From positions 465,585-529,584 of the forward strand of contig NZ_JQSG02000002.1 in NCBI RefSeq assembly GCF_000754095.2: DNA of 64,000 nt, read 5' to 3'. Each line of letters opens with the position of its first letter. The stretch's first letter is position 1. The position numbers and the translations under genes were made by a program. The DNA is from Acidihalobacter prosperus. GTDB lineage: Bacteria; Pseudomonadota; Gammaproteobacteria; DSM-5130; Acidihalobacteraceae. Under the pieces are notes generated by a model. It was not told the origin of the DNA. It saw only the letters and a program-made list of their open reading frames with translations, and did not search any database. Positions 1-64,000 of the stretch are shown one piece after another.

Positions 1-259
1 CGCTTCCCTGGCGCTCGCCTTCCACATGAGCCAAGGCTCTGCGCGCGTCACTGCGACCCGCAGGCATCTCGATTTCATGTTCGATGACATCCCGCACGTC
101 CTGCCCCGGGGCCACCACGCTGATGGTCACATCGAGCCCGTCGTCGGCCAGAACGGGTAATGGCAATGCCATGGCGAGGCAGAACGATGCGCCCGCCAAC
201 AGGATCAACAGGCCTTTACTTTCACTATGGCTTTTTATGATTGAAATTCGATTCGACAT
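1..259 (-). CDS. Exported protein of unknown function, C-terminus outside window
   Basis: An open frame starts with ATG at 259 and runs off the left edge, giving 86 visible residues. A charged start (MSNRISIIKSHSESK) is followed by a hydrophobic stretch (LLILLAGASFCLAMALPLPV) and a likely signal peptidase site at VLA-DD, so the product is predicted to be exported. The mature part begins with an acidic, beta-like segment and has no motif I recognise. It lies 32 bases downstream of the anti-sigma gene on the same strand with GTGTGGGATA before the ATG, so it is probably the last known member of the sigma/anti-sigma operon and may be a periplasmic component or target of that response. Function is unknown. 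Confidence 0.6.
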   Translation of the reverse strand, partial: MSNRISIIKSHSESKGLLILLAGASFCLAMALPLPVLADDGLDVTISVVAPGQDVRDVIEHEIEMPAGRSDARRALAHVEGERQGS

Positions 260-291
260 TATCCCACACCCATTCGCCCGGATGTTGCCCT

Positions 292-933
292 TTAGATATT
301 GGACATCGTACGGTTACCCTTCACGTGCACGCCCACCTGAATCTCCCGTGCATACTCGCCGTACTGGACCTCGGCCCTCAATACGCCGCGCCCGCTTCGC
401 TCCGCGACCAGTGGCAGGCTCAGCAGGTTGCGGCCCTGCTTGAGCTGACCATGCCAGACGATTTCACGCTGCCCCGGGTGACCGGCCACTTCTACACCGG
501 CGGGCAGGATTACGGTGAAACGCACGCCTTGCACAGGCTTCGAGGCATTGAACACCAGCCGGATCGTATCCTTGCCTTGTGCGAGCTGCACCGTCGGCGC
601 CCCCCCTTCCTGAGCCTGCCGCTGCACGCCGATGCCAATAGCGATACCGGCGAGCAGGCTCGCGGCGACTGCCAGCCCTACCATGCGCTGGCGGATAGGC
701 TTGCGCACCGAGGGCTGGCGCACGGCCCTTGCGATCGCACGATCGGCGAACCCGGCACGCATCGGCGGCACGGACAGCTTTCGCAGATCGCTCCAGACCC
801 GTCGCTCCCAGCTCAACTGCTCACGGCAGGCCGGGCAGTAGGCCAAATGCTCATCCAGCTCGCGACGATCATCTGCAGAGATCGTGCCATCCAGATACCG
901 ATCAAAACGCCTACGATAGACTGGGCAGTTCAT
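292..933 (-). CDS. Zinc-finger anti-sigma factor, membrane anchored
   Basis: This 213-aa protein begins with a ZAS-type zinc finger: Cys3, then H29-x3-C-x2-C (HLAYCPAC), the signature of anti-sigma factors that hold an ECF sigma factor. One hydrophobic segment near residues 85-105 (VGLAVAASLLAGIAIGIGV) predicts a membrane anchor, leaving the beta-rich C-terminal 100 residues in the periplasm as the likely sensor. The start overlaps the sigma factor end by 23 bases, which suggests translational coupling and balanced amounts of the two proteins. The signal sensed cannot be read from the sequence. The neighbouring molybdenum/cytochrome fusion hints at redox or sulfur-oxide stress, but that is inference. 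Confidence 0.85.
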   Translation of the reverse strand: MNCPVYRRRFDRYLDGTISADDRRELDEHLAYCPACREQLSWERRVWSDLRKLSVPPMRAGFADRAIARAVRQPSVRKPIRQRMVGLAVAASLLAGIAIGIGVQRQAQEGGAPTVQLAQGKDTIRLVFNASKPVQGVRFTVILPAGVEVAGHPGQREIVWHGQLKQGRNLLSLPLVAERSGRGVLRAEVQYGEYAREIQVGVHVKGNRTMSNI

Positions 934-1552
934 CGGTCATCCCCTCGTCCAAAAAATAGAGTTCCTTCTGACCCACCTTGCGAGCCATCAGGCTGTCCTT
1001 GAGCGCACGCCGAGCACGGAACAGGCGCGATTTGAGCGTCCCCACCGGAACATCCAGCGTTTCCGCCAGTTCGACCAGGCTGTAGCCCTCCACGTCATGC
1101 AGCATGAGCACCGCCTTCTGTTCCTCGTTAAGCGCCTCCATCGCCTCCATGATGTGCCCTTCGAGCAGGCCTCGTTCGACGGTGGTTTCCGGACCGGCCT
1201 CCGACGAAGCCATGCGATCCCAAACGCCGGTGCATCCTCCGTCATCCTCGGACTCGGCATGTAGATCCAGATGCCCGTGGGGGCTTCTTGCATGCCGGCG
1301 CCTCCCGTCGACGAACAGGTTGTACAGCGCGCGCATCAACCAAGGACGCAGCACATCGATCGCGGCCAGCTCCGTCGACTTCGGGTACAGTTTGATCAAC
1401 AGATCCTGCACCAGATCCTCCGCATCGTCCTGATGTCCGGTAAACCGATAGGCCACCCGGTACAGGGTCTCGATGTGCGGAGCCACCAGCGCCTCGAAAT
1501 CGTCGGGCGGCAGCGGTCGGCTAAACCATTTGCTGAGTCGTTGGCTGTTCAT
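911..1552 (-). CDS. ECF-type RNA polymerase sigma factor
   Basis: This 213-aa protein has sigma-70 region 2 at about residues 20-85 (core FTGHQDDAEDLVQDLLIKL) and region 4 at about 135-185 (helix-turn-helix around LAETLDVPVGTLKSRLFRAR), with no regions 1 or 3, the ECF layout. ATG at 1552 is preferred; a GTG lies one codon upstream. A middle insert (HGHLDLHAESEDDGG) makes it slightly longer than a minimal ECF factor. The anti-sigma gene follows with an overlap. GGAACC-N16-CGTG lies immediately upstream (1563-1588), resembling an ECF promoter and suggesting autoregulation. Its regulon cannot be defined from this window. Confidence 0.9.
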   Translation of the reverse strand: MNSQRLSKWFSRPLPPDDFEALVAPHIETLYRVAYRFTGHQDDAEDLVQDLLIKLYPKSTELAAIDVLRPWLMRALYNLFVDGRRRHARSPHGHLDLHAESEDDGGCTGVWDRMASSEAGPETTVERGLLEGHIMEAMEALNEEQKAVLMLHDVEGYSLVELAETLDVPVGTLKSRLFRARRALKDSLMARKVGQKELYFLDEGMTDELPSLS

Positions 1553-1562
1553 CACCTGTTGA

Positions 1563-1588
1563 CACGGCAGATGTCTGAAAAAGGTTCC
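1563..1588 (-). promoter_or_regulatory. Possible ECF-type autoregulated promoter
   Basis: On the minus strand GGAACC (1588-1583) and CGTG (1566-1563) are separated by exactly 16 bases, close to the -35/-10 layout of many ECF sigma factors. The predicted transcription start falls within a few bases of the sigma gene start codon, so the message would be nearly leaderless. Only one instance was found, so the assignment is tentative. Confidence 0.35.
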
Positions 1589-1679
1589 ATGCCTGGTCCG
1601 CAGGACGGCCCGATCAATAGACTATCCGAATCAGCACATCATTCAAACTGATTGGTGGCCGGGATGAAGCCGCAAGGGC

Positions 1680-2918
1680 TCAGAAACCGGTCTTGACGCT
1701 GCCCAGATAAGCATCGGCGGGATAGCCCTGCCGCTCCCAGGTACCCGTGACCGGCTCGGCGGTGGCGACCACACGATCCACCCATTTCACCGACTTGTAG
1801 CCGTACATGCCCGGCACCACCAGGCGCAGCGGGAAACCGCCGCGACCAGGCAGCGGCTCGCCGGCGATACCGTAGGCCAGCATGACCCCACGCACCCGCG
1901 CCTGTTGTAGGCTGAGGCAGTCGACATACACGCCGTCGGCCGAATAAAAGGCGAGATAGCGCGCCTGCGGCAGCACACCGGCATGCGCCATCAAGGCCTC
2001 CACGGCGATCCCGTCCCAGGGCACGTCCGGCACGCTCCAGCCGGTGACGCAATGGAAATTGCTTCGAATCATTACCGGATCCAGTGCCCTGATCTCTTCG
2101 AGACGCATCGTGACCGGATGCTCGACCAGCCCGCCTATGGACAGCCGAAAGCCCACCGGATCGATCTCGGGGTAGATGCCGGTATAACTGTAGTGCTCGG
2201 GAAAGGCCCATTGCGCCGCCGCATCACTGGTGGCCATGCTGTCGACCCCGCCGGATGTCGGATCCGGCCTGCGCCGCATGCCGGCCAGCCCCAGCAGGCC
2301 AAAACTGGCGCCCACCAGCGACACGCCCATCGACAGGAAACGTCGCCGGGTGAAATCGACACGCCAGTTCAGCGGATGGCCGCTGCGTTGGAACGAGAAG
2401 GTGCGCAGAAACCCATGCACCAGCAGCCACGCCAACAGCGCATACGCCACCCAGCCATGCCAGCCGAAGGCGATGGCATTCCAGTACACGGGGAAGGTCG
2501 TGTCAAACCACAGCACGTAGCCGCTCACGCCGAGAAACAGACTTCCTGCGGACACCAGCGTCCAGTCGACGAGCCGCACGCGCCGCACCAGCCGCGGCGA
2601 CGACAGCAGCGCAATCAGCAGGGCAACCAGAAAGGCCGTCCCCAGCCACACGTGCAACGCGTAGATGGTCTGCAGCCAGGGCAACAGCACCGCATGCAGA
2701 TCGGGCAGATAGATCGCCACCCCGCTGAGCATCAGCACGATGAAGGACGCCAGCAGAAACACGTGGACGATGCGCAACGTCCACGGCCAGGTCCGCCGTC
2801 GCAACCAATCGCCGAGCGCCGGCCAGCGAACGGCCAGGGATTTGTGCGCCAGCAGGCCGATGCCCAGCAGGCCGAGCGGGACAAGACCCCAGAGATAAAC
2901 AGGTGACGGCACGCTCAT
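1680..2918 (-). CDS. Cytochrome b561-like membrane domain fused to a sulfite-oxidase-type molybdopterin domain
   Basis: This 412-aa protein has five predicted membrane helices in residues 1-172, with histidines suited to haem b in helices 2, 3 and 5 (RIVHVFLL, YALHVWLG, GWHGWVAYALL). A twin-arginine motif (TRRRFLS, about 189-195) and a sixth hydrophobic stretch come next. Residues 225-412 form an oxidoreductase molybdopterin-binding domain with the Mo-ligating cysteine in NFHCVTGWS and the conserved MYGYKSVKW segment. The expected arrangement is a periplasmic Mo domain passing electrons to membrane haem and quinone, analogous to MsrP/MsrQ but in one chain. The internal Tat motif suggests Sec insertion of the first helices and Tat export of the Mo domain. 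It lies upstream of the ECF sigma gene on the same strand, 128 bases away. Substrate unknown. Confidence 0.8.
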   Translation of the reverse strand: MSVPSPVYLWGLVPLGLLGIGLLAHKSLAVRWPALGDWLRRRTWPWTLRIVHVFLLASFIVLMLSGVAIYLPDLHAVLLPWLQTIYALHVWLGTAFLVALLIALLSSPRLVRRVRLVDWTLVSAGSLFLGVSGYVLWFDTTFPVYWNAIAFGWHGWVAYALLAWLLVHGFLRTFSFQRSGHPLNWRVDFTRRRFLSMGVSLVGASFGLLGLAGMRRRPDPTSGGVDSMATSDAAAQWAFPEHYSYTGIYPEIDPVGFRLSIGGLVEHPVTMRLEEIRALDPVMIRSNFHCVTGWSVPDVPWDGIAVEALMAHAGVLPQARYLAFYSADGVYVDCLSLQQARVRGVMLAYGIAGEPLPGRGGFPLRLVVPGMYGYKSVKWVDRVVATAEPVTGTWERQGYPADAYLGSVKTGF

Positions 2919-3001
2919 TGGATTCCCCCGGGTGACGGCCGCACGGCCGCGTTCAATCCTTAGACGTTTGAACGGGAAAAATATTACAGCGATTTAGTCG
3001 G

Positions 3002-4396
3002 TTATTTTTCACCCGTGGGCTTGCGCCCCTTGAGTCGCGCCAGAATCTCCTCGCGCGCCTCGCGCAGCATCGAGTCGCGATCCAGCGAATCGAGAATCTC
3101 GCGCACCATGCGCTTGGGCCCGCCCTCGCCCCAGGATTTGCCGGCCGCCAGATAACGTTCCGCCGCGCGGCCGACGACGTAGGTTGCGAAGTAGGCCACA
3201 GCGCCCTGCGCGGTACCCGTGGCCAGCGTGGAGAGGCCGCCGCTGCCCAGCTTGAGCAATCCGGCCACCAGGTTCAGCGTCCACGCCGTACCCATCAGCG
3301 CCGCGAGCTGTGCGGAGATCACCGCCACCAGACGGCCCGCCTCCACCCGCGAGAACGGCATGCCATAGACCCGGCTCAGGTGCACCACCATGCCGACATC
3401 CAGCATCACCGCCGCCACCAGATCGGCGCCCGGGATCGGATTGAAACCGACGGCCACCCCCTTGGACAGGCAATACAGGCGGATCACCCGTTCGCCGATC
3501 GCCTGCTTGGCCGCGAGGATGCGTTCGGCCACCCGTTCGCTCAGGCGGCCGGCGAAGAGACCGGCGTTGAGCGCCGCCAGAGTCTTGCCCTCGGCCTCGA
3601 GCACCGCCCACAGGCGCAGCTTGAGTTCGTCGACGTCGACCGGCGGACACACGCGTTCCTCGGTTTCGTGTCCCTGCGCATCCACGCGTATGCGGATGCG
3701 TTCGGCGGGTGCGGCGGAGGTAAGCACCAGCCGCTCCTCGGGCAGGCGGCCCAGCAGACGCGACAGCAATACCTGACGCAGGGTCGCGCGCTCGGCTTCG
3801 GTATAGCGGTCGGCCTTGTTCAGCACCAGAATCACCGCGCTCTGCTCGTGCATCACCCAGCCCAGAGCCTCGTGCTCGGCCGCGGTGAGGTCGCCGTCGA
3901 CCACGAACAGCACCAGATCGGACTCGGTGGCCACCTCACGCGCCAGGCGCTCCCGCGCCTCGCCGGCCACCTCGTTGATGCCGGGCGTGTCGATGAGATA
4001 GACGCCACCGGCGTCGAAGGACTCCCAGCAGGCCTCCTCGCTGCGCCGGGTTTCGCCGTGCAACGGGCTGGTCGCAAAGCGCGGCTCGCCGAGCAATGCG
4101 TTGAGCAGGGCGGATTTGCCCACACTCACCCGCCCGAACACGGCCACGTGCACATGACCGTGCTCGATCTTGTCCAGCAAGCGCTGGACGCGCGCGTAGT
4201 CCTCGGCCAGTTCCTCGCGCACGCCGGCAGGCACGCGCTCGTCCTCGAGCAGTTCGCGCAGGCTTTCGCGCGCCAGCGCCAGGTGGCGCTCGCCGCCCTG
4301 CCCCGAGGTTACGTCTGCCCCCTCAGTCTCCGCGTCCGCGCTGATTCTTGACCAGCCACTCGGCCAGACGCCGCGCACGCGCTTCCAGATCTTCAC
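3002..4396 (-). CDS. Era/dynamin-like GTPase with DUF697-type C-terminus (downstream paralogue)
   Basis: This 464-aa protein carries a full G domain: G1 GRVSVGKSA (about 87-95), G3 DTPG (about 136), and G4 NKAD (about 197). A helical hydrophobic C-terminal half (PIPGADLVAAVMLDVGMVVH and a glycine-rich AALMGTAWTLNLVAG segment) matches DUF697/YcjF-type tails and suggests membrane association. The reading frame overlaps the upstream paralogue by 74 bases; no ATG, GTG or TTG follows closely after that gene's stop, so I kept the ATG at 4396, but the start is uncertain. The pair probably work together, perhaps as a heteromeric membrane-remodelling or stress GTPase. The specific role is unknown. Confidence 0.8.
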   Translation of the reverse strand: MKIWKRVRGVWPSGWSRISADAETEGADVTSGQGGERHLALARESLRELLEDERVPAGVREELAEDYARVQRLLDKIEHGHVHVAVFGRVSVGKSALLNALLGEPRFATSPLHGETRRSEEACWESFDAGGVYLIDTPGINEVAGEARERLAREVATESDLVLFVVDGDLTAAEHEALGWVMHEQSAVILVLNKADRYTEAERATLRQVLLSRLLGRLPEERLVLTSAAPAERIRIRVDAQGHETEERVCPPVDVDELKLRLWAVLEAEGKTLAALNAGLFAGRLSERVAERILAAKQAIGERVIRLYCLSKGVAVGFNPIPGADLVAAVMLDVGMVVHLSRVYGMPFSRVEAGRLVAVISAQLAALMGTAWTLNLVAGLLKLGSGGLSTLATGTAQGAVAYFATYVVGRAAERYLAAGKSWGEGGPKRMVREILDSLDRDSMLREAREEILARLKGRKPTGEK

Positions 4397-5810
4397 CGAG
4401 CACCTCCCTGAATGCCTGGTCGACCGCGGTCTGATTCAGGCGACCGCGGGTTTCCAGTGTACGCGCCAGCGCACGCCCCAGCGCATCGAAGATCAACCCG
4501 TAGGCGATCGCCTGCACCACGCCGCCGACCACCGTGCCGAGGCCGGGAAAGGCCTTCAGGCCATTGCCCACCACGCTCAGCACCAGCGGCATCACCCGCC
4601 CGACCCGGGTCTGCACGCTCTTGAGAAACTGCTGGATGTCGATCGTCTGCACGGGAATCTCGTACAGCTCGCACAGCTCGCGCACCAGTGCCGTGCCGAT
4701 GTAACCCTGCACCAGCACGTCCGCCCCCGGCGCCACCGTGGCCAGCGCCGCGAGGGCGGCCTTGCGCGAACTGGATCGGATCACCCGGTCGGCTGCCTGC
4801 CGCCGCCAGTCGCGCTCGGCCACCGCCAGCCTTTCGGCGGCGAGGGCGAAGATCGCACCGTCGCGCAGCCGTTCCAGCAGCTGCGGATCGCCGTCGACCG
4901 CACGCTGCAACGCATCGCGCAACGCCTCGACCTCCGGCGGCGCAGTGCGCAGCTCGCGCGTCTCGCCCCCGTCCGGCAAGGCCCGCAGCACCTCTCGCTG
5001 CGCGCCCGCACTGACCGCGACGACCGGCGCCGCCACGCCAGCCGCGGCGAGACGCTCGCGCAGACGCGCGGCCACGGTCTCCAGTTCGGCCGCGCCGTAG
5101 CGGTCGCTCTTGTTGAGCGCGAGCAGCAGCGGCTTGCGCAGCGCGGCCAGGCGTTCGAGCGCGGTCTGCTGGCTGCGCGTGAGGTCGCCGTCGGTCACGT
5201 AAACCACCAGTTGCGCGCGCCTCGCCTCCTCCGCGGCCAGCTCGTCCAGCTCGCCACCGACCTCGCCGGTGCCCGGCACGTCGGCCAGCACCAGCGCGTC
5301 GCCAGCCGGGCTTTGCCATCGGTAGTGACGCACCTCGCGGGTGACGCCCGCCTCGACGCCGACCTCCGCCTCGGCACCCGGAATCAGCGCGCGGATCAGA
5401 CTGCTCTTGCCGACGCTGACCTCCCCGAACAAGGCCACATACAGATGGCCCGTGGCACGGCGCGCACCGAGTTCGGCCAACTCCGAACGTGCGGCGGCGA
5501 CATCGATACCGCGCGCCTCGGCGGCCTGCAGACGCGCCTCCAGGCCGGTCTCGTCCAATGGCGCATCCGACAAGTCGGCGGACGCACGGCGGGGCGAACG
5601 CAACAGGCGGTAGAGCAGCCAGAAACCGGCGCCGAGGAAGACCACCAGCAGCACCCCGTAGGTCACGTAGACCCAGGGCGGCAGGGCCGACAGACGCTGC
5701 CAGACCCGCAGTGCGAGATCGGTGATCGCCAGCGACAGCAGGAGCGCCAGCAGCAGCACCAGCAGGAGGCCGAGTGCGAGCAACTGACGTAAACGAGGGG
5801 TCAGATTCAT
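4323..5810 (-). CDS. Membrane-anchored GTPase with DUF697-type C-terminus (upstream paralogue)
   Basis: This 495-aa protein has two N-terminal membrane helices (about 10-33 and 45-68), then a coiled linker and a G domain with G1 GEVSVGKSS (about 130), a G3 variant DVPGTGE in place of DxxG, and G4 NKSD (about 233). The C-terminal third contains helical segments resembling DUF697 (ATVAPGADVLVQGYIGTALV; VGNGLKAFPGLGTVVGGVV). The GTPase core resembles its downstream partner, indicating an old tandem duplication, but only this copy has the N-terminal anchor. It is first in the two-gene unit and starts 32 bases from the end of the sensor kinase gene, reading the same way, so read-through from the opg unit is possible. 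Confidence 0.8.
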   Translation of the reverse strand: MNLTPRLRQLLALGLLLVLLLALLLSLAITDLALRVWQRLSALPPWVYVTYGVLLVVFLGAGFWLLYRLLRSPRRASADLSDAPLDETGLEARLQAAEARGIDVAAARSELAELGARRATGHLYVALFGEVSVGKSSLIRALIPGAEAEVGVEAGVTREVRHYRWQSPAGDALVLADVPGTGEVGGELDELAAEEARRAQLVVYVTDGDLTRSQQTALERLAALRKPLLLALNKSDRYGAAELETVAARLRERLAAAGVAAPVVAVSAGAQREVLRALPDGGETRELRTAPPEVEALRDALQRAVDGDPQLLERLRDGAIFALAAERLAVAERDWRRQAADRVIRSSSRKAALAALATVAPGADVLVQGYIGTALVRELCELYEIPVQTIDIQQFLKSVQTRVGRVMPLVLSVVGNGLKAFPGLGTVVGGVVQAIAYGLIFDALGRALARTLETRGRLNQTAVDQAFREVLGEDLEARARRLAEWLVKNQRGRGD

Positions 5811-5841
5811 GCGCCGATTGTAGCGAGCCGCGGCGCCGGCG

Positions 5842-7254
5842 TCAGAGCGTGGGAAAATCCAGCGTCACCGCGAGTCCGGGCCCCGCATCGCCAAGACTCA
5901 CCGTGGCGCCATGCAGCTGGGCAACGGCCTTGACCAAGGCCAGCCCCAAGCCGTTGCCGGGCGAACTGCGTGCGGCGTCGAGGCGCACGAAGCGCTGCAT
6001 CACCCGTTCGTACTCCGCATCCGGGATACCCGGTCCGCTGTCGCTGACGCTCAATCTCACGTGCCCGCCTGTGCACGCCAGTTCCAGCCTGACGCGTCCA
6101 CCGGCGGGCGTGTATTTAATGGCGTTATCCAGCAGATTGCCCACGGCCTGGGCGATCAGGTCGCGATGCCCGCTGACCCAGGCCTCGCCGCACCCGTCGA
6201 TATCGAGCACGAGCCCCGCCTCCTCGGCGAGTGCGCCATAGAGTTCCCCCAGATCTGCAGTCAAGGCCACGAGTTCGACCGGCGAAAAATCCTTGCGACG
6301 CATGCCGGCCTCGGCCTGGGCGATGCTAAGCAGGGCGTTGAAGGTTTGAATGATGCCTTCAAGGTCCGCGACCGCCCCCTCGATCACCTCGCGATATTCG
6401 GCTGGCTCGCGTGCCTCCAGCAGGGCAACCTCAAGACGGTTGCGCAGCCGCGTCAGCGGACTGCGCAGATCGTGCGCGACGTTGTCGGTCACCTCGCGCA
6501 TACCGCAGACGAGCTGGTCGATACGTCTGAGCATGGCGTTGAGCCGCTCTGCCAGCTCGTCGAATTCATCGCCACGCCCGGCGACCGGTATGCGCTGGGA
6601 CAGGCGCCCAGCCATGATTTCGCCAGCAGCCTCGCTTACCGACTCCAGCCGGCGCAGCACGTTGCGCCCCATCAGCACGCCGCCAAGCAAGGACAGCAAC
6701 GCAATCACGCCGACGCCCCAGGCCACCAGCGCGAAGGTGTGGTCGGCCAGCTGTTCCTCGCTGCTGAGCGCCTGGCCGATGAGCAGGGTCACGCCCTGCT
6801 TGAGCGGCGTGGCCAGGGTACGCACATCGACGTCGTCGTCGTCCGCGCGCTGCGGCTTGGGGATGCTCATGCTGTCGAGATTGATGTATCCGAAGCCGCC
6901 CGACCGCCCCAGCCCGTCCGGCCAGAACAGGAAGTTGCCCGCCAGATGCTGGCTGCCCTCGCCAAGCAGCAGCCAGAAGTGGCCGCCGGTCACTTCATCC
7001 CGCGTACGCCGGTTCACGGCCGCCTGGAGCGCCGACAGCCCGCCCTTGCGGTAATCGTGGATCAGCGCGTCGCGCTCGATGGCCAGCGCGGCATCCACCT
7101 GCGCGGTGATGTAGCGCGTGGTCGACCAGTAGATCACGCCCAGGGTGATCGCCGTCAGCAGACTGTAGAGCAGCACGTAGAACAGCGACAGCCTGAAGGC
7201 CGTGGTCTGGAACAGGCCGTAGCGGCGCGGCATTCGCCGTCTCAGCGGATTCAC
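5842..7254 (-). CDS. Sensor histidine kinase, last gene of the opg unit
   Basis: This 470-aa kinase has TM1 at about 15-40, a roughly 130-residue periplasmic sensor region, TM2 at about 172-195 and a HAMP linker. The phospho-acceptor motif is VAHDLRSPLTRL (about 262-273). The HATPase domain shows N-box NLLDNAIKYTPAGG, G1 SDSGPGIPD and G2 GNGLGLALVKAV. The sensor region is not recognisable. It lies 28 bases after opgG on the same strand, while the only response regulator nearby (11647-12327) begins the same unit 5 kb upstream. The two are therefore likely partners regulating periplasmic glucan synthesis or a wider envelope/osmotic response. The pairing is inferred from gene order. Confidence 0.9.
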   Translation of the reverse strand: MNPLRRRMPRRYGLFQTTAFRLSLFYVLLYSLLTAITLGVIYWSTTRYITAQVDAALAIERDALIHDYRKGGLSALQAAVNRRTRDEVTGGHFWLLLGEGSQHLAGNFLFWPDGLGRSGGFGYINLDSMSIPKPQRADDDDVDVRTLATPLKQGVTLLIGQALSSEEQLADHTFALVAWGVGVIALLSLLGGVLMGRNVLRRLESVSEAAGEIMAGRLSQRIPVAGRGDEFDELAERLNAMLRRIDQLVCGMREVTDNVAHDLRSPLTRLRNRLEVALLEAREPAEYREVIEGAVADLEGIIQTFNALLSIAQAEAGMRRKDFSPVELVALTADLGELYGALAEEAGLVLDIDGCGEAWVSGHRDLIAQAVGNLLDNAIKYTPAGGRVRLELACTGGHVRLSVSDSGPGIPDAEYERVMQRFVRLDAARSSPGNGLGLALVKAVAQLHGATVSLGDAGPGLAVTLDFPTL

Positions 7255-7281
7255 GCCAGCAACCCAGCGGACGGCAGCGCC

Positions 7282-9108
7282 TCAGTCCAGCGGGAGCTTG
7301 GCATCCCAGGTCTCGGTCAGTGCGCGTTTGCCATAAGCGAGGTGGGCGCGCACGCGCGAGGCCGCGTTGCCCTTCTGCTTGATCGTAAACTCCAGCCGCC
7401 AGTCACCGGTCGCCTCGTTCTTGGCCGTCCAGGATCTGATCAGCTTGGCGTCGCCGTCGACGGAGACCACTGGCTCGAGATGGACCCAGGCCGGCAGATC
7501 GTCGAGATCGCCGCCGCGAAAGTTGATCACGTAGGTCTCGTCGCCATCCGCCGCATGGCCGGAGCGGGTGCTGACTACATGTCCGAGCGGCGGCAGGGTC
7601 TGCTGGTCGCCCTGCCAGGCGATACGGTAGCTGAACTTCAGCTCCTCGCCCGGTTTGGGGCGATCGGCAGGTTCCCAGAAGGCGGTGATGTTGTCGTTGG
7701 TCTGGGTGCGCGTCGGCAGCTCCACCAGCACGACCCGGCCCTTGCCCCAATCGCCTCCGGTCGGCGTCACCCAGGCACTGGGGCGCTTCTGATACTCCAT
7801 GCCCCAGGCCTGATAATCGGCATAGCGGCGCGCGCGCTGCATCAGGCCGAAGCCCTTGATCCCGTCGAATGACATCTCGTCCACGGCCAGGCGTTTGGGG
7901 TTGCGCAGAGGCATCCACAGCCAGCGTCCGTCGGCGGTCTCGATCGAGAGGCCATCGGAATCGTGCGCCGCACGCACCAGAGGATCGAAACGCGGACCGC
8001 CGTCGCGCCCCTGTAGATACATGCTGGTCAGCGGCGCGATGCCCAGGCGCTTGACGGATTTACGCACGAACAGCGTCATATCGACGTCCACCACCGTCTG
8101 CGTCCCCGGCTGCACCACGAAGCGATAGGCGCCGGCGAAACTGGGACTCGAGAGCAGGGCATAGAATTCCAGCTTATTCGCGCCCGGGCGGGGCGGAACG
8201 ATCCAGAAATCGCGGAAATAGGGAAATTCCTCGGCATGGTGCGGCACCGCGGTATCCACGGCCAGGCCACGCGCCGACAGCCCCCAGGCCTGCCCCTTGC
8301 CCAGCGCGCGGAAGTAGCTCGCGCCGAGAAAAGAGAGAAACTCGTTGACCCCCGCCCCTTGGTTGAACGGGTAGTAAAGGCTGAAACCGGCCAGCGGCAC
8401 CGGACCGGCGATCTGCTTGGCGACAGCCGTATCGAAATTGAAATCGCCAACCGGGAATTCCAGCGCTACCGGTTTGTCGCCCTCGAGCAGATGGATCTTC
8501 ACGGCATGATGGAACAAATATCCAGCCGGGTAGAAGCTCGGATGCAGCAAGGCGGCATCGGGCCAGCCGGGCACCGCCCCCTTGAATCGCAGGCGTTCAT
8601 AAGCCGGATAATCCATCCCGGTCAGCACCGTGGACACGGCCTTTGGCGGCTGGTAGGGATGCGCCGCGGCATTGCGCGCGCGCTTGACCAGGGTCGCCAT
8701 GAAATCGGCCTCGGCTGGCTCGCTCACCGCGACCGGCCCGGTCGCCGGCGATGGCTGCGCGGCACGGGCTTCGAGGCTCGCAAACCGACGTTTGTAACGC
8801 GCCTCGTCCGCCGACAGACGGGCATCCGTGGCGGCCAGACGCCGGGCCAGGCGCGTCTGATCCGCGCTCATCGTCTTGAGGCGCGCATCGAGATCCGCCG
8901 CCAGCGCCTGGCGGGCCTGCCGCTCCGCCGCGACCTGCCCCTCAATGGTCGTACTATGAGCCAGGGCCGCGTCTGCCTTGGCAGACGCGCGTTCGACGGC
9001 CTGCGGCGTCGCGCAACCGCCGATCACCAGCACGGAGGCGCCCAGCACCAGCCACCGCATCGTACCGCGCGCGCGGCCCGTGCCCATCCCGTACCCGTCT
9101 TGCCTCAT
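7282..9108 (-). CDS. opgG: Periplasmic glucan biosynthesis protein OpgG/OpgD family, lipoprotein form
   Basis: ATG at 9108 overlaps the opgH stop (ATGA), giving 608 aa. The N-terminus has a lipobox (LVIGGC), so the protein should be a lipoprotein instead of the soluble periplasmic form known in E. coli. About 80 Ala/Arg/Gln-rich residues after the lipobox look like a coiled coil. From about residue 145 the sequence matches the MdoG/OpgD domain (VLTGMDYPAYERLRFKG; YYPFNQGAGVNEFLSFLGAS). The role is shaping or branching of the beta-glucan backbone made by OpgH, at the periplasmic face. The lipid anchor plus coiled coil is an unusual head that could tether the enzyme near OpgH. A longer in-frame start exists upstream but lies within opgH. 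Confidence 0.88.
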   Translation of the reverse strand: MRQDGYGMGTGRARGTMRWLVLGASVLVIGGCATPQAVERASAKADAALAHSTTIEGQVAAERQARQALAADLDARLKTMSADQTRLARRLAATDARLSADEARYKRRFASLEARAAQPSPATGPVAVSEPAEADFMATLVKRARNAAAHPYQPPKAVSTVLTGMDYPAYERLRFKGAVPGWPDAALLHPSFYPAGYLFHHAVKIHLLEGDKPVALEFPVGDFNFDTAVAKQIAGPVPLAGFSLYYPFNQGAGVNEFLSFLGASYFRALGKGQAWGLSARGLAVDTAVPHHAEEFPYFRDFWIVPPRPGANKLEFYALLSSPSFAGAYRFVVQPGTQTVVDVDMTLFVRKSVKRLGIAPLTSMYLQGRDGGPRFDPLVRAAHDSDGLSIETADGRWLWMPLRNPKRLAVDEMSFDGIKGFGLMQRARRYADYQAWGMEYQKRPSAWVTPTGGDWGKGRVVLVELPTRTQTNDNITAFWEPADRPKPGEELKFSYRIAWQGDQQTLPPLGHVVSTRSGHAADGDETYVINFRGGDLDDLPAWVHLEPVVSVDGDAKLIRSWTAKNEATGDWRLEFTIKQKGNAASRVRAHLAYGKRALTETWDAKLPLD

Positions 9109-11201
9109 TCCGCCTCCTGTGTGACTGTCAGACGCCAGCGCTGCGCAAATTCCTCGCGTAGCGACCACACCCGCCAATGCAGCTCGCGCATGGCCGCGCC
9201 ATCGACGAGCAGCTGCATGCGCGCCCGCCGGTCCAGCGCATCAGGCCCCTGCTTGAGCGCATCGAGCAGCAGCCTGCGGCGGCTTAGCGCCACCTCCTCG
9301 CTGATACTGCCGGTCCGATCCCGTAGCAGCGCGCAATGCATGGCGTTCACGCCGGGATCGACCACGGCGGCAACAAATCCGCCGCAACCACGCCCCGCAC
9401 CGTCCTCGCGCTGCCGCGACGAGAGGGTTTGGAACGCTGCGAGCAGCGGCGGCGGCGTCACTTCCTCCGGCGTCAGCAGGATGCCGGCACGGCGTAGCGC
9501 GACGCCGGGACCCACCCGACTGGTCCAGACCGAAACGGGGATGGCGATCACCCAGGCGCCCATCACCGGAATCAGCCACCAGAAATAGCCTGGGCTGAGC
9601 AAATAGACTGCCGTCGCCCAGGCGAGGCCCAGCAGCGTGCCGGGCGCATGATGGCGCAACGCGTCCCGCCAGCCCGTGCTGGCATCGCCGCGCGTCTGGG
9701 TACCCCAGCGTACTTGACGGCCCAGCATGATGGCGAGCACGAACAAGGTATGAAACAGCATCCTGACGGGCGCCAGCACCACCGAAAACACGCTTTCCAC
9801 GACGGCACTGGCCACCAGCCGCACGGGGCCGCCGAACTCGCGCGCGCGGCCGCGGATCAGGGCGACCAGCACCGCCAGCACTTTTGGCAGGAAGAGCACG
9901 GCGAGCGTGAAGCCGGCCAGGGTCACGGCCCAATGCGGGTGCCAAACCGGCCAGACGGGAAACAGCACGTGCTTGTCCGGAAAATAGTCCGGCGGTATCA
10001 GGGCGTGCAGCACCGCCTCAAGACTCGACAGCAGCAGAAACACGAACCACAGCAGCGAGGATACGTACGCCATGATGCCATTGAGAAACACGGCCCTGTG
10101 CGCCGGATTCAATCCGCTGGCGAACAGCAGGCGCATATGCTGCAGATTGCCTTGCGCCCAGCGCCGGTCGCGCTTGAGCTCGTCGAGCAGCGTCGGCGGG
10201 GCTTCTTCGTAACTGCCGTCAAGGTCGTGCGCCAGCCATACGCTCCAACCCGCGCGGCGCAGCAACGCCGCCTCGACGAAATCGTGACTGAGAATATCGC
10301 CGCCGAGCATGCCCTTGCCGGGTAGGCGCGGCAAGGCGCAATGGCGCATGAACGGCTCGATGCGAATGATCGCGTTGTGCCCCCAGTAGTGCCCCTCGCC
10401 GAGCTGCCAGAAATGCATGCCTGCGGAAAACACGGGGCCGTAAAGCCGGTTGGCGAACTGCTGCAAGCGCCCGAACAGACTGTTCTGGCGCACGGTCGAG
10501 GGCACGGTCTGGATCAGACCGACGCCGGGATTGGCGCGCATCGCATCAGCGAGGCTGGCCAGGGTCTCGCCGCTCATCAGACTGTCGGCGTCGAGTACCA
10601 CCATGAATTCGTAATGCGCGCCCCAGCGACGACAGAAATCGGCGACGTTGCCGCTCTTGCGCTTGATGTTGTTGCGGCGGCGCCGGTAAAACACCTTGGC
10701 CGCACCACCGAGGCGCTGGCGCAGCCGTACCCAGGCAATTTCCTCGTCGACCCAGGCGTCGGGTTCGTCGCTGTCGCTCAGCAGGAAAAAGTCGAAGTCC
10801 TCGATGCGACCGCAGTCGCGCAACGAGCGGTACATCACCTCCAACCCGGCCGCCACCCGCTCAGGCTGTTCGCGGTAGGCCGGCATGATCACCGCGGTCC
10901 GCCCGCCGGCACGCCGATCCGCCGCCTCGGGCGGCGCAAGGGCGACCCAACGGCGCGCCCCGAACAGCAGCATCGCGGCCCCGAAGACCGAAGTCCACAG
11001 ACCGATCGACACCCAGCCGAACAGCAGGCCAAAGACGATCGCCAACGCGTCGTCGATCAACGCAAACCCCGGATGCGGCAGGATACCCACCATGAATTCG
11101 CTGGCCACCACGCTGGGAATCAGCACCAGCAGCGCCAGCAGGGCACGCCGCCACAAGGCGGCACGTGCCCAGGGATAGGCGTGGGCGGGCGTTTCGTTCA
11201 T
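9105..11201 (-). CDS. opgH: Glucan glucosyltransferase OpgH
   Basis: Start ATG at 11201 (MNETPAHAYPW) gives 698 aa, shorter than E. coli OpgH (847) mainly at the N-terminus. The family-2 glycosyltransferase core shows VVLDADSLMSGETL (metal/UDP binding DxD-like) and RDRRWAQGN (the QxxRW-type acceptor motif), plus IMPAYREQ at the nucleotide-binding start. Hydrophobic helices lie before the catalytic domain (about 16-65) and after it (several between about 355 and 540), as expected for an inner-membrane enzyme that polymerises UDP-glucose and exports the glucan. It starts 5 bases after the 138-aa gene and overlaps opgG by ATGA, so the three are probably co-translated. Confidence 0.92.
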   Translation of the reverse strand: MNETPAHAYPWARAALWRRALLALLVLIPSVVASEFMVGILPHPGFALIDDALAIVFGLLFGWVSIGLWTSVFGAAMLLFGARRWVALAPPEAADRRAGGRTAVIMPAYREQPERVAAGLEVMYRSLRDCGRIEDFDFFLLSDSDEPDAWVDEEIAWVRLRQRLGGAAKVFYRRRRNNIKRKSGNVADFCRRWGAHYEFMVVLDADSLMSGETLASLADAMRANPGVGLIQTVPSTVRQNSLFGRLQQFANRLYGPVFSAGMHFWQLGEGHYWGHNAIIRIEPFMRHCALPRLPGKGMLGGDILSHDFVEAALLRRAGWSVWLAHDLDGSYEEAPPTLLDELKRDRRWAQGNLQHMRLLFASGLNPAHRAVFLNGIMAYVSSLLWFVFLLLSSLEAVLHALIPPDYFPDKHVLFPVWPVWHPHWAVTLAGFTLAVLFLPKVLAVLVALIRGRAREFGGPVRLVASAVVESVFSVVLAPVRMLFHTLFVLAIMLGRQVRWGTQTRGDASTGWRDALRHHAPGTLLGLAWATAVYLLSPGYFWWLIPVMGAWVIAIPVSVWTSRVGPGVALRRAGILLTPEEVTPPPLLAAFQTLSSRQREDGAGRGCGGFVAAVVDPGVNAMHCALLRDRTGSISEEVALSRRRLLLDALKQGPDALDRRARMQLLVDGAAMRELHWRVWSLREEFAQRWRLTVTQEAE

Positions 11202-11205
11202 GGCA

Positions 11206-11622
11206 TCAGTCGTCCCACGATTCCGGCAGCATCGGGCGGCGGCGGATGGCAGGCAGCTCGAACAGGCTGTCGATCTGCAACGGGCAATCCGGCCTCTCGC
11301 CGCCTGTGTCGCTGGCCAGCCAGCGACACAGGCGGAACTCGGCATCCGCCAACATGCCGTCTCGGCCCGGCTCTCCGGCAGCCCAGTGGTCGGCCATCAG
11401 CATGCGCAGGCGTGCGAAGGCTTGCCCCGCATCCGCGCCGCCGCGCTGTGCGTGCGCGATCCATTCCGACGCCAGCGCCTCGGGTATCGACAACATCGAG
11501 AGATACCCACGCAGGCGACGCGCCAGATCCCGGCCGGCGGGCTCGTCGAGTTCGGCCCGATGCACGTGCGGACTCGAATCGGGGTCGTCGATCGGCAATT
11601 CCATGGCGTTGGCGGATTCCAT
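11206..11622 (-). CDS. Protein of unknown function preceding opgH
   Basis: This 138-aa soluble, Arg/Ala/Asp-rich protein has no signal peptide, membrane helix or motif I recognise. A helical middle part (RRLRGYLSMLSIPEALASEW; AFARLRMLMADHWAAG) is flanked by Pro-rich ends, and the C-terminus is PMLPESWDD. It sits between the response regulator (24 bases upstream) and opgH (stop 5 bases before the opgH ATG), so it is almost certainly co-expressed with glucan synthesis. A start at internal Met7 is possible. It may be an OpgH-associated regulator or adaptor; that is inference from position only. Confidence 0.6.
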   Translation of the reverse strand: MESANAMELPIDDPDSSPHVHRAELDEPAGRDLARRLRGYLSMLSIPEALASEWIAHAQRGGADAGQAFARLRMLMADHWAAGEPGRDGMLADAEFRLCRWLASDTGGERPDCPLQIDSLFELPAIRRRPMLPESWDD

Positions 11623-11646
11623 CCGGAAGATTCCGGGGAGAGACGG

Positions 11647-12327
11647 CTATTCGATGGGGCCCAAACGGTAGCCGGCACCCCTCACGGTATGCAGCAGGGG
11701 CTGCGAAAAATCACGATCCATCTTGGCCCGGAGACGGGACACATGCACGTCGATCACATTGGTTTGGGGGTCGAAATGATAGTCCCATACGTGCTCCAGC
11801 AACATCGTTCGCGTCACCACGTGCCCCGCGTGCCGCATCAGGTATTCGAGCAAACGGAATTCGCGCGGTTGCAGATGGATGGCCTGTCCCGCTCGGGTCA
11901 CGCGGTGACGGGCGCGATCCAGCACCAGGTCGGCCACCTCCAGGTGGTCGTCGACGGCCTGGTCGGCACGCCCCCGCCGTTGCAGGGCCTCCAGCCGCGC
12001 GAGCAGCTCGGAAAAGGCGTAGGGCTTGGCGAGGTAGTCGTCGCCGCCGGCCTTCAGACCGGTAACGCGGTCGTCGACCTCGCCCAGCGCGGACAGGATC
12101 AGTACCGGCGTGGCGCGACCGGCGGCGCGCAGCGCCGATATCAGGGAAAGCCCGTCAAGCCCGGGCAGCATGCGGTCCACCACGAGCACGTCATGCTCGC
12201 CGGACACCGCGCACGTCAGGCCATCCGAGCCGTCCGCAGCGAGATCCACCTCGTAGCCGCTTTCCCGCAATCCGCGCGCGAGATGGGCCGCCGCCTCCCG
12301 ATCGTCTTCAACCACGAGTACACGCAT
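11647..12327 (-). CDS. OmpR/PhoB-family response regulator
   Basis: This 226-aa regulator has an N-terminal receiver (EDD near the start, phospho-acceptor Asp in VVDRMLPGLDG at about 51, conserved Lys in YLAKPYAFSELLARL) and a C-terminal winged helix (LLEYLMRHAGHVVTRTMLLE; VHVSRLRAKMD). It opens the unit that continues with the unknown gene, opgH, opgG and the kinase, and is divergent from cytochrome b561. A direct repeat (GTTAAT/GGTAAT, 11 bases apart) lies about 45 bases upstream and could be its own operator. It belongs to a general clade; comparison with PhoP or QseB-like regulators cannot be resolved here. Confidence 0.92.
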   Translation of the reverse strand: MRVLVVEDDREAAAHLARGLRESGYEVDLAADGSDGLTCAVSGEHDVLVVDRMLPGLDGLSLISALRAAGRATPVLILSALGEVDDRVTGLKAGGDDYLAKPYAFSELLARLEALQRRGRADQAVDDHLEVADLVLDRARHRVTRAGQAIHLQPREFRLLEYLMRHAGHVVTRTMLLEHVWDYHFDPQTNVIDVHVSRLRAKMDRDFSQPLLHTVRGAGYRLGPIE

Positions 12328-12370
12328 GGGCGCATTCTACTCAAGCCCCGGGCGCGGCGCATTGCGATCC

Positions 12371-12387
12371 GTTAATTATTCGGTAAT
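12371..12387. promoter_or_regulatory. Direct repeat with 11-base period, possible response-regulator operator
   Basis: GTTAAT (12371-12376) and GGTAAT (12382-12387) are spaced start-to-start by 11 bases, the spacing used by OmpR/PhoB-family dimers. It lies in the AT-rich part of the divergent region between the regulator gene and cytochrome b561. The site rests on one pair of half-sites only. Confidence 0.3.
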
Positions 12388-12497
12388 GACCGCAGCGGGG
12401 CGGTCGATGGCAAACTGAATGGGTTATTGCCCCGCCGGGGAAATCGTGTCACCAGACCTATAAAACGGCACACCACCCTAACCCTAAGGATGACCGC

Positions 12498-13076
12498 ATG
12501 AGCTTCGCATCGAAATGGAGCCAACCGATACGCTGGCTGCACCTGGGCCTGTTTCTCACCATCACGGCGCAGCTGTTTCTGAGCCTGGTCATGGCCGGCC
12601 CCGACGACAAGCACCAGAGCCTGCTCGAACACAGCACGCTGATCGCCCACGAATACATCGGCCTGGTCGCCGCCGCCATCATTCTCGCGCACTGGGTCTA
12701 TCTCGCGCTGGCCGAGCGCGTCACCTTCGAGCACCTGTTCCCCTGGTCTCGCGCCGGCCTCGCCGGCGTCTTCGCCGAGATCGGCGGGCTGTTGCGCGGC
12801 CGGCTGCCCGACGACAACGAACAGGCCGGCCTCGCCGGACTCATTCACGGCCTCGGCCTGCTGCTGGCCACCGCGATGGGATTCACCGGCACGGTCATGT
12901 ACTTCCTGCTGCAGGCCGGCAAGATGGAAAGCACCGGCTACGACGTCGCCGTGTACATCCACGGCACGCTGGCCAACCTCATGTGGGCCTACTGGATCGG
13001 CCATGGCCTGATGGCGATCATGCATCAGCTCCTCGGCCATGACACCCTGCGCGGCATCTTCCGCCTGGGACGCTGA
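12498..13076 (+). CDS. Cytochrome b561 family protein
   Basis: This 192-aa integral membrane protein has four predicted helices (about 12-32, 50-72, 105-128 and 155-178). Histidines placed for two haem b groups are seen in PIRWLHLGLFL, TLIAHEYIGLV, LIHGLGLLLA and IGHGLMAIMHQLLGH. Such proteins move electrons between quinol and periplasmic or soluble partners. AAGGAT lies nine bases before the ATG. The stop overlaps the next ATG (TGATG), tying it to the efflux operon. A cytochrome in front of an RND operon is uncommon; whether it serves the efflux substrate or is accidentally co-transcribed cannot be decided. Confidence 0.85.
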   Translation: MSFASKWSQPIRWLHLGLFLTITAQLFLSLVMAGPDDKHQSLLEHSTLIAHEYIGLVAAAIILAHWVYLALAERVTFEHLFPWSRAGLAGVFAEIGGLLRGRLPDDNEQAGLAGLIHGLGLLLATAMGFTGTVMYFLLQAGKMESTGYDVAVYIHGTLANLMWAYWIGHGLMAIMHQLLGHDTLRGIFRLGR

Positions 13077-14413
13077 TGTCGCGCTTCCCAGCAACGATTC
13101 TGCATGGGCTGGCGGCGATCGGCGTAGCCACGCTCCTGGGCGGCTGCGCAACCTACCGGCCGTCGCCGCTGCCCGTGCGTCCCGATCTGGCCGCCGCGCC
13201 CACGGACGCGCAGGGCGCACCGATAAAGGCCCTGAGTCTCGTGCAGGCCGCGCGCCGCGCGGTGGCCGACGATCCGTCCCTGCGCGCATCGCGCTTGAAG
13301 ATCGGCGTCAGCGCCGCCGCCCTGTACCAGGCGGGACTGATCCCCGACCCGAGCTTCGGCTACAGCTTCGACCGCGTCACCTCGTCGGGGCCTGGTCTGG
13401 TCAACGCCTACAACGGCGGCCTGTCCGAGGATCTGAAATGGCTGGTCACGCGCGGCGCGCACATCGACGCCGCCCGCGCCGCACACCTGCAGCAGGTGCT
13501 GCAGGTCGCCTGGCAGGTCTGGCAGGTCAGCCAGCGGACCCAGCAGCTGTATGTCCGCCTCTGGTCATTGCAGCAACAGGCGCATCTGTTGACGCGTACC
13601 CGCCAACTGGAGCGGGCCCGGCAGCGGCATGTCGAGCGGGCGCTACGGCATGGCGACGTGACGCTGGATGCCGCCGCCGCCGACCTGGTCACCCTGACCA
13701 ACACCGAATCCCAGCTTGCCCAGGTGCGTGAATCGATCATCACCACGCGCAGCACGCTCAACGGTCTGCTGGGCCTGCGCGCCGACGCGGCCTGGACCCT
13801 GACGGCGCCGCAGCCTGCGGCCGTTCCTGGCGCGCACGCCATCGACGCCGCACTGCGTGACTTGCCCCGACGGCGGCCCGACCTGCTCGCGCTGCAGGCC
13901 GGCTACCGCAGCGCGGACGATCGCTATCGCGCCGCCATCCTCGGCCAGTTCCCCGCGCTCAATATCGGCATCACCCGTGCCTCCGACACCTCAGGCATCA
14001 AGACCACGGGCATCGGCATCACGCTCAGTCTGCCCTTTTTCAACGGCAATCGCGGCCAGATCGCGATCACCCGCGCCACACGGCGCATGCTACGCGCACG
14101 CTATCAGGCCCGCCTGGACCAGGCGACCCGCCAGGCGCGCACGCTGGCCGCGCAACTGCGCACCGTCAGCGCAACCCAGCAGACCCTTGCCGACCGTCTG
14201 CCAGAACTGCGCCGGCTGGCCGCCAACGCCAGTCGCGCATTCGCCGCCGGCAACCTCGGCGGGGCAAGCTACATCGCCATCGAATCCAGTCTGATCGCCC
14301 GCGAGCGTGAAGCCATCCGCCTGCGCCAACAACGGATGGAAGATGAAATCGCGCTCGACGCCCTGCTCGGGCATGTGCCGACCGGGGCGCCCAAGCCCCC
14401 CTCAGCCACATGA
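13076..14413 (+). CDS. TolC-family outer membrane efflux lipoprotein
   Basis: This 445-aa protein has a lipoprotein signal (GVATLLGGC), followed by two repeated outer-membrane-efflux-protein halves. These show long helices (RAVADDPSLRASRLKIGVSA; RARQRHVERALRHGDVTL) and a beta segment with FSYSFDRVTSSG-like aromatic residues and NIGITRASDTSG. It forms the outer-membrane exit duct for the adjacent adaptor and RND permease. It overlaps cytochrome b561 by one base and the adaptor by four (ATGA). The length fits the CusC/NodT-type lipoproteins. Substrate is unassigned. Confidence 0.85.
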   Translation: MSRFPATILHGLAAIGVATLLGGCATYRPSPLPVRPDLAAAPTDAQGAPIKALSLVQAARRAVADDPSLRASRLKIGVSAAALYQAGLIPDPSFGYSFDRVTSSGPGLVNAYNGGLSEDLKWLVTRGAHIDAARAAHLQQVLQVAWQVWQVSQRTQQLYVRLWSLQQQAHLLTRTRQLERARQRHVERALRHGDVTLDAAAADLVTLTNTESQLAQVRESIITTRSTLNGLLGLRADAAWTLTAPQPAAVPGAHAIDAALRDLPRRRPDLLALQAGYRSADDRYRAAILGQFPALNIGITRASDTSGIKTTGIGITLSLPFFNGNRGQIAITRATRRMLRARYQARLDQATRQARTLAAQLRTVSATQQTLADRLPELRRLAANASRAFAAGNLGGASYIAIESSLIAREREAIRLRQQRMEDEIALDALLGHVPTGAPKPPSAT

Positions 14414-15480
14414 AGTCCGCTACCGCCCGCAGCCTCGCATTCGCGTTCTGCGCCTGGCTGGGCGTCGCTTGCGCCCATGCGGACACAACCGCACAGGCAA
14501 AATCGACGCCGAGTGTGCTGATCCAGACCGGTCAGGTACGCCGCGAAGCGCTCGGCGCCATGCTTACGGTTTACGGACAAGTCGTGCCCGATCCCGAGCA
14601 GGTGACCGGCATCAGTGCCGCCCACGGTGGCCAGGTCACCCGTCTCTGGGTCGGCCTCGGGCAGCAGGTGACCGCCGGCCAACCCCTGCTGCAGCTGGCG
14701 ACCGACCCCACCGCGCGCCTGGCCTTCGAGCAGGCGAAGGCGCAGGTGGCCTACGCCCGCAAGAAGCTCGCGCAGGTCAAGGGCCTGTTCGCCGAACAGC
14801 TGGCCACGCGTGCCGAGCTGGCCAAGGCCGAGCAGCAACTCGTCAATGCGCGCGATGCCCTGCGGGCCCAGCGCAGGCTGGGGGCCGATCGCGCGACCCA
14901 GACCCTGCGCGCGCCGCAGGACGCGATCGTCACCCAACTCAACGTCGCCCCCGGCGATCGCATCCGCGCAGGCGTCGCCCTGCTGGCGCTGGGCGCACGC
15001 CACCGCCTCTGGGTCAAACTCGGCATCGAGCCGGAGGACGTCGACCGCCTGCGCCCCGGCATGCACGTGACGCTGCAACCCGTATTCGGCAGCGCCCCGT
15101 CGTTCAAGGCCCGGCTGAGCCAGGTTCACGCCGTGATCAATCCGGCTACCCATCTGGTCGATGCCATTGCCCCCCTGTCCGGCCAGGCCACCCGTAACCT
15201 GATTCCGGGCATGTGGATGCGCGGCCACATCGCGCTTGCTCGCCGGACGGCGCTGACCGTGCCGCAGACGGCGGTGCTGCACGACGCGCGCGGCGCCTAT
15301 TTGTTCGTGGTCGAGCCCGACCAGCATGCCCACCGGATCGATGTTGTCACAGGCCTTGAGGCTCGTGGACGAGTCGCCGTGAGTGGTCATGGAGTGCACG
15401 CGGGCCAGACCGTGGTCACCGTCGGCAACTACGAACTCCGCGACGGCCTGTCGGTGCGCACCGCCACGCCGCCGTCATGA
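14410..15480 (+). CDS. RND efflux periplasmic adaptor (membrane fusion protein)
   Basis: This 356-aa protein has a cleavable signal (CAWLGVACAHA-DT). A lipoyl/barrel-sandwich half (GGQVTRLWVGLGQQVTAGQP) is interrupted by a helical hairpin (about 105-150, AQVAYARKKLAQVKGLF). Then come the second lipoyl half (LRAPQDAIVTQLNVAPGDRI), a beta-barrel domain and a membrane-proximal C-terminus with VPQTAVLHDARGAYLFVV. It links the inner-membrane permease to the TolC-like channel. Start and stop both overlap neighbours by four bases. A His-rich metal-binding N-terminus, as in some CusB proteins, is not evident. Confidence 0.87.
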   Translation: MKSATARSLAFAFCAWLGVACAHADTTAQAKSTPSVLIQTGQVRREALGAMLTVYGQVVPDPEQVTGISAAHGGQVTRLWVGLGQQVTAGQPLLQLATDPTARLAFEQAKAQVAYARKKLAQVKGLFAEQLATRAELAKAEQQLVNARDALRAQRRLGADRATQTLRAPQDAIVTQLNVAPGDRIRAGVALLALGARHRLWVKLGIEPEDVDRLRPGMHVTLQPVFGSAPSFKARLSQVHAVINPATHLVDAIAPLSGQATRNLIPGMWMRGHIALARRTALTVPQTAVLHDARGAYLFVVEPDQHAHRIDVVTGLEARGRVAVSGHGVHAGQTVVTVGNYELRDGLSVRTATPPS

Positions 15481-18400
15481 GCGGGCGCGAACGCAGCTTC
15501 GCGGGCTGGTTGCTGGCTCACCGCCGCTCGGTACTGTTCCTGATGCTGCTGCTGGTGCTCGGCGGCATTTATTCCGCCCTGCGCATGCCCGTTTCCCTGT
15601 TCCCCGCCATTGCCTTTCCGCGCGTGGAAGTCTATCTCGACGCCGGCGACCGCCCGGCCAGCCAGATGGCGCTGGAAGTCACGCGCGTGGTCGAACGGGC
15701 CCTGCGCGGCGTACCCAAGGTCACCGCCATCAGCTCGGCCACCAGCCGTGGCTCGGCCGACGTCGATGTCCGCTTCAACTGGGGCACCGACATGCCGCGC
15801 GCGGTCCTGCAGGTGGAGGCGGCGCTCAATCAGGTGCTGCCGCGGCTGCCGGCCGGCACCCACTTCGAGGTCCATCGCATGGACCCGACCAAGTTCCCGG
15901 TGCTGGCCTACAGCCTGACCTCCACGCACCTGGGTCAGGTACAGCTGCGCGATATCGCGCGCTACCAGCTGGTGCCGCTGCTTTCCAGCGTGCAGGGCGT
16001 GCGCCGCATCGGGGTGATGGGCGGCAAGACCGCGGAATACCGCGTCACCGTCGATCCCGCGCGCCTCGCCGCCCTCGGCCTGTCCATGGGTGATGTCGAG
16101 CGCGCGCTCACCGCCGCCAACATCATCCGCGCGGTCGGCCGCCTGCAGGCCCACGACAAGCTGTTCCTGCTGCTCTCCGACACCCGCTTCAAGGACCTCG
16201 CCGAGATCCGCCACACCGTGCTGCGTACCGGCAAGGACGGCGTGGTGACGCTCGATGACGTGGCCACCGTGCGGCTGGCCACTCGCCCGCAATGGATCAC
16301 GGTCACCGCAGACGGCCATCAGGCCGTGCTGGTGACCGTCTACCAGCAGCTCGGCGGCAACACCGTAGCCATCGACCGCGCGATCCAGGCGCGACTGAAA
16401 TCCATAGAGCCGCGCCTGCCGGCCGATCTGCACATCCACCAGTGGTACAACCAGAGCGGGCTGATCCTCGATTCGGCGGGTTCGGTGCGCGATGCCATCA
16501 TCCTCGGCGTGGTGTTCGCGACCCTGGTGCTGTTCCTCATTCCTGCGCAACTGGAAGCTCACTTTGATCGCGCTGCTGGTAGTGCCCGGCGTGCTCGCCG
16601 CCGCCAGCGCCCTGCTCTACGCGCTGGGCATGAGCTTCAACATCATGACCTTGGGCGGCATGGCCGCCGCGGTCGGCCTGATCATCGACGATGTGATCGT
16701 GATGCTCGAACACCTCGTCCGACGGCTGATCCAGCAGGGCCACGGCCCGCGCACGGTGCTCGACGCGGCGCGCGAATTCACCCAGCCGCTGGCCGGGTCG
16801 AGCACCGCGACGGTGATCATCTTCGTGCCGCTGGCCTTTCTCTCCGGCGTGACCGGCGCCTTCTTCAAGGCCCTGGCCCTGACCATGGCCACCTCGCTGA
16901 TCATCTCCTTCCTGTTCGCCTGGCTGGCCCTGCCGCTGATCGCCGCCCGCCTGCTCGGCCCAAAGGACGCCCAGCACGACGCCGGCGGGCGCATCACCCG
17001 CGCCACCCAACAGGTATACCGGCGTCTGATGCAAGGTTTGATGCGTCGCCCGCTGTGGCTGCTCGCCGGACTGATCCCTCTGCTCGTCGCCGGCGCGATC
17101 GCCTTCGAGCACGTGCCCTCCGGCTTCATGCCACAGATGAACGAAGGCGGCTTCGTGCTCGACTATCAAACGCCGCCCGGTACCTCGCTGGCAGAGACCG
17201 ACCGGCTACTCGACCAGGTCGCGCACATCCTGCGCACCACGCCTCAGGTCGACACCTGGTCGCGGCGTACCGGCACCCAGCTCGGCGGCGGGGTGACCGA
17301 GGCCAACCAGGGCGACTTCTTTGTACGCCTCAAGAGCCCGCGCGGACAGCAGGCGGTGATGGACCGCATCGCCCGGCGCATTCGCGACGACGTGCCGGGT
17401 CTCACGGTGCAGGACATGAACCAGCCGATGCAGGACCTGATCGGCGACCTCACCGGTTCGCCACGGCCGGTGGTCATCCGCCTGTTCGGCGACGACTGGC
17501 AGCAGCTCGTCAAGCTGGCACCGAAGGTGGCGGCACGCATCCGGCAGATCCGCGGGCTCAAGGAAGTGCAGGACGGGCTGGTAATCGCCGGCGACGCGCT
17601 CAATATCCGCGTCGACCGCGTCAAGGCCGCACTGGAGGGCCTGACGCCCGCTGCAGTCACCGCCCAGCTCGACGCCTACCTGAGCGGCGTCGTGACCACT
17701 CATATCCAGCAGGGCGAACAGATCATCGGCGTGCGCGTATGGACCGCAGAAGGTCTGCGCCAGAGCCGGCACCGCATCGAGCATCTGCTGCTGCGCGCGC
17801 CCGACGGCCACCAGGTGCCGCTGTCGCGCATCGCCACCATCCGCCGCGTGACCGGCGTGCCCGAGATCACGCGTTACGACCTCAAGCCGATGGTCGCCGT
17901 CTCCGCACGCATCGAGGGCCGCGGCTACGGCGGCGCCATCGCCCAGGTACGTCAGGCCCTGGCGGCGCCGGGGCTGCTGCCCAAGCACGTCTATTACACG
18001 CTCGGCGGGCTGTACAAACAGCAGCAGATCGCCTTCCACGCCCTCGGGCTTGTGTTTGCCGCCGCCGCCGCCCTGCTGTTCCTCGCCCTGCTGTTCCAGT
18101 ACGAACGCTTTCGTGTTGCGCTGGCCATCATCAGCGCGCCGCTACTCGCGGTCTCGGGGGTATTCGTCGGCCTCTGGATCGGCGGTCAAACGCTGAACAT
18201 CACCGCCTTGATGGGCATGACCATGATCCTCGGCATCGTCACCGAGGTTGCGATCTTCTATTTCTCCGAACTGGTCCTGCTCAGCGCCAGCCTGCCGCCG
18301 GCCGAGGCGTTGATCGAAGCCGGCGTCAATCGACTGCGACCGATCGCCATGACCACCTTGGCCGCCATCCTCGCGCTGCTGCCGCTCGCACTCGGCATCG

Positions 18401-18540
18401 GCCAGGGTTCAGCCATGCAACAGCCGCTGGCGGTCGCCATCATTGCCGGCCTGGTCGTGCAGATGCCGCTGGTGCTGATCGCGGTGCCCGTGATCTTCCG
18501 CCGCGTCTTGCGCGCCCGCCCGGAGGAACTGTTATCCTAA
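15477..18540 (+). pseudogene. RND-family efflux permease interrupted by a one-base frameshift
   Basis: The first part (15477 to about 16538) encodes TM1 and the first periplasmic domain of an RND pump (MPVSLFPAIAFPRVEV; the start of TM2, ending VLFL). The homologous continuation is in another frame from about 16540 (FLRNWKLTLIALLVVPGVLA), including TM4 with GLIIDDVIVMLEH, the proton-relay aspartates, and the full C-terminal half to LRARPEELLS. An extra A at 16539 explains the switch; without it the product would be about 1020 aa, normal for RND pumps. It could be a recent inactivating mutation, a programmed slip or an assembly error. TM4 lacks the DGAVV form typical of CzcA-type metal pumps. 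Confidence 0.82.
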
Positions 18541-18648
18541 TGCCCCAAATTCACTGGGCTTATCAATACGGGGCGCACGCACGAACCGCGAATCGGTTAT
18601 CGTAATGCGCACGGCGCCCATACACATGACGACAAGGCAGGCGAGCGC

Positions 18649-19212
18649 ATGATCCAAGGCCGAGGGTTCTGGCACTTCGCACGCGAGTTCATCGCCCACC
18701 CGCGCCAGACTGGCGCCCTGTTCCCCAGCTCACGCGCACTCGCACGCCGCATGGCCGGGCAGGTGCCGGAGGGCGAAGGCATCGTCATCGAGCTGGGTCC
18801 CGGCCTCGGCTCCGTCACCGCCGCCCTGCTCGCGCGCGGCGTCCCCGCCGAGCAGCTCTGGGCGATCGAATATTCCCCCCGCCTGGCGGCCCAGCTGCGG
18901 CAGCGCTTTCCCGGCGTGAACGTCATCGAAGGCGATGCGCGCCATCTGTCGCGGCTGATCGAACCGCGGCCGGAGCGGATCCGCGCGATCGTCTCCAGCC
19001 TGCCGCTGCGCAGCCTGCCCAAACCCACGGTACACGCGATCTTCGGCGAATTGCGCAAGGTCGCCGCGCCGAGCACGGTTTTCGTGCAGTTCACCTACCA
19101 TTTCCGCAGCGCCTGCTCACGCCTGCCGATGGACTTCGTGCCCTGCCACCGCAGCTTCGTGCCGCTGAACCTCCCGCCCGCACGCGTGGACGCCTATTGT
19201 TATCAGAAATAG
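18649..19212 (+). CDS. SAM-dependent methyltransferase, phospholipid N-methyltransferase-like
   Basis: This 187-aa protein has a class I SAM-binding fold: motif I IVIELGPGLGSVTAALL (about 45-61), motif II acidic residue in AIEYSPRLAAQL, then VIEGDARHL. The opening FAREFIAHPRQTGALFPSSR is typical of PmtA-like/rRNA-adenine-dimethylase-like small methyltransferases that act on phosphatidylethanolamine. It has no membrane helix. It lies 108 bases after the RND gene, with a GST gene 28 bases downstream. Phosphatidylcholine synthesis is a reasonable but unproven role. Confidence 0.7.
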   Translation: MIQGRGFWHFAREFIAHPRQTGALFPSSRALARRMAGQVPEGEGIVIELGPGLGSVTAALLARGVPAEQLWAIEYSPRLAAQLRQRFPGVNVIEGDARHLSRLIEPRPERIRAIVSSLPLRSLPKPTVHAIFGELRKVAAPSTVFVQFTYHFRSACSRLPMDFVPCHRSFVPLNLPPARVDAYCYQK

Positions 19213-19240
19213 CCTCGCCTAGGCGCAGGAGGATATCGAC

Positions 19241-19840
19241 ATGCGACTCTACGACCTCGAAGTCTCGGGCAACTGCCACAAGATCCGCCTGATGCTGGGA
19301 TTGCTGTCCCTGGACTACACGCTGCAGTCGCTGCAGCGCGACGACACCACCAGCGAATCCTTCCTCGCCATCAACCCGCGTGGGCAGGTACCCGTGCTGG
19401 AAGACGCCGGCGAAATCGTCTGGGACTCGATGGCGATACTGGTCTATCTGGCACGCCGCTACGGCAGTCCGCAGTGGCTGCCGGAAGAGCCGCTCCCGCT
19501 GGCTCGCGTCATGCAATGGCTGGCGGTATCGGAAAACGAGATTCTCTACGGCCTGGCCCGCGCCCGCGCAGTGCTCAAGATGGGACGCCCCTTCGATCTC
19601 GCGGAATGTCAGCACATGGGCCGGCGCGCACTCGACATTCTGGAGGCCCATCTCGCAGACCGCGAATGGCTGGCCTCCGAAGGACATCCCACCATCGCCG
19701 ATGTCGCCTGCTATCCGTATGTCGCGCTGTCGCCGGAGGCCGGCCTGCCGCTGGCCGGCTATCCCGCGGTCCGCGCCTGGCTGGGGCGCCTCCAGGCGCT
19801 GCCGGGATATGTCGGCATGGCCGGCATCGACGACTACTGA
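19241..19840 (+). CDS. Glutathione S-transferase family protein
   Basis: This 199-aa protein has an N-terminal thioredoxin-like GST domain (VSGNCHKIRLMLGLL; cis-proline in NPRGQVPVLED; SMAILVYLARRYG) and an all-helical C-terminal domain (HPTIADVACYPYVAL). Ser/Cys in GNCHK occupies the catalytic position. AGGAGG stands nine bases before the ATG. It most resembles small bacterial detoxification GSTs; substrate unknown. It converges with amt on the opposite strand, with only seven bases between stops. Confidence 0.85.
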   Translation: MRLYDLEVSGNCHKIRLMLGLLSLDYTLQSLQRDDTTSESFLAINPRGQVPVLEDAGEIVWDSMAILVYLARRYGSPQWLPEEPLPLARVMQWLAVSENEILYGLARARAVLKMGRPFDLAECQHMGRRALDILEAHLADREWLASEGHPTIADVACYPYVALSPEAGLPLAGYPAVRAWLGRLQALPGYVGMAGIDDY

Positions 19841-19847
19841 GCGCGGC

Positions 19848-21044
19848 TCACTCGTCGTACTTCGGCGTCGCGCTGATGCGGTGAATGCTCAGGTCCGCGC
19901 CCAGGTACTCCTGTTCCTGGGTCAGGCGAATGCCGACGGTCAGCTTCAGCGCACCATAGACCGCCAGCCCGCCGCCGAAGGCGATGGCGACGCCCAGCCC
20001 GGTCCCCACGAGCTGTGACCAGAAACTCACACCGCCGGTGCCGCCCAGCGCCTTGAGGCCGAAGATGCCGGCGGCGATCCCGCCCCAGGCGCCGCACAGC
20101 CCATGCAACGGCCAGACGCCGAGCACGTCGTCGATGCGCCAACGGTTCTGCGTCAGCGTGAACAGCCAGACGAAAAGCCCCCCGGCCACGGCGCCGGTGA
20201 TCAGGGCGCCGATGGGATGCATCAGGTTGGAGCCGGCACACACGGCCACCAGCCCCGCGAGCGGGCCGTTGTGCACGAAACCCGGATCGTTGCGCCCGGC
20301 GAGCAGGGCGGCCAGCGTGCCGCCGACCATCGCCATCAGGCTGTTGACCGCGACCAGGCCGCTGATGTCCTGGATGTTCTGCGCCGACATCACGTTGAAA
20401 CCGAACCAGCCGACAGTGAGTATCCACGCACCCAGCGCGAGGAAGGGGATGTTCGACGGCGGATGCGCGTAGATCTCGCCCTCGTTGCCGTAGCGGCCAT
20501 GACGCGGGCCGAGCATGAGCACCGCCGCCAGCGCGATCCAGCCGCCCATGGCATGCACCACCACGGAGCCCGCAAAGTCGTGGAACGGATGGCCGAAGTG
20601 CGCCGTGAGCCAGGCCTGGAAGCCCAGGTTGTCGCCCCACGTCAGCCCCTCGTAGAAGGGATACACCAGCGCCACCAGGACGAAGGTGGCGGCAAGTTGC
20701 GGATAGAAGCGTGCGCGCTCGGCGATCCCGCCGGAAACGATGGCCGGAATCGCGGCGGCGAAGGTGAGCAGGAAGAAGAAACGCACCAGCCCCCGGCCGT
20801 TGTCCTGGGAAAGCTCGCCGGCTGCATGCAGGAAATTGGTGTGATAGGCAATCGCGTAGCCGATGAAGAAATAGGCCAGCGTTGAAATCGAAAAGTCGGC
20901 CAGAATCTTGACCAGGGCGTTGACCTGATTCTTGCGTCTGACCGTGCCCACCTCGAGGAAGGCGAAGCCCGCATGCATGGCCAGCACGAGGACGGCGCCG
21001 AGTAACAGAAACAAGGTATCCAGAGCCGGGGTGAGGTTGTTCAT
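19848..21044 (-). CDS. amt: Ammonium transporter (Amt family), copy 1
   Basis: ATG at 21044 (MNNLTPALDTLFLLL) gives 398 aa with eleven predicted helices. Family signatures are visible: DFAGSVVVHAMGGWIALA (twin-His region, first pore His) and LFVWLFTLTQNRW. It transports NH4+/NH3 across the inner membrane. No glnK/PII gene is adjacent, unlike many amtB loci. A GTG 33 bases upstream is in frame but overlaps a GCAC-N7-GTGC box, so the ATG is favoured. Two such boxes lie just upstream. A second Amt gene is at 51589. Confidence 0.88.
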   Translation of the reverse strand: MNNLTPALDTLFLLLGAVLVLAMHAGFAFLEVGTVRRKNQVNALVKILADFSISTLAYFFIGYAIAYHTNFLHAAGELSQDNGRGLVRFFFLLTFAAAIPAIVSGGIAERARFYPQLAATFVLVALVYPFYEGLTWGDNLGFQAWLTAHFGHPFHDFAGSVVVHAMGGWIALAAVLMLGPRHGRYGNEGEIYAHPPSNIPFLALGAWILTVGWFGFNVMSAQNIQDISGLVAVNSLMAMVGGTLAALLAGRNDPGFVHNGPLAGLVAVCAGSNLMHPIGALITGAVAGGLFVWLFTLTQNRWRIDDVLGVWPLHGLCGAWGGIAAGIFGLKALGGTGGVSFWSQLVGTGLGVAIAFGGGLAVYGALKLTVGIRLTQEQEYLGADLSIHRISATPKYDE

Positions 21045-21073
21045 CGCATATGCACCGATAGCCGCCCAAAAAC

Positions 21074-21117
21074 GCACTATATTAGTGCATAGACGTTAGC
21101 TTGCACAGATTAAGTGC
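21074..21117. promoter_or_regulatory. Two tandem GCAC-N7-GTGC palindromes (NtrC-like boxes)
   Basis: Box 1 is 21074-21088 (GCACTATATTAGTGC). Box 2 is 21103-21117, with arms extending to TTGCAC/GTGCAA at 21101-21119. Both have seven bases between arms and their centres are 29 bases apart. GCAC-N7-GTGC is the classical NtrC target form, and ammonium transporters are NtrC-regulated in many proteobacteria. The boxes lie only 30-75 bases before the amt start, and I find no convincing sigma-54 promoter between them and the gene. They may therefore act from downstream of a promoter, repress, or bind another factor. Confidence 0.5.
21095..21104 (+). repeat. Extra copy of the island-boundary repeat GTTAGCTTGC
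   Basis: An exact copy of the ten-base sequence at the end of the Shedu-like gene (21392-21401), in the same orientation and 297 bases away. A gene fragment on the minus strand also ends at this copy with the same last codons (GCA AGC TAA), as the Shedu-like gene does. It may mark an older insertion boundary. It overlaps NtrC-like box 2. Confidence 0.5.
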
Positions 21118-21321
21118 AATCCCGGATCTGCATCGTTGCGATACCTACATGGGCGTTGAAGATGGATACCGCCAGCGGATTCGTTCATCGAGGACTGAAG
21201 GATCTCGGATGGCGATTGACCACGCACAAGGCTGTAGTGACCGCTCTTGGTACTAGTCAGGATTAGCAGCACACGACCCCAAGCTGCCAGTTCCTTGTAC
21301 GTGACGCGCTGTCGGTTCCAG
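21105..21321 (-). other. Non-genic stretch with an ORF remnant
   Basis: Between amt and the Shedu-like gene there is no intact gene. On the minus strand an open frame without a start codon reads WNRQRVTYKELAAWGRV at its beginning and ends GLHLICAS followed by TAA inside the repeat at 21095. It may be the remnant of a former cassette gene. The rest holds only the NtrC-like boxes, the repeats and the attC-like palindrome noted separately. Confidence 0.35.
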
Positions 21322-21401
21322 GCTCAACAGCAGCCGTTCAACGCCAAGGGAAAGACGCGCGTGCTTTTTGCGCGTCGACCTTGACCCGCTTGTTAGCTTG
21401 C
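21322..21401 (-). repeat. attC-like imperfect palindrome at the end of the Shedu-like gene
   Basis: Read on the minus strand: AGCTAAC (R''-like, containing the TAA stop of the gene), a five-base spacer, GGTCAAGG, a GACGCGC/GCGCGTC stem with a loop, CCCTTGG, then GTTGAAC and GTTGAGC (both fit GTTRRRY). Length is 63-77 bases depending on which right core is used. The gene stop lying inside the first core is typical of integron gene cassettes. R'' is not a perfect RYYYAAC, and no integrase gene is in the window. Confidence 0.45.
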
Positions 21402-22562
21402 GCCAATGAATAGGTGACAAAAAGTATCATAATCAATGATTTCTATATTATGGTACCTTCGTTGTGCCTGCTTTACTTCTTCTGGCGATGAATTTTCCCA
21501 GCTGCCTACAACAAGTACCAGTTTTGGTTCTTTAACCTCAATACCATATTTCTCTTTAGCATGCTTCGCATTCTTAGGATAAGTAAAATACTCTTCATAA
21601 TTTACAAGTTGCGCTACGCCTTCCTCGACATAATCTATGAATCGCCTTCTCTTTCTACCGCCTTTAGTAACATTTTTCTTTGCTAAAGCTGCCGTTTTGA
21701 GGTCGTAGATATCATAATATCCATCGGGCCTCCGAACTAACAAATCTGGGTTTATCGCAACATCCTCACAAGTACCATCATGTTCCAACCACTGTAAATA
21801 TGGTTCGTATTCAAAATGCTCCGTTTTAAATGCGCTCTTTATTATTTCTGGGTGTAGCTTGAGGAACTCTCCAATTGTTGTTTCATGTAGCCCAGGTAAT
21901 AGATACATGCTTTGTAGCTGTCCGGCTACTATAAGCTGTTCTTCAGGCTTGCCTTGAATGGTATGAACACCTTTTACTTCTTTTTCTTCTAAGCCTTTCT
22001 TGAAAAATTCAACCAACTTAGGCTTTGTGACTGTGCTTTTAAAAATATACGCAGCCAATATGTTTTTACACCTATATAAATGGCCCAGCCTATTTACGAG
22101 GATACTGTTTTCTATTAAGCAAGATTCGAAATTCTCCCCAAAAGAGAAAACGCTACCCTTACCACCAGTCCTATTAAGCTTTGACCCGTAAAGCTCAATT
22201 GTAGGAAAACGTTTTTCTAAAGCTTTGAAATCTGCTTTTTGCGCTAAACATAAAAATCTAAAACCATGATTACTACCATCCATGTGCACTAAAGGGTCTG
22301 GTTCAGAATCATCAAATTGACTTAGATAACGATAAATTGATTTTTCTTTATGCCTTTTAACGGTCAAGCCATTAAATATTTTCGTCACCCCAACAAGCTC
22401 CGCGACATAAAATCCTGAGCAGTTTGTAACTAGTAAGATATTTGGATATAAAACACTACCGCCATTTGAATCTAAGTTTCCATTGGCTTGCATTGTTGAA
22501 ACGTATGCAAGATATTGCACCCAAATAGACTTAGTCTCTGTTACAAACGTTTCGAATATCAT
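21393..22562 (-). CDS. Shedu-like (DUF4263) anti-phage nuclease
   Basis: This 389-aa protein is encoded in DNA much richer in A+T than its surroundings. The C-terminal 150 residues show a PD-(D/E)xK-type nuclease core: NPDLLVRRPDGYYDIYDLKT supplies the two acidic positions and the lysine, and GVAQLVNYEEYF supplies the QxxxY helix. Strands around PKLVLVVGSWENSS and IEIIDYDTF complete the fold. TTIGEFLKLHPEIIKSAF and FEYEPYLQWL precede it, as in SduA proteins. Residues 1-200 have no motif I recognise. Shedu is a single-gene defence system, and no partner gene is visible. AAGGAT lies six bases before the ATG. The base composition and flanking repeats indicate horizontal acquisition. Confidence 0.78.
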   Translation of the reverse strand: MIFETFVTETKSIWVQYLAYVSTMQANGNLDSNGGSVLYPNILLVTNCSGFYVAELVGVTKIFNGLTVKRHKEKSIYRYLSQFDDSEPDPLVHMDGSNHGFRFLCLAQKADFKALEKRFPTIELYGSKLNRTGGKGSVFSFGENFESCLIENSILVNRLGHLYRCKNILAAYIFKSTVTKPKLVEFFKKGLEEKEVKGVHTIQGKPEEQLIVAGQLQSMYLLPGLHETTIGEFLKLHPEIIKSAFKTEHFEYEPYLQWLEHDGTCEDVAINPDLLVRRPDGYYDIYDLKTAALAKKNVTKGGRKRRRFIDYVEEGVAQLVNYEEYFTYPKNAKHAKEKYGIEVKEPKLVLVVGSWENSSPEEVKQAQRRYHNIEIIDYDTFCHLFIGAS

Positions 22563-22582
22563 TATTATCCTTAATTCGACAA

Positions 22583-22592
22583 GTAAGCTAAC
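22583..22592 (-). repeat. Boundary repeat GTTAGCTTAC upstream of the Shedu-like gene
   Basis: On the minus strand this sequence lies 20 bases before the ATG and is the inverted partner (nine of ten bases) of GTTAGCTTGC at 21392-21401. If the gene is an integron cassette, the TTAGCT here is the cassette 5' end. It would join the AGCTAAC core perfectly in the circular form. No folded attC is apparent further upstream. Confidence 0.45.
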
Positions 22593-22843
22593 AATAAATA
22601 TAGAGACCCACGAAAACAGAGATTAACCAGCTGATTCTTCATCACTTTATCATTACCTCTATCTCTATATGCATGTATGAATACGGGGACACAACGCTAA
22701 CGCCCATCCAGAGTTAGACTAACGACTGGTTCCCGCTGTAATCCTGCCGCCCAACGGGTTGATATGGCAGGAACATGAACGACCGGATGTAGCTGATTGC
22801 GGAAGTCTCGATAATTCAAACCAGTCATTTGTTTGAGACATCA
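22593..22843. other. AT-rich spacer without a gene
   Basis: No credible coding sequence. It holds the upstream region of the Shedu-like gene (22593-22690, AT-rich) and a short palindrome GTTAGACTAAC (22713-22723). An inverted pair GACTGGTT/AACCAGTC lies at about 22725 and 22818. CCTGCC/GGCAGG arms sit between them. Base composition returns to the chromosomal average near 22690. Confidence 0.4.
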
Positions 22844-22845
22844 AG

Positions 22846-22880
22846 CACCCCATGCATTGCTCACAGATAACGCATGGGGT
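22846..22880 (-). terminator. Hairpin downstream of the DUF302 gene
   Basis: ACCCCATGC and GCATGGGGT form a nine-base perfect stem with a loop of about 16 bases, starting some 30 bases beyond the DUF302 stop. There is no T-run after it on the minus strand, so intrinsic termination is plausible but weakly supported. Confidence 0.4.
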
Positions 22881-22909
22881 TGAAGAATATCGCCTTAATT
22901 CCAAATCCG

Positions 22910-23431
22910 TCAGAGCGCGCCGTCGGCGCCTGCCTTGATGATTTTCATCAAGCCGGCAATCACCGAATCGGCACTCCTCTTGAGCGCCGGAGGCATCTTG
23001 CGGGACAGCAGCAATTTGGGGTTCAGCATGGTCAGCCAGTAATGGCCGTGCTTGCCTTGAACCACGGCGATGCGACAGGGCAGATAAGCGGCATAGGCCA
23101 TATTGAAGGAGACCATTTCATAGGCCACCGTGGGCTTGCAAAACTGGTAGATGTCCAGCATGCGCACATGCTTTACGCCCATGGCCTTTAGCTGGGCGGA
23201 CAGGTCCTGGTGCGCGACCAGTTTGAAGTTGAGGAAATTGGCGCGCAGCTTCATGGACTGGATGGCCTCACTCGGTGTGACACCCTTCGCCAAAGGCAGT
23301 TTGACGACCGTGGCCGGGATATCGATATGAGTCACTTTCTCTGCGAACGCAGGCTCTGCGCCCAGCAAGCCGACAACCAGCAACGAAATCAGGAAGGCAC
23401 CCCATTTCACGGGGGAGAAATTACCGGGCAT
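22910..23431 (-). CDS. Exported DUF302-domain protein
   Basis: ATG at 23431 has GGAG eight bases before it, giving 173 aa; an upstream in-frame ATG at 23467 lacks this. A signal peptide (LISLLVVGLLGAEPAFA-EK) predicts export. The mature part matches DUF302: LRANFLNFKLVAHQDLSAQL, then YQFCKPTVAYEMV and AYLPCRIAVVQGKHG, with the two conserved cysteines. Related proteins bind haem or copper-like ligands or have unknown roles; nothing here decides. It stands alone between the defence island and dcd. Confidence 0.75.
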   Translation of the reverse strand: MPGNFSPVKWGAFLISLLVVGLLGAEPAFAEKVTHIDIPATVVKLPLAKGVTPSEAIQSMKLRANFLNFKLVAHQDLSAQLKAMGVKHVRMLDIYQFCKPTVAYEMVSFNMAYAAYLPCRIAVVQGKHGHYWLTMLNPKLLLSRKMPPALKRSADSVIAGLMKIIKAGADGAL

Positions 23432-23888
23432 AACTGAATCTCCTGGGTGGATATCGGGCATTGCCAATTCATGTCTGGTAATGCCTCTAAGCGTTCGTTA
23501 GACAGCACGCATGAACTTTATATCCACACCACCAACGAGAGATTGCGACGATCACTCGCTGGCTCGGCAAGCCCGGCAGGGTCGATACCCATTCCGGGCA
23601 TTAAGGCTGCCGTCCTGGTGACATAGGCAGGCAAGAAGCCCCTCCTTCAATGCATGAAAGGGGATTCGATGATTAGCCCCGAATATTCGAGGCATGCGGG
23701 ATTTTTACGCGGGGTTGCTGAAGCTGGCGAGCGGGCATCGCACCAGCCTGGGTCAATCGGCAGCGTCGCGCGCTGAATCCTGGGTTCGGCCCACCACGGT
23801 CAAGCCGCGCATCGCGGGCTGTGTTATTGCCGGGCGAATCCCAAACGGCACATCGCGCCGACCTGGTGCGCACCCACTTGGGGCGCGT
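23432..23888. other. Intergenic region without a gene
   Basis: Nothing here looks coding. It contains an imperfect palindrome (GGCATTGCCA, nine bases, TGGTAATGCC at about 23457-23485) upstream of the DUF302 gene, which may be an operator. An AT-rich hexamer TATAAA lies on the minus strand at 23522-23517. An imperfect inverted repeat (CCCCT at 23639 and AGGGG at 23659, with CTTCA/TGAA inside) could be a terminator beyond dcd. Confidence 0.35.
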
Positions 23889-24455
23889 TCAGGTCTGAGG
23901 CAGCGTGACGCCTCGCTGGCCCTGGTACTTGCCGCCGCGATCCTTGTACGACACCTCGCAGACCTCATCCGACTCCAGAAAGAGCATCTGGGCGACGCCT
24001 TCGTTGGCGTAGATCTTGGCCGGCAACGGCGTGGTGTTGGAAAACTCCAGGGTCACATGGCCCTCCCACTCGGGTTCGAGCGGGGTGACGTTGACGATGA
24101 TGCCGCAGCGCGCGTAGGTCGACTTGCCGAGGCAGATGGTGAGCACGTTGCGCGGGATGCGGAAGTACTCGACCGTGCGCGCGAGCGCGAAGGAGTTGGG
24201 CGGGATGATGCACACGTCGGACTGCACGTCGACGAAGCTGTTCTGGTCGAAGCCCTTGGGATCGACGATGGCCGAGTTGATGTTGGTGAAGATCTTGAAC
24301 TCGTCGGCGCAGCGCACGTCGTAGCCGTAGCTGGAGGTGCCGTAGGACACGATGCGCTGCTCGCCGCTGTGGCGGACCTGGCCGGGCTCGAAGGGTTCGA
24401 TCATGCCGTGGTCTTCGGCCATGCGGCGGATCCAGCGGTCGGACTTGATGGACAT
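23889..24455 (-). CDS. dcd: dCTP deaminase
   Basis: ATG at 24455 gives 188 aa, the usual length. Family segments are clear: [33 protein letters not shown] (with the general acid/base region following), [20 protein letters not shown] and [19 protein letters not shown]. The enzyme converts dCTP to dUTP in the cytosol, feeding dTMP synthesis. It follows apbC by about 44 bases on the same strand and is probably co-transcribed with it, a pairing seen in other gammaproteobacteria. Confidence 0.95.
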
Positions 24456-24499
24456 GCGTCGGCTCCGGGCCAGGGCGGCGCCGGAGCGCCGCGTGACGG

Positions 24500-25591
24500 T
24501 CAGCTGTTCTGGATCACAATGTTGGGGAACTTGCTGCTGTAGTCCTTGGACTGGCGGGCAAGTTGCGCGGCCGTGCGACGTGCGATGTCGCGATAGATCT
24601 CGGCAACGCGTCCGTCCGGATCGGCGACCACGGTCGGCTTGCCGCCATCCGCCTGCTCGCGGATACGGATGTCGAGCGGCAGCGCGCCCAGCAGTTCGAC
24701 GTTGTAGTCCTCCGACATGCGCTGGCCGCCGCCCTCGCCGAAGATGCGCTCCTCGTGGCCGCAGTTCGAGCAGATGTGGATGCTCATGTTCTCCACGATG
24801 CCGAGCACCGGCACCTCGACCTTCTCGAACATCTTCAGACCCTTGCGCGCATCCAGCAGGGCGATGTCCTGCGGCGTGGTGACGATGACCGCGCCGCTGA
24901 CCGGAATCTTCTGCGACAGCGTGAGCTGGATGTCGCCGGTGCCCGGCGGCAGATCGATCACGAGGTAGTCGAGCTCGCCCCAGCGGGTTTCGGAAAGCAG
25001 CTGCTCCAGCGCCTGGGTCACCATCGGACCGCGCCAGATCATCGGCGTCTCCTCCTCGATGAGGAAGCCGATGGACATGGCCTTGATGCCGTAATTCTCC
25101 ATCGGTTCGAGCATGCGCCCGTCCTTGGTCTCCGGCTTGCCCTCGATGCCCAGCATGCGCGGCTGGCTGGGGCCGTAGATGTCCGCGTCGAGCAAGCCCA
25201 CGCTGGCGCCCTCGGCGGCCAGGGCCAGGGCAAGGTTCACCGCAGTGGTGGACTTGCCCACGCCGCCCTTGCCGGAGGCGACGGCAATGATGTTCTTGAT
25301 TCCGGCCAGCGGCTTGAGGTTGCGCTGCACGGCGTGCGAGACGATGGACCATTTCACGTCGACCTCGACCCGCTCGACGCCGGCAATGCGACCGACGCAT
25401 TCGCCGATCTCGGCCTGGATGGCCGGCACGCGCTCCCTGGCGGGATAGCCGAGCACCACATCGACGGCCACGCGCGCCCCTTCGATGCGGATGTCGCGGA
25501 TCTGGCCGGCAGCGACCCGGTCCTTTTCGAGATAGGGATCCTGAATTTCCTTCAGGGCGGTTTCGACCTGCAAACGGGATACGTCAGCCAT
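24500..25591 (-). CDS. apbC: Iron-sulfur cluster carrier ATPase ApbC/Mrp
   Basis: Start at [10 protein letters not shown] (25591) has GGAGG ten bases upstream, giving 363 aa; a longer frame runs into the metG promoter region. An N-terminal MIP18-like domain (about 1-85) is followed by a Mrp-type P-loop, [17 protein letters not shown]. The dimer-interface cysteines needed to hold the [4Fe-4S] cluster are in [10 protein letters not shown] (C-x2-C). It assembles or transfers Fe-S clusters in the cytosol. It is divergent from metG, separated by about 180 bases. Confidence 0.94.
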
Positions 25592-25772
25592 CGCGTACGT
25601 GCCTCCAAGAATCGTGTCAGGGCCGGGCGACCCAAGCTGCGGGCGATTGTACACCATGCCCCCGCCCCCCGATAAACCGCATGAATGCAGGGTTTGCGAC
25701 CACGCGCGCATGGCCCGTCGGCGCCGGACCTGATATGTTTACAGGCTTTTCGAAACGCGGACGAGCCATCCC

Positions 25773-27788
25773 ATGACGCGCGACATCCTGGTCACCAGCG
25801 CCCTGCCCTACGCCAACGGATCGATTCATATCGGTCATCTGGTGGAATACATCCAGACCGACATCTGGGTACGCTTCCAGCGCATGCGCGGACACCGCTG
25901 TTTCTATGTCGGCGCAGACGACGCGCACGGCACCCCGATCATGCTGCGCGCCCAGGGCGAGGGCATCACGCCCGAGGCGCTGATCGAACGCGTCGGCGTG
26001 GAACACCGCGCGGACTTCGACGATTTCGGCATCAGCTTCGACAACTACTACAGCACCCACTCGCCCGAAAACCGCGCCTTCGCCTCCGACATCTATCTGA
26101 AGCTGCGCGACGCCGGACATATCGCGCGGCGCACCATCAGCCAGTTCTACGACCCCGAGCAGAAGATGTTTCTGCCCGACCGCTTCATCAAGGGCGGTTG
26201 CCCGCGCTGCGGCGCGCCGGACCAGTATGGCGACAACTGCGAGGTCTGCGGCGCGACCTACGACGCCGCCGAACTCAAGGACCCGCGCTCGGTGCTCAGC
26301 GGCGCCACGCCGGTTAAGAAGGACTCGGAGCATTATTTCTTCCGGCTGTCCGATTTCGAGGACATGTTGCGCAAGTTCGTGCGCGGCGCCACGCAGACCG
26401 AAGTCGCGAACAAGATGAACGAGTGGCTGTCCACCGGCCTGAACGACTGGGACATCTCGCGCGACGCGCCCTATTTCGGCTTCGAGATTCCCGATGCGCC
26501 GGGCAAGTATTTCTACGTCTGGCTGGATGCGCCCATCGGCTATATGGCGAGCTTCAAGCAGCTCTGCGCGCGGCTGGGGCTGGAATTCGACGACTGGTGG
26601 AAGGCTGACGCCAAATCCGAGCTCTATCACTTCATCGGCAAGGACATCCTGCGTTTCCACACCCTGTTCTGGCCGGCCATGCTCAAGGGCGCCGGGCTGC
26701 GCATACCGACCGCCATCTACGCGCACGGCTTCCTCACCGTGGACGGGCAGAAAATGTCCAAGTCGCGCGGCACCTTCATCAAGGCGCGCACCTATCTGGA
26801 TCACCTCGACGCCGAGTACCTGCGCTACTACTTCGCGGCCAAGCTCGGCGCCGGCGTCGACGACCTCGACCTCAACCTCGAGGACTTCACCGCGCGCGTG
26901 AACGCCGACCTCGTCGGCAAAGTGGTCAACATCGCCAGCCGCACCGCCTCGTTCATCGCCAAGCGCTTCGACGGCAAGCTGTCCGACACCCTGCCCGAAC
27001 CCGACATGTACGCCTCCTTCGCCGCCTCGCGCGACGAGATCGCCGAACACTACGAACGTCGCGAATTCGGTCAGGCCATGCGCAAGATCATGGGACTGGC
27101 CGACCGCGCCAACCAGTACATCGACGAAAACAAGCCGTGGGTGCTGATCAAGGACCCGGAGCGGGCCGCCTCGGTCCAGGGCACCTGCACCCAGGGGCTC
27201 AACCTGTTCCGCGTGATCGTGAGCTTCCTCAAGCCCGTGCTGCCGCGCGTCGCCGGGAAGACCGAAGCCTTCTTCGGCGCCGGCGAACTGGCCTGGGACG
27301 ACATCGCCGAACCGCTGCTCGCGCGCCGCATCAACGCCTTCGAGCCGCTCATGACCCGCATCGAGCCCGCCGCCATCGAGGCCATGATCGAGGCCTCCAG
27401 GGAAGACCTGCAGGCCGCCGCGCCCAAGCCCACGGGGCCGCTGGCCGACGATCCGATCCGTGACGAGATCGCCTACGACGACTTCGCCAAGCTCGACCTG
27501 CGCGTCGCGCGCATCGTCAAGGCCGAGCACGTCGAGGGCGCCGAGAAGCTGCTGCGCCTGACCCTCGATCTCGGCGGCGAGACGCGCAACGTATTCGCCG
27601 GCATCAAGTCGGCCTACGCACCCGAGGACCTGGAAGGCCGGCTCACCGTCATGGTCGCCAACCTCGCCCCGCGCAAGATGCGCTTCGGCGTGTCCGAGGG
27701 CATGGTGCTGGCCGCCGGCCCCGGCGGAAAGGACCTGTTCGTTCTCAATCCGGACGAAGGCGCGGAACCGGGCATGCGCGTGAAATGA
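25773..27788 (+). CDS. metG: Methionyl-tRNA synthetase
   Basis: This 671-aa enzyme of class I has the HIGH motif in [16 protein letters not shown], the zinc knuckle [17 protein letters not shown] (four cysteines) and KMSKS in [11 protein letters not shown]. The anticodon-binding helical bundle is at about 390-545. A C-terminal tRNA-binding (EMAP/Trbp111-like) domain runs from about 570 ([20 protein letters not shown]). The full E. coli-type architecture is present. It charges tRNA-Met and initiator tRNA. Confidence 0.97.
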
Positions 27789-27831
27789 GGCGCGGCGGGG
27801 CCGACACGTCCAAACCAAGGAGGAACGCCCC

Positions 27832-28548
27832 ATGAGCAAAACCCAACCCCTGGCCATCGTCGCCGGCGTGGGCCCCGGCCTTGGCGCCGCGCTGTGCCGA
27901 CAGCTCAGCGCGGACGGCTATGCCGTGGTCGGCCTCGCGCGCACCCGCCACTACACCGACGAACTGGCTGCGGAACTCCAGGCGCGCGGCGCCGACGCGC
28001 TCATGCTGGCCTGCGATCTCACCGACGAAACGGCGGTGCGTTCGGCGCTGAGCGAGGCCGTGGAACGCTTCGGCCCGCCCGAGGTGCTGGTCTACAACGC
28101 CGGGGCCATCGCCATGCACGCCTTCGCCGAGACGCCCGTGGAGGATTTCGACCGCCTGTGGGCGATCAACTGCCGCGGGGCCTTCCTGTGCGCCCGCGAG
28201 GTCGTGCCGCCCATGCTGGCCCGCGGCCGGGGCTGCATCCTGTTCACCGGCGCCAGCGCCGCGACCAAGCCGGCCGCCCGTTTTGCCGCCTTCGGCGCCG
28301 CCAAGTTCGCGCTGCGCGGCATGGCCCAGTCCATGGCCCGCGAACTCGGCCCGCAGGGCATCCACGTCGCGCACGTGATCATCGACGGCATGATCCTGAC
28401 ACCCAAAAACCGCAGCCGGCCCGGCGTCAGCGCGGACAACGCCCTGGACCCGGATGCCATCGCCCGCACCTATCTGGCACTCATCCACCAGGACCGCTCC
28501 GCCTGGACGCAGGAGATCGACCTGCGCCCCGACGTGGAAAAATTCTGA
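27832..28548 (+). CDS. Short-chain dehydrogenase/reductase with Phe in place of catalytic Tyr
   Basis: This 238-aa Rossmann-fold protein has a glycine motif (VAGVGPGLGAAL), an NAG-equivalent (YNAGA) and catalytic Ser in TGASAATKP. The usual YxxxK reads FGAAK (AAFGAAKFALRG), so the proton-donating tyrosine is missing. A subfamily of SDRs shares this change, so the gene is not necessarily dead. AAGGAGGAA stands eight bases before the ATG. It follows metG at 43 bases and precedes the catabolic block, but a 400-base gap separates it from the transporter. Substrate unknown. Confidence 0.8.
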   Translation: MSKTQPLAIVAGVGPGLGAALCRQLSADGYAVVGLARTRHYTDELAAELQARGADALMLACDLTDETAVRSALSEAVERFGPPEVLVYNAGAIAMHAFAETPVEDFDRLWAINCRGAFLCAREVVPPMLARGRGCILFTGASAATKPAARFAAFGAAKFALRGMAQSMARELGPQGIHVAHVIIDGMILTPKNRSRPGVSADNALDPDAIARTYLALIHQDRSAWTQEIDLRPDVEKF

Positions 28549-28954
28549 GCGCCGCGCAGGCAGGAACGGCATTCAAAACGGCGCACCGATTCGCGGCTGC
28601 CTGTTCTTGAATACGCGCGCGAGCGCAGCTATGCCGCTTCGAATCTCAAGCCCGAGGGACGCGAAGCTCCACATCGGTGCACGAACCAACGATTCCTCGC
28701 GCTTATGGTGCGCACACGCCTCTCACCCCGAGCAATGCCCTGACGGCACGACAGCCGGCAGCCCTCGCCTCGAAAAAATATATCCAAGCAAATAAGTGGG
28801 TTAAAGGCCGAGCCTGGTCATGGACCCGCCGTATGCCACCGTCATGGCATAGAACATGCTCTATTGCTTAGCGCACTAAGCATTAGGACACCGACCTACC
28901 CATGATGACGCATCCCAGCTACGACCGCCCGATACACCGGGACGTGCGCGCAGC
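28549..28954 (+). other. Non-coding region upstream of the catabolic block
   Basis: No gene is evident in about 400 bases. Its 3' part is the likely promoter region of the ABC-transporter operon: an AT-rich stretch at 28780-28800, a sigma-54-like element at 28845-28860 and a perfect short palindrome at 28865-28882. I compared it by eye with the guanidine-I riboswitch, which often precedes DUF1989 genes, and saw no match. Confidence 0.4.
28845..28882 (+). promoter_or_regulatory. Candidate sigma-54 promoter and adjoining palindrome
   Basis: TGGCATAGAACATGCT (28845-28860) has GG and GC separated by ten bases and a perfect -24 TGGCA; the -12 (ATGCT) deviates from TTGCA. Directly downstream, TGCTTAG-CGCA-CTAAGCA (28865-28882) is a perfect seven-base inverted repeat at the expected transcription start, a possible operator, for example for the MarR regulator of this block. 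Both are single-site readings. Confidence 0.35.
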
Positions 28955-30544
28955 ATGAACTACGACCATCTGCTGCATTACCTTGCCATGCCGGTGTTGT
29001 GGCACGGGCTATGGCTGGCCGTGGTCATCGCCGTCTGTTCGTTCGGCGCCGCGCTCGTGCCCGGACTGCTCGTGGCGATTGCGCGCATGTCCAACAATGC
29101 GCTGCTGCGCGTGCTGCCCGCCCCTTTCATCTGGGTCATGCGCGGCACGCCCGTGTTGCTGCAGCTGCTGTTCTGGTACAACGTCCTGCCATTGCTCGGC
29201 CTGCGCCTGAGCGCACTCATGACCGCGATCCTCGGCCTCGCGCTCAACGAGGTCGCCTTCATGGCGGAAATCTTCCGCGGCGGCCTGCAGTCGGTGAAGC
29301 GCACGCAGCGCGACGCCGCCGCGGCACTCGGGCTGACGCCGTTCATGGTCATGGCCCGCGTCGTGCTGCCGCAGGCGCTCAGGGCCATCGCGCCGGCCAT
29401 GGGCAACGAGGCGATCACGGTCCTGAAAAACACCTCGCTGGCCTCGGTCATCACGGTCGGCGAACTCACGCTGACCAGCGAACAGGTCGTGTCGACGAAC
29501 TTCGAATACGTCGAGGTGTTCACCGCGGCCGGGTTGCTCTACCTGCTCGCCACCACCGCGATCTCCCTCGCGCAGCGGTATTTCGAAAACCGCCTCAACT
29601 ACGAACGCCACACGACCCCGCTGGGCCCTCGCTCCAGTGTCCCGACGGCGGATGCCGTCGGCACGGCGAGCGCCGCCCAAGCGAGGCTCCCCTTGTCCGA
29701 AACCCCGCATCCCGCGGCACGACCGACACCGTCCGGTCAGACCTTCGTGGAGATCAGGCACGTCCGCAAGTCCTTCCACGGCAACCTGATCCTGCGCGAC
29801 ATCACGCTGAAGCTCGACCAGGGCGAAATGGTCTTTCTCATCGGTCCGAGCGGTTCGGGCAAGACGACCCTGCTGCGCACGATCAATCACCTCGAATCCA
29901 TCGACAGCGGCGAGATCCTGGTCGACGGCCAGCACATCGGCTACCGCCAGACGTCCGCCGGCCTGCGCCCCTCGCGCAGCGCCGCCCGCGACCGCGCGCG
30001 GGTCGGCGTCGGCATGGTGTTCCAGCACTTCAACCTGTTCGACCACATGACCGTGCTCGAAAACATCGTCGAGGCGCCGATCCGGGTGCACGGCATCGAC
30101 CGCGCCACGGCCTACCGCGAGGCGCGCGAACTGCTCGCCTGGGCCGGCCTGAGCGAGCACGAACAGCGTTACCCACACCAGCTCTCCGGCGGCCAGCAGC
30201 AGCGCATCGCCATCATCCGCGCCGTCGCCACGCATCCGAAGCTGATCCTGTTCGACGAACCGACCTCCGCGCTCGACCCCGAACTGGTCAACGAGGTGCT
30301 GGTGCTCATGCGCAAGCTGGCCGCCGCCGGCATGACGATGGTCATCGTGAGCCACGAAATCGTGTTCGCGCGCGACTGGGCGGATCGGATCGTGTTCATG
30401 GAAGACGGGCAGATCGTCGAGCAGGGCAGCCCGGACGAGCTCTTCAACCGCCCGAAAAGCGCCCGCACCCGCGCCTTCATCGAACTCGTCGAAGGTCGCC
30501 TGGGCCACCACGCCGAACCCACTCCCATCGAGGCCGCGCCATGA
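28955..30544 (+). CDS. Fused ABC amino-acid-type permease and ATPase
   Basis: This 529-aa protein joins two normally separate subunits. Residues 1-215 are a HisM/GlnP-type permease with about five helices and the EAA-loop (QRDAAAALGLTPFMVMARVV). A Pro/Ala linker spans about 216-262. From about 265 there is an ABC ATPase with Walker A GPSGSGKTTLL, Q-loop VFQHFNLFDHMTVLEN, signature LSGGQQQRIAI, Walker B LILFDEPTSALDPE and the switch His in VIVSHEI. It would form a homodimeric importer with the binding protein at 31239. The DUF1989 gene overlaps its stop by ATGA. Confidence 0.9.
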   Translation: MNYDHLLHYLAMPVLWHGLWLAVVIAVCSFGAALVPGLLVAIARMSNNALLRVLPAPFIWVMRGTPVLLQLLFWYNVLPLLGLRLSALMTAILGLALNEVAFMAEIFRGGLQSVKRTQRDAAAALGLTPFMVMARVVLPQALRAIAPAMGNEAITVLKNTSLASVITVGELTLTSEQVVSTNFEYVEVFTAAGLLYLLATTAISLAQRYFENRLNYERHTTPLGPRSSVPTADAVGTASAAQARLPLSETPHPAARPTPSGQTFVEIRHVRKSFHGNLILRDITLKLDQGEMVFLIGPSGSGKTTLLRTINHLESIDSGEILVDGQHIGYRQTSAGLRPSRSAARDRARVGVGMVFQHFNLFDHMTVLENIVEAPIRVHGIDRATAYREARELLAWAGLSEHEQRYPHQLSGGQQQRIAIIRAVATHPKLILFDEPTSALDPELVNEVLVLMRKLAAAGMTMVIVSHEIVFARDWADRIVFMEDGQIVEQGSPDELFNRPKSARTRAFIELVEGRLGHHAEPTPIEAAP

Positions 30545-31140
30545 ACGTCGCAGAACCCGGAGACTTCGTCCTCGCGCCCGCAGGCTGCGTCGCCCTGGCG
30601 CTGCGCGCGGGGCAGTCGCTGCAGATCACCGACCTGGAAGGCCAGCAGGTCGCGGACATCGTCGCCTTCACGCGCCCCGAGCTCGACGACCGCCTGTGGG
30701 TCTCGAACACCGTGCGCCTGAACGGCACCGTGTTCCTGACCGCCGGGCACGTGCTCTATTCGGAGCTCAGCCGGCCGCTGCTGCGCATCGTCGAGGACAC
30801 CTGCGGCCAGCACGACATCCTCGCCGGCTCCTGCAACGCGGAGATCGACAAGGTGCGCTACGGAGTCGACGGCCACCACGGCTGCGTCGAGAACTTCGTC
30901 GAGGCCCTGTCCCCCTGGGGGCTGACGCGGGCGGACATTCCGATGTCCTTCAACGTGTTCATGAACTGCCCCGTCGCCGCAAGCGGAGAGTGGCGCATTG
31001 CCGAACCGGCCTCCAAGCCCGGCGACTTCATCCGCTTCGCCGTCGAGACCGACGTCCTGCTGGCGATCTCCAACTGTCCGCAGGACCTCAACCCCTGCAA
31101 TGCCGGGCACCTGAAGCCGCTCGGCATCACCGTTTCATAA
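30541..31140 (+). CDS. DUF1989 (urea carboxylase-associated family) protein
   Basis: This 199-aa cytosolic protein matches DUF1989: DLEGQQVADIVAF, DRLWVSNTVRLNGTVFL, LLRIVEDTCGQHDILAGSC and FNVFMNCPV. Members are found beside urea/guanidine carboxylase and nitrogen-heterocycle genes; they are thought to bind small amide or guanidino ligands, but no reaction is firmly known to me. It overlaps the ABC fusion by four bases (ATGA) and precedes the binding protein, so it is likely part of the uptake/catabolic operon. Confidence 0.82.
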   Translation: MNVAEPGDFVLAPAGCVALALRAGQSLQITDLEGQQVADIVAFTRPELDDRLWVSNTVRLNGTVFLTAGHVLYSELSRPLLRIVEDTCGQHDILAGSCNAEIDKVRYGVDGHHGCVENFVEALSPWGLTRADIPMSFNVFMNCPVAASGEWRIAEPASKPGDFIRFAVETDVLLAISNCPQDLNPCNAGHLKPLGITVS

Positions 31141-31238
31141 CTACTAAAAGCGCATCGCCAGGTGGAGTTGTTCCCTATGTATGCAACGAAAACCCAAACC
31201 TACGCATCGACTCTTTCAATTGCATCGCGGAGACAGCC

Positions 31239-32054
31239 ATGAGGATCAACAAACGCACACAACGCATCGTCGCCGGCACGCTCGCCCTGCTCGGCCTGGG
31301 CCTGGGCGCCTACTCGATGCCCGCGCAAGCCGCCAAGACCTACGTCATCGCCACCTCGGCGGACTTCCCGCCGTTGAGCTTCCGCTCGCCCAAGGACCCG
31401 GCGAAGATCGTCGGTTTCGAGATGGACATGATCAAGTCCATCGCCAAGCACGCCGGCTGGAAATACAAGATCGTGACCAGCGACTTCAGCGGTCTGATCC
31501 CGGCCGTGCAGAGCGGTCGCGTCGACATGGTCGTGTCCGACGTGTACCACACCGAGGCCCGCCAGAAGATCGTCGACTTCGTCGACTACCTGAAGAACGG
31601 CTTCGGCATCATGGTCAGCGCGGCCAACGCCGGCAAGATCAAGTCCTACGCCGACCTGTGCGGCATGGACGTCGGCGTCCTGACCGGTAGCGCCCCCGAG
31701 TTGCAGGCGGTCCAGGCCGCCAGCGAGGCGAACTGCACCTCCAAGGGCAAGCCGGCCATCAAGCCGCGTTCCTATCCCGCGGTGGCACAGGAACTGCCGC
31801 AGCTGGAGAACGGCCGTCTCGGCGGCATCTTCGAGAGCGTCAGCACGCTGGGCTACGTCGAGACGCAGAATCCGGGCAAGTTCCACATCGCCGTCATCGA
31901 CCCCGACACCACCAACGCCGGCATCGTGCTGAAGAAGGGCAGCCCGCTGGTGGCCGCCGTGCAGAAGCAGATGCACTGGTATCTCGGTTCGGCCGCCGCC
32001 AAGGCGGATGCGAAGCGCTGGGGCCTGCCGGTCAGCACGCTGCTCGCACCGTAA
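31239..32054 (+). CDS. ABC transporter substrate-binding protein (family 3, amino-acid type)
   Basis: ATG at 31239 with GGAGA eight bases before it gives 271 aa. The signal peptide is LALLGLGLGAYSMPAQA-AK. The mature protein is an SBP family 3 fold: VIATSADFPPLSF, GFEMDMIKSIAKHAGW, VDMVVSDVYHTEARQKIVDF, then a second lobe with a cysteine pair in DLCGMDV and SEANCTS. It should deliver a small amine or amino-acid-like ligand to the fused permease/ATPase upstream. The ligand is unknown, but the operon context suggests a nitrogen heterocycle or its amide. Confidence 0.88.
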   Translation: MRINKRTQRIVAGTLALLGLGLGAYSMPAQAAKTYVIATSADFPPLSFRSPKDPAKIVGFEMDMIKSIAKHAGWKYKIVTSDFSGLIPAVQSGRVDMVVSDVYHTEARQKIVDFVDYLKNGFGIMVSAANAGKIKSYADLCGMDVGVLTGSAPELQAVQAASEANCTSKGKPAIKPRSYPAVAQELPQLENGRLGGIFESVSTLGYVETQNPGKFHIAVIDPDTTNAGIVLKKGSPLVAAVQKQMHWYLGSAAAKADAKRWGLPVSTLLAP

Positions 32055-32152
32055 GCGGCCGTGGCCGGGCGGCGCGGCGTGAGGCCGTCGCCGCCCGGAC
32101 CGGCAAACGACGTCCCTGACGCCAGGGCACCACGAAGAGGCACGAGAGGCAC

Positions 32153-34504
32153 ATGAAGCAACAAGGCATCGGCGCGCGACTGCTGCGCAAGGAGGACGAC
32201 CGCTATCTGCGCGGGCGCGGCGAGTTCATCGCCGACATCGTCCTGCCCGGCCAGTGCGAAGTCGCGTTCCTGCGCAGCCCGCTGGCGCATGCGCGCATCC
32301 GCGGCATCCACGTGCCCGAGGCGATCGCCGCGCAGACCTTCACCGCAGCCGATCTCGCGGACGTGCAGGCCATCCGCGCCGTCTCCAAGCTGCCCGGCTT
32401 CCGGGTCTCCGAGCAGCCCGTGCTGGCCGCCGACAAGGTCCGGCACGTGGGCGAACCGCTCGCGCTGTGCTTTGCCGAGGACCGCGCCGCCGCCGAGGAC
32501 GCCGTCGGCCTCGTCGAGGTCGACTTCGAGGAACTGCCCGCCGTGCACGACATGCTGCAGGCGCGCGAACCGGACAGCCCGCTGCTGCACGAGGACTGGG
32601 ACCGCAACGTGTTCCTGGAGACCTTCGTCGACGGCGACATCGAGACGCCCGCTGCACACGCGGCCGCGAGCGTCACCCGCGAATACCGCACCGCCCGCCA
32701 GTGCATGGCTCCCATCGAGGGCCGCGGCGTGGTGGCCTACTGGGACAGCCGCAAGAACCTGCTGACCGTCTACACCTCCACGCAGATGCCGCACGTGGTG
32801 CGCTCCGGCCTGTCCGAATGCCTCGGCCTGGAGGAGGACGCCATCCGCGTGATCGCGCCCGACGTCGGCGGCGGCTTCGGCTACAAGGGCATCCTGCTCG
32901 CAGAAGAGGTCTGCCTCGCCTGGCTGACCCTGCGCCTCGGCCGCCCCGTCCGCTGGATCGAGGACCGGCGCGAACACCTCATCGGCAACGCCGACTGCCG
33001 GGAGCATCACTACCGCATCACCGCGCACGCCGACGCGAACGGCAAACTGCTCGCGCTCGACGCCGAGGTCACGGTCGACTCCGGCGCCTATTCGGCCTAT
33101 CCGTTTTCCGCCTGTCTGGAGGCCGCCCAGGTGGCGAGCATCCTGCCCGGCCCGTACGACTTCAGCGGCTACCGCTGCCGCACCTTTTCCGCCGCCACCA
33201 ACAAGTGCGCCATCCTGCCCTACCGCGGCGTGGCCCGTACCGGCGTCTGCTACGCCATGGAGCTGACCCTGGACGCGCTCGCCCGCGAGCTCGGGCTGGA
33301 GCCCTGGCAGGTGCGCATGGCGAACCTGGTGCCGCCCGAAAAGATGCCGTTCGACAACATCACCCGCAAGCACTTCGACAGCGGCGACTATCCCGAATGC
33401 ATGCGCCGGGCGGTCCAGGCCATCGATCTGGACGCCTGGCGCGAGCGCCAGCGCACCCCGGAACCCGACGGCCGTCTGATCGGCGTCGGCTTCTCGATCT
33501 ACTGCGAGCAGAGCGCGCACGGCACCTCGGTGTACTCGGGCTGGGGCATCCCCATGATCCCCGGCTACGAGGAGGCCTTCGTGCGCGTCACCCCGAACGG
33601 CGGTCTGGACATCCGCGTCGGCGTACAGTCGCACGGACAGAGCATGGAAACCACCTTCGCCCAGCTCGCGCATGAGATTCTCGGCGTGGACACCGACCGC
33701 GTGCGCGTGATGCACGGCGACACCGCCGACACCGCCTACTCCACCGGCACCTGGGGCTCGCGCTCGATGGTGATGGCCGGCGGCGCGGTGGCCACCGCCT
33801 GCGACGCGCTGGCGGCGCGCCTCAGGACCGTCGCGGCGAGCATGCTCGGCGTCGATCCCGAGGGCATCGTCCTGGCCGACGGCGAGGCCCGCAGCCAGGG
33901 CGGCAGCCTGTCGCTGCGCGAGCTGGCCTACCTCTGGTATCGCCGCCCGCAGGACCTGCCGCGCGGTCTCGGGGTCACCAGCCTGGAGACGAACGCCGCC
34001 TACAAGCCCGTGCACGACCACGGCGTGTTCAGTTATGCGGCGCACGCCGTGGCGGTCGCCGTCGACCCCGAGCTGGGCACGGTCGAACTACTGGATTACG
34101 CGATCGTCGAGGACGGCGGCGTGCTGGTGAACCCGATGGTGGTCGACGGTCAGATCATCGGCGGCACGGCCCAGGGCATCGGCACCGCGCTGTACGAGGA
34201 AATGGCCTTCGACAGCGCCGGACAGCCGCTGGCCTCGACCTTCTCCGACTACCTCCTGCCCGGCGCCTGCGAGATGCCGGACATCCGCATCGAACACATG
34301 GAAACGCCCTCGCCCTACACCCGCTTCGGGGTCAAGGGCGTCGGCGAGGGCGGCGCCATCGCCCCGCCTGCCGCCATCGGCAATGCGGTGAACGACGCGC
34401 TGCGCTTCGTCGGCGCGGAGATCACCGAGACCCCGATGACGCCCCGGCGCATCCTCGCGGCGATCGCCCGCGCCACGCAACCCGACACGGAGACAGGCAC
34501 ATGA
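32153..34504 (+). CDS. Molybdenum hydroxylase large subunit (xanthine dehydrogenase/CoxL family)
   Basis: This 783-aa protein has an N-terminal aldehyde-oxidase a/b hammerhead domain (GIGARLLRKEDDRYLRGRG; APIEGRGVVAYW) and Mo-cofactor domains (PDVGGGFGYKG; TGTWGSRSMVMAGGA). The catalytic Glu is in VKGVGEGGAIAPP near the C-terminus. The loop reads LPYRGVARTG, so it is not the AYxCSFR loop of form I CO dehydrogenase; hydroxylation of an aldehyde or N-heterocycle is more likely. It forms a heterotrimer with the two following gene products, overlapping the FAD subunit gene by ATGA. Confidence 0.9.
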   Translation: MKQQGIGARLLRKEDDRYLRGRGEFIADIVLPGQCEVAFLRSPLAHARIRGIHVPEAIAAQTFTAADLADVQAIRAVSKLPGFRVSEQPVLAADKVRHVGEPLALCFAEDRAAAEDAVGLVEVDFEELPAVHDMLQAREPDSPLLHEDWDRNVFLETFVDGDIETPAAHAAASVTREYRTARQCMAPIEGRGVVAYWDSRKNLLTVYTSTQMPHVVRSGLSECLGLEEDAIRVIAPDVGGGFGYKGILLAEEVCLAWLTLRLGRPVRWIEDRREHLIGNADCREHHYRITAHADANGKLLALDAEVTVDSGAYSAYPFSACLEAAQVASILPGPYDFSGYRCRTFSAATNKCAILPYRGVARTGVCYAMELTLDALARELGLEPWQVRMANLVPPEKMPFDNITRKHFDSGDYPECMRRAVQAIDLDAWRERQRTPEPDGRLIGVGFSIYCEQSAHGTSVYSGWGIPMIPGYEEAFVRVTPNGGLDIRVGVQSHGQSMETTFAQLAHEILGVDTDRVRVMHGDTADTAYSTGTWGSRSMVMAGGAVATACDALAARLRTVAASMLGVDPEGIVLADGEARSQGGSLSLRELAYLWYRRPQDLPRGLGVTSLETNAAYKPVHDHGVFSYAAHAVAVAVDPELGTVELLDYAIVEDGGVLVNPMVVDGQIIGGTAQGIGTALYEEMAFDSAGQPLASTFSDYLLPGACEMPDIRIEHMETPSPYTRFGVKGVGEGGAIAPPAAIGNAVNDALRFVGAEITETPMTPRRILAAIARATQPDTETGT

Positions 34505-35334
34505 AACCGGCGCCGTTCGAATACGTCCGCGCCGCCAGCCTGGACGAGGCGGCTGCGCTGCTGCGCCGGGGCGACCTCGACGCTCGGCTGATCGCCGGCG
34601 GCCAGTCGCTCGGGCCCATGCTGAACCTGCGCCTGGCGCAACCCGGCCTGCTCGTGGACATCACCGGCGTGCCGGAACTGCTCGCCGCCGAACGGACCGC
34701 GGACGGAGTCTACCTCGGCGCCTGCGTGACCCACGCCAACGTCGAGGACGGCCGCGTGCCCGATGCCACCGGCGGCATCCTCGCCCGGGTCGCGGGCGGC
34801 ATCGCCTACCGCGCGGTACGCAACCGCGGCACCCTCGGCGGCAGTCTGGCGCACGGCGACCCCGCCGGCGACTGGCCCTGCGTACTGCCCACGCTGGGTG
34901 CCGTACTGCAGATCGACGACGGCCGCAGCACGCGCGAGCTGCCGGCCGGCGCCCTGCTGCGCGCCGCCTTCGAACCCGCGCTCGCCCCCGGCGAACTCAT
35001 TGCCGGCATGCGTCTCCCGACCCTGTCCCCAGCCGCGCGCTGGGGCTACTACAAGCACTGCCGCAAGCCCGGCGAACTGGCCGAGGCCATGGCCGCGGTG
35101 CTGTGGGACCCCGAGCGCGACATCCTGCGCGTCACCCTCGGGGCGCTCGACGACGCCCCCTGCGCGCTCGACGACGCGAGCGCACTGTTCGGCCGCAGTG
35201 GCAGCCGCCTGAGCGACCGCTTCGACTCCGACGCGGTCGACGCGCTGCTGCAGTCGCGCGGCATCGACGACCCCATCGCCCAGCAGATGCACCGCGTGGT
35301 GCTGCGCCGCGCCGTAGAGAGGGCCTGCGCATGA
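34501..35334 (+). CDS. Molybdenum hydroxylase FAD-binding subunit (CoxM-like)
   Basis: This 277-aa protein has the FAD-binding motif IAGGQSLGPMLNLRLAQP (about 31-48), AVRNRGTLGGSLAHGDPAGDW contained in the second flavin loop (residues about 103-122), and the CO-dehydrogenase flavoprotein C-terminal domain (RWGYYKHCRKPGELAEAMAA). It carries electrons from the [2Fe-2S] subunit to the acceptor. It overlaps both neighbours by ATGA. Confidence 0.9.
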   Translation: MKPAPFEYVRAASLDEAAALLRRGDLDARLIAGGQSLGPMLNLRLAQPGLLVDITGVPELLAAERTADGVYLGACVTHANVEDGRVPDATGGILARVAGGIAYRAVRNRGTLGGSLAHGDPAGDWPCVLPTLGAVLQIDDGRSTRELPAGALLRAAFEPALAPGELIAGMRLPTLSPAARWGYYKHCRKPGELAEAMAAVLWDPERDILRVTLGALDDAPCALDDASALFGRSGSRLSDRFDSDAVDALLQSRGIDDPIAQQMHRVVLRRAVERACA

Positions 35335-36482
35335 CCGCCATCGCGATCAACCTCAACGGCCGACGCTTCGAGGCCGACGTCTCCCCGCGCACCCAGCTGG
35401 CCGAACTGCTGCGCGACAAGGCGCTGCTCACCGGCACCCATCTCGGCTGCGAGCACGGCATCTGCGGCGCCTGCACGGTGCTCGTAGACGGCGCCCCGGC
35501 ACGCGCCTGCATCACCTACGCGGTCGCCTGCGACGGCGCGGACGTGGTCACCGTCGAGGGCCTGGACGACGATCCACTGGCCGCCGAATTGCGCGCCGCC
35601 TTCCGCGAGCAGCACGCCCTGCAGTGCGGCTTCTGCACGCCGGGCATGCTGATCACCGCGCGCGACATCGTCGCCCGCCTGCCGGGCGCCGACAGCGACC
35701 GCATCCGGCTCGAACTGGCCGGCAACCTGTGTCGCTGCACGGGCTATCTCGGCGTGATCCAGGCCGTGAAGCAGGTGGTCGACGCACGCGGCGAGGTTGC
35801 GCCCCTGCTGCCCGCCGAACGGCTCGGCCCGGTGGGCGCCCGCCCCTGCGCGCAGGCCGTAGCGCCGCCGACACCCATCGCGACGACGCCCGAAACCGTT
35901 GCCAAGGTCGCACCGGTTCCCGTCGCTTCCGCACCTACGGACGGCCCCGCGCCGCAGCACGCGCTCGCACGCAGCCTGGCCGTGACCGCGCCCGTGGATG
36001 CCGTGTGGGCGCAGTTCGCCGACGTCGTCGCCCTGTCGCGCTGCCTGCCCGGCGCCGAGTTCGGCGCCCCCGACGCGCAGGGCGTGCTGCACGGCCGCCT
36101 GCACGTAAAGTTCGGCCCCGTGCGCGCCGCCTTCGAGGCCAGCGCGCGCCAGACGACAGAGCCCGCCGAACGACGCGGGCGCCTCGTCGGCCAGGGCCGC
36201 GACCGGCTGACCGGCACGCGCGTGACCGCCGAGATCGCCTATGCCCTGCACGCGGCCGACGCGGACACGCGCGTCGACATCGAAGTGCGCTACGGCCTGT
36301 CGGGACGCCTTGCGCAGTTCGCGCGCGGCGCCCTGGCGGAGCGTTTCGCCGACCGGCTGACCGCCGACTTCGCGTACAACCTCGAACGCCTGCTCGCCGG
36401 CGCGCCGCCCGACGCCACCGCGCCGGCAGCGGACGGACTGTGGGCGCGCCTGCTGAAATGGCTGCGCCTTAGCAACACCTGA
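35331..36482 (+). CDS. Fused [2Fe-2S] subunit (CoxS-like) and CoxG/SRPBCC domain
   Basis: The 383-aa protein starts at the ATG overlapping the FAD-subunit stop. Residues 1-155 are a normal small subunit: plant-type cluster cysteines in GCEHGICGACTVLVDG and the second cluster in LQCGFCTPGML with NLCRCTGYLG. After a Pro/Ala/Thr linker (about 160-205), residues 205-365 form a CoxG-like SRPBCC domain (SRCLPGAEFGAPDAQG; FGPVRAAFEASAR). CoxG anchors or matures CO dehydrogenase and is normally separate. The C-terminal LWARLLKWLRL is amphipathic and may attach the complex to the membrane. Confidence 0.88.
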   Translation: MTAIAINLNGRRFEADVSPRTQLAELLRDKALLTGTHLGCEHGICGACTVLVDGAPARACITYAVACDGADVVTVEGLDDDPLAAELRAAFREQHALQCGFCTPGMLITARDIVARLPGADSDRIRLELAGNLCRCTGYLGVIQAVKQVVDARGEVAPLLPAERLGPVGARPCAQAVAPPTPIATTPETVAKVAPVPVASAPTDGPAPQHALARSLAVTAPVDAVWAQFADVVALSRCLPGAEFGAPDAQGVLHGRLHVKFGPVRAAFEASARQTTEPAERRGRLVGQGRDRLTGTRVTAEIAYALHAADADTRVDIEVRYGLSGRLAQFARGALAERFADRLTADFAYNLERLLAGAPPDATAPAADGLWARLLKWLRLSNT

Positions 36483-36525
36483 TTCCGCACACCAAAGGCC
36501 ACACATCCACGCCAAGGGACGCCCC

Positions 36526-37794
36526 GTGAACCAGACCAGCACCGACGACTACGACCTCATCCTGCGCGGCGGACGCGTGATCGATACCGCCAGCGGATTC
36601 GACGCCGTGGCGGACCTCGCGATCCGCGACGGGCGCATCGCCGCCCTGGCGCCGCACCTCGAGGCCACGCCCGGCGCGCGGGTGATCGACGTCGGCGGCA
36701 AGCTCGTGACCGCCGGCCTGATCGATACCCATGCGCACGTGTTCCAGCACGTCACCGGACGCTTCGGCCTGAACCCCGATCTGTGCGGCGTGCGCTCGGG
36801 CGTCACCACCCTGGTCGACCAGGGCGGCCCCAGCCTGATGACCCTGCCCGCTTTCCGCCACTACGTCTCGGAACCCGCCGACAGCAGTGTGCTGTGCTTC
36901 CTCTCAGCCTACCTGGTCGGCGGGCTGGAGGGTCACCACTACGCGCAGCTCTACGGCCCCGAGATGGTCGACGTGAAGCGCACGATCAAGATCGGCCGCG
37001 AGAACCGCGATCTGGTCAAGGGCATCAAGGCGCATGCCGAGATCGGCGGCAAGTCGCGCTGGGGCATGGACGTGATCAAACAGGCGGCCGAGATCGCCGT
37101 CGGCATCGACGTGCCGCTCTACATCCACCTCGGCCAGCTGTGGCCGGAGCGCGAGAAGGGCGTGGTCGACCCGGACAGCGTGATCGAGGAACTGGTGCCC
37201 ATCATGCGGCCCGGCGACGTGCTCGCGCACCCCTTCACGCGCCACCCCGGCGGTTTCATCTCCACCAGGACCGGCGAGGTGCATCCGATCGTGGAGGCGG
37301 CGTTGGCGCAAGGCATCCGCGTGGACGTGGGCCACGGCTCGCACTTCAGCTTCGAGATGGCGGAGAAGGTGCTCGCCCACGGCATCCGGCCCTACACGCT
37401 CGGCGCCGACATGCACGGCTACAACACCTACGCCGGCGAGGACGGCGCGGACGACCGCGAGAGCAATCCCTTCTACGGCGCCCAGCGCTTCTGCCTCACG
37501 CTGGCCATGAGCGAGCTGCTGGCGCTCGGCATGCCGCTGCACGACGTCGTCGCCACGGTCACGCAAAACGCGGCCGCGCTGCTGGGCCTGTCCGACGAGA
37601 TCGGCAGCCTGCAGCCCGGATTGCGCGCCGACGTCAGCGTGCTCGATCTCGCCGAGGGCGAATTCCGCCTGCGCGACAACGGCGGGGCCGAGGCGACGGC
37701 CGCGGCCCTGTTCGTGCCCGCGCTGACGCTGAAGGACGGCCGGCCCATCGAGGTCGACAGCCCGGTGGTGGTGCGCCCCGAACACCTCCACTGA
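36526..37794 (+). CDS. Amidohydrolase/deacetylase-family metallohydrolase (dihydroorotase-like)
   Basis: This 422-aa TIM-barrel amidohydrolase has the metal site HAHVF in GLIDTHAHVFQH (about 69-74), a likely carboxylated lysine in LVKGIKAHAEIGG and further ligands in IHLGQLWPE and VLAHPFTRH. The catalytic Asp region is LGADMHGYN. The small beta-sandwich that bears the final LRADVSVLDLAEGEF is present. Enzymes of this family open cyclic amides or remove acyl groups. Next to a molybdenum hydroxylase it fits ring opening of a hydroxylated heterocycle. AAGGGA lies 10 bases before the GTG/ATG start region. Confidence 0.85.
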   Translation: MNQTSTDDYDLILRGGRVIDTASGFDAVADLAIRDGRIAALAPHLEATPGARVIDVGGKLVTAGLIDTHAHVFQHVTGRFGLNPDLCGVRSGVTTLVDQGGPSLMTLPAFRHYVSEPADSSVLCFLSAYLVGGLEGHHYAQLYGPEMVDVKRTIKIGRENRDLVKGIKAHAEIGGKSRWGMDVIKQAAEIAVGIDVPLYIHLGQLWPEREKGVVDPDSVIEELVPIMRPGDVLAHPFTRHPGGFISTRTGEVHPIVEAALAQGIRVDVGHGSHFSFEMAEKVLAHGIRPYTLGADMHGYNTYAGEDGADDRESNPFYGAQRFCLTLAMSELLALGMPLHDVVATVTQNAAALLGLSDEIGSLQPGLRADVSVLDLAEGEFRLRDNGGAEATAAALFVPALTLKDGRPIEVDSPVVVRPEHLH

Positions 37795-37828
37795 AACGGG
37801 CACGGATGCAACAGGAGGACGCGTGCGG

Positions 37829-38329
37829 ATGCATGAACCCGACATCCAGGACGACAGCGAAGACGAGAACGGCAGCAACTACGCCCAGCTCGCCTCCCGG
37901 CCCGGCTTCCTGATCCGGCGGCTGCACCAGATCCACGTCGCCCTGTTTCTCGAGGAATGCCGGGAATTCGGCATCACCCCCGTGCAGTACAGTATGCTCA
38001 CCGCGCTGCACGAGGGCGCGCTGGATCAGACCGGCCTCGCCAACCGGGTCGGCATGGACCTCGCCACCACCACGCATGTGCTGAAGCGCATCGAAGCGCG
38101 CGGCTGGATCACCCGGACCCGCAACGCCGACGACCGCCGTCAGCGCATCGTCCAGCTCACGGACACCGGCACGACCCTGCTGCAGGACATCGACCGTTTC
38201 GCGCGTCGCGCGCACGAGCGCACCGTCGCCCACCTCGGCGCGGAGGATCGGGCGCGTTTCACGGACTACCTGATCCGTCTGGTCGAGGCCAACAACCGCT
38301 ACTCGCGCGCGCCGATCAAGCTGTCATGA
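37829..38329 (+). CDS. MarR-family transcriptional regulator of the catabolic block
   Basis: The 166-aa protein has a winged helix: QYSMLTALHEGALDQTGLA, then VGMDLATTTHVLKRIEARGW (recognition helix) and RTRNADDRRQRIVQLTDTG (wing). AGGAGG at 37813 fits either this ATG (10 bases) or a GTG six bases upstream (4 bases). It overlaps the DUF1116 gene by ATGA, so it is expressed with the enzymes it probably controls. MarR proteins commonly sense the pathway substrate. Possible operators are the palindrome at 28865 and GGTCA-TTTC-TGACC near 39687. Confidence 0.88.
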   Translation: MHEPDIQDDSEDENGSNYAQLASRPGFLIRRLHQIHVALFLEECREFGITPVQYSMLTALHEGALDQTGLANRVGMDLATTTHVLKRIEARGWITRTRNADDRRQRIVQLTDTGTTLLQDIDRFARRAHERTVAHLGAEDRARFTDYLIRLVEANNRYSRAPIKLS

Positions 38330-39501
38330 CCGCCGCCACCAACACCCCGGAAACCCTGACCGCCGCCGAACGCGTCGCGGGCGTCAGGCCCGAATGGCGC
38401 AATACGGTGCCCGCCGGCCCGACCCTCGGTCTGCGCGAGGGCGAACTGCTGCACGCCGGTCCGCCCATTGATACGCCCGAGGACCTCTGCCCACCGCTGC
38501 GCCATGCGGTCTGCGCCGCCCTGGTGTTCGAAGGCCTGGCTGGGAACCTTGAGGCGGCGGATGCACTACTCGCGGCGGGGAAGGTCCGGCTGCGGCCGGC
38601 GCAGGATCTTGGCGTCGCCACGCCGCTCGCCGCCGTCGTTTCATCGTCCATGTGGCTGCATGCGGTGGTCGATGCCGCGCACCCCGGGCGCGTGGCCTAC
38701 GCACCGTTGAACGAGGGCCCGGGCCCGGCACTGCGCTTCGGCCTGGCAACGCCCGAGGTCGTGGCAAGACTGCGCTGGGTCCACGGCACGCTCGCGCCCG
38801 CCCTCGCCGATCTGCCCGAAGCGATCGAACTGCTCCCGCTCGCCGCCGAGGCGCTGGCGCAGGGAGACGAACTGCATGCCCGCGTCGGCATCGCCTCGGG
38901 CCTGCTGGCGGACCGGTTGCACCCGGACCGGCTCGACGAGGCGTCGGCGTCCTTTCTGCGCGCCCACACCCACCTGTTCCTGAACGCGTGGATGGCCGCG
39001 TGTCTGTGCATGCTCTCGGCCGCGCGCGACTACGGCAAGGGCGATCTGGTGATCGCCGCGGGCGGCAACGGCAGGACCTTCGGCATCCAGCGCGCCAGTG
39101 CGCCGGGCGAGTGGATCGCAGCGCCCGCATCGCCGCCCCTCGGCCCAACGCTGCCCGACATGCCGCCCACGCTCGAGAGGCTCCCCACCATCGGCGACAG
39201 CGCCCTGATCGATGCGCTGGGTCTGGGCGCCATGGCCCTGGACGCCGCGCCGGCGCACGCGGCGAATTTCGATCCGGCACGGGTCGCGGCACTGGCCGAA
39301 ACGGCGAACGCCGTGCTGCTCGCCCGCCACCCCGTCCTCGGGCGCAAGGTCGGCCTGGATGCGGCACGGGTCACGCCGACACACCTGCCGGGCGTCTGCC
39401 TGGCCGCGCTGGATGCGCAGGGCGTGCGCGGACTGGTCGGATTCGGCATCGCCGCCCACCCGGCAGCCCTGTATGGGATGGCGGGCGACGGGGATGCGTG
39501 A
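38326..39501 (+). CDS. DUF1116 protein, AllG/YlbE-like (oxamate carbamoyltransferase subunit family)
   Basis: This 391-aa protein matches DUF1116 along its length: GVRPEWRNTVPAGPTLGLRE, ELLHAGPPIDTPEDLCPPL, NEGPGPALRFG, GDELHARVGIASGLL and LGRKVGLDAARV near the end. In E. coli-type allantoin catabolism the DUF1116 protein is one of three subunits of oxamate carbamoyltransferase, with FdrA/AllF and AllH. No FdrA or AllH homologue is near, so it either works with distant partners or has another role. It is coupled to the MarR gene by ATGA. A carbamoyl or amide transfer in nitrogen release is a fair guess. Confidence 0.78.
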   Translation: MTAATNTPETLTAAERVAGVRPEWRNTVPAGPTLGLREGELLHAGPPIDTPEDLCPPLRHAVCAALVFEGLAGNLEAADALLAAGKVRLRPAQDLGVATPLAAVVSSSMWLHAVVDAAHPGRVAYAPLNEGPGPALRFGLATPEVVARLRWVHGTLAPALADLPEAIELLPLAAEALAQGDELHARVGIASGLLADRLHPDRLDEASASFLRAHTHLFLNAWMAACLCMLSAARDYGKGDLVIAAGGNGRTFGIQRASAPGEWIAAPASPPLGPTLPDMPPTLERLPTIGDSALIDALGLGAMALDAAPAHAANFDPARVAALAETANAVLLARHPVLGRKVGLDAARVTPTHLPGVCLAALDAQGVRGLVGFGIAAHPAALYGMAGDGDA

Positions 39502-39686
39502 TGAGACCACACCCCGACACGCAACCCATTCGCAGCTTGCCAAGCATGGATAAATTCCGCCAAGAATGATTCAAGCCCAACAAATGATTTCGCATGAAAA
39601 TCCATACCAATAAAAACACGCATGAAATACGCAGGAACAGCCGGCCGTTGAATAGGCATTGCGTCCCATGACAGCCCAGCCGTCAG

Positions 39687-39699
39687 GTCATTTCTGACC
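39687..39699. promoter_or_regulatory. Short palindrome upstream of the NMT1-type binding protein
   Basis: GGTCA-TTTC-TGACC lies about 25 bases before the GTG start of the binding-protein gene, in a 220-base gap that otherwise shows no feature. It could be a regulator site; support is the symmetry only. Confidence 0.25.
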
Positions 39700-39724
39700 C
39701 ATCAACATGACAACGGAGATCACG

Positions 39725-40705
39725 GTGAAAAAATTTACGTACGCCATATTCGCACTGCTCGGCCTATTGGCATTCGAGTCGCCGGCCCATGCCGCCCAGC
39801 TCACGAAATTCACGTTCGCGGGTGATTCATGGCCCGGTTTCGCCCCGATCTGGGTGGCGGAAAAGGAGCATTTCTTCAAGGGCATCGAATTCAAATACAT
39901 CAACATGGAATCCGGCCGCGATGCGCTGCTGCTCGCAGGCAAGCTGGACTCCACCAACCTCAGCATGAATCAGGTCATTGAAAATTACCGGAAGGGTTAC
40001 AAGACCCCCATCGTGCTGCCGATGGATTATTCCGACGGTGCCGATGCGATCCTCGCGGACAAGAGCATCAAGTCGGTCAAGATGTTCAAGGGTCAGAAAA
40101 TCGCCCTGAACACGATGTCCTACTCCGAACTCCTGCTGCTGGGCGCGCTCAAGCACGCGGGCCTCAACCTGCATGATGTCTCCCAGGTCAACATGGAGGC
40201 CAACGCCGTCCCGACCGCGCTGATGTCGCACACGGTCAAGGTCGGCGTGACCTGGCAGCCCAATGTCAGCGTCGCACTGAGCAAGGACAAGAACGTCCGC
40301 GTGATCTTCTCGTCGCACGACGTGCCGGGGCTGGTGACGGACAACATCGTGTTCGCCGAGGGCTACGCCAAGGCGCACCCCATGGTCGTCAAGCACATCA
40401 TCGAGGGCTATCTGGCGGGCTTGAAGTTCATCAAGACCCACCCGGAGGCCGCCTACAGGATCATGGGCGACAGGATGGGCGTGAGCCCCAAGCTCGCGAA
40501 GAGCATCTACCTCGGCGTGCACAACGTAACGCTGCCCGAAATGAAGACCATGTTCTCCGGCATGGGCGCCATGTCGTACAAGGTCAGCATCGGCGACGTG
40601 CTGCAGGTCATGAAATTCCAGAAGGAGGTACCCATGGCGTACAGCCCCGACTGGAAGATGTTCGTGGACCCGCATTACGTGGACGCCATGACCCACACGT
40701 CCTGA
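39725..40705 (+). CDS. NMT1/SsuA-type periplasmic substrate-binding protein, orphan
   Basis: GTG at 39725 with GGAGATCAC before it gives 326 aa; an ATG 18 bases upstream has a poorer site. The signal peptide is FALLGLLAFESPAHA-AQ. The mature part is NMT1-like: FAPIWVAEKEHFFKGIEF, AGKLDSTNLSMNQVIENY, KGQKIALNTMSYSELLLLGA and a long C-terminal helix region. Relatives bind taurine, aliphatic sulfonates, nitrate or thiamine precursors. No matching permease or ATPase lies nearby, so it must use distant partners or act as a sensor. It follows the catabolic block after 223 bases. Confidence 0.8.
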   Translation: MKKFTYAIFALLGLLAFESPAHAAQLTKFTFAGDSWPGFAPIWVAEKEHFFKGIEFKYINMESGRDALLLAGKLDSTNLSMNQVIENYRKGYKTPIVLPMDYSDGADAILADKSIKSVKMFKGQKIALNTMSYSELLLLGALKHAGLNLHDVSQVNMEANAVPTALMSHTVKVGVTWQPNVSVALSKDKNVRVIFSSHDVPGLVTDNIVFAEGYAKAHPMVVKHIIEGYLAGLKFIKTHPEAAYRIMGDRMGVSPKLAKSIYLGVHNVTLPEMKTMFSGMGAMSYKVSIGDVLQVMKFQKEVPMAYSPDWKMFVDPHYVDAMTHTS

Positions 40706-40757
40706 CCGACGCGCAGGCGACCGCCCGACCGGACGGTCGCCTGCCACTATCGCCCAG

Positions 40758-41501
40758 ATGCCCATACCGATGACGGATGCAGAATGGTCCCAGCGAGTCC
40801 GGCTGGCCGCGGCCTATCGGATCGCCGCGCTCGAAGGCATGGACGACGGCGTGTTCAACCATTTTTCCTGCGCCGTGCCCGGCGAACCGCAGCACTTCCT
40901 GCTCAAGCCCTTCGGGCCGCTGTTCTCGGAGGTCACCGCCAGCGGATTGATCAAGGTCGATGCGGAAGGACGCGTGGTCGCGGGCGAAGGCGAATGGGAA
41001 CCGACCGCCTTCCACATCCACGCCCGCATCCATGCCGGCGTGCCGAGGGCGCGCTGCATCTTCCACACGCACATGCCCTACGCAACGGCCCTCGCCTCCC
41101 TGGCCGACATGCGCCTGCTGCCGGTCAACCAGAGCAGCCTGCGCTTCGTCCGCAGAACGGCCTACCTGGAAAATTACGGCGGCCTGGTGCTCGACGACGG
41201 CGAGGCGAACCGGATCGTGGAGGCGCTTGCCCGGTATGATGTCCTGCTGATGGCCAACCACGGAGTCACCGTCATCGGCGACGACATCGAGGGCTGCGTG
41301 TACGACCTGCATTACCTGGAATGGGCCTGCCGCGACCAGTACCTTGTGTATGCCTCCGGCCAGCCGCCTCGGTTGATTCCCGATGCCGTCGTCGCGCGCA
41401 CCGCCGAACAGATGATCGAGGAGAAACGAATGGCCAAGGCGAACCACTTTGCCGCCATGCTGCGCCGTCTGGACGCCGTCAACCCAGGCTACGACCGATA
41501 G
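40758..41501 (+). CDS. Class II aldolase/adducin-family protein
   Basis: This 247-aa protein has the metal-binding histidines of class II aldolases: FHIHARIHAG and CIFHTHMPYATAL, and the third region LLMANHGVTVIGDD. The GMDDGVFNHFSCAVPG start is typical of the adducin-like subgroup, which includes decarboxylases and aldolases of aromatic or heterocycle breakdown. It is the last gene of the block and may process the ring-opened product. The exact reaction is unknown. Confidence 0.8.
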   Translation: MPIPMTDAEWSQRVRLAAAYRIAALEGMDDGVFNHFSCAVPGEPQHFLLKPFGPLFSEVTASGLIKVDAEGRVVAGEGEWEPTAFHIHARIHAGVPRARCIFHTHMPYATALASLADMRLLPVNQSSLRFVRRTAYLENYGGLVLDDGEANRIVEALARYDVLLMANHGVTVIGDDIEGCVYDLHYLEWACRDQYLVYASGQPPRLIPDAVVARTAEQMIEEKRMAKANHFAAMLRRLDAVNPGYDR

Positions 41502-41770
41502 CCACGCCGGACACGCCTCTTCGCGGACGCTCGTCTGACGTGATTGATTCCGCTGACGTTTATTCCGAGAAAAACAACCTCCCGGTTGCGGCACCGCCGT
41601 CACCCGCTCGGCGTTCCCCGGCCGGTCCGTCGGCGTACTCGCGACCGTGCGCGTGGCCGGCCGTACAACACGATGCGCCGTTCGCCGCCATCGGCCATCC
41701 GGACCACGCCGCGGCGGCGCACGTCCTCAACGGGATATTGCGTGAACTGCGCGCCGCGAAGACGGCCTGA

Positions 41771-42158
41771 TCAGTCATCGGCAGGCAGTCGGCCCAGACG
41801 TTCGTCGAACACCCAGAGGTAGGGGGCAAAGGTCTTTTGGGCGATGGCTTCGCTGGTCAGCCCGAAAGGTTCGGCTGTTGCCTCGGCATGGCGGCCGGCA
41901 TCCGCGATGCGCCAGGGCCTGGAACCTCGGCAGCACGTGGTAGCCAGGGAATTCCACGGCGCCTCGGTCCAGCCAATGTAGCGAGTTTTCGTAGTCGCCG
42001 ATATTGCGGTAGGACGAGCCAAGGCCGACATAGGCAGGCAGTCGGCGCGATTTGCGCAGGCCGAGGACCAGAGCCTGTTCGTACAGCGGGATCGCCTCGC
42101 TTTCCCTGCCCGCCTTGTCCAGGGCAAAGGCCGCATCCAGAATGTCGTCGGCGTCCAT
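41771..42158 (-). pseudogene. Tetratricopeptide-repeat protein with a frameshift
   Basis: The start in one frame encodes two TPR-like helices pairs (AAFALDKAGRESEAIPLYEQ; YVGLGSSYRNIGDYENSLHW), then continues as VLPRFQALA. The natural continuation IADAGRHAEATAEPFG, ending FDERLGRLPADD, lies in another frame that stops at 41771. A single surplus base near 41908-41914 accounts for the switch; the unbroken product would be about 128 aa, the size of small group-5 TPR proteins. The frameshifted reading instead runs into Arg/Pro-rich sequence. Inactivation or a sequencing error are both possible. Confidence 0.72.
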
Positions 42159-42240
42159 GGCGCTCCTTCCTGCCGCCCGGTTGCGGCTATTGCGTTTGGA
42201 TGCGCCAGCGGGCGGAACATTGCGCTCGCGCGGTGCAGGC

Positions 42241-43710
42241 TTAGATGAAACCCAGCACCGCCCCTTCGATCGCGGCCTTGTCGATCACCTCGCCCTGGGT
42301 GACCGGCTTGTCGAACAGGGCCTGGATGCGCGCGGGGATGCGGGTACCGGCGCGCGCCGCAATGGCCGCGAGGGCGTCGATGTCGCGGGCCCCGGTCTCG
42401 CCGGTCAGTGCGTTGGCGATGGTCGGCGAGAACTTGGTCCACTCGGCGGTGGAGTAGGCGATGGTGACGAGCGGCCGCTCGCGGCAGGTGTCGTAGGCCT
42501 TGAAGCAGGTGGCGGTGTGCGGGTCCATGAGGTAGCCGCCGTCGAAGGTCTCGCGGATGTAACGCCGGCCCTCGTCGTCGTCGCACCAGTCGGCGGCGAA
42601 GATCGCCTGCAACCTGGCGAGTTCGTCGGCGGCAAGCTCGTAGTAGCGTTCCTCGTCCAGCTGCCGCATCAACTCGCGGGTGCGTTCGGGACCGTAGAGG
42701 TCGAACAGCACGCGCTCGACGTTGGAGGACTTGAGAATGTCCATGGCCGGCGAGCTGGTGGGGATCACGCCGCGGCTGCGCAGGTCGTAGCGGCCGTTGC
42801 GGATCAGTTCGGTGAGCACGTTGTTGCGGTTGGAGGCGATCAGGATCTTTTCCACCGGCAGCCCCATGCGCATCGCGTAGTAGCCGCCGAGGGCGTTGCC
42901 GAAGTTGCCGCTGGGCACGTCGAGGTAGACCTTGTCGCCGAGCGCGATTGCGCCCTGGCGCACCAGTTCCAGGTAACTGTGGATGTGGTAGATCTGCTGG
43001 AACACGATGCGTCCGAAGTTCACCGAGTTGGCGGCCGAGAGCAGGGTGTGCTTTTCCTTCAGCCTGGCGCGGAAGGTGTCGGAGCCGAGCAGGTTCTTGA
43101 GCGCCGACTGGGCGTCGTCGAAGTCGCCGTGGATGCCGATGACCTTCAGGTTGGCGGCGTCCTCGGTGACCATCTGCAGGCGCTGCACGTCGGAGGTGCC
43201 GCCGTCGGGGTAGAGACAGGCGACCTTGACGTTGGGCCGGTTCTTGAAGGTCTCCAGCGTGGCCGGGCCGGTATCGCCGCTGGTGGCGGCCATGATGAGA
43301 TAGTGCTCGCCGCGACGCTGCGCCAGCGCCGACAGGATCGCACCGAAGGGCTGCAGGGCCATGTCCTTGAAGGCGCGCGTGGGGCCATGGTACAGCTCGC
43401 TGACGTAGAGATCGTCGCGCACCCTGACCACCGGAACCGGGTTGCTCGGGTCGTCGAAGCCGTCGTATAGGCCCAGCGCCTCGTCGATGAGGGCTGCATC
43501 GACGTCGAGCTCGAAGGCGGCGAGCACGTCGCGGGCGAGGGTCTTGTAGTCGCTGTCGAGGTGTGCGCGCAGGAATTCCAGGCCCAGTTGCGGCAGCCGT
43601 TCGGGCACGTAGATGCCGCCGAAGGACGACATGGGATTGAGAATGGCCTCGGAAAAGGCGACCCGAGCCGGACGCCGGCCGTCGTTGCCGCGGGTTTCGA
43701 TGAAGTGCAT
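42241..43710 (-). CDS. thrC: Threonine synthase
   Basis: This 489-aa PLP enzyme has the N-terminal ThrC segment FIETRGNDGRRPARVAFSEA, then SSFGGIYVPERLPQLG, PLP lysine in GPTRAFKDMALQPFG, phosphate loop AATSGDTGPATLE and SANSVNFGRIVFQ. The length fits the longer proteobacterial form. It converts O-phosphohomoserine to threonine in the cytosol. hom and thrB are not in the window. Confidence 0.95.
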   Translation of the reverse strand: MHFIETRGNDGRRPARVAFSEAILNPMSSFGGIYVPERLPQLGLEFLRAHLDSDYKTLARDVLAAFELDVDAALIDEALGLYDGFDDPSNPVPVVRVRDDLYVSELYHGPTRAFKDMALQPFGAILSALAQRRGEHYLIMAATSGDTGPATLETFKNRPNVKVACLYPDGGTSDVQRLQMVTEDAANLKVIGIHGDFDDAQSALKNLLGSDTFRARLKEKHTLLSAANSVNFGRIVFQQIYHIHSYLELVRQGAIALGDKVYLDVPSGNFGNALGGYYAMRMGLPVEKILIASNRNNVLTELIRNGRYDLRSRGVIPTSSPAMDILKSSNVERVLFDLYGPERTRELMRQLDEERYYELAADELARLQAIFAADWCDDDEGRRYIRETFDGGYLMDPHTATCFKAYDTCRERPLVTIAYSTAEWTKFSPTIANALTGETGARDIDALAAIAARAGTRIPARIQALFDKPVTQGEVIDKAAIEGAVLGFI

Positions 43711-43858
43711 GGCGGACCCTGGGGATATGACAAGCGCGCGATTATAACCGAGCCGCGAAACGCGCGTCCGGCTGGCCTGCCGCCCCCGCTCGGTGGCCGC
43801 GCATTGTGCACGGCTGATGCCCGCCTACGCCGTCACGCCCCCATGACGGCGGCGCGAC

Positions 43859-45103
43859 TCAAGCGGCCGCAGGCAACCGCCGGGCGGGCGACAGCGCCTG
43901 CGCCAGTGCGCTGTCCTCGCCGTCGAACAGTTCGGCGAGCAGCTCGCCCGTCGTTGGCCCAAGGGTCAAGCCCTGATGGCCGTGTCCGAAGTTGAACCAG
44001 AGCCCTGGGTGCAGAGGCGCGGCGCCGACCACGGGTAGCATGTCCGGCATGCAGGGACGATGGCCGAACCACGGCTGCGCCTCGACCGGCTCGCCGAGCT
44101 CGAGAATCTCGCGCGCCGCCGCCCGGCCGCGTTCGAGTTGACGCGGATTGATGCTCCCGCCGCGCGCCACGATTTCCGCGCCGGTGGTCATGCGCAGACC
44201 CTGCTGCATCGACGACAGCACCACACCGTTCGCAACGTCCATCAAGGGGCGGTTCAATGGCGTCGGGTGTTCGAAATGGCGATGATAGCCGCGCTTCCAG
44301 ACCATGGGCACGCGATAGCCGAAACGGGCCAGCAGATCCGGCGACCAGGGTCCCAGCGCGACAACGGCGGCGGCGGCCTCGAACGCGCCGCCGTCTCCGG
44401 GCACGCGCCAGACATTGCCCTGGCGTTCAAGCCCGGCGGCATCGCCCGTGACCAGTCGCCCGCCGCGCGCCTGGAATAGACGCACATAGGCCTCGACCAG
44501 CGCGGCCGGGTCGTTGGTCGACCAGCTGTCGGTCCAGTGCACCGCACCCGCCAAGGACTTGCGCAGCGCCGGCTCCTCGACCATCAGCGCGGCGCCGTCG
44601 AGCAGGCGCGAAGCGACGCCATAGGTCTGCCGCAACCGTTCCGCCTCGCGCGTCGCCCCATCAAAGGCCCGGGCCTCGCGATACACCTGGTAAAAACCGG
44701 CGCGGCGGATCAGCCCCTCCGCATCGGCCGCCGCGATCAACGGCGCATGGTCGTCGGTCGAACGGGCGATCAGCTGCGCGTAGGTCCGCGCAATGGCGCG
44801 ATGCCGCGGCGTGGCCGACGCGCGGAAATAGGACCACAGGGCCGGCGCGAAACGAAACACGTCGCGCAAGTGATATGTCACGTCGTTGCTCTGGCCCGTC
44901 AGGTAGCGCCACAGGGTCGGCAGTTCACGCGGAATGGCGTACGGTTCCACGGCCTCCCGCTGAATCAGCCCCGCGTTACCGTAGCTCGTCTCCCGCCCAG
45001 GCTCGCGGCGGTCGACCAGCGTGACCGCATGTCCGCGTGCCTGCAGCGCGAGTGCCGTGCCGATACCCACCATACCGGCCCCGAGAACCAATACCTCGGC
45101 CAT
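43859..45103 (-). CDS. FAD-dependent D-amino acid dehydrogenase-like oxidoreductase
   Basis: Start at MAEVLVLGAG (45103), preceded by GGAAAGG, gives 414 aa. The dinucleotide-binding motif is VLGAGMVGIGTALAL, followed by LVDRREPGRETSYGNAGLI. The C-terminal FAD-contact region is HPGLWFNFGHGHQGLTLG, as in DadA. It should oxidise an amino acid and pass electrons to the membrane quinone pool. No dadX racemase is adjacent, so the substrate could be another amine. It is divergent from mtnB. Confidence 0.85.
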   Translation of the reverse strand: MAEVLVLGAGMVGIGTALALQARGHAVTLVDRREPGRETSYGNAGLIQREAVEPYAIPRELPTLWRYLTGQSNDVTYHLRDVFRFAPALWSYFRASATPRHRAIARTYAQLIARSTDDHAPLIAAADAEGLIRRAGFYQVYREARAFDGATREAERLRQTYGVASRLLDGAALMVEEPALRKSLAGAVHWTDSWSTNDPAALVEAYVRLFQARGGRLVTGDAAGLERQGNVWRVPGDGGAFEAAAAVVALGPWSPDLLARFGYRVPMVWKRGYHRHFEHPTPLNRPLMDVANGVVLSSMQQGLRMTTGAEIVARGGSINPRQLERGRAAAREILELGEPVEAQPWFGHRPCMPDMLPVVGAAPLHPGLWFNFGHGHQGLTLGPTTGELLAELFDGEDSALAQALSPARRLPAAA

Positions 45104-45230
45104 CCTTTCCACCCCGTTCAGCCCGCAAAATGGCATCATGCGTCGGCGGCAAGGGACAATTCAATCCTTGCGGCATCGCGCGGCCCAAGAGAACGGGCGC
45201 GCGATGCGTCTTATCGGTAGAATGCGCGCC

Positions 45231-45830
45231 ATGAACACTCTGGAAATCGCCTGCAACGCCCTGGCCACGATTGGCCGCGAATGCCACGCGCGCGGCTGGG
45301 TGCCGGCCACGGCGGGCAACTTCTCGGCGCGGCTCGACAACGCGCGCATCCTGATGACCCGTTCGGGACGTCACAAGGGACACCTGGATTCAGGCGACTT
45401 CATGCGCCTGGACAGCCTCGGGCAACCGCTGGACGAAGGCACGCCGTCGGCCGAGGCGGGACTGCATCTGTCACTCTACCGGCGCTGGCCCGAGGTCGGC
45501 TGCGTGCTGCACACCCATTCCCCGCGCGCGACGGTGCTCTCGCGCCGCCGCGGCAAGCAGATTGCCCTGGCGGGCTACGAGGTACTCAAGGCCTTCGACG
45601 GCATCCAGACTCACGAGGCGGAAGTGACGTTGCCGGTATTCGACAACGATCAGGACATCCCCCGCCTCGGCGCGCGCGTCAATGCCTGGCTGGACCGCCA
45701 CTCGATGCCGCCGGGCTACCTGATCCGCGGGCATGGTCTTTATACATGGGGCCGCGACATCGCCGCCGCCGAGCGCCATCTGGAGGCGCTCGAATTCCTG
45801 TTCGAGTGCGAATTGCTGGCCAATCGCTAG
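45231..45830 (+). CDS. mtnB: Methylthioribulose-1-phosphate dehydratase
   Basis: ATG at 45231 gives 199 aa; the frame extends upstream into the divergent promoter region but without a family match. It is a class II aldolase-fold enzyme with AGNFSARLDNARILMTRSG, zinc-binding histidines in GCVLHTHSPRATVLS and IRGHGLYTWG. It removes water from methylthioribulose-1-phosphate in the methionine salvage pathway. It is the first of three salvage genes in order mtnB-mtnD-mtnC. Confidence 0.95.
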   Translation: MNTLEIACNALATIGRECHARGWVPATAGNFSARLDNARILMTRSGRHKGHLDSGDFMRLDSLGQPLDEGTPSAEAGLHLSLYRRWPEVGCVLHTHSPRATVLSRRRGKQIALAGYEVLKAFDGIQTHEAEVTLPVFDNDQDIPRLGARVNAWLDRHSMPPGYLIRGHGLYTWGRDIAAAERHLEALEFLFECELLANR

Positions 45831-45839
45831 GAGCAAGCC

Positions 45840-46382
45840 ATGAGCCGACTGAGCATCCATCCGCAGGACGCGTCCACGCCGCCGCGCGTCCTGACCGAAT
45901 TCGACGACATTGCCGACGTGCTCGGCGGGGTCGGCGTCCGTTTCGAGCGCTGGGCCGCCGACGCGCCGCTGTCGCGGGGCGCCGGGCAGGAAGAAACCCT
46001 GGCCGCCTACCGCAACGACGTCGAGCGACTGATGACCGAAAGCGGCTACCGCTCGGCGGATGTGATCAGCCTGACGCCCGATCACCCGCAACGCGACGCC
46101 CTGCGCGCCAAGTTCCTCGACGAGCACACCCACGGCGAGGACGAAATCCGCTTTTTCGTCGAAGGCCGGGGGCTTTTCTACCTGCACATCGACGGGCGGG
46201 TGTACGGCGTGCTCTGCGAGAAGGACGACCTGATCAGCGTGCCCGCGGGCACGCCGCACTGGTTCGACATGGGCCCGCGCCCGCACTTCATCGCCATTCG
46301 ACTGTTCGGCAATCCAGACGGCTGGGTCGCTCGCTTCACCGGCGACCCGATCGCGGAGCGCTTCCCTCGGCTTGAGGGCTGA
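45840..46382 (+). CDS. mtnD: Acireductone dioxygenase
   Basis: This 180-aa cupin has the metal-binding motif in [16 protein letters not shown] (HxH...E) and the second-motif His in [16 protein letters not shown]. Bound iron gives the salvage product ketomethylthiobutyrate, bound nickel an off-pathway product. It lies nine bases after mtnB with GGAGCAAGCC before the ATG, and ends just before mtnC. Confidence 0.96.
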
Positions 46383-46386
46383 CGTC

Positions 46387-47097
46387 TTGATCCGCGCCGT
46401 CATCACCGACATCGAGGGCACGACCTCCAGCCTCGCCTTCGTCAAGGACACGCTGTTTCCCTACGCCGCCCAGGCTCTGCCGGATTTCGTCCGCCGGCAT
46501 GGGGACGACCCGGAAGTCGCCGCGCTACTGGCCGAAGCGGCAGCGGAAGCCGGCGTGGAGCAGGGGCCGGCGGTCGTCGACACCCTGCTCGGCTGGATAC
46601 GCGAGGATCGCAAGGCCACGCCGCTCAAGGCGCTGCAGGGTCTGATCTGGGCGGAAGGCTATGCCGACGGTCGCCTGCGCGGCCACGTCTATGCCGACGC
46701 CGCCCGCCGCCTGCGCGCCTGGCACGCCGCCGGACTGCGCCTGTACATCTACTCGTCCGGCTCGGTGCGTGCGCAGCAACTGCTGTTCGCGCATACCGCC
46801 TTCGGCGATCTCACGCCACTGTTCGACGGCTATTTCGACACCCGCATCGGCGGCAAGCGCGAAGCCGCCAGCTACCGCGGCATTGCCGCCGCACTGACAC
46901 TGCCGCCGGCCGAGATGCTGTTTCTTTCGGATGTCTGCGCGGAACTGGATGCGGCGCGCGAGGCCGGTCTGCAGACGCGCCAGCTGCTGCGCGAAGGCGT
47001 CGATCCACGGCCCTGCGGACATCCCCAGTCGACCGATTTCGACGAGGTCGCGCGGGACCAGGCAGGCCTCGCCACCGTCAACGTATCGGCGGGCTAG
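46387..47097 (+). CDS. mtnC: Enolase-phosphatase of methionine salvage
   Basis: TTG at 46387 with GAGGG eight bases before gives 236 aa; another TTG at 46372 is possible but overlaps mtnD more. The HAD-type motifs are [16 protein letters not shown] (nucleophile Asp), [11 protein letters not shown] (motif II) and [18 protein letters not shown] (motif IV). It performs two successive steps to the acireductone. mtnA and mtnP are absent from this window. Confidence 0.93.
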
Positions 47098-47929
47098 TCA
47101 CGGCCTCGTGCACGGCGACATCGCCGCCGCCCACCGCCTTGACCCGGTACATGGCCTCGTCCGCATCGCGGATGGCGGATTCGCTGCCCACGGACTCGGG
47201 GCCAAGCAGGCGCACACCGATGCTGGCGCCGATCTCGACCGTGACTCCGCGCGTCTCAATGGCTTCGCTAACCAGGCGGATCAGCTTGCGCGCGGCTTCC
47301 TCCGCCCTGACCCGGGCGATCGCGGCGTCCGGCGACAGCTGATGCAGCAGGACCACGAACTCGTCGCCTCCGAGCCGACTGACCAGATCCTCGCGGCGGG
47401 TCGCCGACAGCAGGCGCTGCGCGGTGACGATCAGCACGATGTCGCCGAATTCGTGGCCGTGGTTGTCGTTGATGGCCTTGAAGCCGTCGAGATCCACCAG
47501 CAGCAAGGCCCCGTAGGCCGGCGAACGTCGATAGCCCGCCAGCGCGCGCTCCAGGTAATCGGCCAGCAGGCGGCGATTGGGCAGGCGCGTCAGTGGATCG
47601 TGGTAGGCCAGATGCGTGACCTGGCGCAGCAGCGCGTCGTGCGCGGTGATGAACGGACGCACCACCCACAGATAGATCAGCGGGATCGATATCAGGCCCA
47701 GCAGCGCCGCATCGAGCAGGGTTTCCGTCAGCGAGTGGATGCGCAGCGGTACGATCGCGAGCGCCAGCATGATGGCGCCCTCCACCAGGACGATGATCAG
47801 CGAGATGCGCAGAATCACCTTACGAACGGTGAGCACCTCCGCAGCCACGGCCTGCCTGTGATCCGCACCGCCCCCTGTAGCCACCAAGCCGTCTCCCCTC
47901 GTCCGCGTGGAACCGCCCTTCCCGGCCAA
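47078..47929 (-). CDS. Diguanylate cyclase (GGDEF) with two-helix membrane anchor
   Basis: This 283-aa protein has two hydrophobic helices near residues 38-58 and 68-90, then a GGDEF domain from about 110 with active-site [11 protein letters not shown] and the substrate loop [12 protein letters not shown]. The I-site RxxD is not obvious five residues before GGDEF ([11 protein letters not shown] contains RRED), so product inhibition may exist. It makes cyclic di-GMP at the inner membrane. It converges with mtnC, overlapping its end by 20 bases. Confidence 0.9.
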
Positions 47930-47942
47930 CTATAAACCAGCG

Positions 47943-48491
47943 TCAACCGCGCAACCCATCGGATAAGTTCGGGACGATCTCTACGAGGTCCGTTTCGCCG
48001 AAATCCACGCCGGCCTGGGACAACAGCGTCGTCACCTGCCCTCGATGATGCACCTGATGCAGGAACAAGTGCAGCAGGAGATCGCCCAGCAGGCGCACAA
48101 ACGGCTCCCCCCGTGTGTTTTCATAGTGCAGCGGCAACTCCAGATCGGCCTCGCCAAGACTCGCGCACCAATCGCATAGCACGTCGTCAAGATGGCGCCG
48201 CACCGGAACGAGCGCCTCGAAAACGGGATAAAGACATTCATCGAGCGCCTGCGGCCGGGGCATCGACGACAGCGCATCATGCAAGGGAAGGCCAGCCTCG
48301 TGGCGGGAAAAACGCCCCAGCCAGAGCAGATCCCCCACCAGCAGATGGTTCAGAGTGCCGAGCACCGAGCCGAAAAAGGCGCCGCAGTCGGCATTCAGCG
48401 CCTCGACATCGAGCCGGGCACAGACCGCGTACTGCCGGGCGTTCATCAGGCGGTTGTAGTCGGCCAGCAGTCGCATCCGTTGCGTTCCCAT
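47943..48491 (-). CDS. DinB-family protein
   Basis: ATG at 48491 with GGGGGCAAGG directly before it gives 182 aa. The DinB four-helix fold is indicated by LLADYNRLMNARQYAVCARL, SVLGTLNHLLVGDLLWLGRF (first metal His) and LLLHLFLHQVHHRGQVTTLL (second and third His). Bacterial DinB proteins are metal-binding, often thiol-S-transferase-like. It may be co-transcribed with the downstream cyclase. Confidence 0.88.
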   Translation of the reverse strand: MGTQRMRLLADYNRLMNARQYAVCARLDVEALNADCGAFFGSVLGTLNHLLVGDLLWLGRFSRHEAGLPLHDALSSMPRPQALDECLYPVFEALVPVRRHLDDVLCDWCASLGEADLELPLHYENTRGEPFVRLLGDLLLHLFLHQVHHRGQVTTLLSQAGVDFGETDLVEIVPNLSDGLRG

Positions 48492-48613
48492 CCTTGCCCC
48501 CAGCCGCCGCCCATGTCCGGGGCGCGTCACGCAAAGTGTAGCGCAGCGTGGTTGCGTCCCGCCGCAGGCTGCCGGATACTTGCCCGCCCGTTTCAACCGA
48601 CTGGCGCAAGCCG

Positions 48614-49405
48614 ATGCCGCCTACCGCCGCCATCCTGTCGGGGCTGCTCCTGACCGGGCTCATGCTGACAGGATCGATCCTCGCCTTTCGACTGGCCGCA
48701 CGGCGACGCGCAGCGGCACGCGCCCCGCTGGCCGAGCGGCTCGACGCACTGCTGCCCCAGACGCAGTGCGGCCAATGCGGCTACCCGGGCTGCCGTCCCT
48801 ATGCCGACGCCATCGCCGCCGGCGCGGCGGACATCAACCAATGTCCGCCGGGCGGCGAAGCGGGCGTACGCGCCCTGGCCCGCCTGCTCGACCGCGCCCC
48901 CAAGCCGCTCGATCCCACGCACGGCGTGACGAAACCGCGTGCCGTGGCGCGCATCGACGAAGCGGCCTGTATCGGCTGCACGCTGTGCATCCAGGCCTGT
49001 CCGGTGGACGCTATCGTCGGTGCCGCCAAGCGCATGCACACGGTGATCACAGCCGAATGCACCGGCTGCGAACTCTGTCTCCCGCCCTGCCCGGTGGACT
49101 GCATCGCGCTGCTGCCCGCCCCACCCGATGCCTGGCGCTGGCCGCACGCCGTCAGCCCGCACCGCCAGGCCCGCCAGCGCGCCGAGCGCGCACGGCAGCG
49201 TTACCAGGCACGGCAACGCAGGCTTGCCGCAGAACGGCTTGCGCGCGAGGCGAGGCTCGCGCGCAAGCGTCTCCCACCCGCGCCGGCGGCGGTGGCCGAA
49301 GATCCCAGGCAGACCGCCATCCGCGCAGCGGTCGAGCGGGTCAGAGCCAAAAAGGCGGCCATCAGGGCCGCCGCACGGCCGACGCCCCCGCAGGATCAAG
49401 ACTGA
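48614..49405 (+). CDS. RnfB/RsxB-like ferredoxin subunit, orphan
   Basis: Start at [10 protein letters not shown] gives 263 aa. It shows an N-terminal membrane helix (about 5-25) and the Fe-S (ApbC-type) motif [15 protein letters not shown] with a fourth Cys in INQCPPGG. Two [4Fe-4S] ferredoxin sets follow: [18 protein letters not shown] and [19 protein letters not shown]. The C-terminal 95 residues are an Arg/Ala-rich coil unlike standard RnfB tails. No other rnf gene (A, C, D, G, E) is nearby. It may serve another membrane electron route or a separately encoded Rnf complex. Confidence 0.88.
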
Positions 49406-49436
49406 GCCGCCGAGGATGTAATTCGGCAAACTCTGA

Positions 49437-49639
49437 TATACTTCGGTGCCCTTGAAAGACCTTATGGTCGGCAGGGGCACGCCCCGCCGGCAGTCGAGAT
49501 GCATGGCTGAAGCGACCGTTTCGAACATCCGACCGCAAGACCGCAGGCACTGCACCCAGGCCTCGTCGAACGGTCAGACCAACGGGGATTTTCCGGTCCG
49601 GCAGCACCGGACCGCGTGCGTCGTGGCGGGCTGCCACGA
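49437..49639 (+). ncRNA. Extended -10 promoter and structured leader RNA
   Basis: TGATATACT (49434-49442) is an extended -10 element. Downstream there are nested stems GTGCCC/GGGCAC (49446-49480) enclosing GACC-TTAT-GGTC. Then come two perfect hairpins: an eight-base stem CGGTCCGG/CCGGACCG with five-base loop (49594-49614), and a seven-base stem TCGTGGC/GCCACGA (49621-49639). The structured stretch ends about 50 bases before the start of the 145-aa gene, so it would form a 240-base 5' leader or a separate small RNA. It matches no riboswitch I know. Confidence 0.45.
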
Positions 49640-49688
49640 TCGCGCAGAGCGTTCCCATAACGACATCGACGCATAGGAGAACCAGAGT

Positions 49689-50126
49689 ATGTCCGGCCAC
49701 TTTCCCTTCGCGGGTACCCGCGGCACCCGTTACGGCCTTGCCCCCCGCATGACCATCAGCGCCTTCTACGAGAAGCAGCAGTTCAACTACACGCTGCAGG
49801 AAGCCTATTACAAGTGGTGGTACGACTGGACCAAGGCCTTCGTCGAGCAGGATGCCGACCTCAAGGCAACCATGGGCGACCGCTTCAACCATTACCCCAT
49901 GGGCCAGCATTCCGAGCACAGCTTCCATCTCAACGACCGTTACTGGGCGAGCTGCATGGACGACCTTGGCGCCTTCATCCGCAACACCGTCTTCCCCAAG
50001 CTGGACGACAAGGCCATGCACAAGCTGGAAGCGGATCACGACAAAATGCTCAAGGACCTCAAGGCCCGCGTGCAGGAAAGCGGCTACGAACCGGCCCCCG
50101 ACGTCGGCCACTTCCGCCACGTCTGA
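49689..50126 (+). CDS. Conserved-looking protein of unknown function, aromatic-rich
   Basis: This 145-aa soluble protein has no signal peptide. It is rich in aromatic residues (YYKWWYDWTKAF; HYPMGQHSEHSFHLNDRYW) and ends with a charged helix (KLEADHDKMLKDLKARVQES). The many histidines between 66 and 82 might bind a metal or haem. AGGAG lies nine bases before the ATG, behind the structured leader. It sits between the RnfB-like gene and nth with a 13-base hairpin after it. I do not recognise a family. Confidence 0.72.
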   Translation: MSGHFPFAGTRGTRYGLAPRMTISAFYEKQQFNYTLQEAYYKWWYDWTKAFVEQDADLKATMGDRFNHYPMGQHSEHSFHLNDRYWASCMDDLGAFIRNTVFPKLDDKAMHKLEADHDKMLKDLKARVQESGYEPAPDVGHFRHV

Positions 50127-50140
50127 GCCTGCCCGGGAAT

Positions 50141-50177
50141 CGTGTTCCGCGCGTCCGATCAGGGCGCGCGGAACACG
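50141..50177 (+). terminator. 13-base perfect hairpin between the unknown gene and nth
   Basis: CGTGTTCCGCGCG (50141-50153) and CGCGCGGAACACG (50165-50177) pair perfectly around an 11-base loop. It begins 15 bases after the stop of the 145-aa gene and ends seven bases before the nth ATG. There is no T-run. It could terminate, stabilise the upstream message or limit nth translation by covering its ribosome site. Confidence 0.5.
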
Positions 50178-50183
50178 CAGCGG

Positions 50184-50843
50184 ATGAACAACGACACCCG
50201 ACGACAATTCTTCGAGCGCCTGCGCGCCGCCAACCCGGCACCGACCACCGAGCTGCACTTCAGCACGCCGTTCGAACTGCTGGTGGCGGTCGTCCTGTCC
50301 GCGCAGGCCACCGACAAGGGCGTGAACAAGGCCACGGCGCGGCTGTTCCCCGTCGCCAACACACCGCAGGCCATCCTCGATCTCGGGCTCGGCGGCCTCA
50401 AGGAGGCCATACGCACCATCGGCCTCTACAACGCCAAGGCCGAAAACATCATCAAGACCTGCCGGCTGCTGATCGAACGTCACGGCGGCGAGGTGCCGCG
50501 CGAACGCGCCGCGCTGGAAGCCCTGCCCGGCGTGGGCCGCAAGACCGCCAACGTGATCCTCAATACCGCCTTCGGCGAACCGACCATCGCCGTGGATACA
50601 CATATCTTCCGCGTGTCGAACCGCACTGGCCTCGCGCCGGGCAAAAACGTGCTTGAGGTCGAGAAGCGTCTGCTCAAGGTGGTGCCACGCGAATTCCGCC
50701 AGGACGCCCATCACTGGCTGATCCTGCACGGCCGTTACGTCTGTACCGCACGCTCGCCCAAGTGCCCGAGCTGCACGGTCGCCGATCTCTGCGATAGCTG
50801 GCGCCGTGCGTCGCCGCATCGCGCACGCAGTGCCACCCCCTAG
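50184..50843 (+). CDS. nth: Endonuclease III
   Basis: ATG at 50184 gives 219 aa. The helix-hairpin-helix with catalytic lysine is ALPGVGRKTANVIL; the catalytic aspartate is in IAVDTHIFRVSNR; the [4Fe-4S] ligands are C-x6-C-x2-C-x5-C in VCTARSPKCPSCTVADLC. It removes oxidised pyrimidines and nicks abasic sites in DNA repair. nth often follows rnf genes; here an RnfB-like gene lies two genes upstream, which echoes that arrangement. Confidence 0.95.
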   Translation: MNNDTRRQFFERLRAANPAPTTELHFSTPFELLVAVVLSAQATDKGVNKATARLFPVANTPQAILDLGLGGLKEAIRTIGLYNAKAENIIKTCRLLIERHGGEVPRERAALEALPGVGRKTANVILNTAFGEPTIAVDTHIFRVSNRTGLAPGKNVLEVEKRLLKVVPREFRQDAHHWLILHGRYVCTARSPKCPSCTVADLCDSWRRASPHRARSATP

Positions 50844-50855
50844 CGCGAACAGGCC

Positions 50856-51509
50856 TTAGCCACGCGCGCGCGTATCGAGCAGTTCCCGCGCCGCCAGGAT
50901 CAGATCGCGCGGCACGAAACCAAACGGCGAGCGGCCGCCACCCGCCTCGCACCACGACCAGGCCGCACGCAAACCGTATAGCCAGATCAGCGCAGCATCG
51001 TGCCCGCCGAGGTCGCCCAGCACACGCCGCGGCAGCAGCCGGCGCGCCAACCGATCGAGCGCCTCGCCATCAGGTCCATTCGCCAGACCGGCGATACGCC
51101 GCAGTTCGAGCGCCATCTCGAGCCGCAGCCGCCGTCGTCGCCGCAAGCGGCGGGCGATGCGCACATAACGGTGCACCTGATCCAGCAAGGGCGCCTGGGC
51201 GTAATCGGCGACATCAAGGGTGGCCAGCCGCAGAAAGTCGCTCAGCCCGGAGGCCAGCGCGCGGCGTCCGCCCAGCGCGAATTCGGTGGATGCCGCGTCC
51301 AGCCGCAGAACCACCGTGACGATCCGCGGCCGTACAGACCGTGGCAGCCCTTCGCGGGCGTAGCCGGCTGCCTGAACCATGGCCGCGACGGCCAGCGCGC
51401 GATCTCGCATCGCCTCGTCGTCGCGGCGCCGGCCGCGCGCACCGTGCAGCCCTCCGAGCAAACCCAGCGAGAGCGCCGCGATCAGCAGCCGGCCCGGCAG
51501 ATCCAGCAA
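50856..51509 (-). CDS. Protein of unknown function downstream of ammonium transporter
   Basis: The best start is TTG at 51509, since AGGAGAG precedes it by six bases, giving 217 aa. It opens with a hydrophobic helix (LPGRLLIAALSLGLLGGL) and continues as an Arg/Leu-rich helical protein (RYVRIARRLRRRRRLRLEMA; RLARRLLPRRVLGDLGGHD). It has no motif I recognise. It follows the second amt on the same strand, but a strong hairpin lies between them. A role in membrane or nitrogen physiology is guesswork. Confidence 0.6.
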   Translation of the reverse strand: MLDLPGRLLIAALSLGLLGGLHGARGRRRDDEAMRDRALAVAAMVQAAGYAREGLPRSVRPRIVTVVLRLDAASTEFALGGRRALASGLSDFLRLATLDVADYAQAPLLDQVHRYVRIARRLRRRRRLRLEMALELRRIAGLANGPDGEALDRLARRLLPRRVLGDLGGHDAALIWLYGLRAAWSWCEAGGGRSPFGFVPRDLILAARELLDTRARG

Positions 51510-51548
51510 TGCAATCTCTCCTGCGCGTGCGTTGCAGGCGGGTACGAA

Positions 51549-51579
51549 CCGGGCGGTGCCCCTGGCGGGCACCGCCCGG
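51549..51579 (-). terminator. 13-base perfect hairpin after amt copy 2
   Basis: CCGGGCGGTGCCC and GGGCACCGCCCGG form a perfect stem with a five-base loop, ten bases beyond the amt stop. No T-run follows, so it resembles an intrinsic terminator lacking its U-tract, like the hairpins near 50141 and 61058. Confidence 0.5.
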
Positions 51580-51588
51580 CATGCCGGC

Positions 51589-52896
51589 CTAGTCGCCGAG
51601 TACGGGCTTGCGATCGCCCTCGCCGTAGAAGGCGTAGGCTTCCTCGCCATGCACCGCATCGTCGCCGATCAGCAGGCTTTCCTCGTCCATTCGCAACGGC
51701 GTGATGAAGGAAATGATCTTGAGCAGCACCGCGGTCATGACGACATTGAGCACGATGATAAAGGCGGCACCGAGGATCTGCAGCAGGAACTGATGGAAAT
51801 TGCCGTAGAGCCAGCCGCCCGGCGTGCTCAGCCCAAACGCCTTGCACAAATCGGGTGTCGCCAGGATGCCTGTGAGCAAACCGCCCAGCACCCCGGCGAC
51901 GGCGTGAGTGTGGAATACACCAAGAGTATCGTCCACCTTGCGGAACAGACTCATACGCTTGCCCAGCACGTTCATGGTGAACCACGGCACGCTGCCCGAA
52001 ACGAGGCCGATGACGATCGCCCCGTAACCGTTGACCACGCCGGCCGCCGGCGTGATCGCGACCAGACCGGTGATCATGCCCTGGATCGCGCCGATCACCG
52101 AAGGCTTCTTGAAGTACATCACGTCGATGATCGTCCAGGTCAGCAGGCTCACCGCGGTTGCGATATTGGTATTGAGCACGGCGACGCCGGCATCGGCGCT
52201 GGCCGAATAGGGGTCGCCGCCGTTGAAGCCGTCCCAACCCAGCCACAGCAGGCCGGCGCCGACCAGCGCCAGCAGGATATTGTTGGGCAGGAAGCTTTCA
52301 CGGTCGCGCGGCAGGCGCGGCCCGATCATCGCCGCGGCCACGAAACCCGCGATGCCGGCCGAGAGATGGATCACGTAGCCACCCGAGTAGTCGATGACGC
52401 CCAGTTGCGCGAGCCAGCCGCCGCCCCACAGGCTGAAGGCGCCGACGCAATAGGAAAAGGTCAGCCACAACGGCACGAACAGCACCCAGGCCTTGAAGCT
52501 CATGCGCCCCAGCACCGAGCCGGCAAGAATGATCAGGGTGATCGCCGCGAACACGAACTGGAAGAAAATCATGGTCGCCATGGGAAACGCGGCCGTGGCG
52601 CCGGCGGCGGGTATATCCGCCTGCGAAAGTTCGTAATGCCCCATCAGCGCCGGCGACGGCATGCCCAGGAACGGCCAGAGCTTGGGGCCGAAGCCCATGT
52701 TGTAGCCCCAGAGTATCCAGGCCACCAGTACCGCCGCAAAGGCGTAAAGCGCCATGAAGGCGGAATTGATCGCCCATTTTTTCTTGACGATGCCGCCATA
52801 CAGCACCACCAGTCCCGGCACGCTTTGCAAGCCGACGATCGTGGCCGCGGCAAGCTGCCACGCATTATCACCCGTATTGAGCCAATGACCCGCCAT
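51589..52896 (-). CDS. amt: Ammonium transporter (Amt family), copy 2
   Basis: This 435-aa protein has eleven predicted helices starting near the N-terminus without a long signal. Family features include [40 protein letters not shown] (pore His) and [19 protein letters not shown] (second pore His). The C-terminal tail ([18 protein letters not shown]) is the cytosolic extension often contacted by PII proteins. AAGGAG stands eight bases before the ATG, and a sigma-54 promoter lies about 70 bases upstream. No glnK is adjacent. Confidence 0.93.
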
Positions 52897-52965
52897 CTCT
52901 ACGCTCCTTGTCCGTCATGAGTAGAAAATCGCGCTCGATCCAACGCGAAAATCGCCACTCAAACA

Positions 52966-52981
52966 GGCAATTTGCGTACCA
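52966..52981 (-). promoter_or_regulatory. Sigma-54 promoter of amt copy 2
   Basis: On the minus strand TGGTACGCAAATTGCC has GG and GC exactly ten bases apart and both conserved blocks (TGG-TAC, TTGC), one mismatch from TGGCAC-N5-TTGC. The predicted start at about 52955 leaves a 60-base leader. The AT-rich region upstream (52985-53120) is where an activator such as NtrC would bind or DNA would bend, but I found no GCAC-N7-GTGC box there. Confidence 0.7.
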
Positions 52982-53139
52982 TTCAATAACCCCAAGCGGC
53001 CTCGCCAAACAAACATAATATATTGTTTTTTCTAATTAAATAAAGCGCAAATCCGGTGCAGCGAAACGCATGCGCGCACCCAAAAAATACATCCGAAATT
53101 TTTATTTATAAAAACTTATTCGGAGCCGGCCGGCGGGCT

Positions 53140-53973
53140 TCAGCCCACCCCGATGGCCAGTGCGCCCATCAACAGGCAGTAAACGGCATAGGGCCTCAAT
53201 GCGCTCACTTCGTGGCCGCTGAACCAGCGCATCAGGAACCAGGTCGAGAGCCAGGCGAACACCCCGGCCAGCAGCCCTGCAAGCACGATGACGTGCAGCA
53301 GGCCGCCGGGTATGCCGTGATGCAACAGCTTCGGCACCTCGAGCACGCCGGCGGCGGCGATGATCGGCGTGGCCAGAAGGAAGGAAAAGCGCGCAGCAGC
53401 GGCGTAGTCGAGGCCGGCGCCGAGCCCCGCGACCAGCGTGGCGCCCGAGCGCGACATGCCCGGGATCAGTGCGACGGACTGGGCGACACCGATGAGTACG
53501 GCCTTGCGCCAAGTCAGGGTGCCGAGTCCGCCATCCGGCGTACGCCGTTTCAGGCTGTCGCCGATCAACAGCATGAGGCCATTGACCATCAGGAAGATGG
53601 CGGCAAGCTCGAACAGACCGAACAGACGGCTGATCTGATGATGCAGGGCAAGCCCGATCAATCCGGCGGGAATGGTCCCGACCACCAGCATCCAGAACAA
53701 TCGAGCCTCCGCATTGTTCGCGCCTCCGCGCGCGCGCCACAAGCCGGCTAGCAGCTGCCACCAGTCGCGCCAGAAATAAAGCAGCAACGCCGAGGCCGTG
53801 CCCAGATGCAAAACCACGATGAAGGGCAGAAACCAGGGAGCATCGCGATCGAGCGGCCAATGCAGCATGCCCGGCACCAGAACACTATGCCCCAGGCTGC
53901 TGATCGGAAACAATTCGGTCACGCCCTGCAGGACGGCCATCAGAAACAGGTGCAGGCTGGAGGGTTCGGTCAC
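53140..53973 (-). CDS. uppP: Undecaprenyl-diphosphatase
   Basis: This 277-aa integral membrane protein has the two family motifs: GVTELFPISSLGHSVLVP near the start (Glu and PISS) and PGMSRSGATLVAGL (SRSG active site) in the middle, plus about eight helices. It recycles undecaprenyl pyrophosphate for peptidoglycan synthesis and confers background bacitracin tolerance. It stands alone. Confidence 0.95.
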   Translation of the reverse strand: MTEPSSLHLFLMAVLQGVTELFPISSLGHSVLVPGMLHWPLDRDAPWFLPFIVVLHLGTASALLLYFWRDWWQLLAGLWRARGGANNAEARLFWMLVVGTIPAGLIGLALHHQISRLFGLFELAAIFLMVNGLMLLIGDSLKRRTPDGGLGTLTWRKAVLIGVAQSVALIPGMSRSGATLVAGLGAGLDYAAAARFSFLLATPIIAAAGVLEVPKLLHHGIPGGLLHVIVLAGLLAGVFAWLSTWFLMRWFSGHEVSALRPYAVYCLLMGALAIGVG

Positions 53974-54143
53974 GATGGTCTCTCGGCTGTCAAACGGTTC
54001 GCCAGTCTAGCGAAGCCCCGGGCGGCGGCAAAGCGTCGCGGATGACGATTTCGCAAGACTGCACCGACGCTCGGGACGCTTGAAGCTTTGCGCGGGCGCC
54101 AGCATAGTTGTGCCCCTGCGCGAGACAACATCAGGAAATGCTC

Positions 54144-54887
54144 ATGGACCAATGGTTGGAAGGCCGTGTCATCGAGAAACGGCAATGGACGGACAAGCTG
54201 TTCACCCTGCGTATCGAAGCGCCCATGGATTCGTTCAAACCCGGACAGTTCGCACGCATCGCGCTAGACATCGACGGCGAGCGCATCGCGCGCCCCTACT
54301 CGTGCGTCAACACGCCCGACGAACCCTATCTCGAGATTTACTACAACACGGTCGAGAACGGCCCGCTGACCACTGCGCTGCTGACGGTCGACGTGGGCGA
54401 CACCCTCTGGGTCGGTCGCGCGGCCTCCGGCTTCTTCACGCTCGACGAGGTGCCTGATGCCGAGAATCTGTGGATGATCTCCAGCGGCACCGGGCTTGGC
54501 GTGTTCATCTGCCTGCTCAAGACGGAGGCGACCTGGCAGCGCTTCACCAATATCCGCCTGATCCATGCCGTACGCCACGCGCAGGAACTGAGCTATCGGG
54601 AAGCCATCGACGGGTTTGCCGCCGCCCACCCCGGACGCTTCGACTATGTCCCTTTCGTCAGCCGCGAGTCTGCCGCCGAGACTCTTGAGGGACGCATCCC
54701 GCAGGCCATAGAGGATGGCAGGCTGGAGGCGCGGGCAGGCCTGCGCTTCGATCCGGAAAATACTCAGGTGATGATCTGCGGCAATACGGACATGATCCGC
54801 GACACCAGCACGGCGCTCAACGCTCGCGGGCTGCGCCGCAACCGACGCAGGGACCCGGGGCATATCACCACCGAGAAATACTGGTAG
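54144..54887 (+). CDS. fpr: Ferredoxin/flavodoxin-NADP+ reductase
   Basis: ATG at 54144 with AGGAA six bases ahead gives 247 aa, matching E. coli Fpr. The FAD motif is RPYSCVNTPDEPYLEIYYN, GPLTTALL follows, the NADP motif is ISSGTGLGVFICLLK, and CGNTDMIRDT and the C-terminal aromatic in ITTEKYW are present. It exchanges electrons between NADPH and flavodoxin or ferredoxin, important in oxidative defence and Fe-S work. Confidence 0.93.
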   Translation: MDQWLEGRVIEKRQWTDKLFTLRIEAPMDSFKPGQFARIALDIDGERIARPYSCVNTPDEPYLEIYYNTVENGPLTTALLTVDVGDTLWVGRAASGFFTLDEVPDAENLWMISSGTGLGVFICLLKTEATWQRFTNIRLIHAVRHAQELSYREAIDGFAAAHPGRFDYVPFVSRESAAETLEGRIPQAIEDGRLEARAGLRFDPENTQVMICGNTDMIRDTSTALNARGLRRNRRRDPGHITTEKYW

Positions 54888-54908
54888 CCGGCCGGCGGCC
54901 CGCGCCGC

Positions 54909-56870
54909 TCAGTCTGGACCGTGCAGCACCGGCTCGACCCGCTTGAGCGCATCCGCTCCGCCCCTCAGCACCAATACGTCGCCGGCCTCGATTCGCATCT
55001 CGTCATCGGGATGCTCGCCGCGAATGCCACCGCGGCGGATCGCCTCCACCCGCACGCCGGCGGCGTCGAAATCCAGGGCAGCCAAGGTGCTGCCCACGGC
55101 GCGGCTTTCCGGGTGCACGGTGACGCTGTGCAAGCGTTCGCGCAGGGCCTCGGCCTCGCCCGCGAATAGACCGCGCAGGCTGCGGTAGTGATCCGCGCGT
55201 TCCTGCTCGATACGCTCGCTGATCAATTCGTCCGGCACGTTCAGGCGCTGCAGCAGCACACGTGCGAGCAGCATGCTCGATTCCAGCGTCTCGGGAACGA
55301 CCTGGGTCGCGCCGGCCTGTTCCAGGCTTTCCAGATCACCCTCGTCGCGCGTGCGCACCAGAATCGGCAGGTCGCCGCGCCGCTTGCGCGCGGCCTCGAT
55401 GATGCGCTGCGCGGTATGCGCGTCGTCGAAGGTGATGACCATCGCACGTGCGCGACCCAGTCCGGCGGCGCGCAAAATCTCGCCATGGGTGCTGTCGCCA
55501 TAGAACACATGCTCTCCAGCCTCCCAGGCATCGCGGATCAGATAGGGATCGAGATCCAATGCCACGTAATCGATGCCGTCCGCACGCAGAAAGCGCGACA
55601 GGTTCTGGCCGATGCGGCCGAAACCGCAGATGATGACGTGGTCGCTCAGTTCGCGTGCGGCCCAACCGAGATGACGGGTCTCGGTGTAACGGCCCTTCAA
55701 ATACGAGCGCGAGAACAGCGCCTTGGCCATGCGGCCGTTGTAGCGCAACAGCGGCGGCGCGATCAGCATGCTCAAGATGATGGTGGCAAGAATGGCCTGA
55801 CTGTCGGTGGGCGACAGCAGCTGGCGGTTGAGCGCCAGGGCCAGCAGCGCAAAGCCGAACTCCCCACCCTGGGCCAGCGCCAGACCGGTACGCAGCGCAA
55901 CGCCGTTCTCGTACCCCGCCCAACGCGTGAGCGCCATCACCAGCAGTCCCTTGCCCAGCACCAGACCGACCAGCATCAGCAATACCAGCGGCCAGACCTG
56001 GATCAGGGTGTGCAGATTCAGCTGCAGTCCGATGCTGATGAAAAACACGCCCATCAGCACGTCGCGGAAGGAACGGATGTCGGTTTCGATCTGATGCTTG
56101 TATTCGGTTTCGCTCAGCATCATGCCCGCAAGAAAGGCGCCCATCGCCAGCGACAACCCCAAGCGATAGGTCAGCCAGGCGGCCGTGAGCGTTACCAGCA
56201 GCACGGTCAATGTGAACAATTCCGTGGAGCGGGCGGCGGCGATCACGTGAAACAGCGGGCGCAACAGCCAGCGCCCCGCCGCAAGCATGATGGCGAGCGC
56301 CAGGGCGCCCTTGAGCAAGGCAATGCCGAGCGACAGCCACAAGCCTTCCAGCGCGCCGCCCGCCAGTATGGGTATGGCCACCAGGAAGGGCACCACCGCC
56401 AAATCCTGGAACAACAGCACGCCGAGCGCCAACCGGCCATGCCGTGAATGCATTTCCAATTGTTCGTTGAGCTGCTTGACCACAATGGCGGTCGATGACA
56501 TCGCCAGGGCGCCGCCGGCTACCAGCGCTCCCGCCCAATGTACCCCGGACAGCCAGGCGATGCCGCCGCCCGCCAACGTGGACAGGAGCACCTGCGCGCC
56601 GCCCAGGCCGAGCACCACGCGGCGCATCGCGAGGAAATGCCCGATCGAGAATTCGAGCCCTATGGTGAACAGCAGGAATACCACGCCGATTTCGGCCAGC
56701 AGGTGAATCAGTTCGCTGTCCTGCAGCAACCCCAGCGCATGCGGACCAATGACGATCCCCACGAACAGGTAGCCCAGTACCGGCGGGAGGTGCAGGCGCC
56801 GAAACATCGAAACGCCGAGCACCGCGCAGGCCAGCAAGATCAGGACCCCTTCAATGGCGTGGTGTTCCAT
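54909..56870 (-). CDS. Kef-type cation:proton antiporter with TrkA domains (CPA2 family)
   Basis: This 653-aa protein has about 12-13 membrane helices (1-390), with PPVLGYLFVGIVIGPHALGL and the ion-site region LAQGGEFGFALLALALN. A TrkA-N nucleotide-binding domain begins with VIICGFGRIGQNLSRFL, and a TrkA-C domain lies at the end (RIEAGDVLVLRGGADALKRV). It resembles KefB/YbaL and should couple K+ or Na+ efflux to proton entry. The glutathione-sensing loop of KefC cannot be confirmed. It overlaps the DUF3301 gene by 20 bases. Confidence 0.9.
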   Translation of the reverse strand: MEHHAIEGVLILLACAVLGVSMFRRLHLPPVLGYLFVGIVIGPHALGLLQDSELIHLLAEIGVVFLLFTIGLEFSIGHFLAMRRVVLGLGGAQVLLSTLAGGGIAWLSGVHWAGALVAGGALAMSSTAIVVKQLNEQLEMHSRHGRLALGVLLFQDLAVVPFLVAIPILAGGALEGLWLSLGIALLKGALALAIMLAAGRWLLRPLFHVIAAARSTELFTLTVLLVTLTAAWLTYRLGLSLAMGAFLAGMMLSETEYKHQIETDIRSFRDVLMGVFFISIGLQLNLHTLIQVWPLVLLMLVGLVLGKGLLVMALTRWAGYENGVALRTGLALAQGGEFGFALLALALNRQLLSPTDSQAILATIILSMLIAPPLLRYNGRMAKALFSRSYLKGRYTETRHLGWAARELSDHVIICGFGRIGQNLSRFLRADGIDYVALDLDPYLIRDAWEAGEHVFYGDSTHGEILRAAGLGRARAMVITFDDAHTAQRIIEAARKRRGDLPILVRTRDEGDLESLEQAGATQVVPETLESSMLLARVLLQRLNVPDELISERIEQERADHYRSLRGLFAGEAEALRERLHSVTVHPESRAVGSTLAALDFDAAGVRVEAIRRGGIRGEHPDDEMRIEAGDVLVLRGGADALKRVEPVLHGPD

Positions 56871-57234
56871 CCCTCCCCCTAAACGGTATGACGCGCCCGG
56901 GCAATGGCGCTTCCGCTGGCGCCTCGGGCGCAGTACGGCTCGGCCAGTCGGCTCTTACCAGCTGCGGCGACCGCCCCAGGCAGACCGCCTCGCCCTGGCG
57001 GCGGTCTTGTCCGTCCACACTGAATTCGAAGCCATAGGTGCGACGTACACGCACCCTCCCTTCTGTATCCCGTGCGAGCCCCAGACGGCGCACCGTAACG
57101 GTTTCGTCGAGCAGCTGCACCTGCTCCTTCGTACAGGCGCGCCGACAGGCCCCGAGCGCCGCCTCGCGGGCGCGCAGCGACGCCAGCCACCACCACACCA
57201 GTAAGCCCAGTATCACCAGCAGAGACATGCTCAT
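56851..57234 (-). CDS. DUF3301 family protein
   Basis: Start at MSMSLLVILG (57234) gives 127 aa; the ORF extends upstream without support. One N-terminal membrane helix (LLVILGLLVWWWLASL) is followed by the DUF3301 pattern: REAALGACRRACTKEQVQLLDETV and RRTYGFEFSVDGQDRRQGE (split over residues 20-90). Function of the family is unknown. It precedes the antiporter gene, with which it overlaps. Confidence 0.75.
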   Translation of the reverse strand: MSMSLLVILGLLVWWWLASLRAREAALGACRRACTKEQVQLLDETVTVRRLGLARDTEGRVRVRRTYGFEFSVDGQDRRQGEAVCLGRSPQLVRADWPSRTAPEAPAEAPLPGRVIPFRGRDGTPRH

Positions 57235-57318
57235 GGGAACCGAGTGTACCCCAGCGGGGATACGCAACGGTGCGGGGAATGTGGCAAAGTGTGTAGCGAA
57301 TCAACCCTCGGAATCCCC

Positions 57319-58122
57319 ATGACGCCCACAATCGAGCAGCTGTCCGATCTGGTCGCCAGCACGGCATGCGGCGAGCTGAAACCCCGCTTCCGGCACGTCG
57401 CCGCCGAGCGCAAGGCGGACGGCAGCCTGCTGACGGAAGCCGACCTGGCGATGGACCGCGCCCTGCGCGATGCCCTGACACGCGCCTGGCCCGACATCGA
57501 TTTTCTCAGCGAGGAGATGGCGCCATCCGACCAGGCCGCCCGCCTCGCCTCCGGGCGCCCCGTCTGGTGTCTCGATCCGCTGGACGGCACCAGCAACTTC
57601 GCTGCCGGCCTGCCGCTGTATGCGGTATCCCTGGCGCTGCTCGCAGAAGGCCGGCCCACGCTCGGCGTCGTCTACGATCCGGAGCGCGACGAATGCTTCA
57701 CCGCCACCCTCGGCGGCGGCGCCCATCTCAACGGCCGAGCCCTGCCGACACGGACAGTGCGGCAGACGCTGCAACGCGCGGTCGGCATGGTCGACTTCAA
57801 GCGCCTGCCCGCCGCGCTCGCCGAGCGACTGGTTCGAGAACCGCCCTACCACTCGCAACGCAACCTCGGCAGTTGCGCCCTTGAGTGGTGCTGGCTTGCG
57901 GCCGGGCGCGGCGACTTCTATGTCCATGGCGGTATGCGCCTGTGGGATCTCGCTGCCGGCAGCCTGATACTGGCGGAGGCCGGCGGCCAGGCACGGACGC
58001 TCGACGGCGAGACCGTTTTCCGCCCGACAACGACCGCCCGCTCCGTGGTTGCGGCCCGCGATACCGGGCTATTCGAAACGTTGTGCCACACCCTGACCAT
58101 CCCCGCGAGGCAAAGCGCATGA
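57319..58122 (+). CDS. Inositol-monophosphatase family phosphatase
   Basis: ATG at 57319 gives 267 aa. The metal-binding motifs are DFLSEEM (Glu), [17 protein letters not shown] (DPLDGT) and the C-terminal [18 protein letters not shown] (WDxAAG). Family members hydrolyse inositol phosphate, fructose bisphosphate, PAP or histidinol phosphate; the sequence does not settle which. The stop overlaps msrB by ATGA. Confidence 0.88.
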
Positions 58123-58529
58123 GCGACAAACCGGACATCTCCGCACATGAGGCCGACTGGCGCGAAAAACTTGCACCCGAGCAGTATCGTATCGCCCGGG
58201 AGGGCGGGACCGAAGCGCCCTTCACGGGCTGCTACTGGGATCATCACGAGACCGGCCTGTATCGCTGCGTCTGCTGTCACGCACCACTGTTCCGCAGCGA
58301 GGAGAAATTCGATTCGGGCAGCGGCTGGCCAAGTTACTGGCAACCCGTCGACGACACCGCCGTCAGCACCCACGAGGACCACAGCCACGGCATGCGCCGC
58401 GTCGAGGTTCGCTGCGCCCGCTGCGACGCTCATCTCGGTCATGTCTTTCCGGATGGGCCTGCGCCCACTGGGCTACGCTACTGCATCAACTCGGCATCGC
58501 TCGATTTCGATCCCGGCGACGCAACTTGA
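58119..58529 (+). CDS. msrB: Methionine-R-sulfoxide reductase
   Basis: This 136-aa protein begins at the ATG overlapping the phosphatase stop. It has [20 protein letters not shown], zinc cysteine pairs in CVCCHAPLF and [10 protein letters not shown], and the catalytic [11 protein letters not shown]. It reduces oxidised methionine in proteins. The first resolving Cys position is occupied (GWPSYW region lacks Cys; TGCYWD supplies one), so the mechanism could use that cysteine. Confidence 0.95.
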
Positions 58530-58541
58530 GGACGCCCTCGC

Positions 58542-59117
58542 ATGAGTGAAATCCAACACTGGCTGAGCGGTCTGCGGCATCTGCTGCCAGGCTTCATCCT
58601 TTTACTCGCCGGGGCTCTGGCCATTCTGTTGCTGCAGCGCTGGCTCGGCCGTGCGCTGGCCCGCCTGCGCCGGCACACCCCGATATCCATCGACACCGCA
58701 TTGTTCCTGCAACGACTAGGCGCCGGCCTGCTGTGGACCGTGCTCGCCCTCGTCGCATTGCGTTTCATGGGCATCAATGTCGACGGGCTCTGGGCAATCA
58801 TCGCCAGCACGCTCGCCGTGGTTGGCGTCGGCCTGCTCGCGGTCTGGACCATGGTCAGCAACATCACCGCCAGCCTGTTCATCTGGATCTGGCGGCCCTA
58901 CGAGCTGGGCGAGCGTATCGAGCTGCTGCCGGACGGACTCAAGGGGCGCGCGGTCGACCGCAGCCTGATGTTCACCGAAATACGCGAAGAGGACGGCAGC
59001 ACCTTGATGGTGCCCAACAACCTGTTTTTCCAGCGCGTCATCCGCCGCGCGCCCAACGACGGCCGCAAGGCCGCGCTCGAGCGCTGGGAAAGCGAGGACC
59101 CCGGCGCCAATCCATGA
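58542..59117 (+). CDS. Small MscS-family mechanosensitive channel-like protein
   Basis: This 191-aa protein has three membrane helices (about 12-32, 60-80 and 84-105), the last being the pore-lining-like ASTLAVVGVGLLAVWTMVSN, and a short MscS beta domain (WRPYELGERIELLPDGLKGR; LMVPNNLFFQRVI). It lacks the C-terminal cytosolic cage of full MscS (286 aa). It fits an osmotic-release channel or a regulator. It follows msrB by 12 bases. Confidence 0.8.
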   Translation: MSEIQHWLSGLRHLLPGFILLLAGALAILLLQRWLGRALARLRRHTPISIDTALFLQRLGAGLLWTVLALVALRFMGINVDGLWAIIASTLAVVGVGLLAVWTMVSNITASLFIWIWRPYELGERIELLPDGLKGRAVDRSLMFTEIREEDGSTLMVPNNLFFQRVIRRAPNDGRKAALERWESEDPGANP

Positions 59118-59121
59118 GCGC

Positions 59122-59589
59122 CTAGCACTGCTCCCAGGGCAGCCCCTCGAAACGCCAACCGGCCAGCGTGCTACGCCGATGATGGGCATCCAGCGGCCCC
59201 TCGAACCCGCCTTCGACGTAGTAAATCCGCGCAAACCCCGCATCGAGCAGTGCCTGCCCCGCTTCCAGGGACCGGCGCCCACTGCGGCAGATCAACACCA
59301 CGGCGGGACAGTTGCCGTCGATGCAACGGCTGCCGCCGAGCATCAATTCGCGCAACTGGGCCACGAAACGTGGGTTTGGCGTCCAGTCGGGTTCGTCCAG
59401 CCAGGCGATATGCACCGCGCCCACTGGATGCCCGACCATGAGGTATTCCATGGTCGAACGCACGTCGACCAGCAGGGTTTGCGGTTCTTCCTGCAACAGC
59501 CGATTGGCCTCGACAGGCATGAGTGCCGCCGGTTTGCGCGCTTCCCCGTCGCTCATGCGTTCACGCGCCGCCGACGCGGGCTTGTCCAT
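59122..59589 (-). CDS. Rhodanese-domain protein
   Basis: This 155-aa single-domain rhodanese has LLVDVRSTMEYLMVGHPVGA and active-site Cys in VLICRSGRRSLEAG, ending with YYVEGGFEGPLD. An alternative start is Met12. Such proteins transfer sulfane sulfur to thiols or cyanide in the cytosol. It converges with the channel gene, four bases apart. Confidence 0.9.
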   Translation of the reverse strand: MDKPASAARERMSDGEARKPAALMPVEANRLLQEEPQTLLVDVRSTMEYLMVGHPVGAVHIAWLDEPDWTPNPRFVAQLRELMLGGSRCIDGNCPAVVLICRSGRRSLEAGQALLDAGFARIYYVEGGFEGPLDAHHRRSTLAGWRFEGLPWEQC

Positions 59590-59664
59590 ATATTATTAAT
59601 ATCCATGGATACGAAATATAAATGATGACCCCGCGATTGTCACCGCCGGCAACGCCTTACAACC

Positions 59665-60648
59665 TCACCCGGCAATCACCCGGCGCCGGGTCGCGGCGCC
59701 AAAATCGAGATCGGGACCGCCCGGTATGAGTCCTCGCGGATTGAGCTCCGGGTGACTGGTGTAGTAATGGCGCTTGATGTGATCCATGTTGACCGTATCG
59801 GCGATCCCGGGCGCCTGGTAAAGCGCGCGCGTGAAATCCCAGAGCTCGGGGTAATCGACCAGACGCCGTTTATTGCACTTGAAGTGGACGTAGTACACGG
59901 CATCGAAGCGGACCAGGGTGGTGAACAGACGCCAATCGGCTTCGGTGAGGTGGTCACCGGCCAGCCAGGGCTGATCGCGCAGACGCGCCTCCAGGCGATC
60001 CAGCGTCCCGAACAAGCCCATGAAGGCGCGCTCGTAGGCTGCCTGGGATTCCGCGAATCCGGCCCGGTAGACGCCGTTGTTGACGTTGTCGTAGACCTCC
60101 GCGTTGATCGCGTCGATGATGCTGCGCAACTCGGCGGGATAGTAGTCGGTCCCCGGTTTCGCGAGCGCCGAGAAGGACGCATTGAGCATGCGGATGATCT
60201 CGGAAGACTCGTTGTTGACGATGGTTTCACGTTGCTTGTCCCAAAGCACCGGCACGGTCACGATCCCGCTGTAGTCCGGTTGCGCACGCACATAAAGCCG
60301 GTACAGGTAATCGGCATCGTGCAGCGCATCGCCCTCGGCCCCCGGATAACGATCGAATGACCAACCATTGGGTCCCATGTAGGGGTGCACCACGGAATAC
60401 GAGATCGCCGACTCCAACCCTCTCAGCGCCCGGAAAATCATCGTCCGGTGCGCCCACGGACAGGCATGTGAGATGTAGAGATGGTAGCGGCCGGCCTCGG
60501 CAGGGAAACCACCCTCCCCGCTCGGCCCCGGGCGGCCGTCCTTGGTGATCCAGTTCCGGAACTGCGAGTCCATACGCACGAACTCGCCATTCTCGGTTTC
60601 GTGCGCCATCCAGTCGCTCTGCAGTTCGCCCTTGATCAGCAGACTCAT
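59665..60648 (-). CDS. Glutathionyl-hydroquinone reductase (omega-class GST-like)
   Basis: This 327-aa protein shows the N-terminal domain motif YISHACPWAHRTMIFRALRG with catalytic Cys, VPVLWDKQRETIVNNESSEI for glutathione binding, and LTEADWRLFTTLVRFDAVYY in the helical domain. This is the YqjG/PcpF-type architecture. It reduces glutathionylated quinols in the cytosol. GAGGAGGCGG precedes the ATG, and the gene begins 10 bases after the DoxX stop, so the two are likely co-transcribed. Confidence 0.93.
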   Translation of the reverse strand: MSLLIKGELQSDWMAHETENGEFVRMDSQFRNWITKDGRPGPSGEGGFPAEAGRYHLYISHACPWAHRTMIFRALRGLESAISYSVVHPYMGPNGWSFDRYPGAEGDALHDADYLYRLYVRAQPDYSGIVTVPVLWDKQRETIVNNESSEIIRMLNASFSALAKPGTDYYPAELRSIIDAINAEVYDNVNNGVYRAGFAESQAAYERAFMGLFGTLDRLEARLRDQPWLAGDHLTEADWRLFTTLVRFDAVYYVHFKCNKRRLVDYPELWDFTRALYQAPGIADTVNMDHIKRHYYTSHPELNPRGLIPGGPDLDFGAATRRRVIAG

Positions 60649-60658
60649 TTCCGCCTCC

Positions 60659-61039
60659 TCAGTCGCGCCGGGCCAAGCCGTCCAGGCTGATGCGCCCGGC
60701 GCCGACCACGGCCACCACCAGCAGGCCGCCGGCGAAGGACAGATCGCCCATCAGCAGGATTTTCTGCATTCCGTTGGCGATGTCGTGGTGGAAGATGATC
60801 GCCGTGACGATGCTGAAGGCAGAAAGGGCGAGCGCAATCCAGCGGGCCTGCCAGCCCAGCATCAGTGCGACACCGCCACCGACCTCAAGAAGAATCACCA
60901 GCGGCAGCAGCACCGAGGGCACGCCGTATGCGGCCATGTATTGAGCGGTGCCATGATAGGCCAGGATCTTGTCCACGCCTGCTATTACGAATATCTGCGC
61001 CAGCAGGATGCGCCCAACGAGCATGGCAAGGTTACGCAT
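60659..61039 (-). CDS. DoxX family membrane protein
   Basis: This 126-aa protein has four predicted helices and the DoxX pattern (LAMLVGRILLAQIFVIAGVD; VILLEVGGGVALMLGWQ; FHHDIANGMQKILLM). DoxX proteins act in membrane redox or stress; here the reductase downstream fits a quinone/oxidative-stress pair. AAGGAG lies 6 bases before the ATG, immediately after the strong hairpin. Confidence 0.87.
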   Translation of the reverse strand: MRNLAMLVGRILLAQIFVIAGVDKILAYHGTAQYMAAYGVPSVLLPLVILLEVGGGVALMLGWQARWIALALSAFSIVTAIIFHHDIANGMQKILLMGDLSFAGGLLVVAVVGAGRISLDGLARRD

Positions 61040-61057
61040 GTCAGACTCCTTATAATC

Positions 61058-61090
61058 AGCAAGGGCCGCACTGTATGTGCGGCCCTTGCT
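61058..61090 (-). terminator. 14-base perfect hairpin between ectC and the doxX gene
   Basis: AGCAAGGGCCGCAC and GTGCGGCCCTTGCT pair without mismatch around a five-base loop (TGTAT). It lies about 90 bases past the ectC stop and 18 bases before the doxX start. On the minus strand it is followed by GATTATAAGG, not a T-run. It most likely ends or protects the ect message. Confidence 0.6.
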
Positions 61091-61176
61091 AGGTTATGGC
61101 AGATACCCTGGGGCGCCGCCGGAAATTCCTGAGCAAGTCGCTCAGAAAATTTGCACGGCGGCGCGCTGTCCGGCCG

Positions 61177-61584
61177 TCAGGAAGCCAGCGCCTCGTCCTC
61201 GTCTCCGAGCAGCGGGTAGACACCGTCGGCGTCATGCACCTCATGCCCCGTCAGCGGCGGGTTAAACACGCACAGGCATTCGAAATCGCTGATCACATGA
61301 AGATTGTGTTCCTCGTGCCCGTCGAGGGTATACAGCGTGCCCGGGGTGATCCGGTAACGCTTGCCATCCGCCAGGGTCTCGATCTCGGCCTCGCCGGAGA
61401 TGCAATACACCGCTTCGACGTGATGCTTGTACCAGATATGCGTCACGCTGCCGGCAAACAGCACGGTGTGGTTCAGCGAAAAGCCGACACGGTCCGCGCG
61501 TACCAGCAGGCGATTGCTCTCGAAGGTGTCGGTCCGCACCGACTTTGACGTGCCGCGCACGTCCTCGACCTGTTTGACGATCAT
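61177..61584 (-). CDS. ectC: Ectoine synthase
   Basis: This 135-aa cupin has the EctC start IVKQVEDVRGTSKSV, core ITPGTLYTLDGHEEHNLHV and VFNPPLTGHEVHDADGVYPL. It closes N-gamma-acetyl-diaminobutyrate to ectoine in the cytosol. GGGAG precedes the ATG. It is the last gene of ectR-ectA-ectB-ectC; no ectD hydroxylase or ask follows. Confidence 0.97.
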   Translation of the reverse strand: MIVKQVEDVRGTSKSVRTDTFESNRLLVRADRVGFSLNHTVLFAGSVTHIWYKHHVEAVYCISGEAEIETLADGKRYRITPGTLYTLDGHEEHNLHVISDFECLCVFNPPLTGHEVHDADGVYPLLGDEDEALAS

Positions 61585-61608
61585 GTTGCTGACTCCCTGT
61601 CTCTTGGT

Positions 61609-62889
61609 TCAAACGGCTTCGTCGAGCACCGCCTGCGGCGCACCCAGCACGTCGCGAACCGCGGCACGCAGCAGTTCGAGGCCGGCCTCCAGCTCGCCCT
61701 GCTCGATGGTGAGCGGCGGCATGAACTTGGCGACTTCGTCGTCCGGGCCGGCGGTCTCGTGGATGAGCCCGTGCTTGAAGGCCGCCTGCGAGAGCTGCTT
61801 GGCCAACGCGGCTTCGGTGCACACCAGTCCCTGCATCATGCCGCGCCCACGCACCCCGGAAAAACTGTCCGGATAGGCCGCCGCGAGGGCATCCAGCGCC
61901 GCGCGCAGTGTCTTGGCGCGGGCCGCGATATGCGACTCGAACTCGCCCGTCTCCCAGAAATCGAGTGCCGCGGTGGCCGTCACGAAGGCCGGATTGTTGC
62001 CACGGAACGTACCGTTATGCTCGCCGGCATCCCAGAGGTCGTGCTCGGGGCGAATGAGCGTGAGTGCCATCGGCAGACCGTAGCCGCTGATGGACTTCGA
62101 CAGACAAACGATATCGGGACGGATGCCGGCTTCCTCGAAGCTGAAGAAGCTGCCCATGCGGCCGCAGCCGGCCTGGATATCGTCGACGATGAGCAGCATG
62201 TCGTAGCGCCGGCAGAGCGCCTCCAGGCCGCGCAGCCATTCGGGTTCGGCGACATTGATGCCGCCCTCGGCCTGCACGGTCTCGACGATCACCGCTGCCG
62301 GCAGATCAACGCCGCTGCCGTTGTCGCTGAGGAATCGGTCCATGTACTCGATGGTATCGGTATCCTCGCCGAAGTAGCCACTGTAGGGCATGGTATCGCT
62401 CAAGGTCAGGGCGACGCCGGCACCGCCGCGCTTGAAGGCGTTGCCGGTTACCGACAGCGCTCCCAGGGTCATGCCGTGAAAGGCGTTGGTGAACGAAATC
62501 ACCTTTTCGCGACCGGTGATCTTGCGCGCCAGCTTGAGCGCGGCCTCGACTGAGTTGGTGCCCGTCGGCCCCGGGAACTGTACGCGATAATCCATGCCAC
62601 GCGGCGCCAGGATGACGTCGCGAAAACGTTCCAGGAATTCCGCCTTGGCGCGCGTGGCCAGATCGAGCCCGTGCGTGATGCCGTTGCGTTCGATGTAGTC
62701 GATCAGACGTGCCTTGAGCGCAGGGTGATTGTGGCCGTAGTTGAGCGCGCCCGCGCCGCTGAAGAAGTCGGTATAGCGGCGACCGTCGACGTCGTAGAGA
62801 TGGGCGCCCTCCGCGCGGTCGAAAACCACCGGGAAGTTGCGAATGTAACCGCGGACCTCGGATTCCAGGGTTTCGAATATCTCCATCAT
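61609..62889 (-). CDS. ectB: Diaminobutyrate--2-oxoglutarate transaminase (ectoine pathway)
   Basis: Start ATG at 62889 overlaps the ectA stop (ATGA), giving 426 aa. The class III aminotransferase features are [53 protein letters not shown] and PLP lysine in [15 protein letters not shown]. It transfers an amino group to aspartate semialdehyde to make diaminobutyrate. The apparent longer frame upstream is an overlap with ectA. Confidence 0.97.
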
Positions 62890-63416
62890 TGCCTTACCTC
62901 GCTGAGTCGGTTCAGGACGGGACCCCCGAGCGGACGCTCGCGGTAGGGGGGTGAAAACGGGCCGATATGGATGCGCGGCTCGGGTTCGTGCCCATCCGGG
63001 AAATGGTGAGCCTCGAAGCCGTCGCTCTCCAGCATCGGCGCACTCAGCTCGTTGGCGAGCGAGGCAAACAACGCGCGCGAGGCCTGATTGCCGGGCTCGA
63101 TGGTGGCTTCGACATGGCGCAGGTCGTCGTGCCGGGTCAGGACATCCCGCAGCAGACGCTTGGCCAGCCCCTGTCCGCGCGCACGCGGAGCCACGCCGAT
63201 CTGCCAGACGAACCACACATCGGGACGTTCGGGCGGGCGGTAGCCGGTCACGAAGCCGGCCAGCCCGTCGGCATCCTCGGCCACGGCGGCGGTATCCGCA
63301 TAATCGCGGCATTGCAGCAAGTAGCAATAGGCCGAATTGATGTCCAGTACGCCCGAATCGCGGACCAGGCGCCAGATGCGTCGACCATCGCTGAGCTTCG
63401 GTTTTCGAATCTTCAT
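62886..63416 (-). CDS. ectA: Diaminobutyrate acetyltransferase
   Basis: This 176-aa GNAT protein begins [20 protein letters not shown] and has the acetyl-CoA motif [20 protein letters not shown] and [19 protein letters not shown] typical of EctA. It acetylates diaminobutyrate in the cytosol. It overlaps ectB (ATGA) and ectR (ATGA), indicating a tightly coupled operon. Confidence 0.96.
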
Positions 63417-63958
63417 GCAGTGACTCCCTTGGAATCGTCTTTATTGGTGCGCTTGCGCGGCGCGGACAAACCGGCATCCGTAATCGGGCCGCTGGTCAGC
63501 AGGGGTGCCGCATCGATATCGCCGGCGTCCATCAGGCTTGCGATGCGCTGTAGCGAAGAGAGCAGCAGCGTGCGCTCCCAGTCGGCGAGCGTTTCCAGGC
63601 GCGCGGCAAAGCGCTCCTGCAACAGCGGCGGTGCGTGACGAAAGATCTCGACCGCCTCTTCGGTGGGACTGACGTAGACCCGTCGCTTGTCGACGGTCGA
63701 GCGGTGCTTGGCGACCAAGCCATGGCGCTCGAGGCGCTGCACGATTTCGGTTGTGGTGGCCTGCCCCAGCGTGACCTGCCGCGCCAGATCCCCGACCGTC
63801 AGTTCGCCGGCCGAGATCAACGCCTTGAGCACCATGGCCTGCGGACCGGTCAGCCCGTGGGTGTGGGCCAGACGGCGCGAATGGATGTCCACCGCCCGCA
63901 TGATGCGCCTCAACGCCACCATGATTTCGTCGCTGACGCTCTGATTCAGTTCACTCAT
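63413..63958 (-). CDS. ectR: MarR-family regulator of ectoine synthesis
   Basis: This 181-aa winged-helix protein has [20 protein letters not shown], recognition helix region [19 protein letters not shown] and wing [17 protein letters not shown]. In halotolerant methylotrophs and others an EctR MarR protein represses the ect genes; here it is the first gene of the operon, which suggests feedback on itself and the enzymes. No ribosome site precedes ATG 63958, and the promoter predicts a leaderless message. An internal ATG at 63922 is an alternative start. Confidence 0.88.
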
Positions 63959-63965
63959 GGCGCAA

Positions 63966-63994
63966 ATTATATTGTGTACGATTTAATTTCTCAA
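63966..63994 (-). promoter_or_regulatory. Sigma-70 promoter of the ect operon with overlapping palindrome
   Basis: TTGAGA (63994-63989), 17 bases, TATAAT (63971-63966): a near-consensus promoter. Only seven bases separate the -10 element from the ectR ATG, so transcription should start at or next to the start codon. AAATTA and TAATTT arms overlap -35/-10 and form a likely operator for EctR. Confidence 0.65.
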
Positions 63995-64000
63995 GCCGAA

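Follow-up and report, generated by a model that had tools for sequence, protein, structure and literature searches.

The stretch of Acidihalobacter prosperus DNA analysed here (64,000 nucleotides, hereafter the window) contains, between a DUF302 gene on the left and a gene on the right that is presumably ammonium-transporter-like, a gene encoding a Shedu-type nuclease (Table 1). The GC content falls at this gene to 0.375 (positions 21501-22500), the minimum of the window, most of which lies at about 0.60-0.74 with a lowest value elsewhere of 0.566 at 39501-40500. An earlier reading made from the letters alone (the sequence-only reading) had singled it out as a markedly AT-rich gene, which it is. 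The open reading frame begins with ATG, ends with TAA and is surrounded by repeats that are described below. In the comparisons that follow G000 stands for the own genome, G001 for a genome of the same genus, G002 for the sister species and G004 for a genome of the same family.

Table 1 Coordinates of the features found at the sduA locus (window numbering).
Feature	Position	Strand	Evidence
Right neighbour gene; its DNA is 97% identical to that of the sister species	19848..21077	(-)	ORF call
Right end (RE) of the putative docking site, dispersed repeat of about 70 bp, begins at the crossover	21270..21342	(-)	Repeat search, model R1, junction comparison
attC: R'' AAGCTAAC 21399-21392 (holds the stop codon), hairpin, R' GTTGAAC 21342-21336	21336..21401	(-)	Circularised fold
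Predicted integron gene cassette of 1250 bp; starts with TTAGCTT, last base is the G preceding TTGAAC	21342..22591	(-)	Junctions against sister species and other platforms; attC fold
sduA, Shedu nuclease of 389 aa	21393..22562	(-)	ORF call; Pfam SduA_C 1.6e-9; PADLOC PDLC00377 9.5e-115
SduA_C nuclease domain, residues 226-381	21420..21887	(-)	Pfam; predicted fold against 8ps4, 8ps5 and 8ti9, Z about 13
5' core site GTTAGCTT, crossover between 22592 and 22591	22585..22592	(-)	Repeat scan, junction comparison
Left end (LE) of the putative docking site, dispersed repeat of about 205 bp	22592..22797	(-)	Copy searches, junction comparison
Left neighbour, a DUF302 gene; its DNA is 98% identical to that of the sister species	22910..23467	(-)	ORF call; Pfam DUF302 on the sister copy

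The identity of the protein, proposed before as DUF4263/SduA, was borne out by HMM search: the Pfam model SduA_C matched with 38.6 bits (cut-off 27) and the PADLOC SduA model covered residues 1-388. The same PADLOC model is matched by all ten sequences of the SduA alignment A2, and Pfam SduA_C by six of them. The PD-(D/E)xK residues that had been recognised by eye (D273, D287, K289, Q318 and Y322) are invariant in 17 of 17 aligned sequences, the window's included, and belong to 43 invariant columns. With 17 sequences AlphaFold gave a model with pLDDT 85 and pTM 0.83, used instead of one from only 4 sequences that was unusable (pLDDT 36). Its best PDB match was E. coli SduA (8ps4, Z 13.2, rmsd 4.2, 172 residues) and the nuclease domain of the B. 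cereus Shedu protein (8ti9) gave Z 12.9. Both structure alignments (VIA-align) span mainly residues 204-389, and the predicted structure together with the invariant motif residues places a PD-(D/E)xK nuclease core fold in the model. The first 200 residues had been taken to lack any known domain and to be a possible phage-sensing part. This is true for Pfam, yet they lie within the full-length PADLOC match and are not unique: because that model spans residues 1-388, the N-terminal part belongs to an already catalogued Shedu group.

Other searches added little. PDB sequence searches gave no relative (one returned nothing, another a single chance-level row with E 0.42), NCBIfam and phage-record searches returned nothing, the plasmid search gave two distant partial matches, and the viral structure library gave weak matches, three at E <= 0.001 and none of those above TM 0.34. 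Judged by sequence and model, the open reading frame is an ordinary member of the Shedu (SduA) family of anti-phage nucleases. It is like the known Shedu proteins (SduA, DUF4263) in its C-terminal PD-(D/E)xK domain and in being a single gene, and differs in the about 200 N-terminal residues without a Pfam match. By analogy with the characterised Shedu proteins it would cut phage DNA. EcSduA binds DNA ends, nicks at a fixed distance and has an N-terminal DNA-end clamp, according to the available text of PMC12904381, and the available part of PMC12137116 reports nuclease-dependent protection against phages for V. cholerae Shedu. Elsewhere in the window, the gene at 11647-12327 (-), one of the control genes used below, has a weak PADLOC SduA match (PDLC00405, 3.9e-7) confined to residues 2-61.

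Among the 56 genomes searched (own, genus, family and class) SduA was found only in that of the window, and because of this sduA looks acquired, in agreement with the sequence-only reading. Close homologues were found in Pseudomonas borbori (79% at the amino acid level), Limnobacter alexandrii (66%) and a Moranbacteria MAG (61%). In P. borbori and Limnobacter sduA lies between attC sites, the cassette begins with TTAGCTT and the TAA stop falls inside R'' AAGCTAAC, as in the window; the Moranbacteria copy has no such repeat. Directly before sduA, P. borbori has a gene encoding a Mrr-type restriction endonuclease domain (L002:4052-4897). Diverged relatives (31-49% identity in the best segment) were seen in viral contigs (L044-L051 and L056-L071, many of 33-40 kb), and the eight in L044-L051, some of them duplicates, are AT-rich genes (GC 0.32-0.40) with no GTT inverted repeat of 8 or more.

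The inverted copies of GTTAGCTTRC noticed before at the two sides of sduA are exact, at 22583-22592 (-) and 21392-21401 (+). By number the motif is at chance level (3 in the window against a mean of 2.97 in shuffles, one mismatch allowed). Of 212 open reading frames compared, each of at least 100 aa (213 were called, genuine or not), sduA alone has a perfect inverted repeat of at least 8 nt starting with GTT and running from the leader to the stop region. A third exact copy, GTTAGCTTGC, which the sequence-only reading does not mention, is found at 21095-21104 (+), 297 bp from the attC copy; it is kept in the sister species and no cassette edge is seen there. With the ends joined, the bottom strand of the window, P. 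borbori and Limnobacter cassettes folds into a predicted hairpin with an 8-bp AAGCTAAC/GTTAGCTT stem. The z values of the circularised folds were -3.7 for the window, -1.7 for P. borbori and -2.5 for Limnobacter; for the window attC z was -2.7 with other bounds and only -1.3 in the integrated form. A second possible R' (GTTGAGC) lies 14 bases beyond the first, and we prefer the first (GTTGAAC) as the attC box. The Rfam search gave one sub-threshold match only. Taken by their sequence context, the repeats on the two sides of sduA are integron-cassette core sites.

The edges of this cassette were placed against the sister species. On the left the flank is 95% identical as far as 22598 and, beyond a 32-bp gap, again over 22608-22585, a piece in which the G|TT crossover (22592/22591) lies. 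On the right, sequence similarity sets in at 21347, which is five bases to the cassette side of the G|TTGAAC crossover (21342/21341), with 82% over 45 bases, and the flank is 96% identical from 21280, G002 having about 1 kb of extra DNA in between; this junction is less sharp than the left one. The flank homology ends within a few bases of the crossovers, and boundaries at 22591/22592 and 21341/21342 are better supported than an island bounded by the repeats. Between the same flanks G002 has three different genes. Behind each lies a site read as attC; of these sites only the first folds better than shuffles and the other two no better. The junctions indicate that integron-type recombination put the cassette, also found in other genera, next to LE. 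A second orthologous pair with different content is the C6 platform of G000 and the region 1030-1033k of G002, where the intervening DNA is not the same and the ends, judged by eye, have decayed. The flanks of the G002 platforms at 927k and 506k were compared with 400 kb of G000 contig C2 as well as with the window and two loci, and no orthologous place turned up. Also in G002, just after the RE (L036:8346-9146, C1), there is a gene for a NERD nuclease domain with a topoisomerase-type zinc ribbon, absent from the window, and after it a repeat of up to 49 bp common with the window occurs in two copies.

The cassette is framed by two dispersed repeats, LE and RE, which recur in other places. Copies of LE were found in G000, G001 and G002, and the search of G004 gave none. 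Six copies are 76-87% identical to the window LE over about 130-185 bp; the window LE itself is without 32 bp between two GGTCTCTATATT repeats that fuller copies keep. In 6 of 8 distinct copies compared the outer edge falls at 22793-22798 in window numbering. At the inner edge, the mean pairwise identity of the nine copies with the same core (36 pairs; a tenth copy, at G001 1492k, has a variant core) was 0.98 across the 10 bases that lead up to the crossover and 1.00 in the TT; past these it dropped to 0.48 over 5 bases, to 0.30 over the following 10 and to 0.24 over the 10 after that. For twelve REs (66 pairs) the identity stood at 0.37-0.45 ahead of the crossover and at 0.93 across the 7 bases that follow it, a rise that is partly there by construction, since the same 7 bases served to place the copies. 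Searches with the right flank and with a sequence model of it (R1) gave 17 matches at E <= 0.01 in 4 of 5 family genomes; 14 were at E <= 1.7e-7, of which eight had built the model and six had not. With stricter filters RE was found in 2 of 274 class genomes, G000 and G004, both of the same family.

Both ends are present at seven sites: in G000 on C2 (the window), at C3:173-176k and at C6:871-872k, in G001 at 1492-1495k, and in G002 at 506-510k, 863-865k and 927-931k. At three further G001 places (3262k, 1640k and 3289k) only LE was seen within the 8-9 kb read, and several REs in G001 and G004 (two in G004) have no LE match nearby. An uninterrupted (empty) LE|RE was found in none of five genomes. 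The end point of the LE match in the search with joined LE|RE was discarded as evidence for the crossover, being set by the joining of the query. A sigma-70 scan of 20900-23100 gave no more promoters than shuffles, and a weak TTAATN-18-TATATT, present in 5 of 9 LEs, was not relied on.

For attC sites RNAalifold gave no pairs, hence a sequence-only model (R2) was used rather than a covariance model, made of nine attC sites with that of the window left out. Run over 229.6 kb, it matched six times at E < 0.01, always in a platform or abutting RE (two in L110 and one each in L111, L113, L114 and L115), and none in L116, L117, L118 and L121 (the stretches of G000 C6 and of G001 at 1640k, 3289k and 1492k). 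The sduA gene is flanked by core sites and has a 3' attC hairpin, though this model missed the window attC, its best match in the window lying elsewhere (E 0.066).

The search for integron integrases gave a single one over the cut-off in G000, an open frame on contig C3 (474 bits against 265), adjoined by a small array of its own, in which three attC sites were recognised by eye. The SduA cassette lies on C2, where the nearest Phage_integrase match is about 61 kb off, outside the window, and is not an integron integrase over the cut-off. A complete integron platform, with intI adjacent to attI, is thus not what lies at the window locus. As to a CALIN, there is no integrase nearby, but there is one attC only, below the two-site threshold stated in the available text of PMC12444791. 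The comparison of LE with the attI of the resident integrase gave no significant similarity (135 to 833 of 1000 shuffles scored as high); as a candidate attI, LE has the fixed G|TT crossover without significant similarity to the resident attI, and binding of IntI to it is putative only. In G002 no integrase passed the cut-off, though at least three platforms are present, and therefore exchange there would either not be ongoing or be due to another enzyme. Besides a full-length integron integrase, G001 has at G001:C1:855745-856050 a fragment whose match covers the C-terminal third of the integron integrase model. We rejected this fragment as a relic of a platform's own integrase, since no LE or RE match lies in 10 kb around it.

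The cargo was read on the cassette strand in ten LE-bearing platforms of three species. In 6 of them the first listed start codon is about 14 to 33 bases past the crossover, and in the other 4 further on. Defence-type genes were found in 6 of the ten: SduA in the window, AIPR/AbiU-like and HNH at G000 C3, TIR-TM at G001 1640k, SieB at G001 3289k (by Pfam only), RmrA with a PLD-like protein at G001 1492k, and an N6/N4 methylase with HNH at G002 506k. The platforms of G000 C6 and G002 863k contain genes without match. At G002 927k there is one gene without assignment, together with an IS transposase and a weak PDC-S11 match. At G001 3262k ThiF and JAB genes lie 2.9 to 5.2 kb past LE with no mapped RE, and they were left out of the count of six. 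In the G002 506-510k platform a gene for a group II intron reverse transcriptase/maturase (L114:3768-5123, C1) lies antisense between the HNH gene and RE.

PADLOC matches at E <= 1e-10 were obtained for 9 of the 21 platform proteins scanned (a part of the platform open reading frames), the ThiF and JAB genes accounting for two of them. As controls, 10 genes were taken from the 50 called in the window: none matched at that level, and two had weak matches at E <= 1e-3. An enrichment of defence genes in the platforms is likely and falls short of established, because PADLOC includes restriction-modification models, the samples were small and not blind, and an attC of its own was recognised for part of the genes.

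With these data we consider it very probable that the Shedu cassette was inserted by integron-type recombination into a repeated docking site devoid of integrase. A mobile integron cassette with sduA would have entered the chromosomal site by site-specific recombination with a G|TT crossover. LE (~205 bp) would act in an attI-like manner, with a crossover at a fixed base and first genes that usually read away from it after a short leader, and may drive the expression of the cassette. Copies of the docking site (LE plus the ~70-bp RE) are present at several chromosomal places in the genus, with no integrase found beside them, and exchange would take place in trans, by the single over-cut-off IntI on another contig or by one since lost. 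A wider proposal, to which we give close to an even chance, is that the genus turned one integron attachment site into dispersed docking sites without integrase, with fixed-base crossovers, served by one IntI in trans and loaded mainly with phage-defence cargo of one or two genes, so that the integron would become a scattered, exchangeable defence island with cassettes in promoter-proximal first positions.

A different origin of the ends is also plausible, at a little under that level. LE and RE could be the termini of a transposable element, itself non-autonomous, on which the arrays of cassettes travel as passengers (a CALIN made mobile by an unknown transposase), the contents differing by divergence of the copies. 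The similar outer edge of LE in 6 of 8 distinct copies fits such an element, as do the different neighbours of the copies (by eye) and the window locus in G001 and G004, where the right neighbour is present and no match to DUF302, LE or RE was found. However, no terminal inverted repeat was seen by eye between the outer ends of LE and RE, and the different content at the same orthologous site in the sister species requires exchange inside the ends. The element and the docking site are compatible, and both can hold.

Rather unlikely, in our view, is that the cargo has been swapped between platforms or strains by homologous recombination in LE and RE, with no action of an integrase since the arrays were built. 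The lack of an over-cut-off integrase in G002 and the identity of six LE copies to that of the window would suit this, but the junctions lie at the integron crossover and are not spread over the repeat, an argument that concerns the building of the arrays and not later exchange. That the cassette entered a genomic pseudo-site (attG) in a single event, and that LE and RE are unrelated intergenic repeats, is improbable: attG insertion is published (Loot et al. 2024, as cited in the available text of PMC12444791), but nine LE copies have a common crossover followed by unrelated DNA, and both ends occur together at seven sites. The original view, in which sduA is a stand-alone defence gene and inverted repeats delimit an AT-rich island in the manner of a transposon, has the composition and the 10-nt inverted repeat in its favour and can hardly be maintained now that these repeats are read as cassette core sites inside better-supported boundaries.

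The docking-site reading can be placed beside known systems. Shedu on integron cassettes has been reported for Xanthomonas, and CALINs at recurrent loci too, in the available sections of PMC12444791. Integrons as stores of defence genes, including the V. cholerae chromosomal integron, are reviewed in PMC12409362, of which the available text also notes that in long arrays most cassettes are thought to be weakly expressed, far from the promoter. The window is like these (Xanthomonas Shedu, V. cholerae) in having a defence gene on an attC cassette, and differs in that the cassette is alone in a docking site without integrase and on another contig than the resident integron. Like the CALINs described in what is available of PMC12444791, the platforms are attC cassettes without adjacent intI and with changing content at recurrent loci; they differ from them by the common repeated LE and RE with a fixed crossover. 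Integrations at attG in E. coli are broadly distributed over many loci (Loot et al. 2024, as cited in the available parts of PMC12444791 and PMC11023631). The likeness is the insertion of cassettes outside attI and attC, and the difference is that here one ~205-bp sequence recurs. The Shedu protein and its presence on integron cassettes are therefore already known, and what seems new is a family of repeated docking sites without integrase that would form a scattered defence island. Dispersed attI-like docking sites of this kind were found described nowhere in the open-access literature, a weak negative since subscription papers are mostly outside its reach.

If this is true, many short platforms with the same LE would provide many first positions, which would allow several defence genes to be expressed together and each to be exchanged on its own. 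Docking sites of this type could also account for the arrival of stand-alone defence genes, Shedu among them, at conserved chromosomal sites. Furthermore, the repeated LE and RE would offer a simple sequence probe for finding unknown defence genes.
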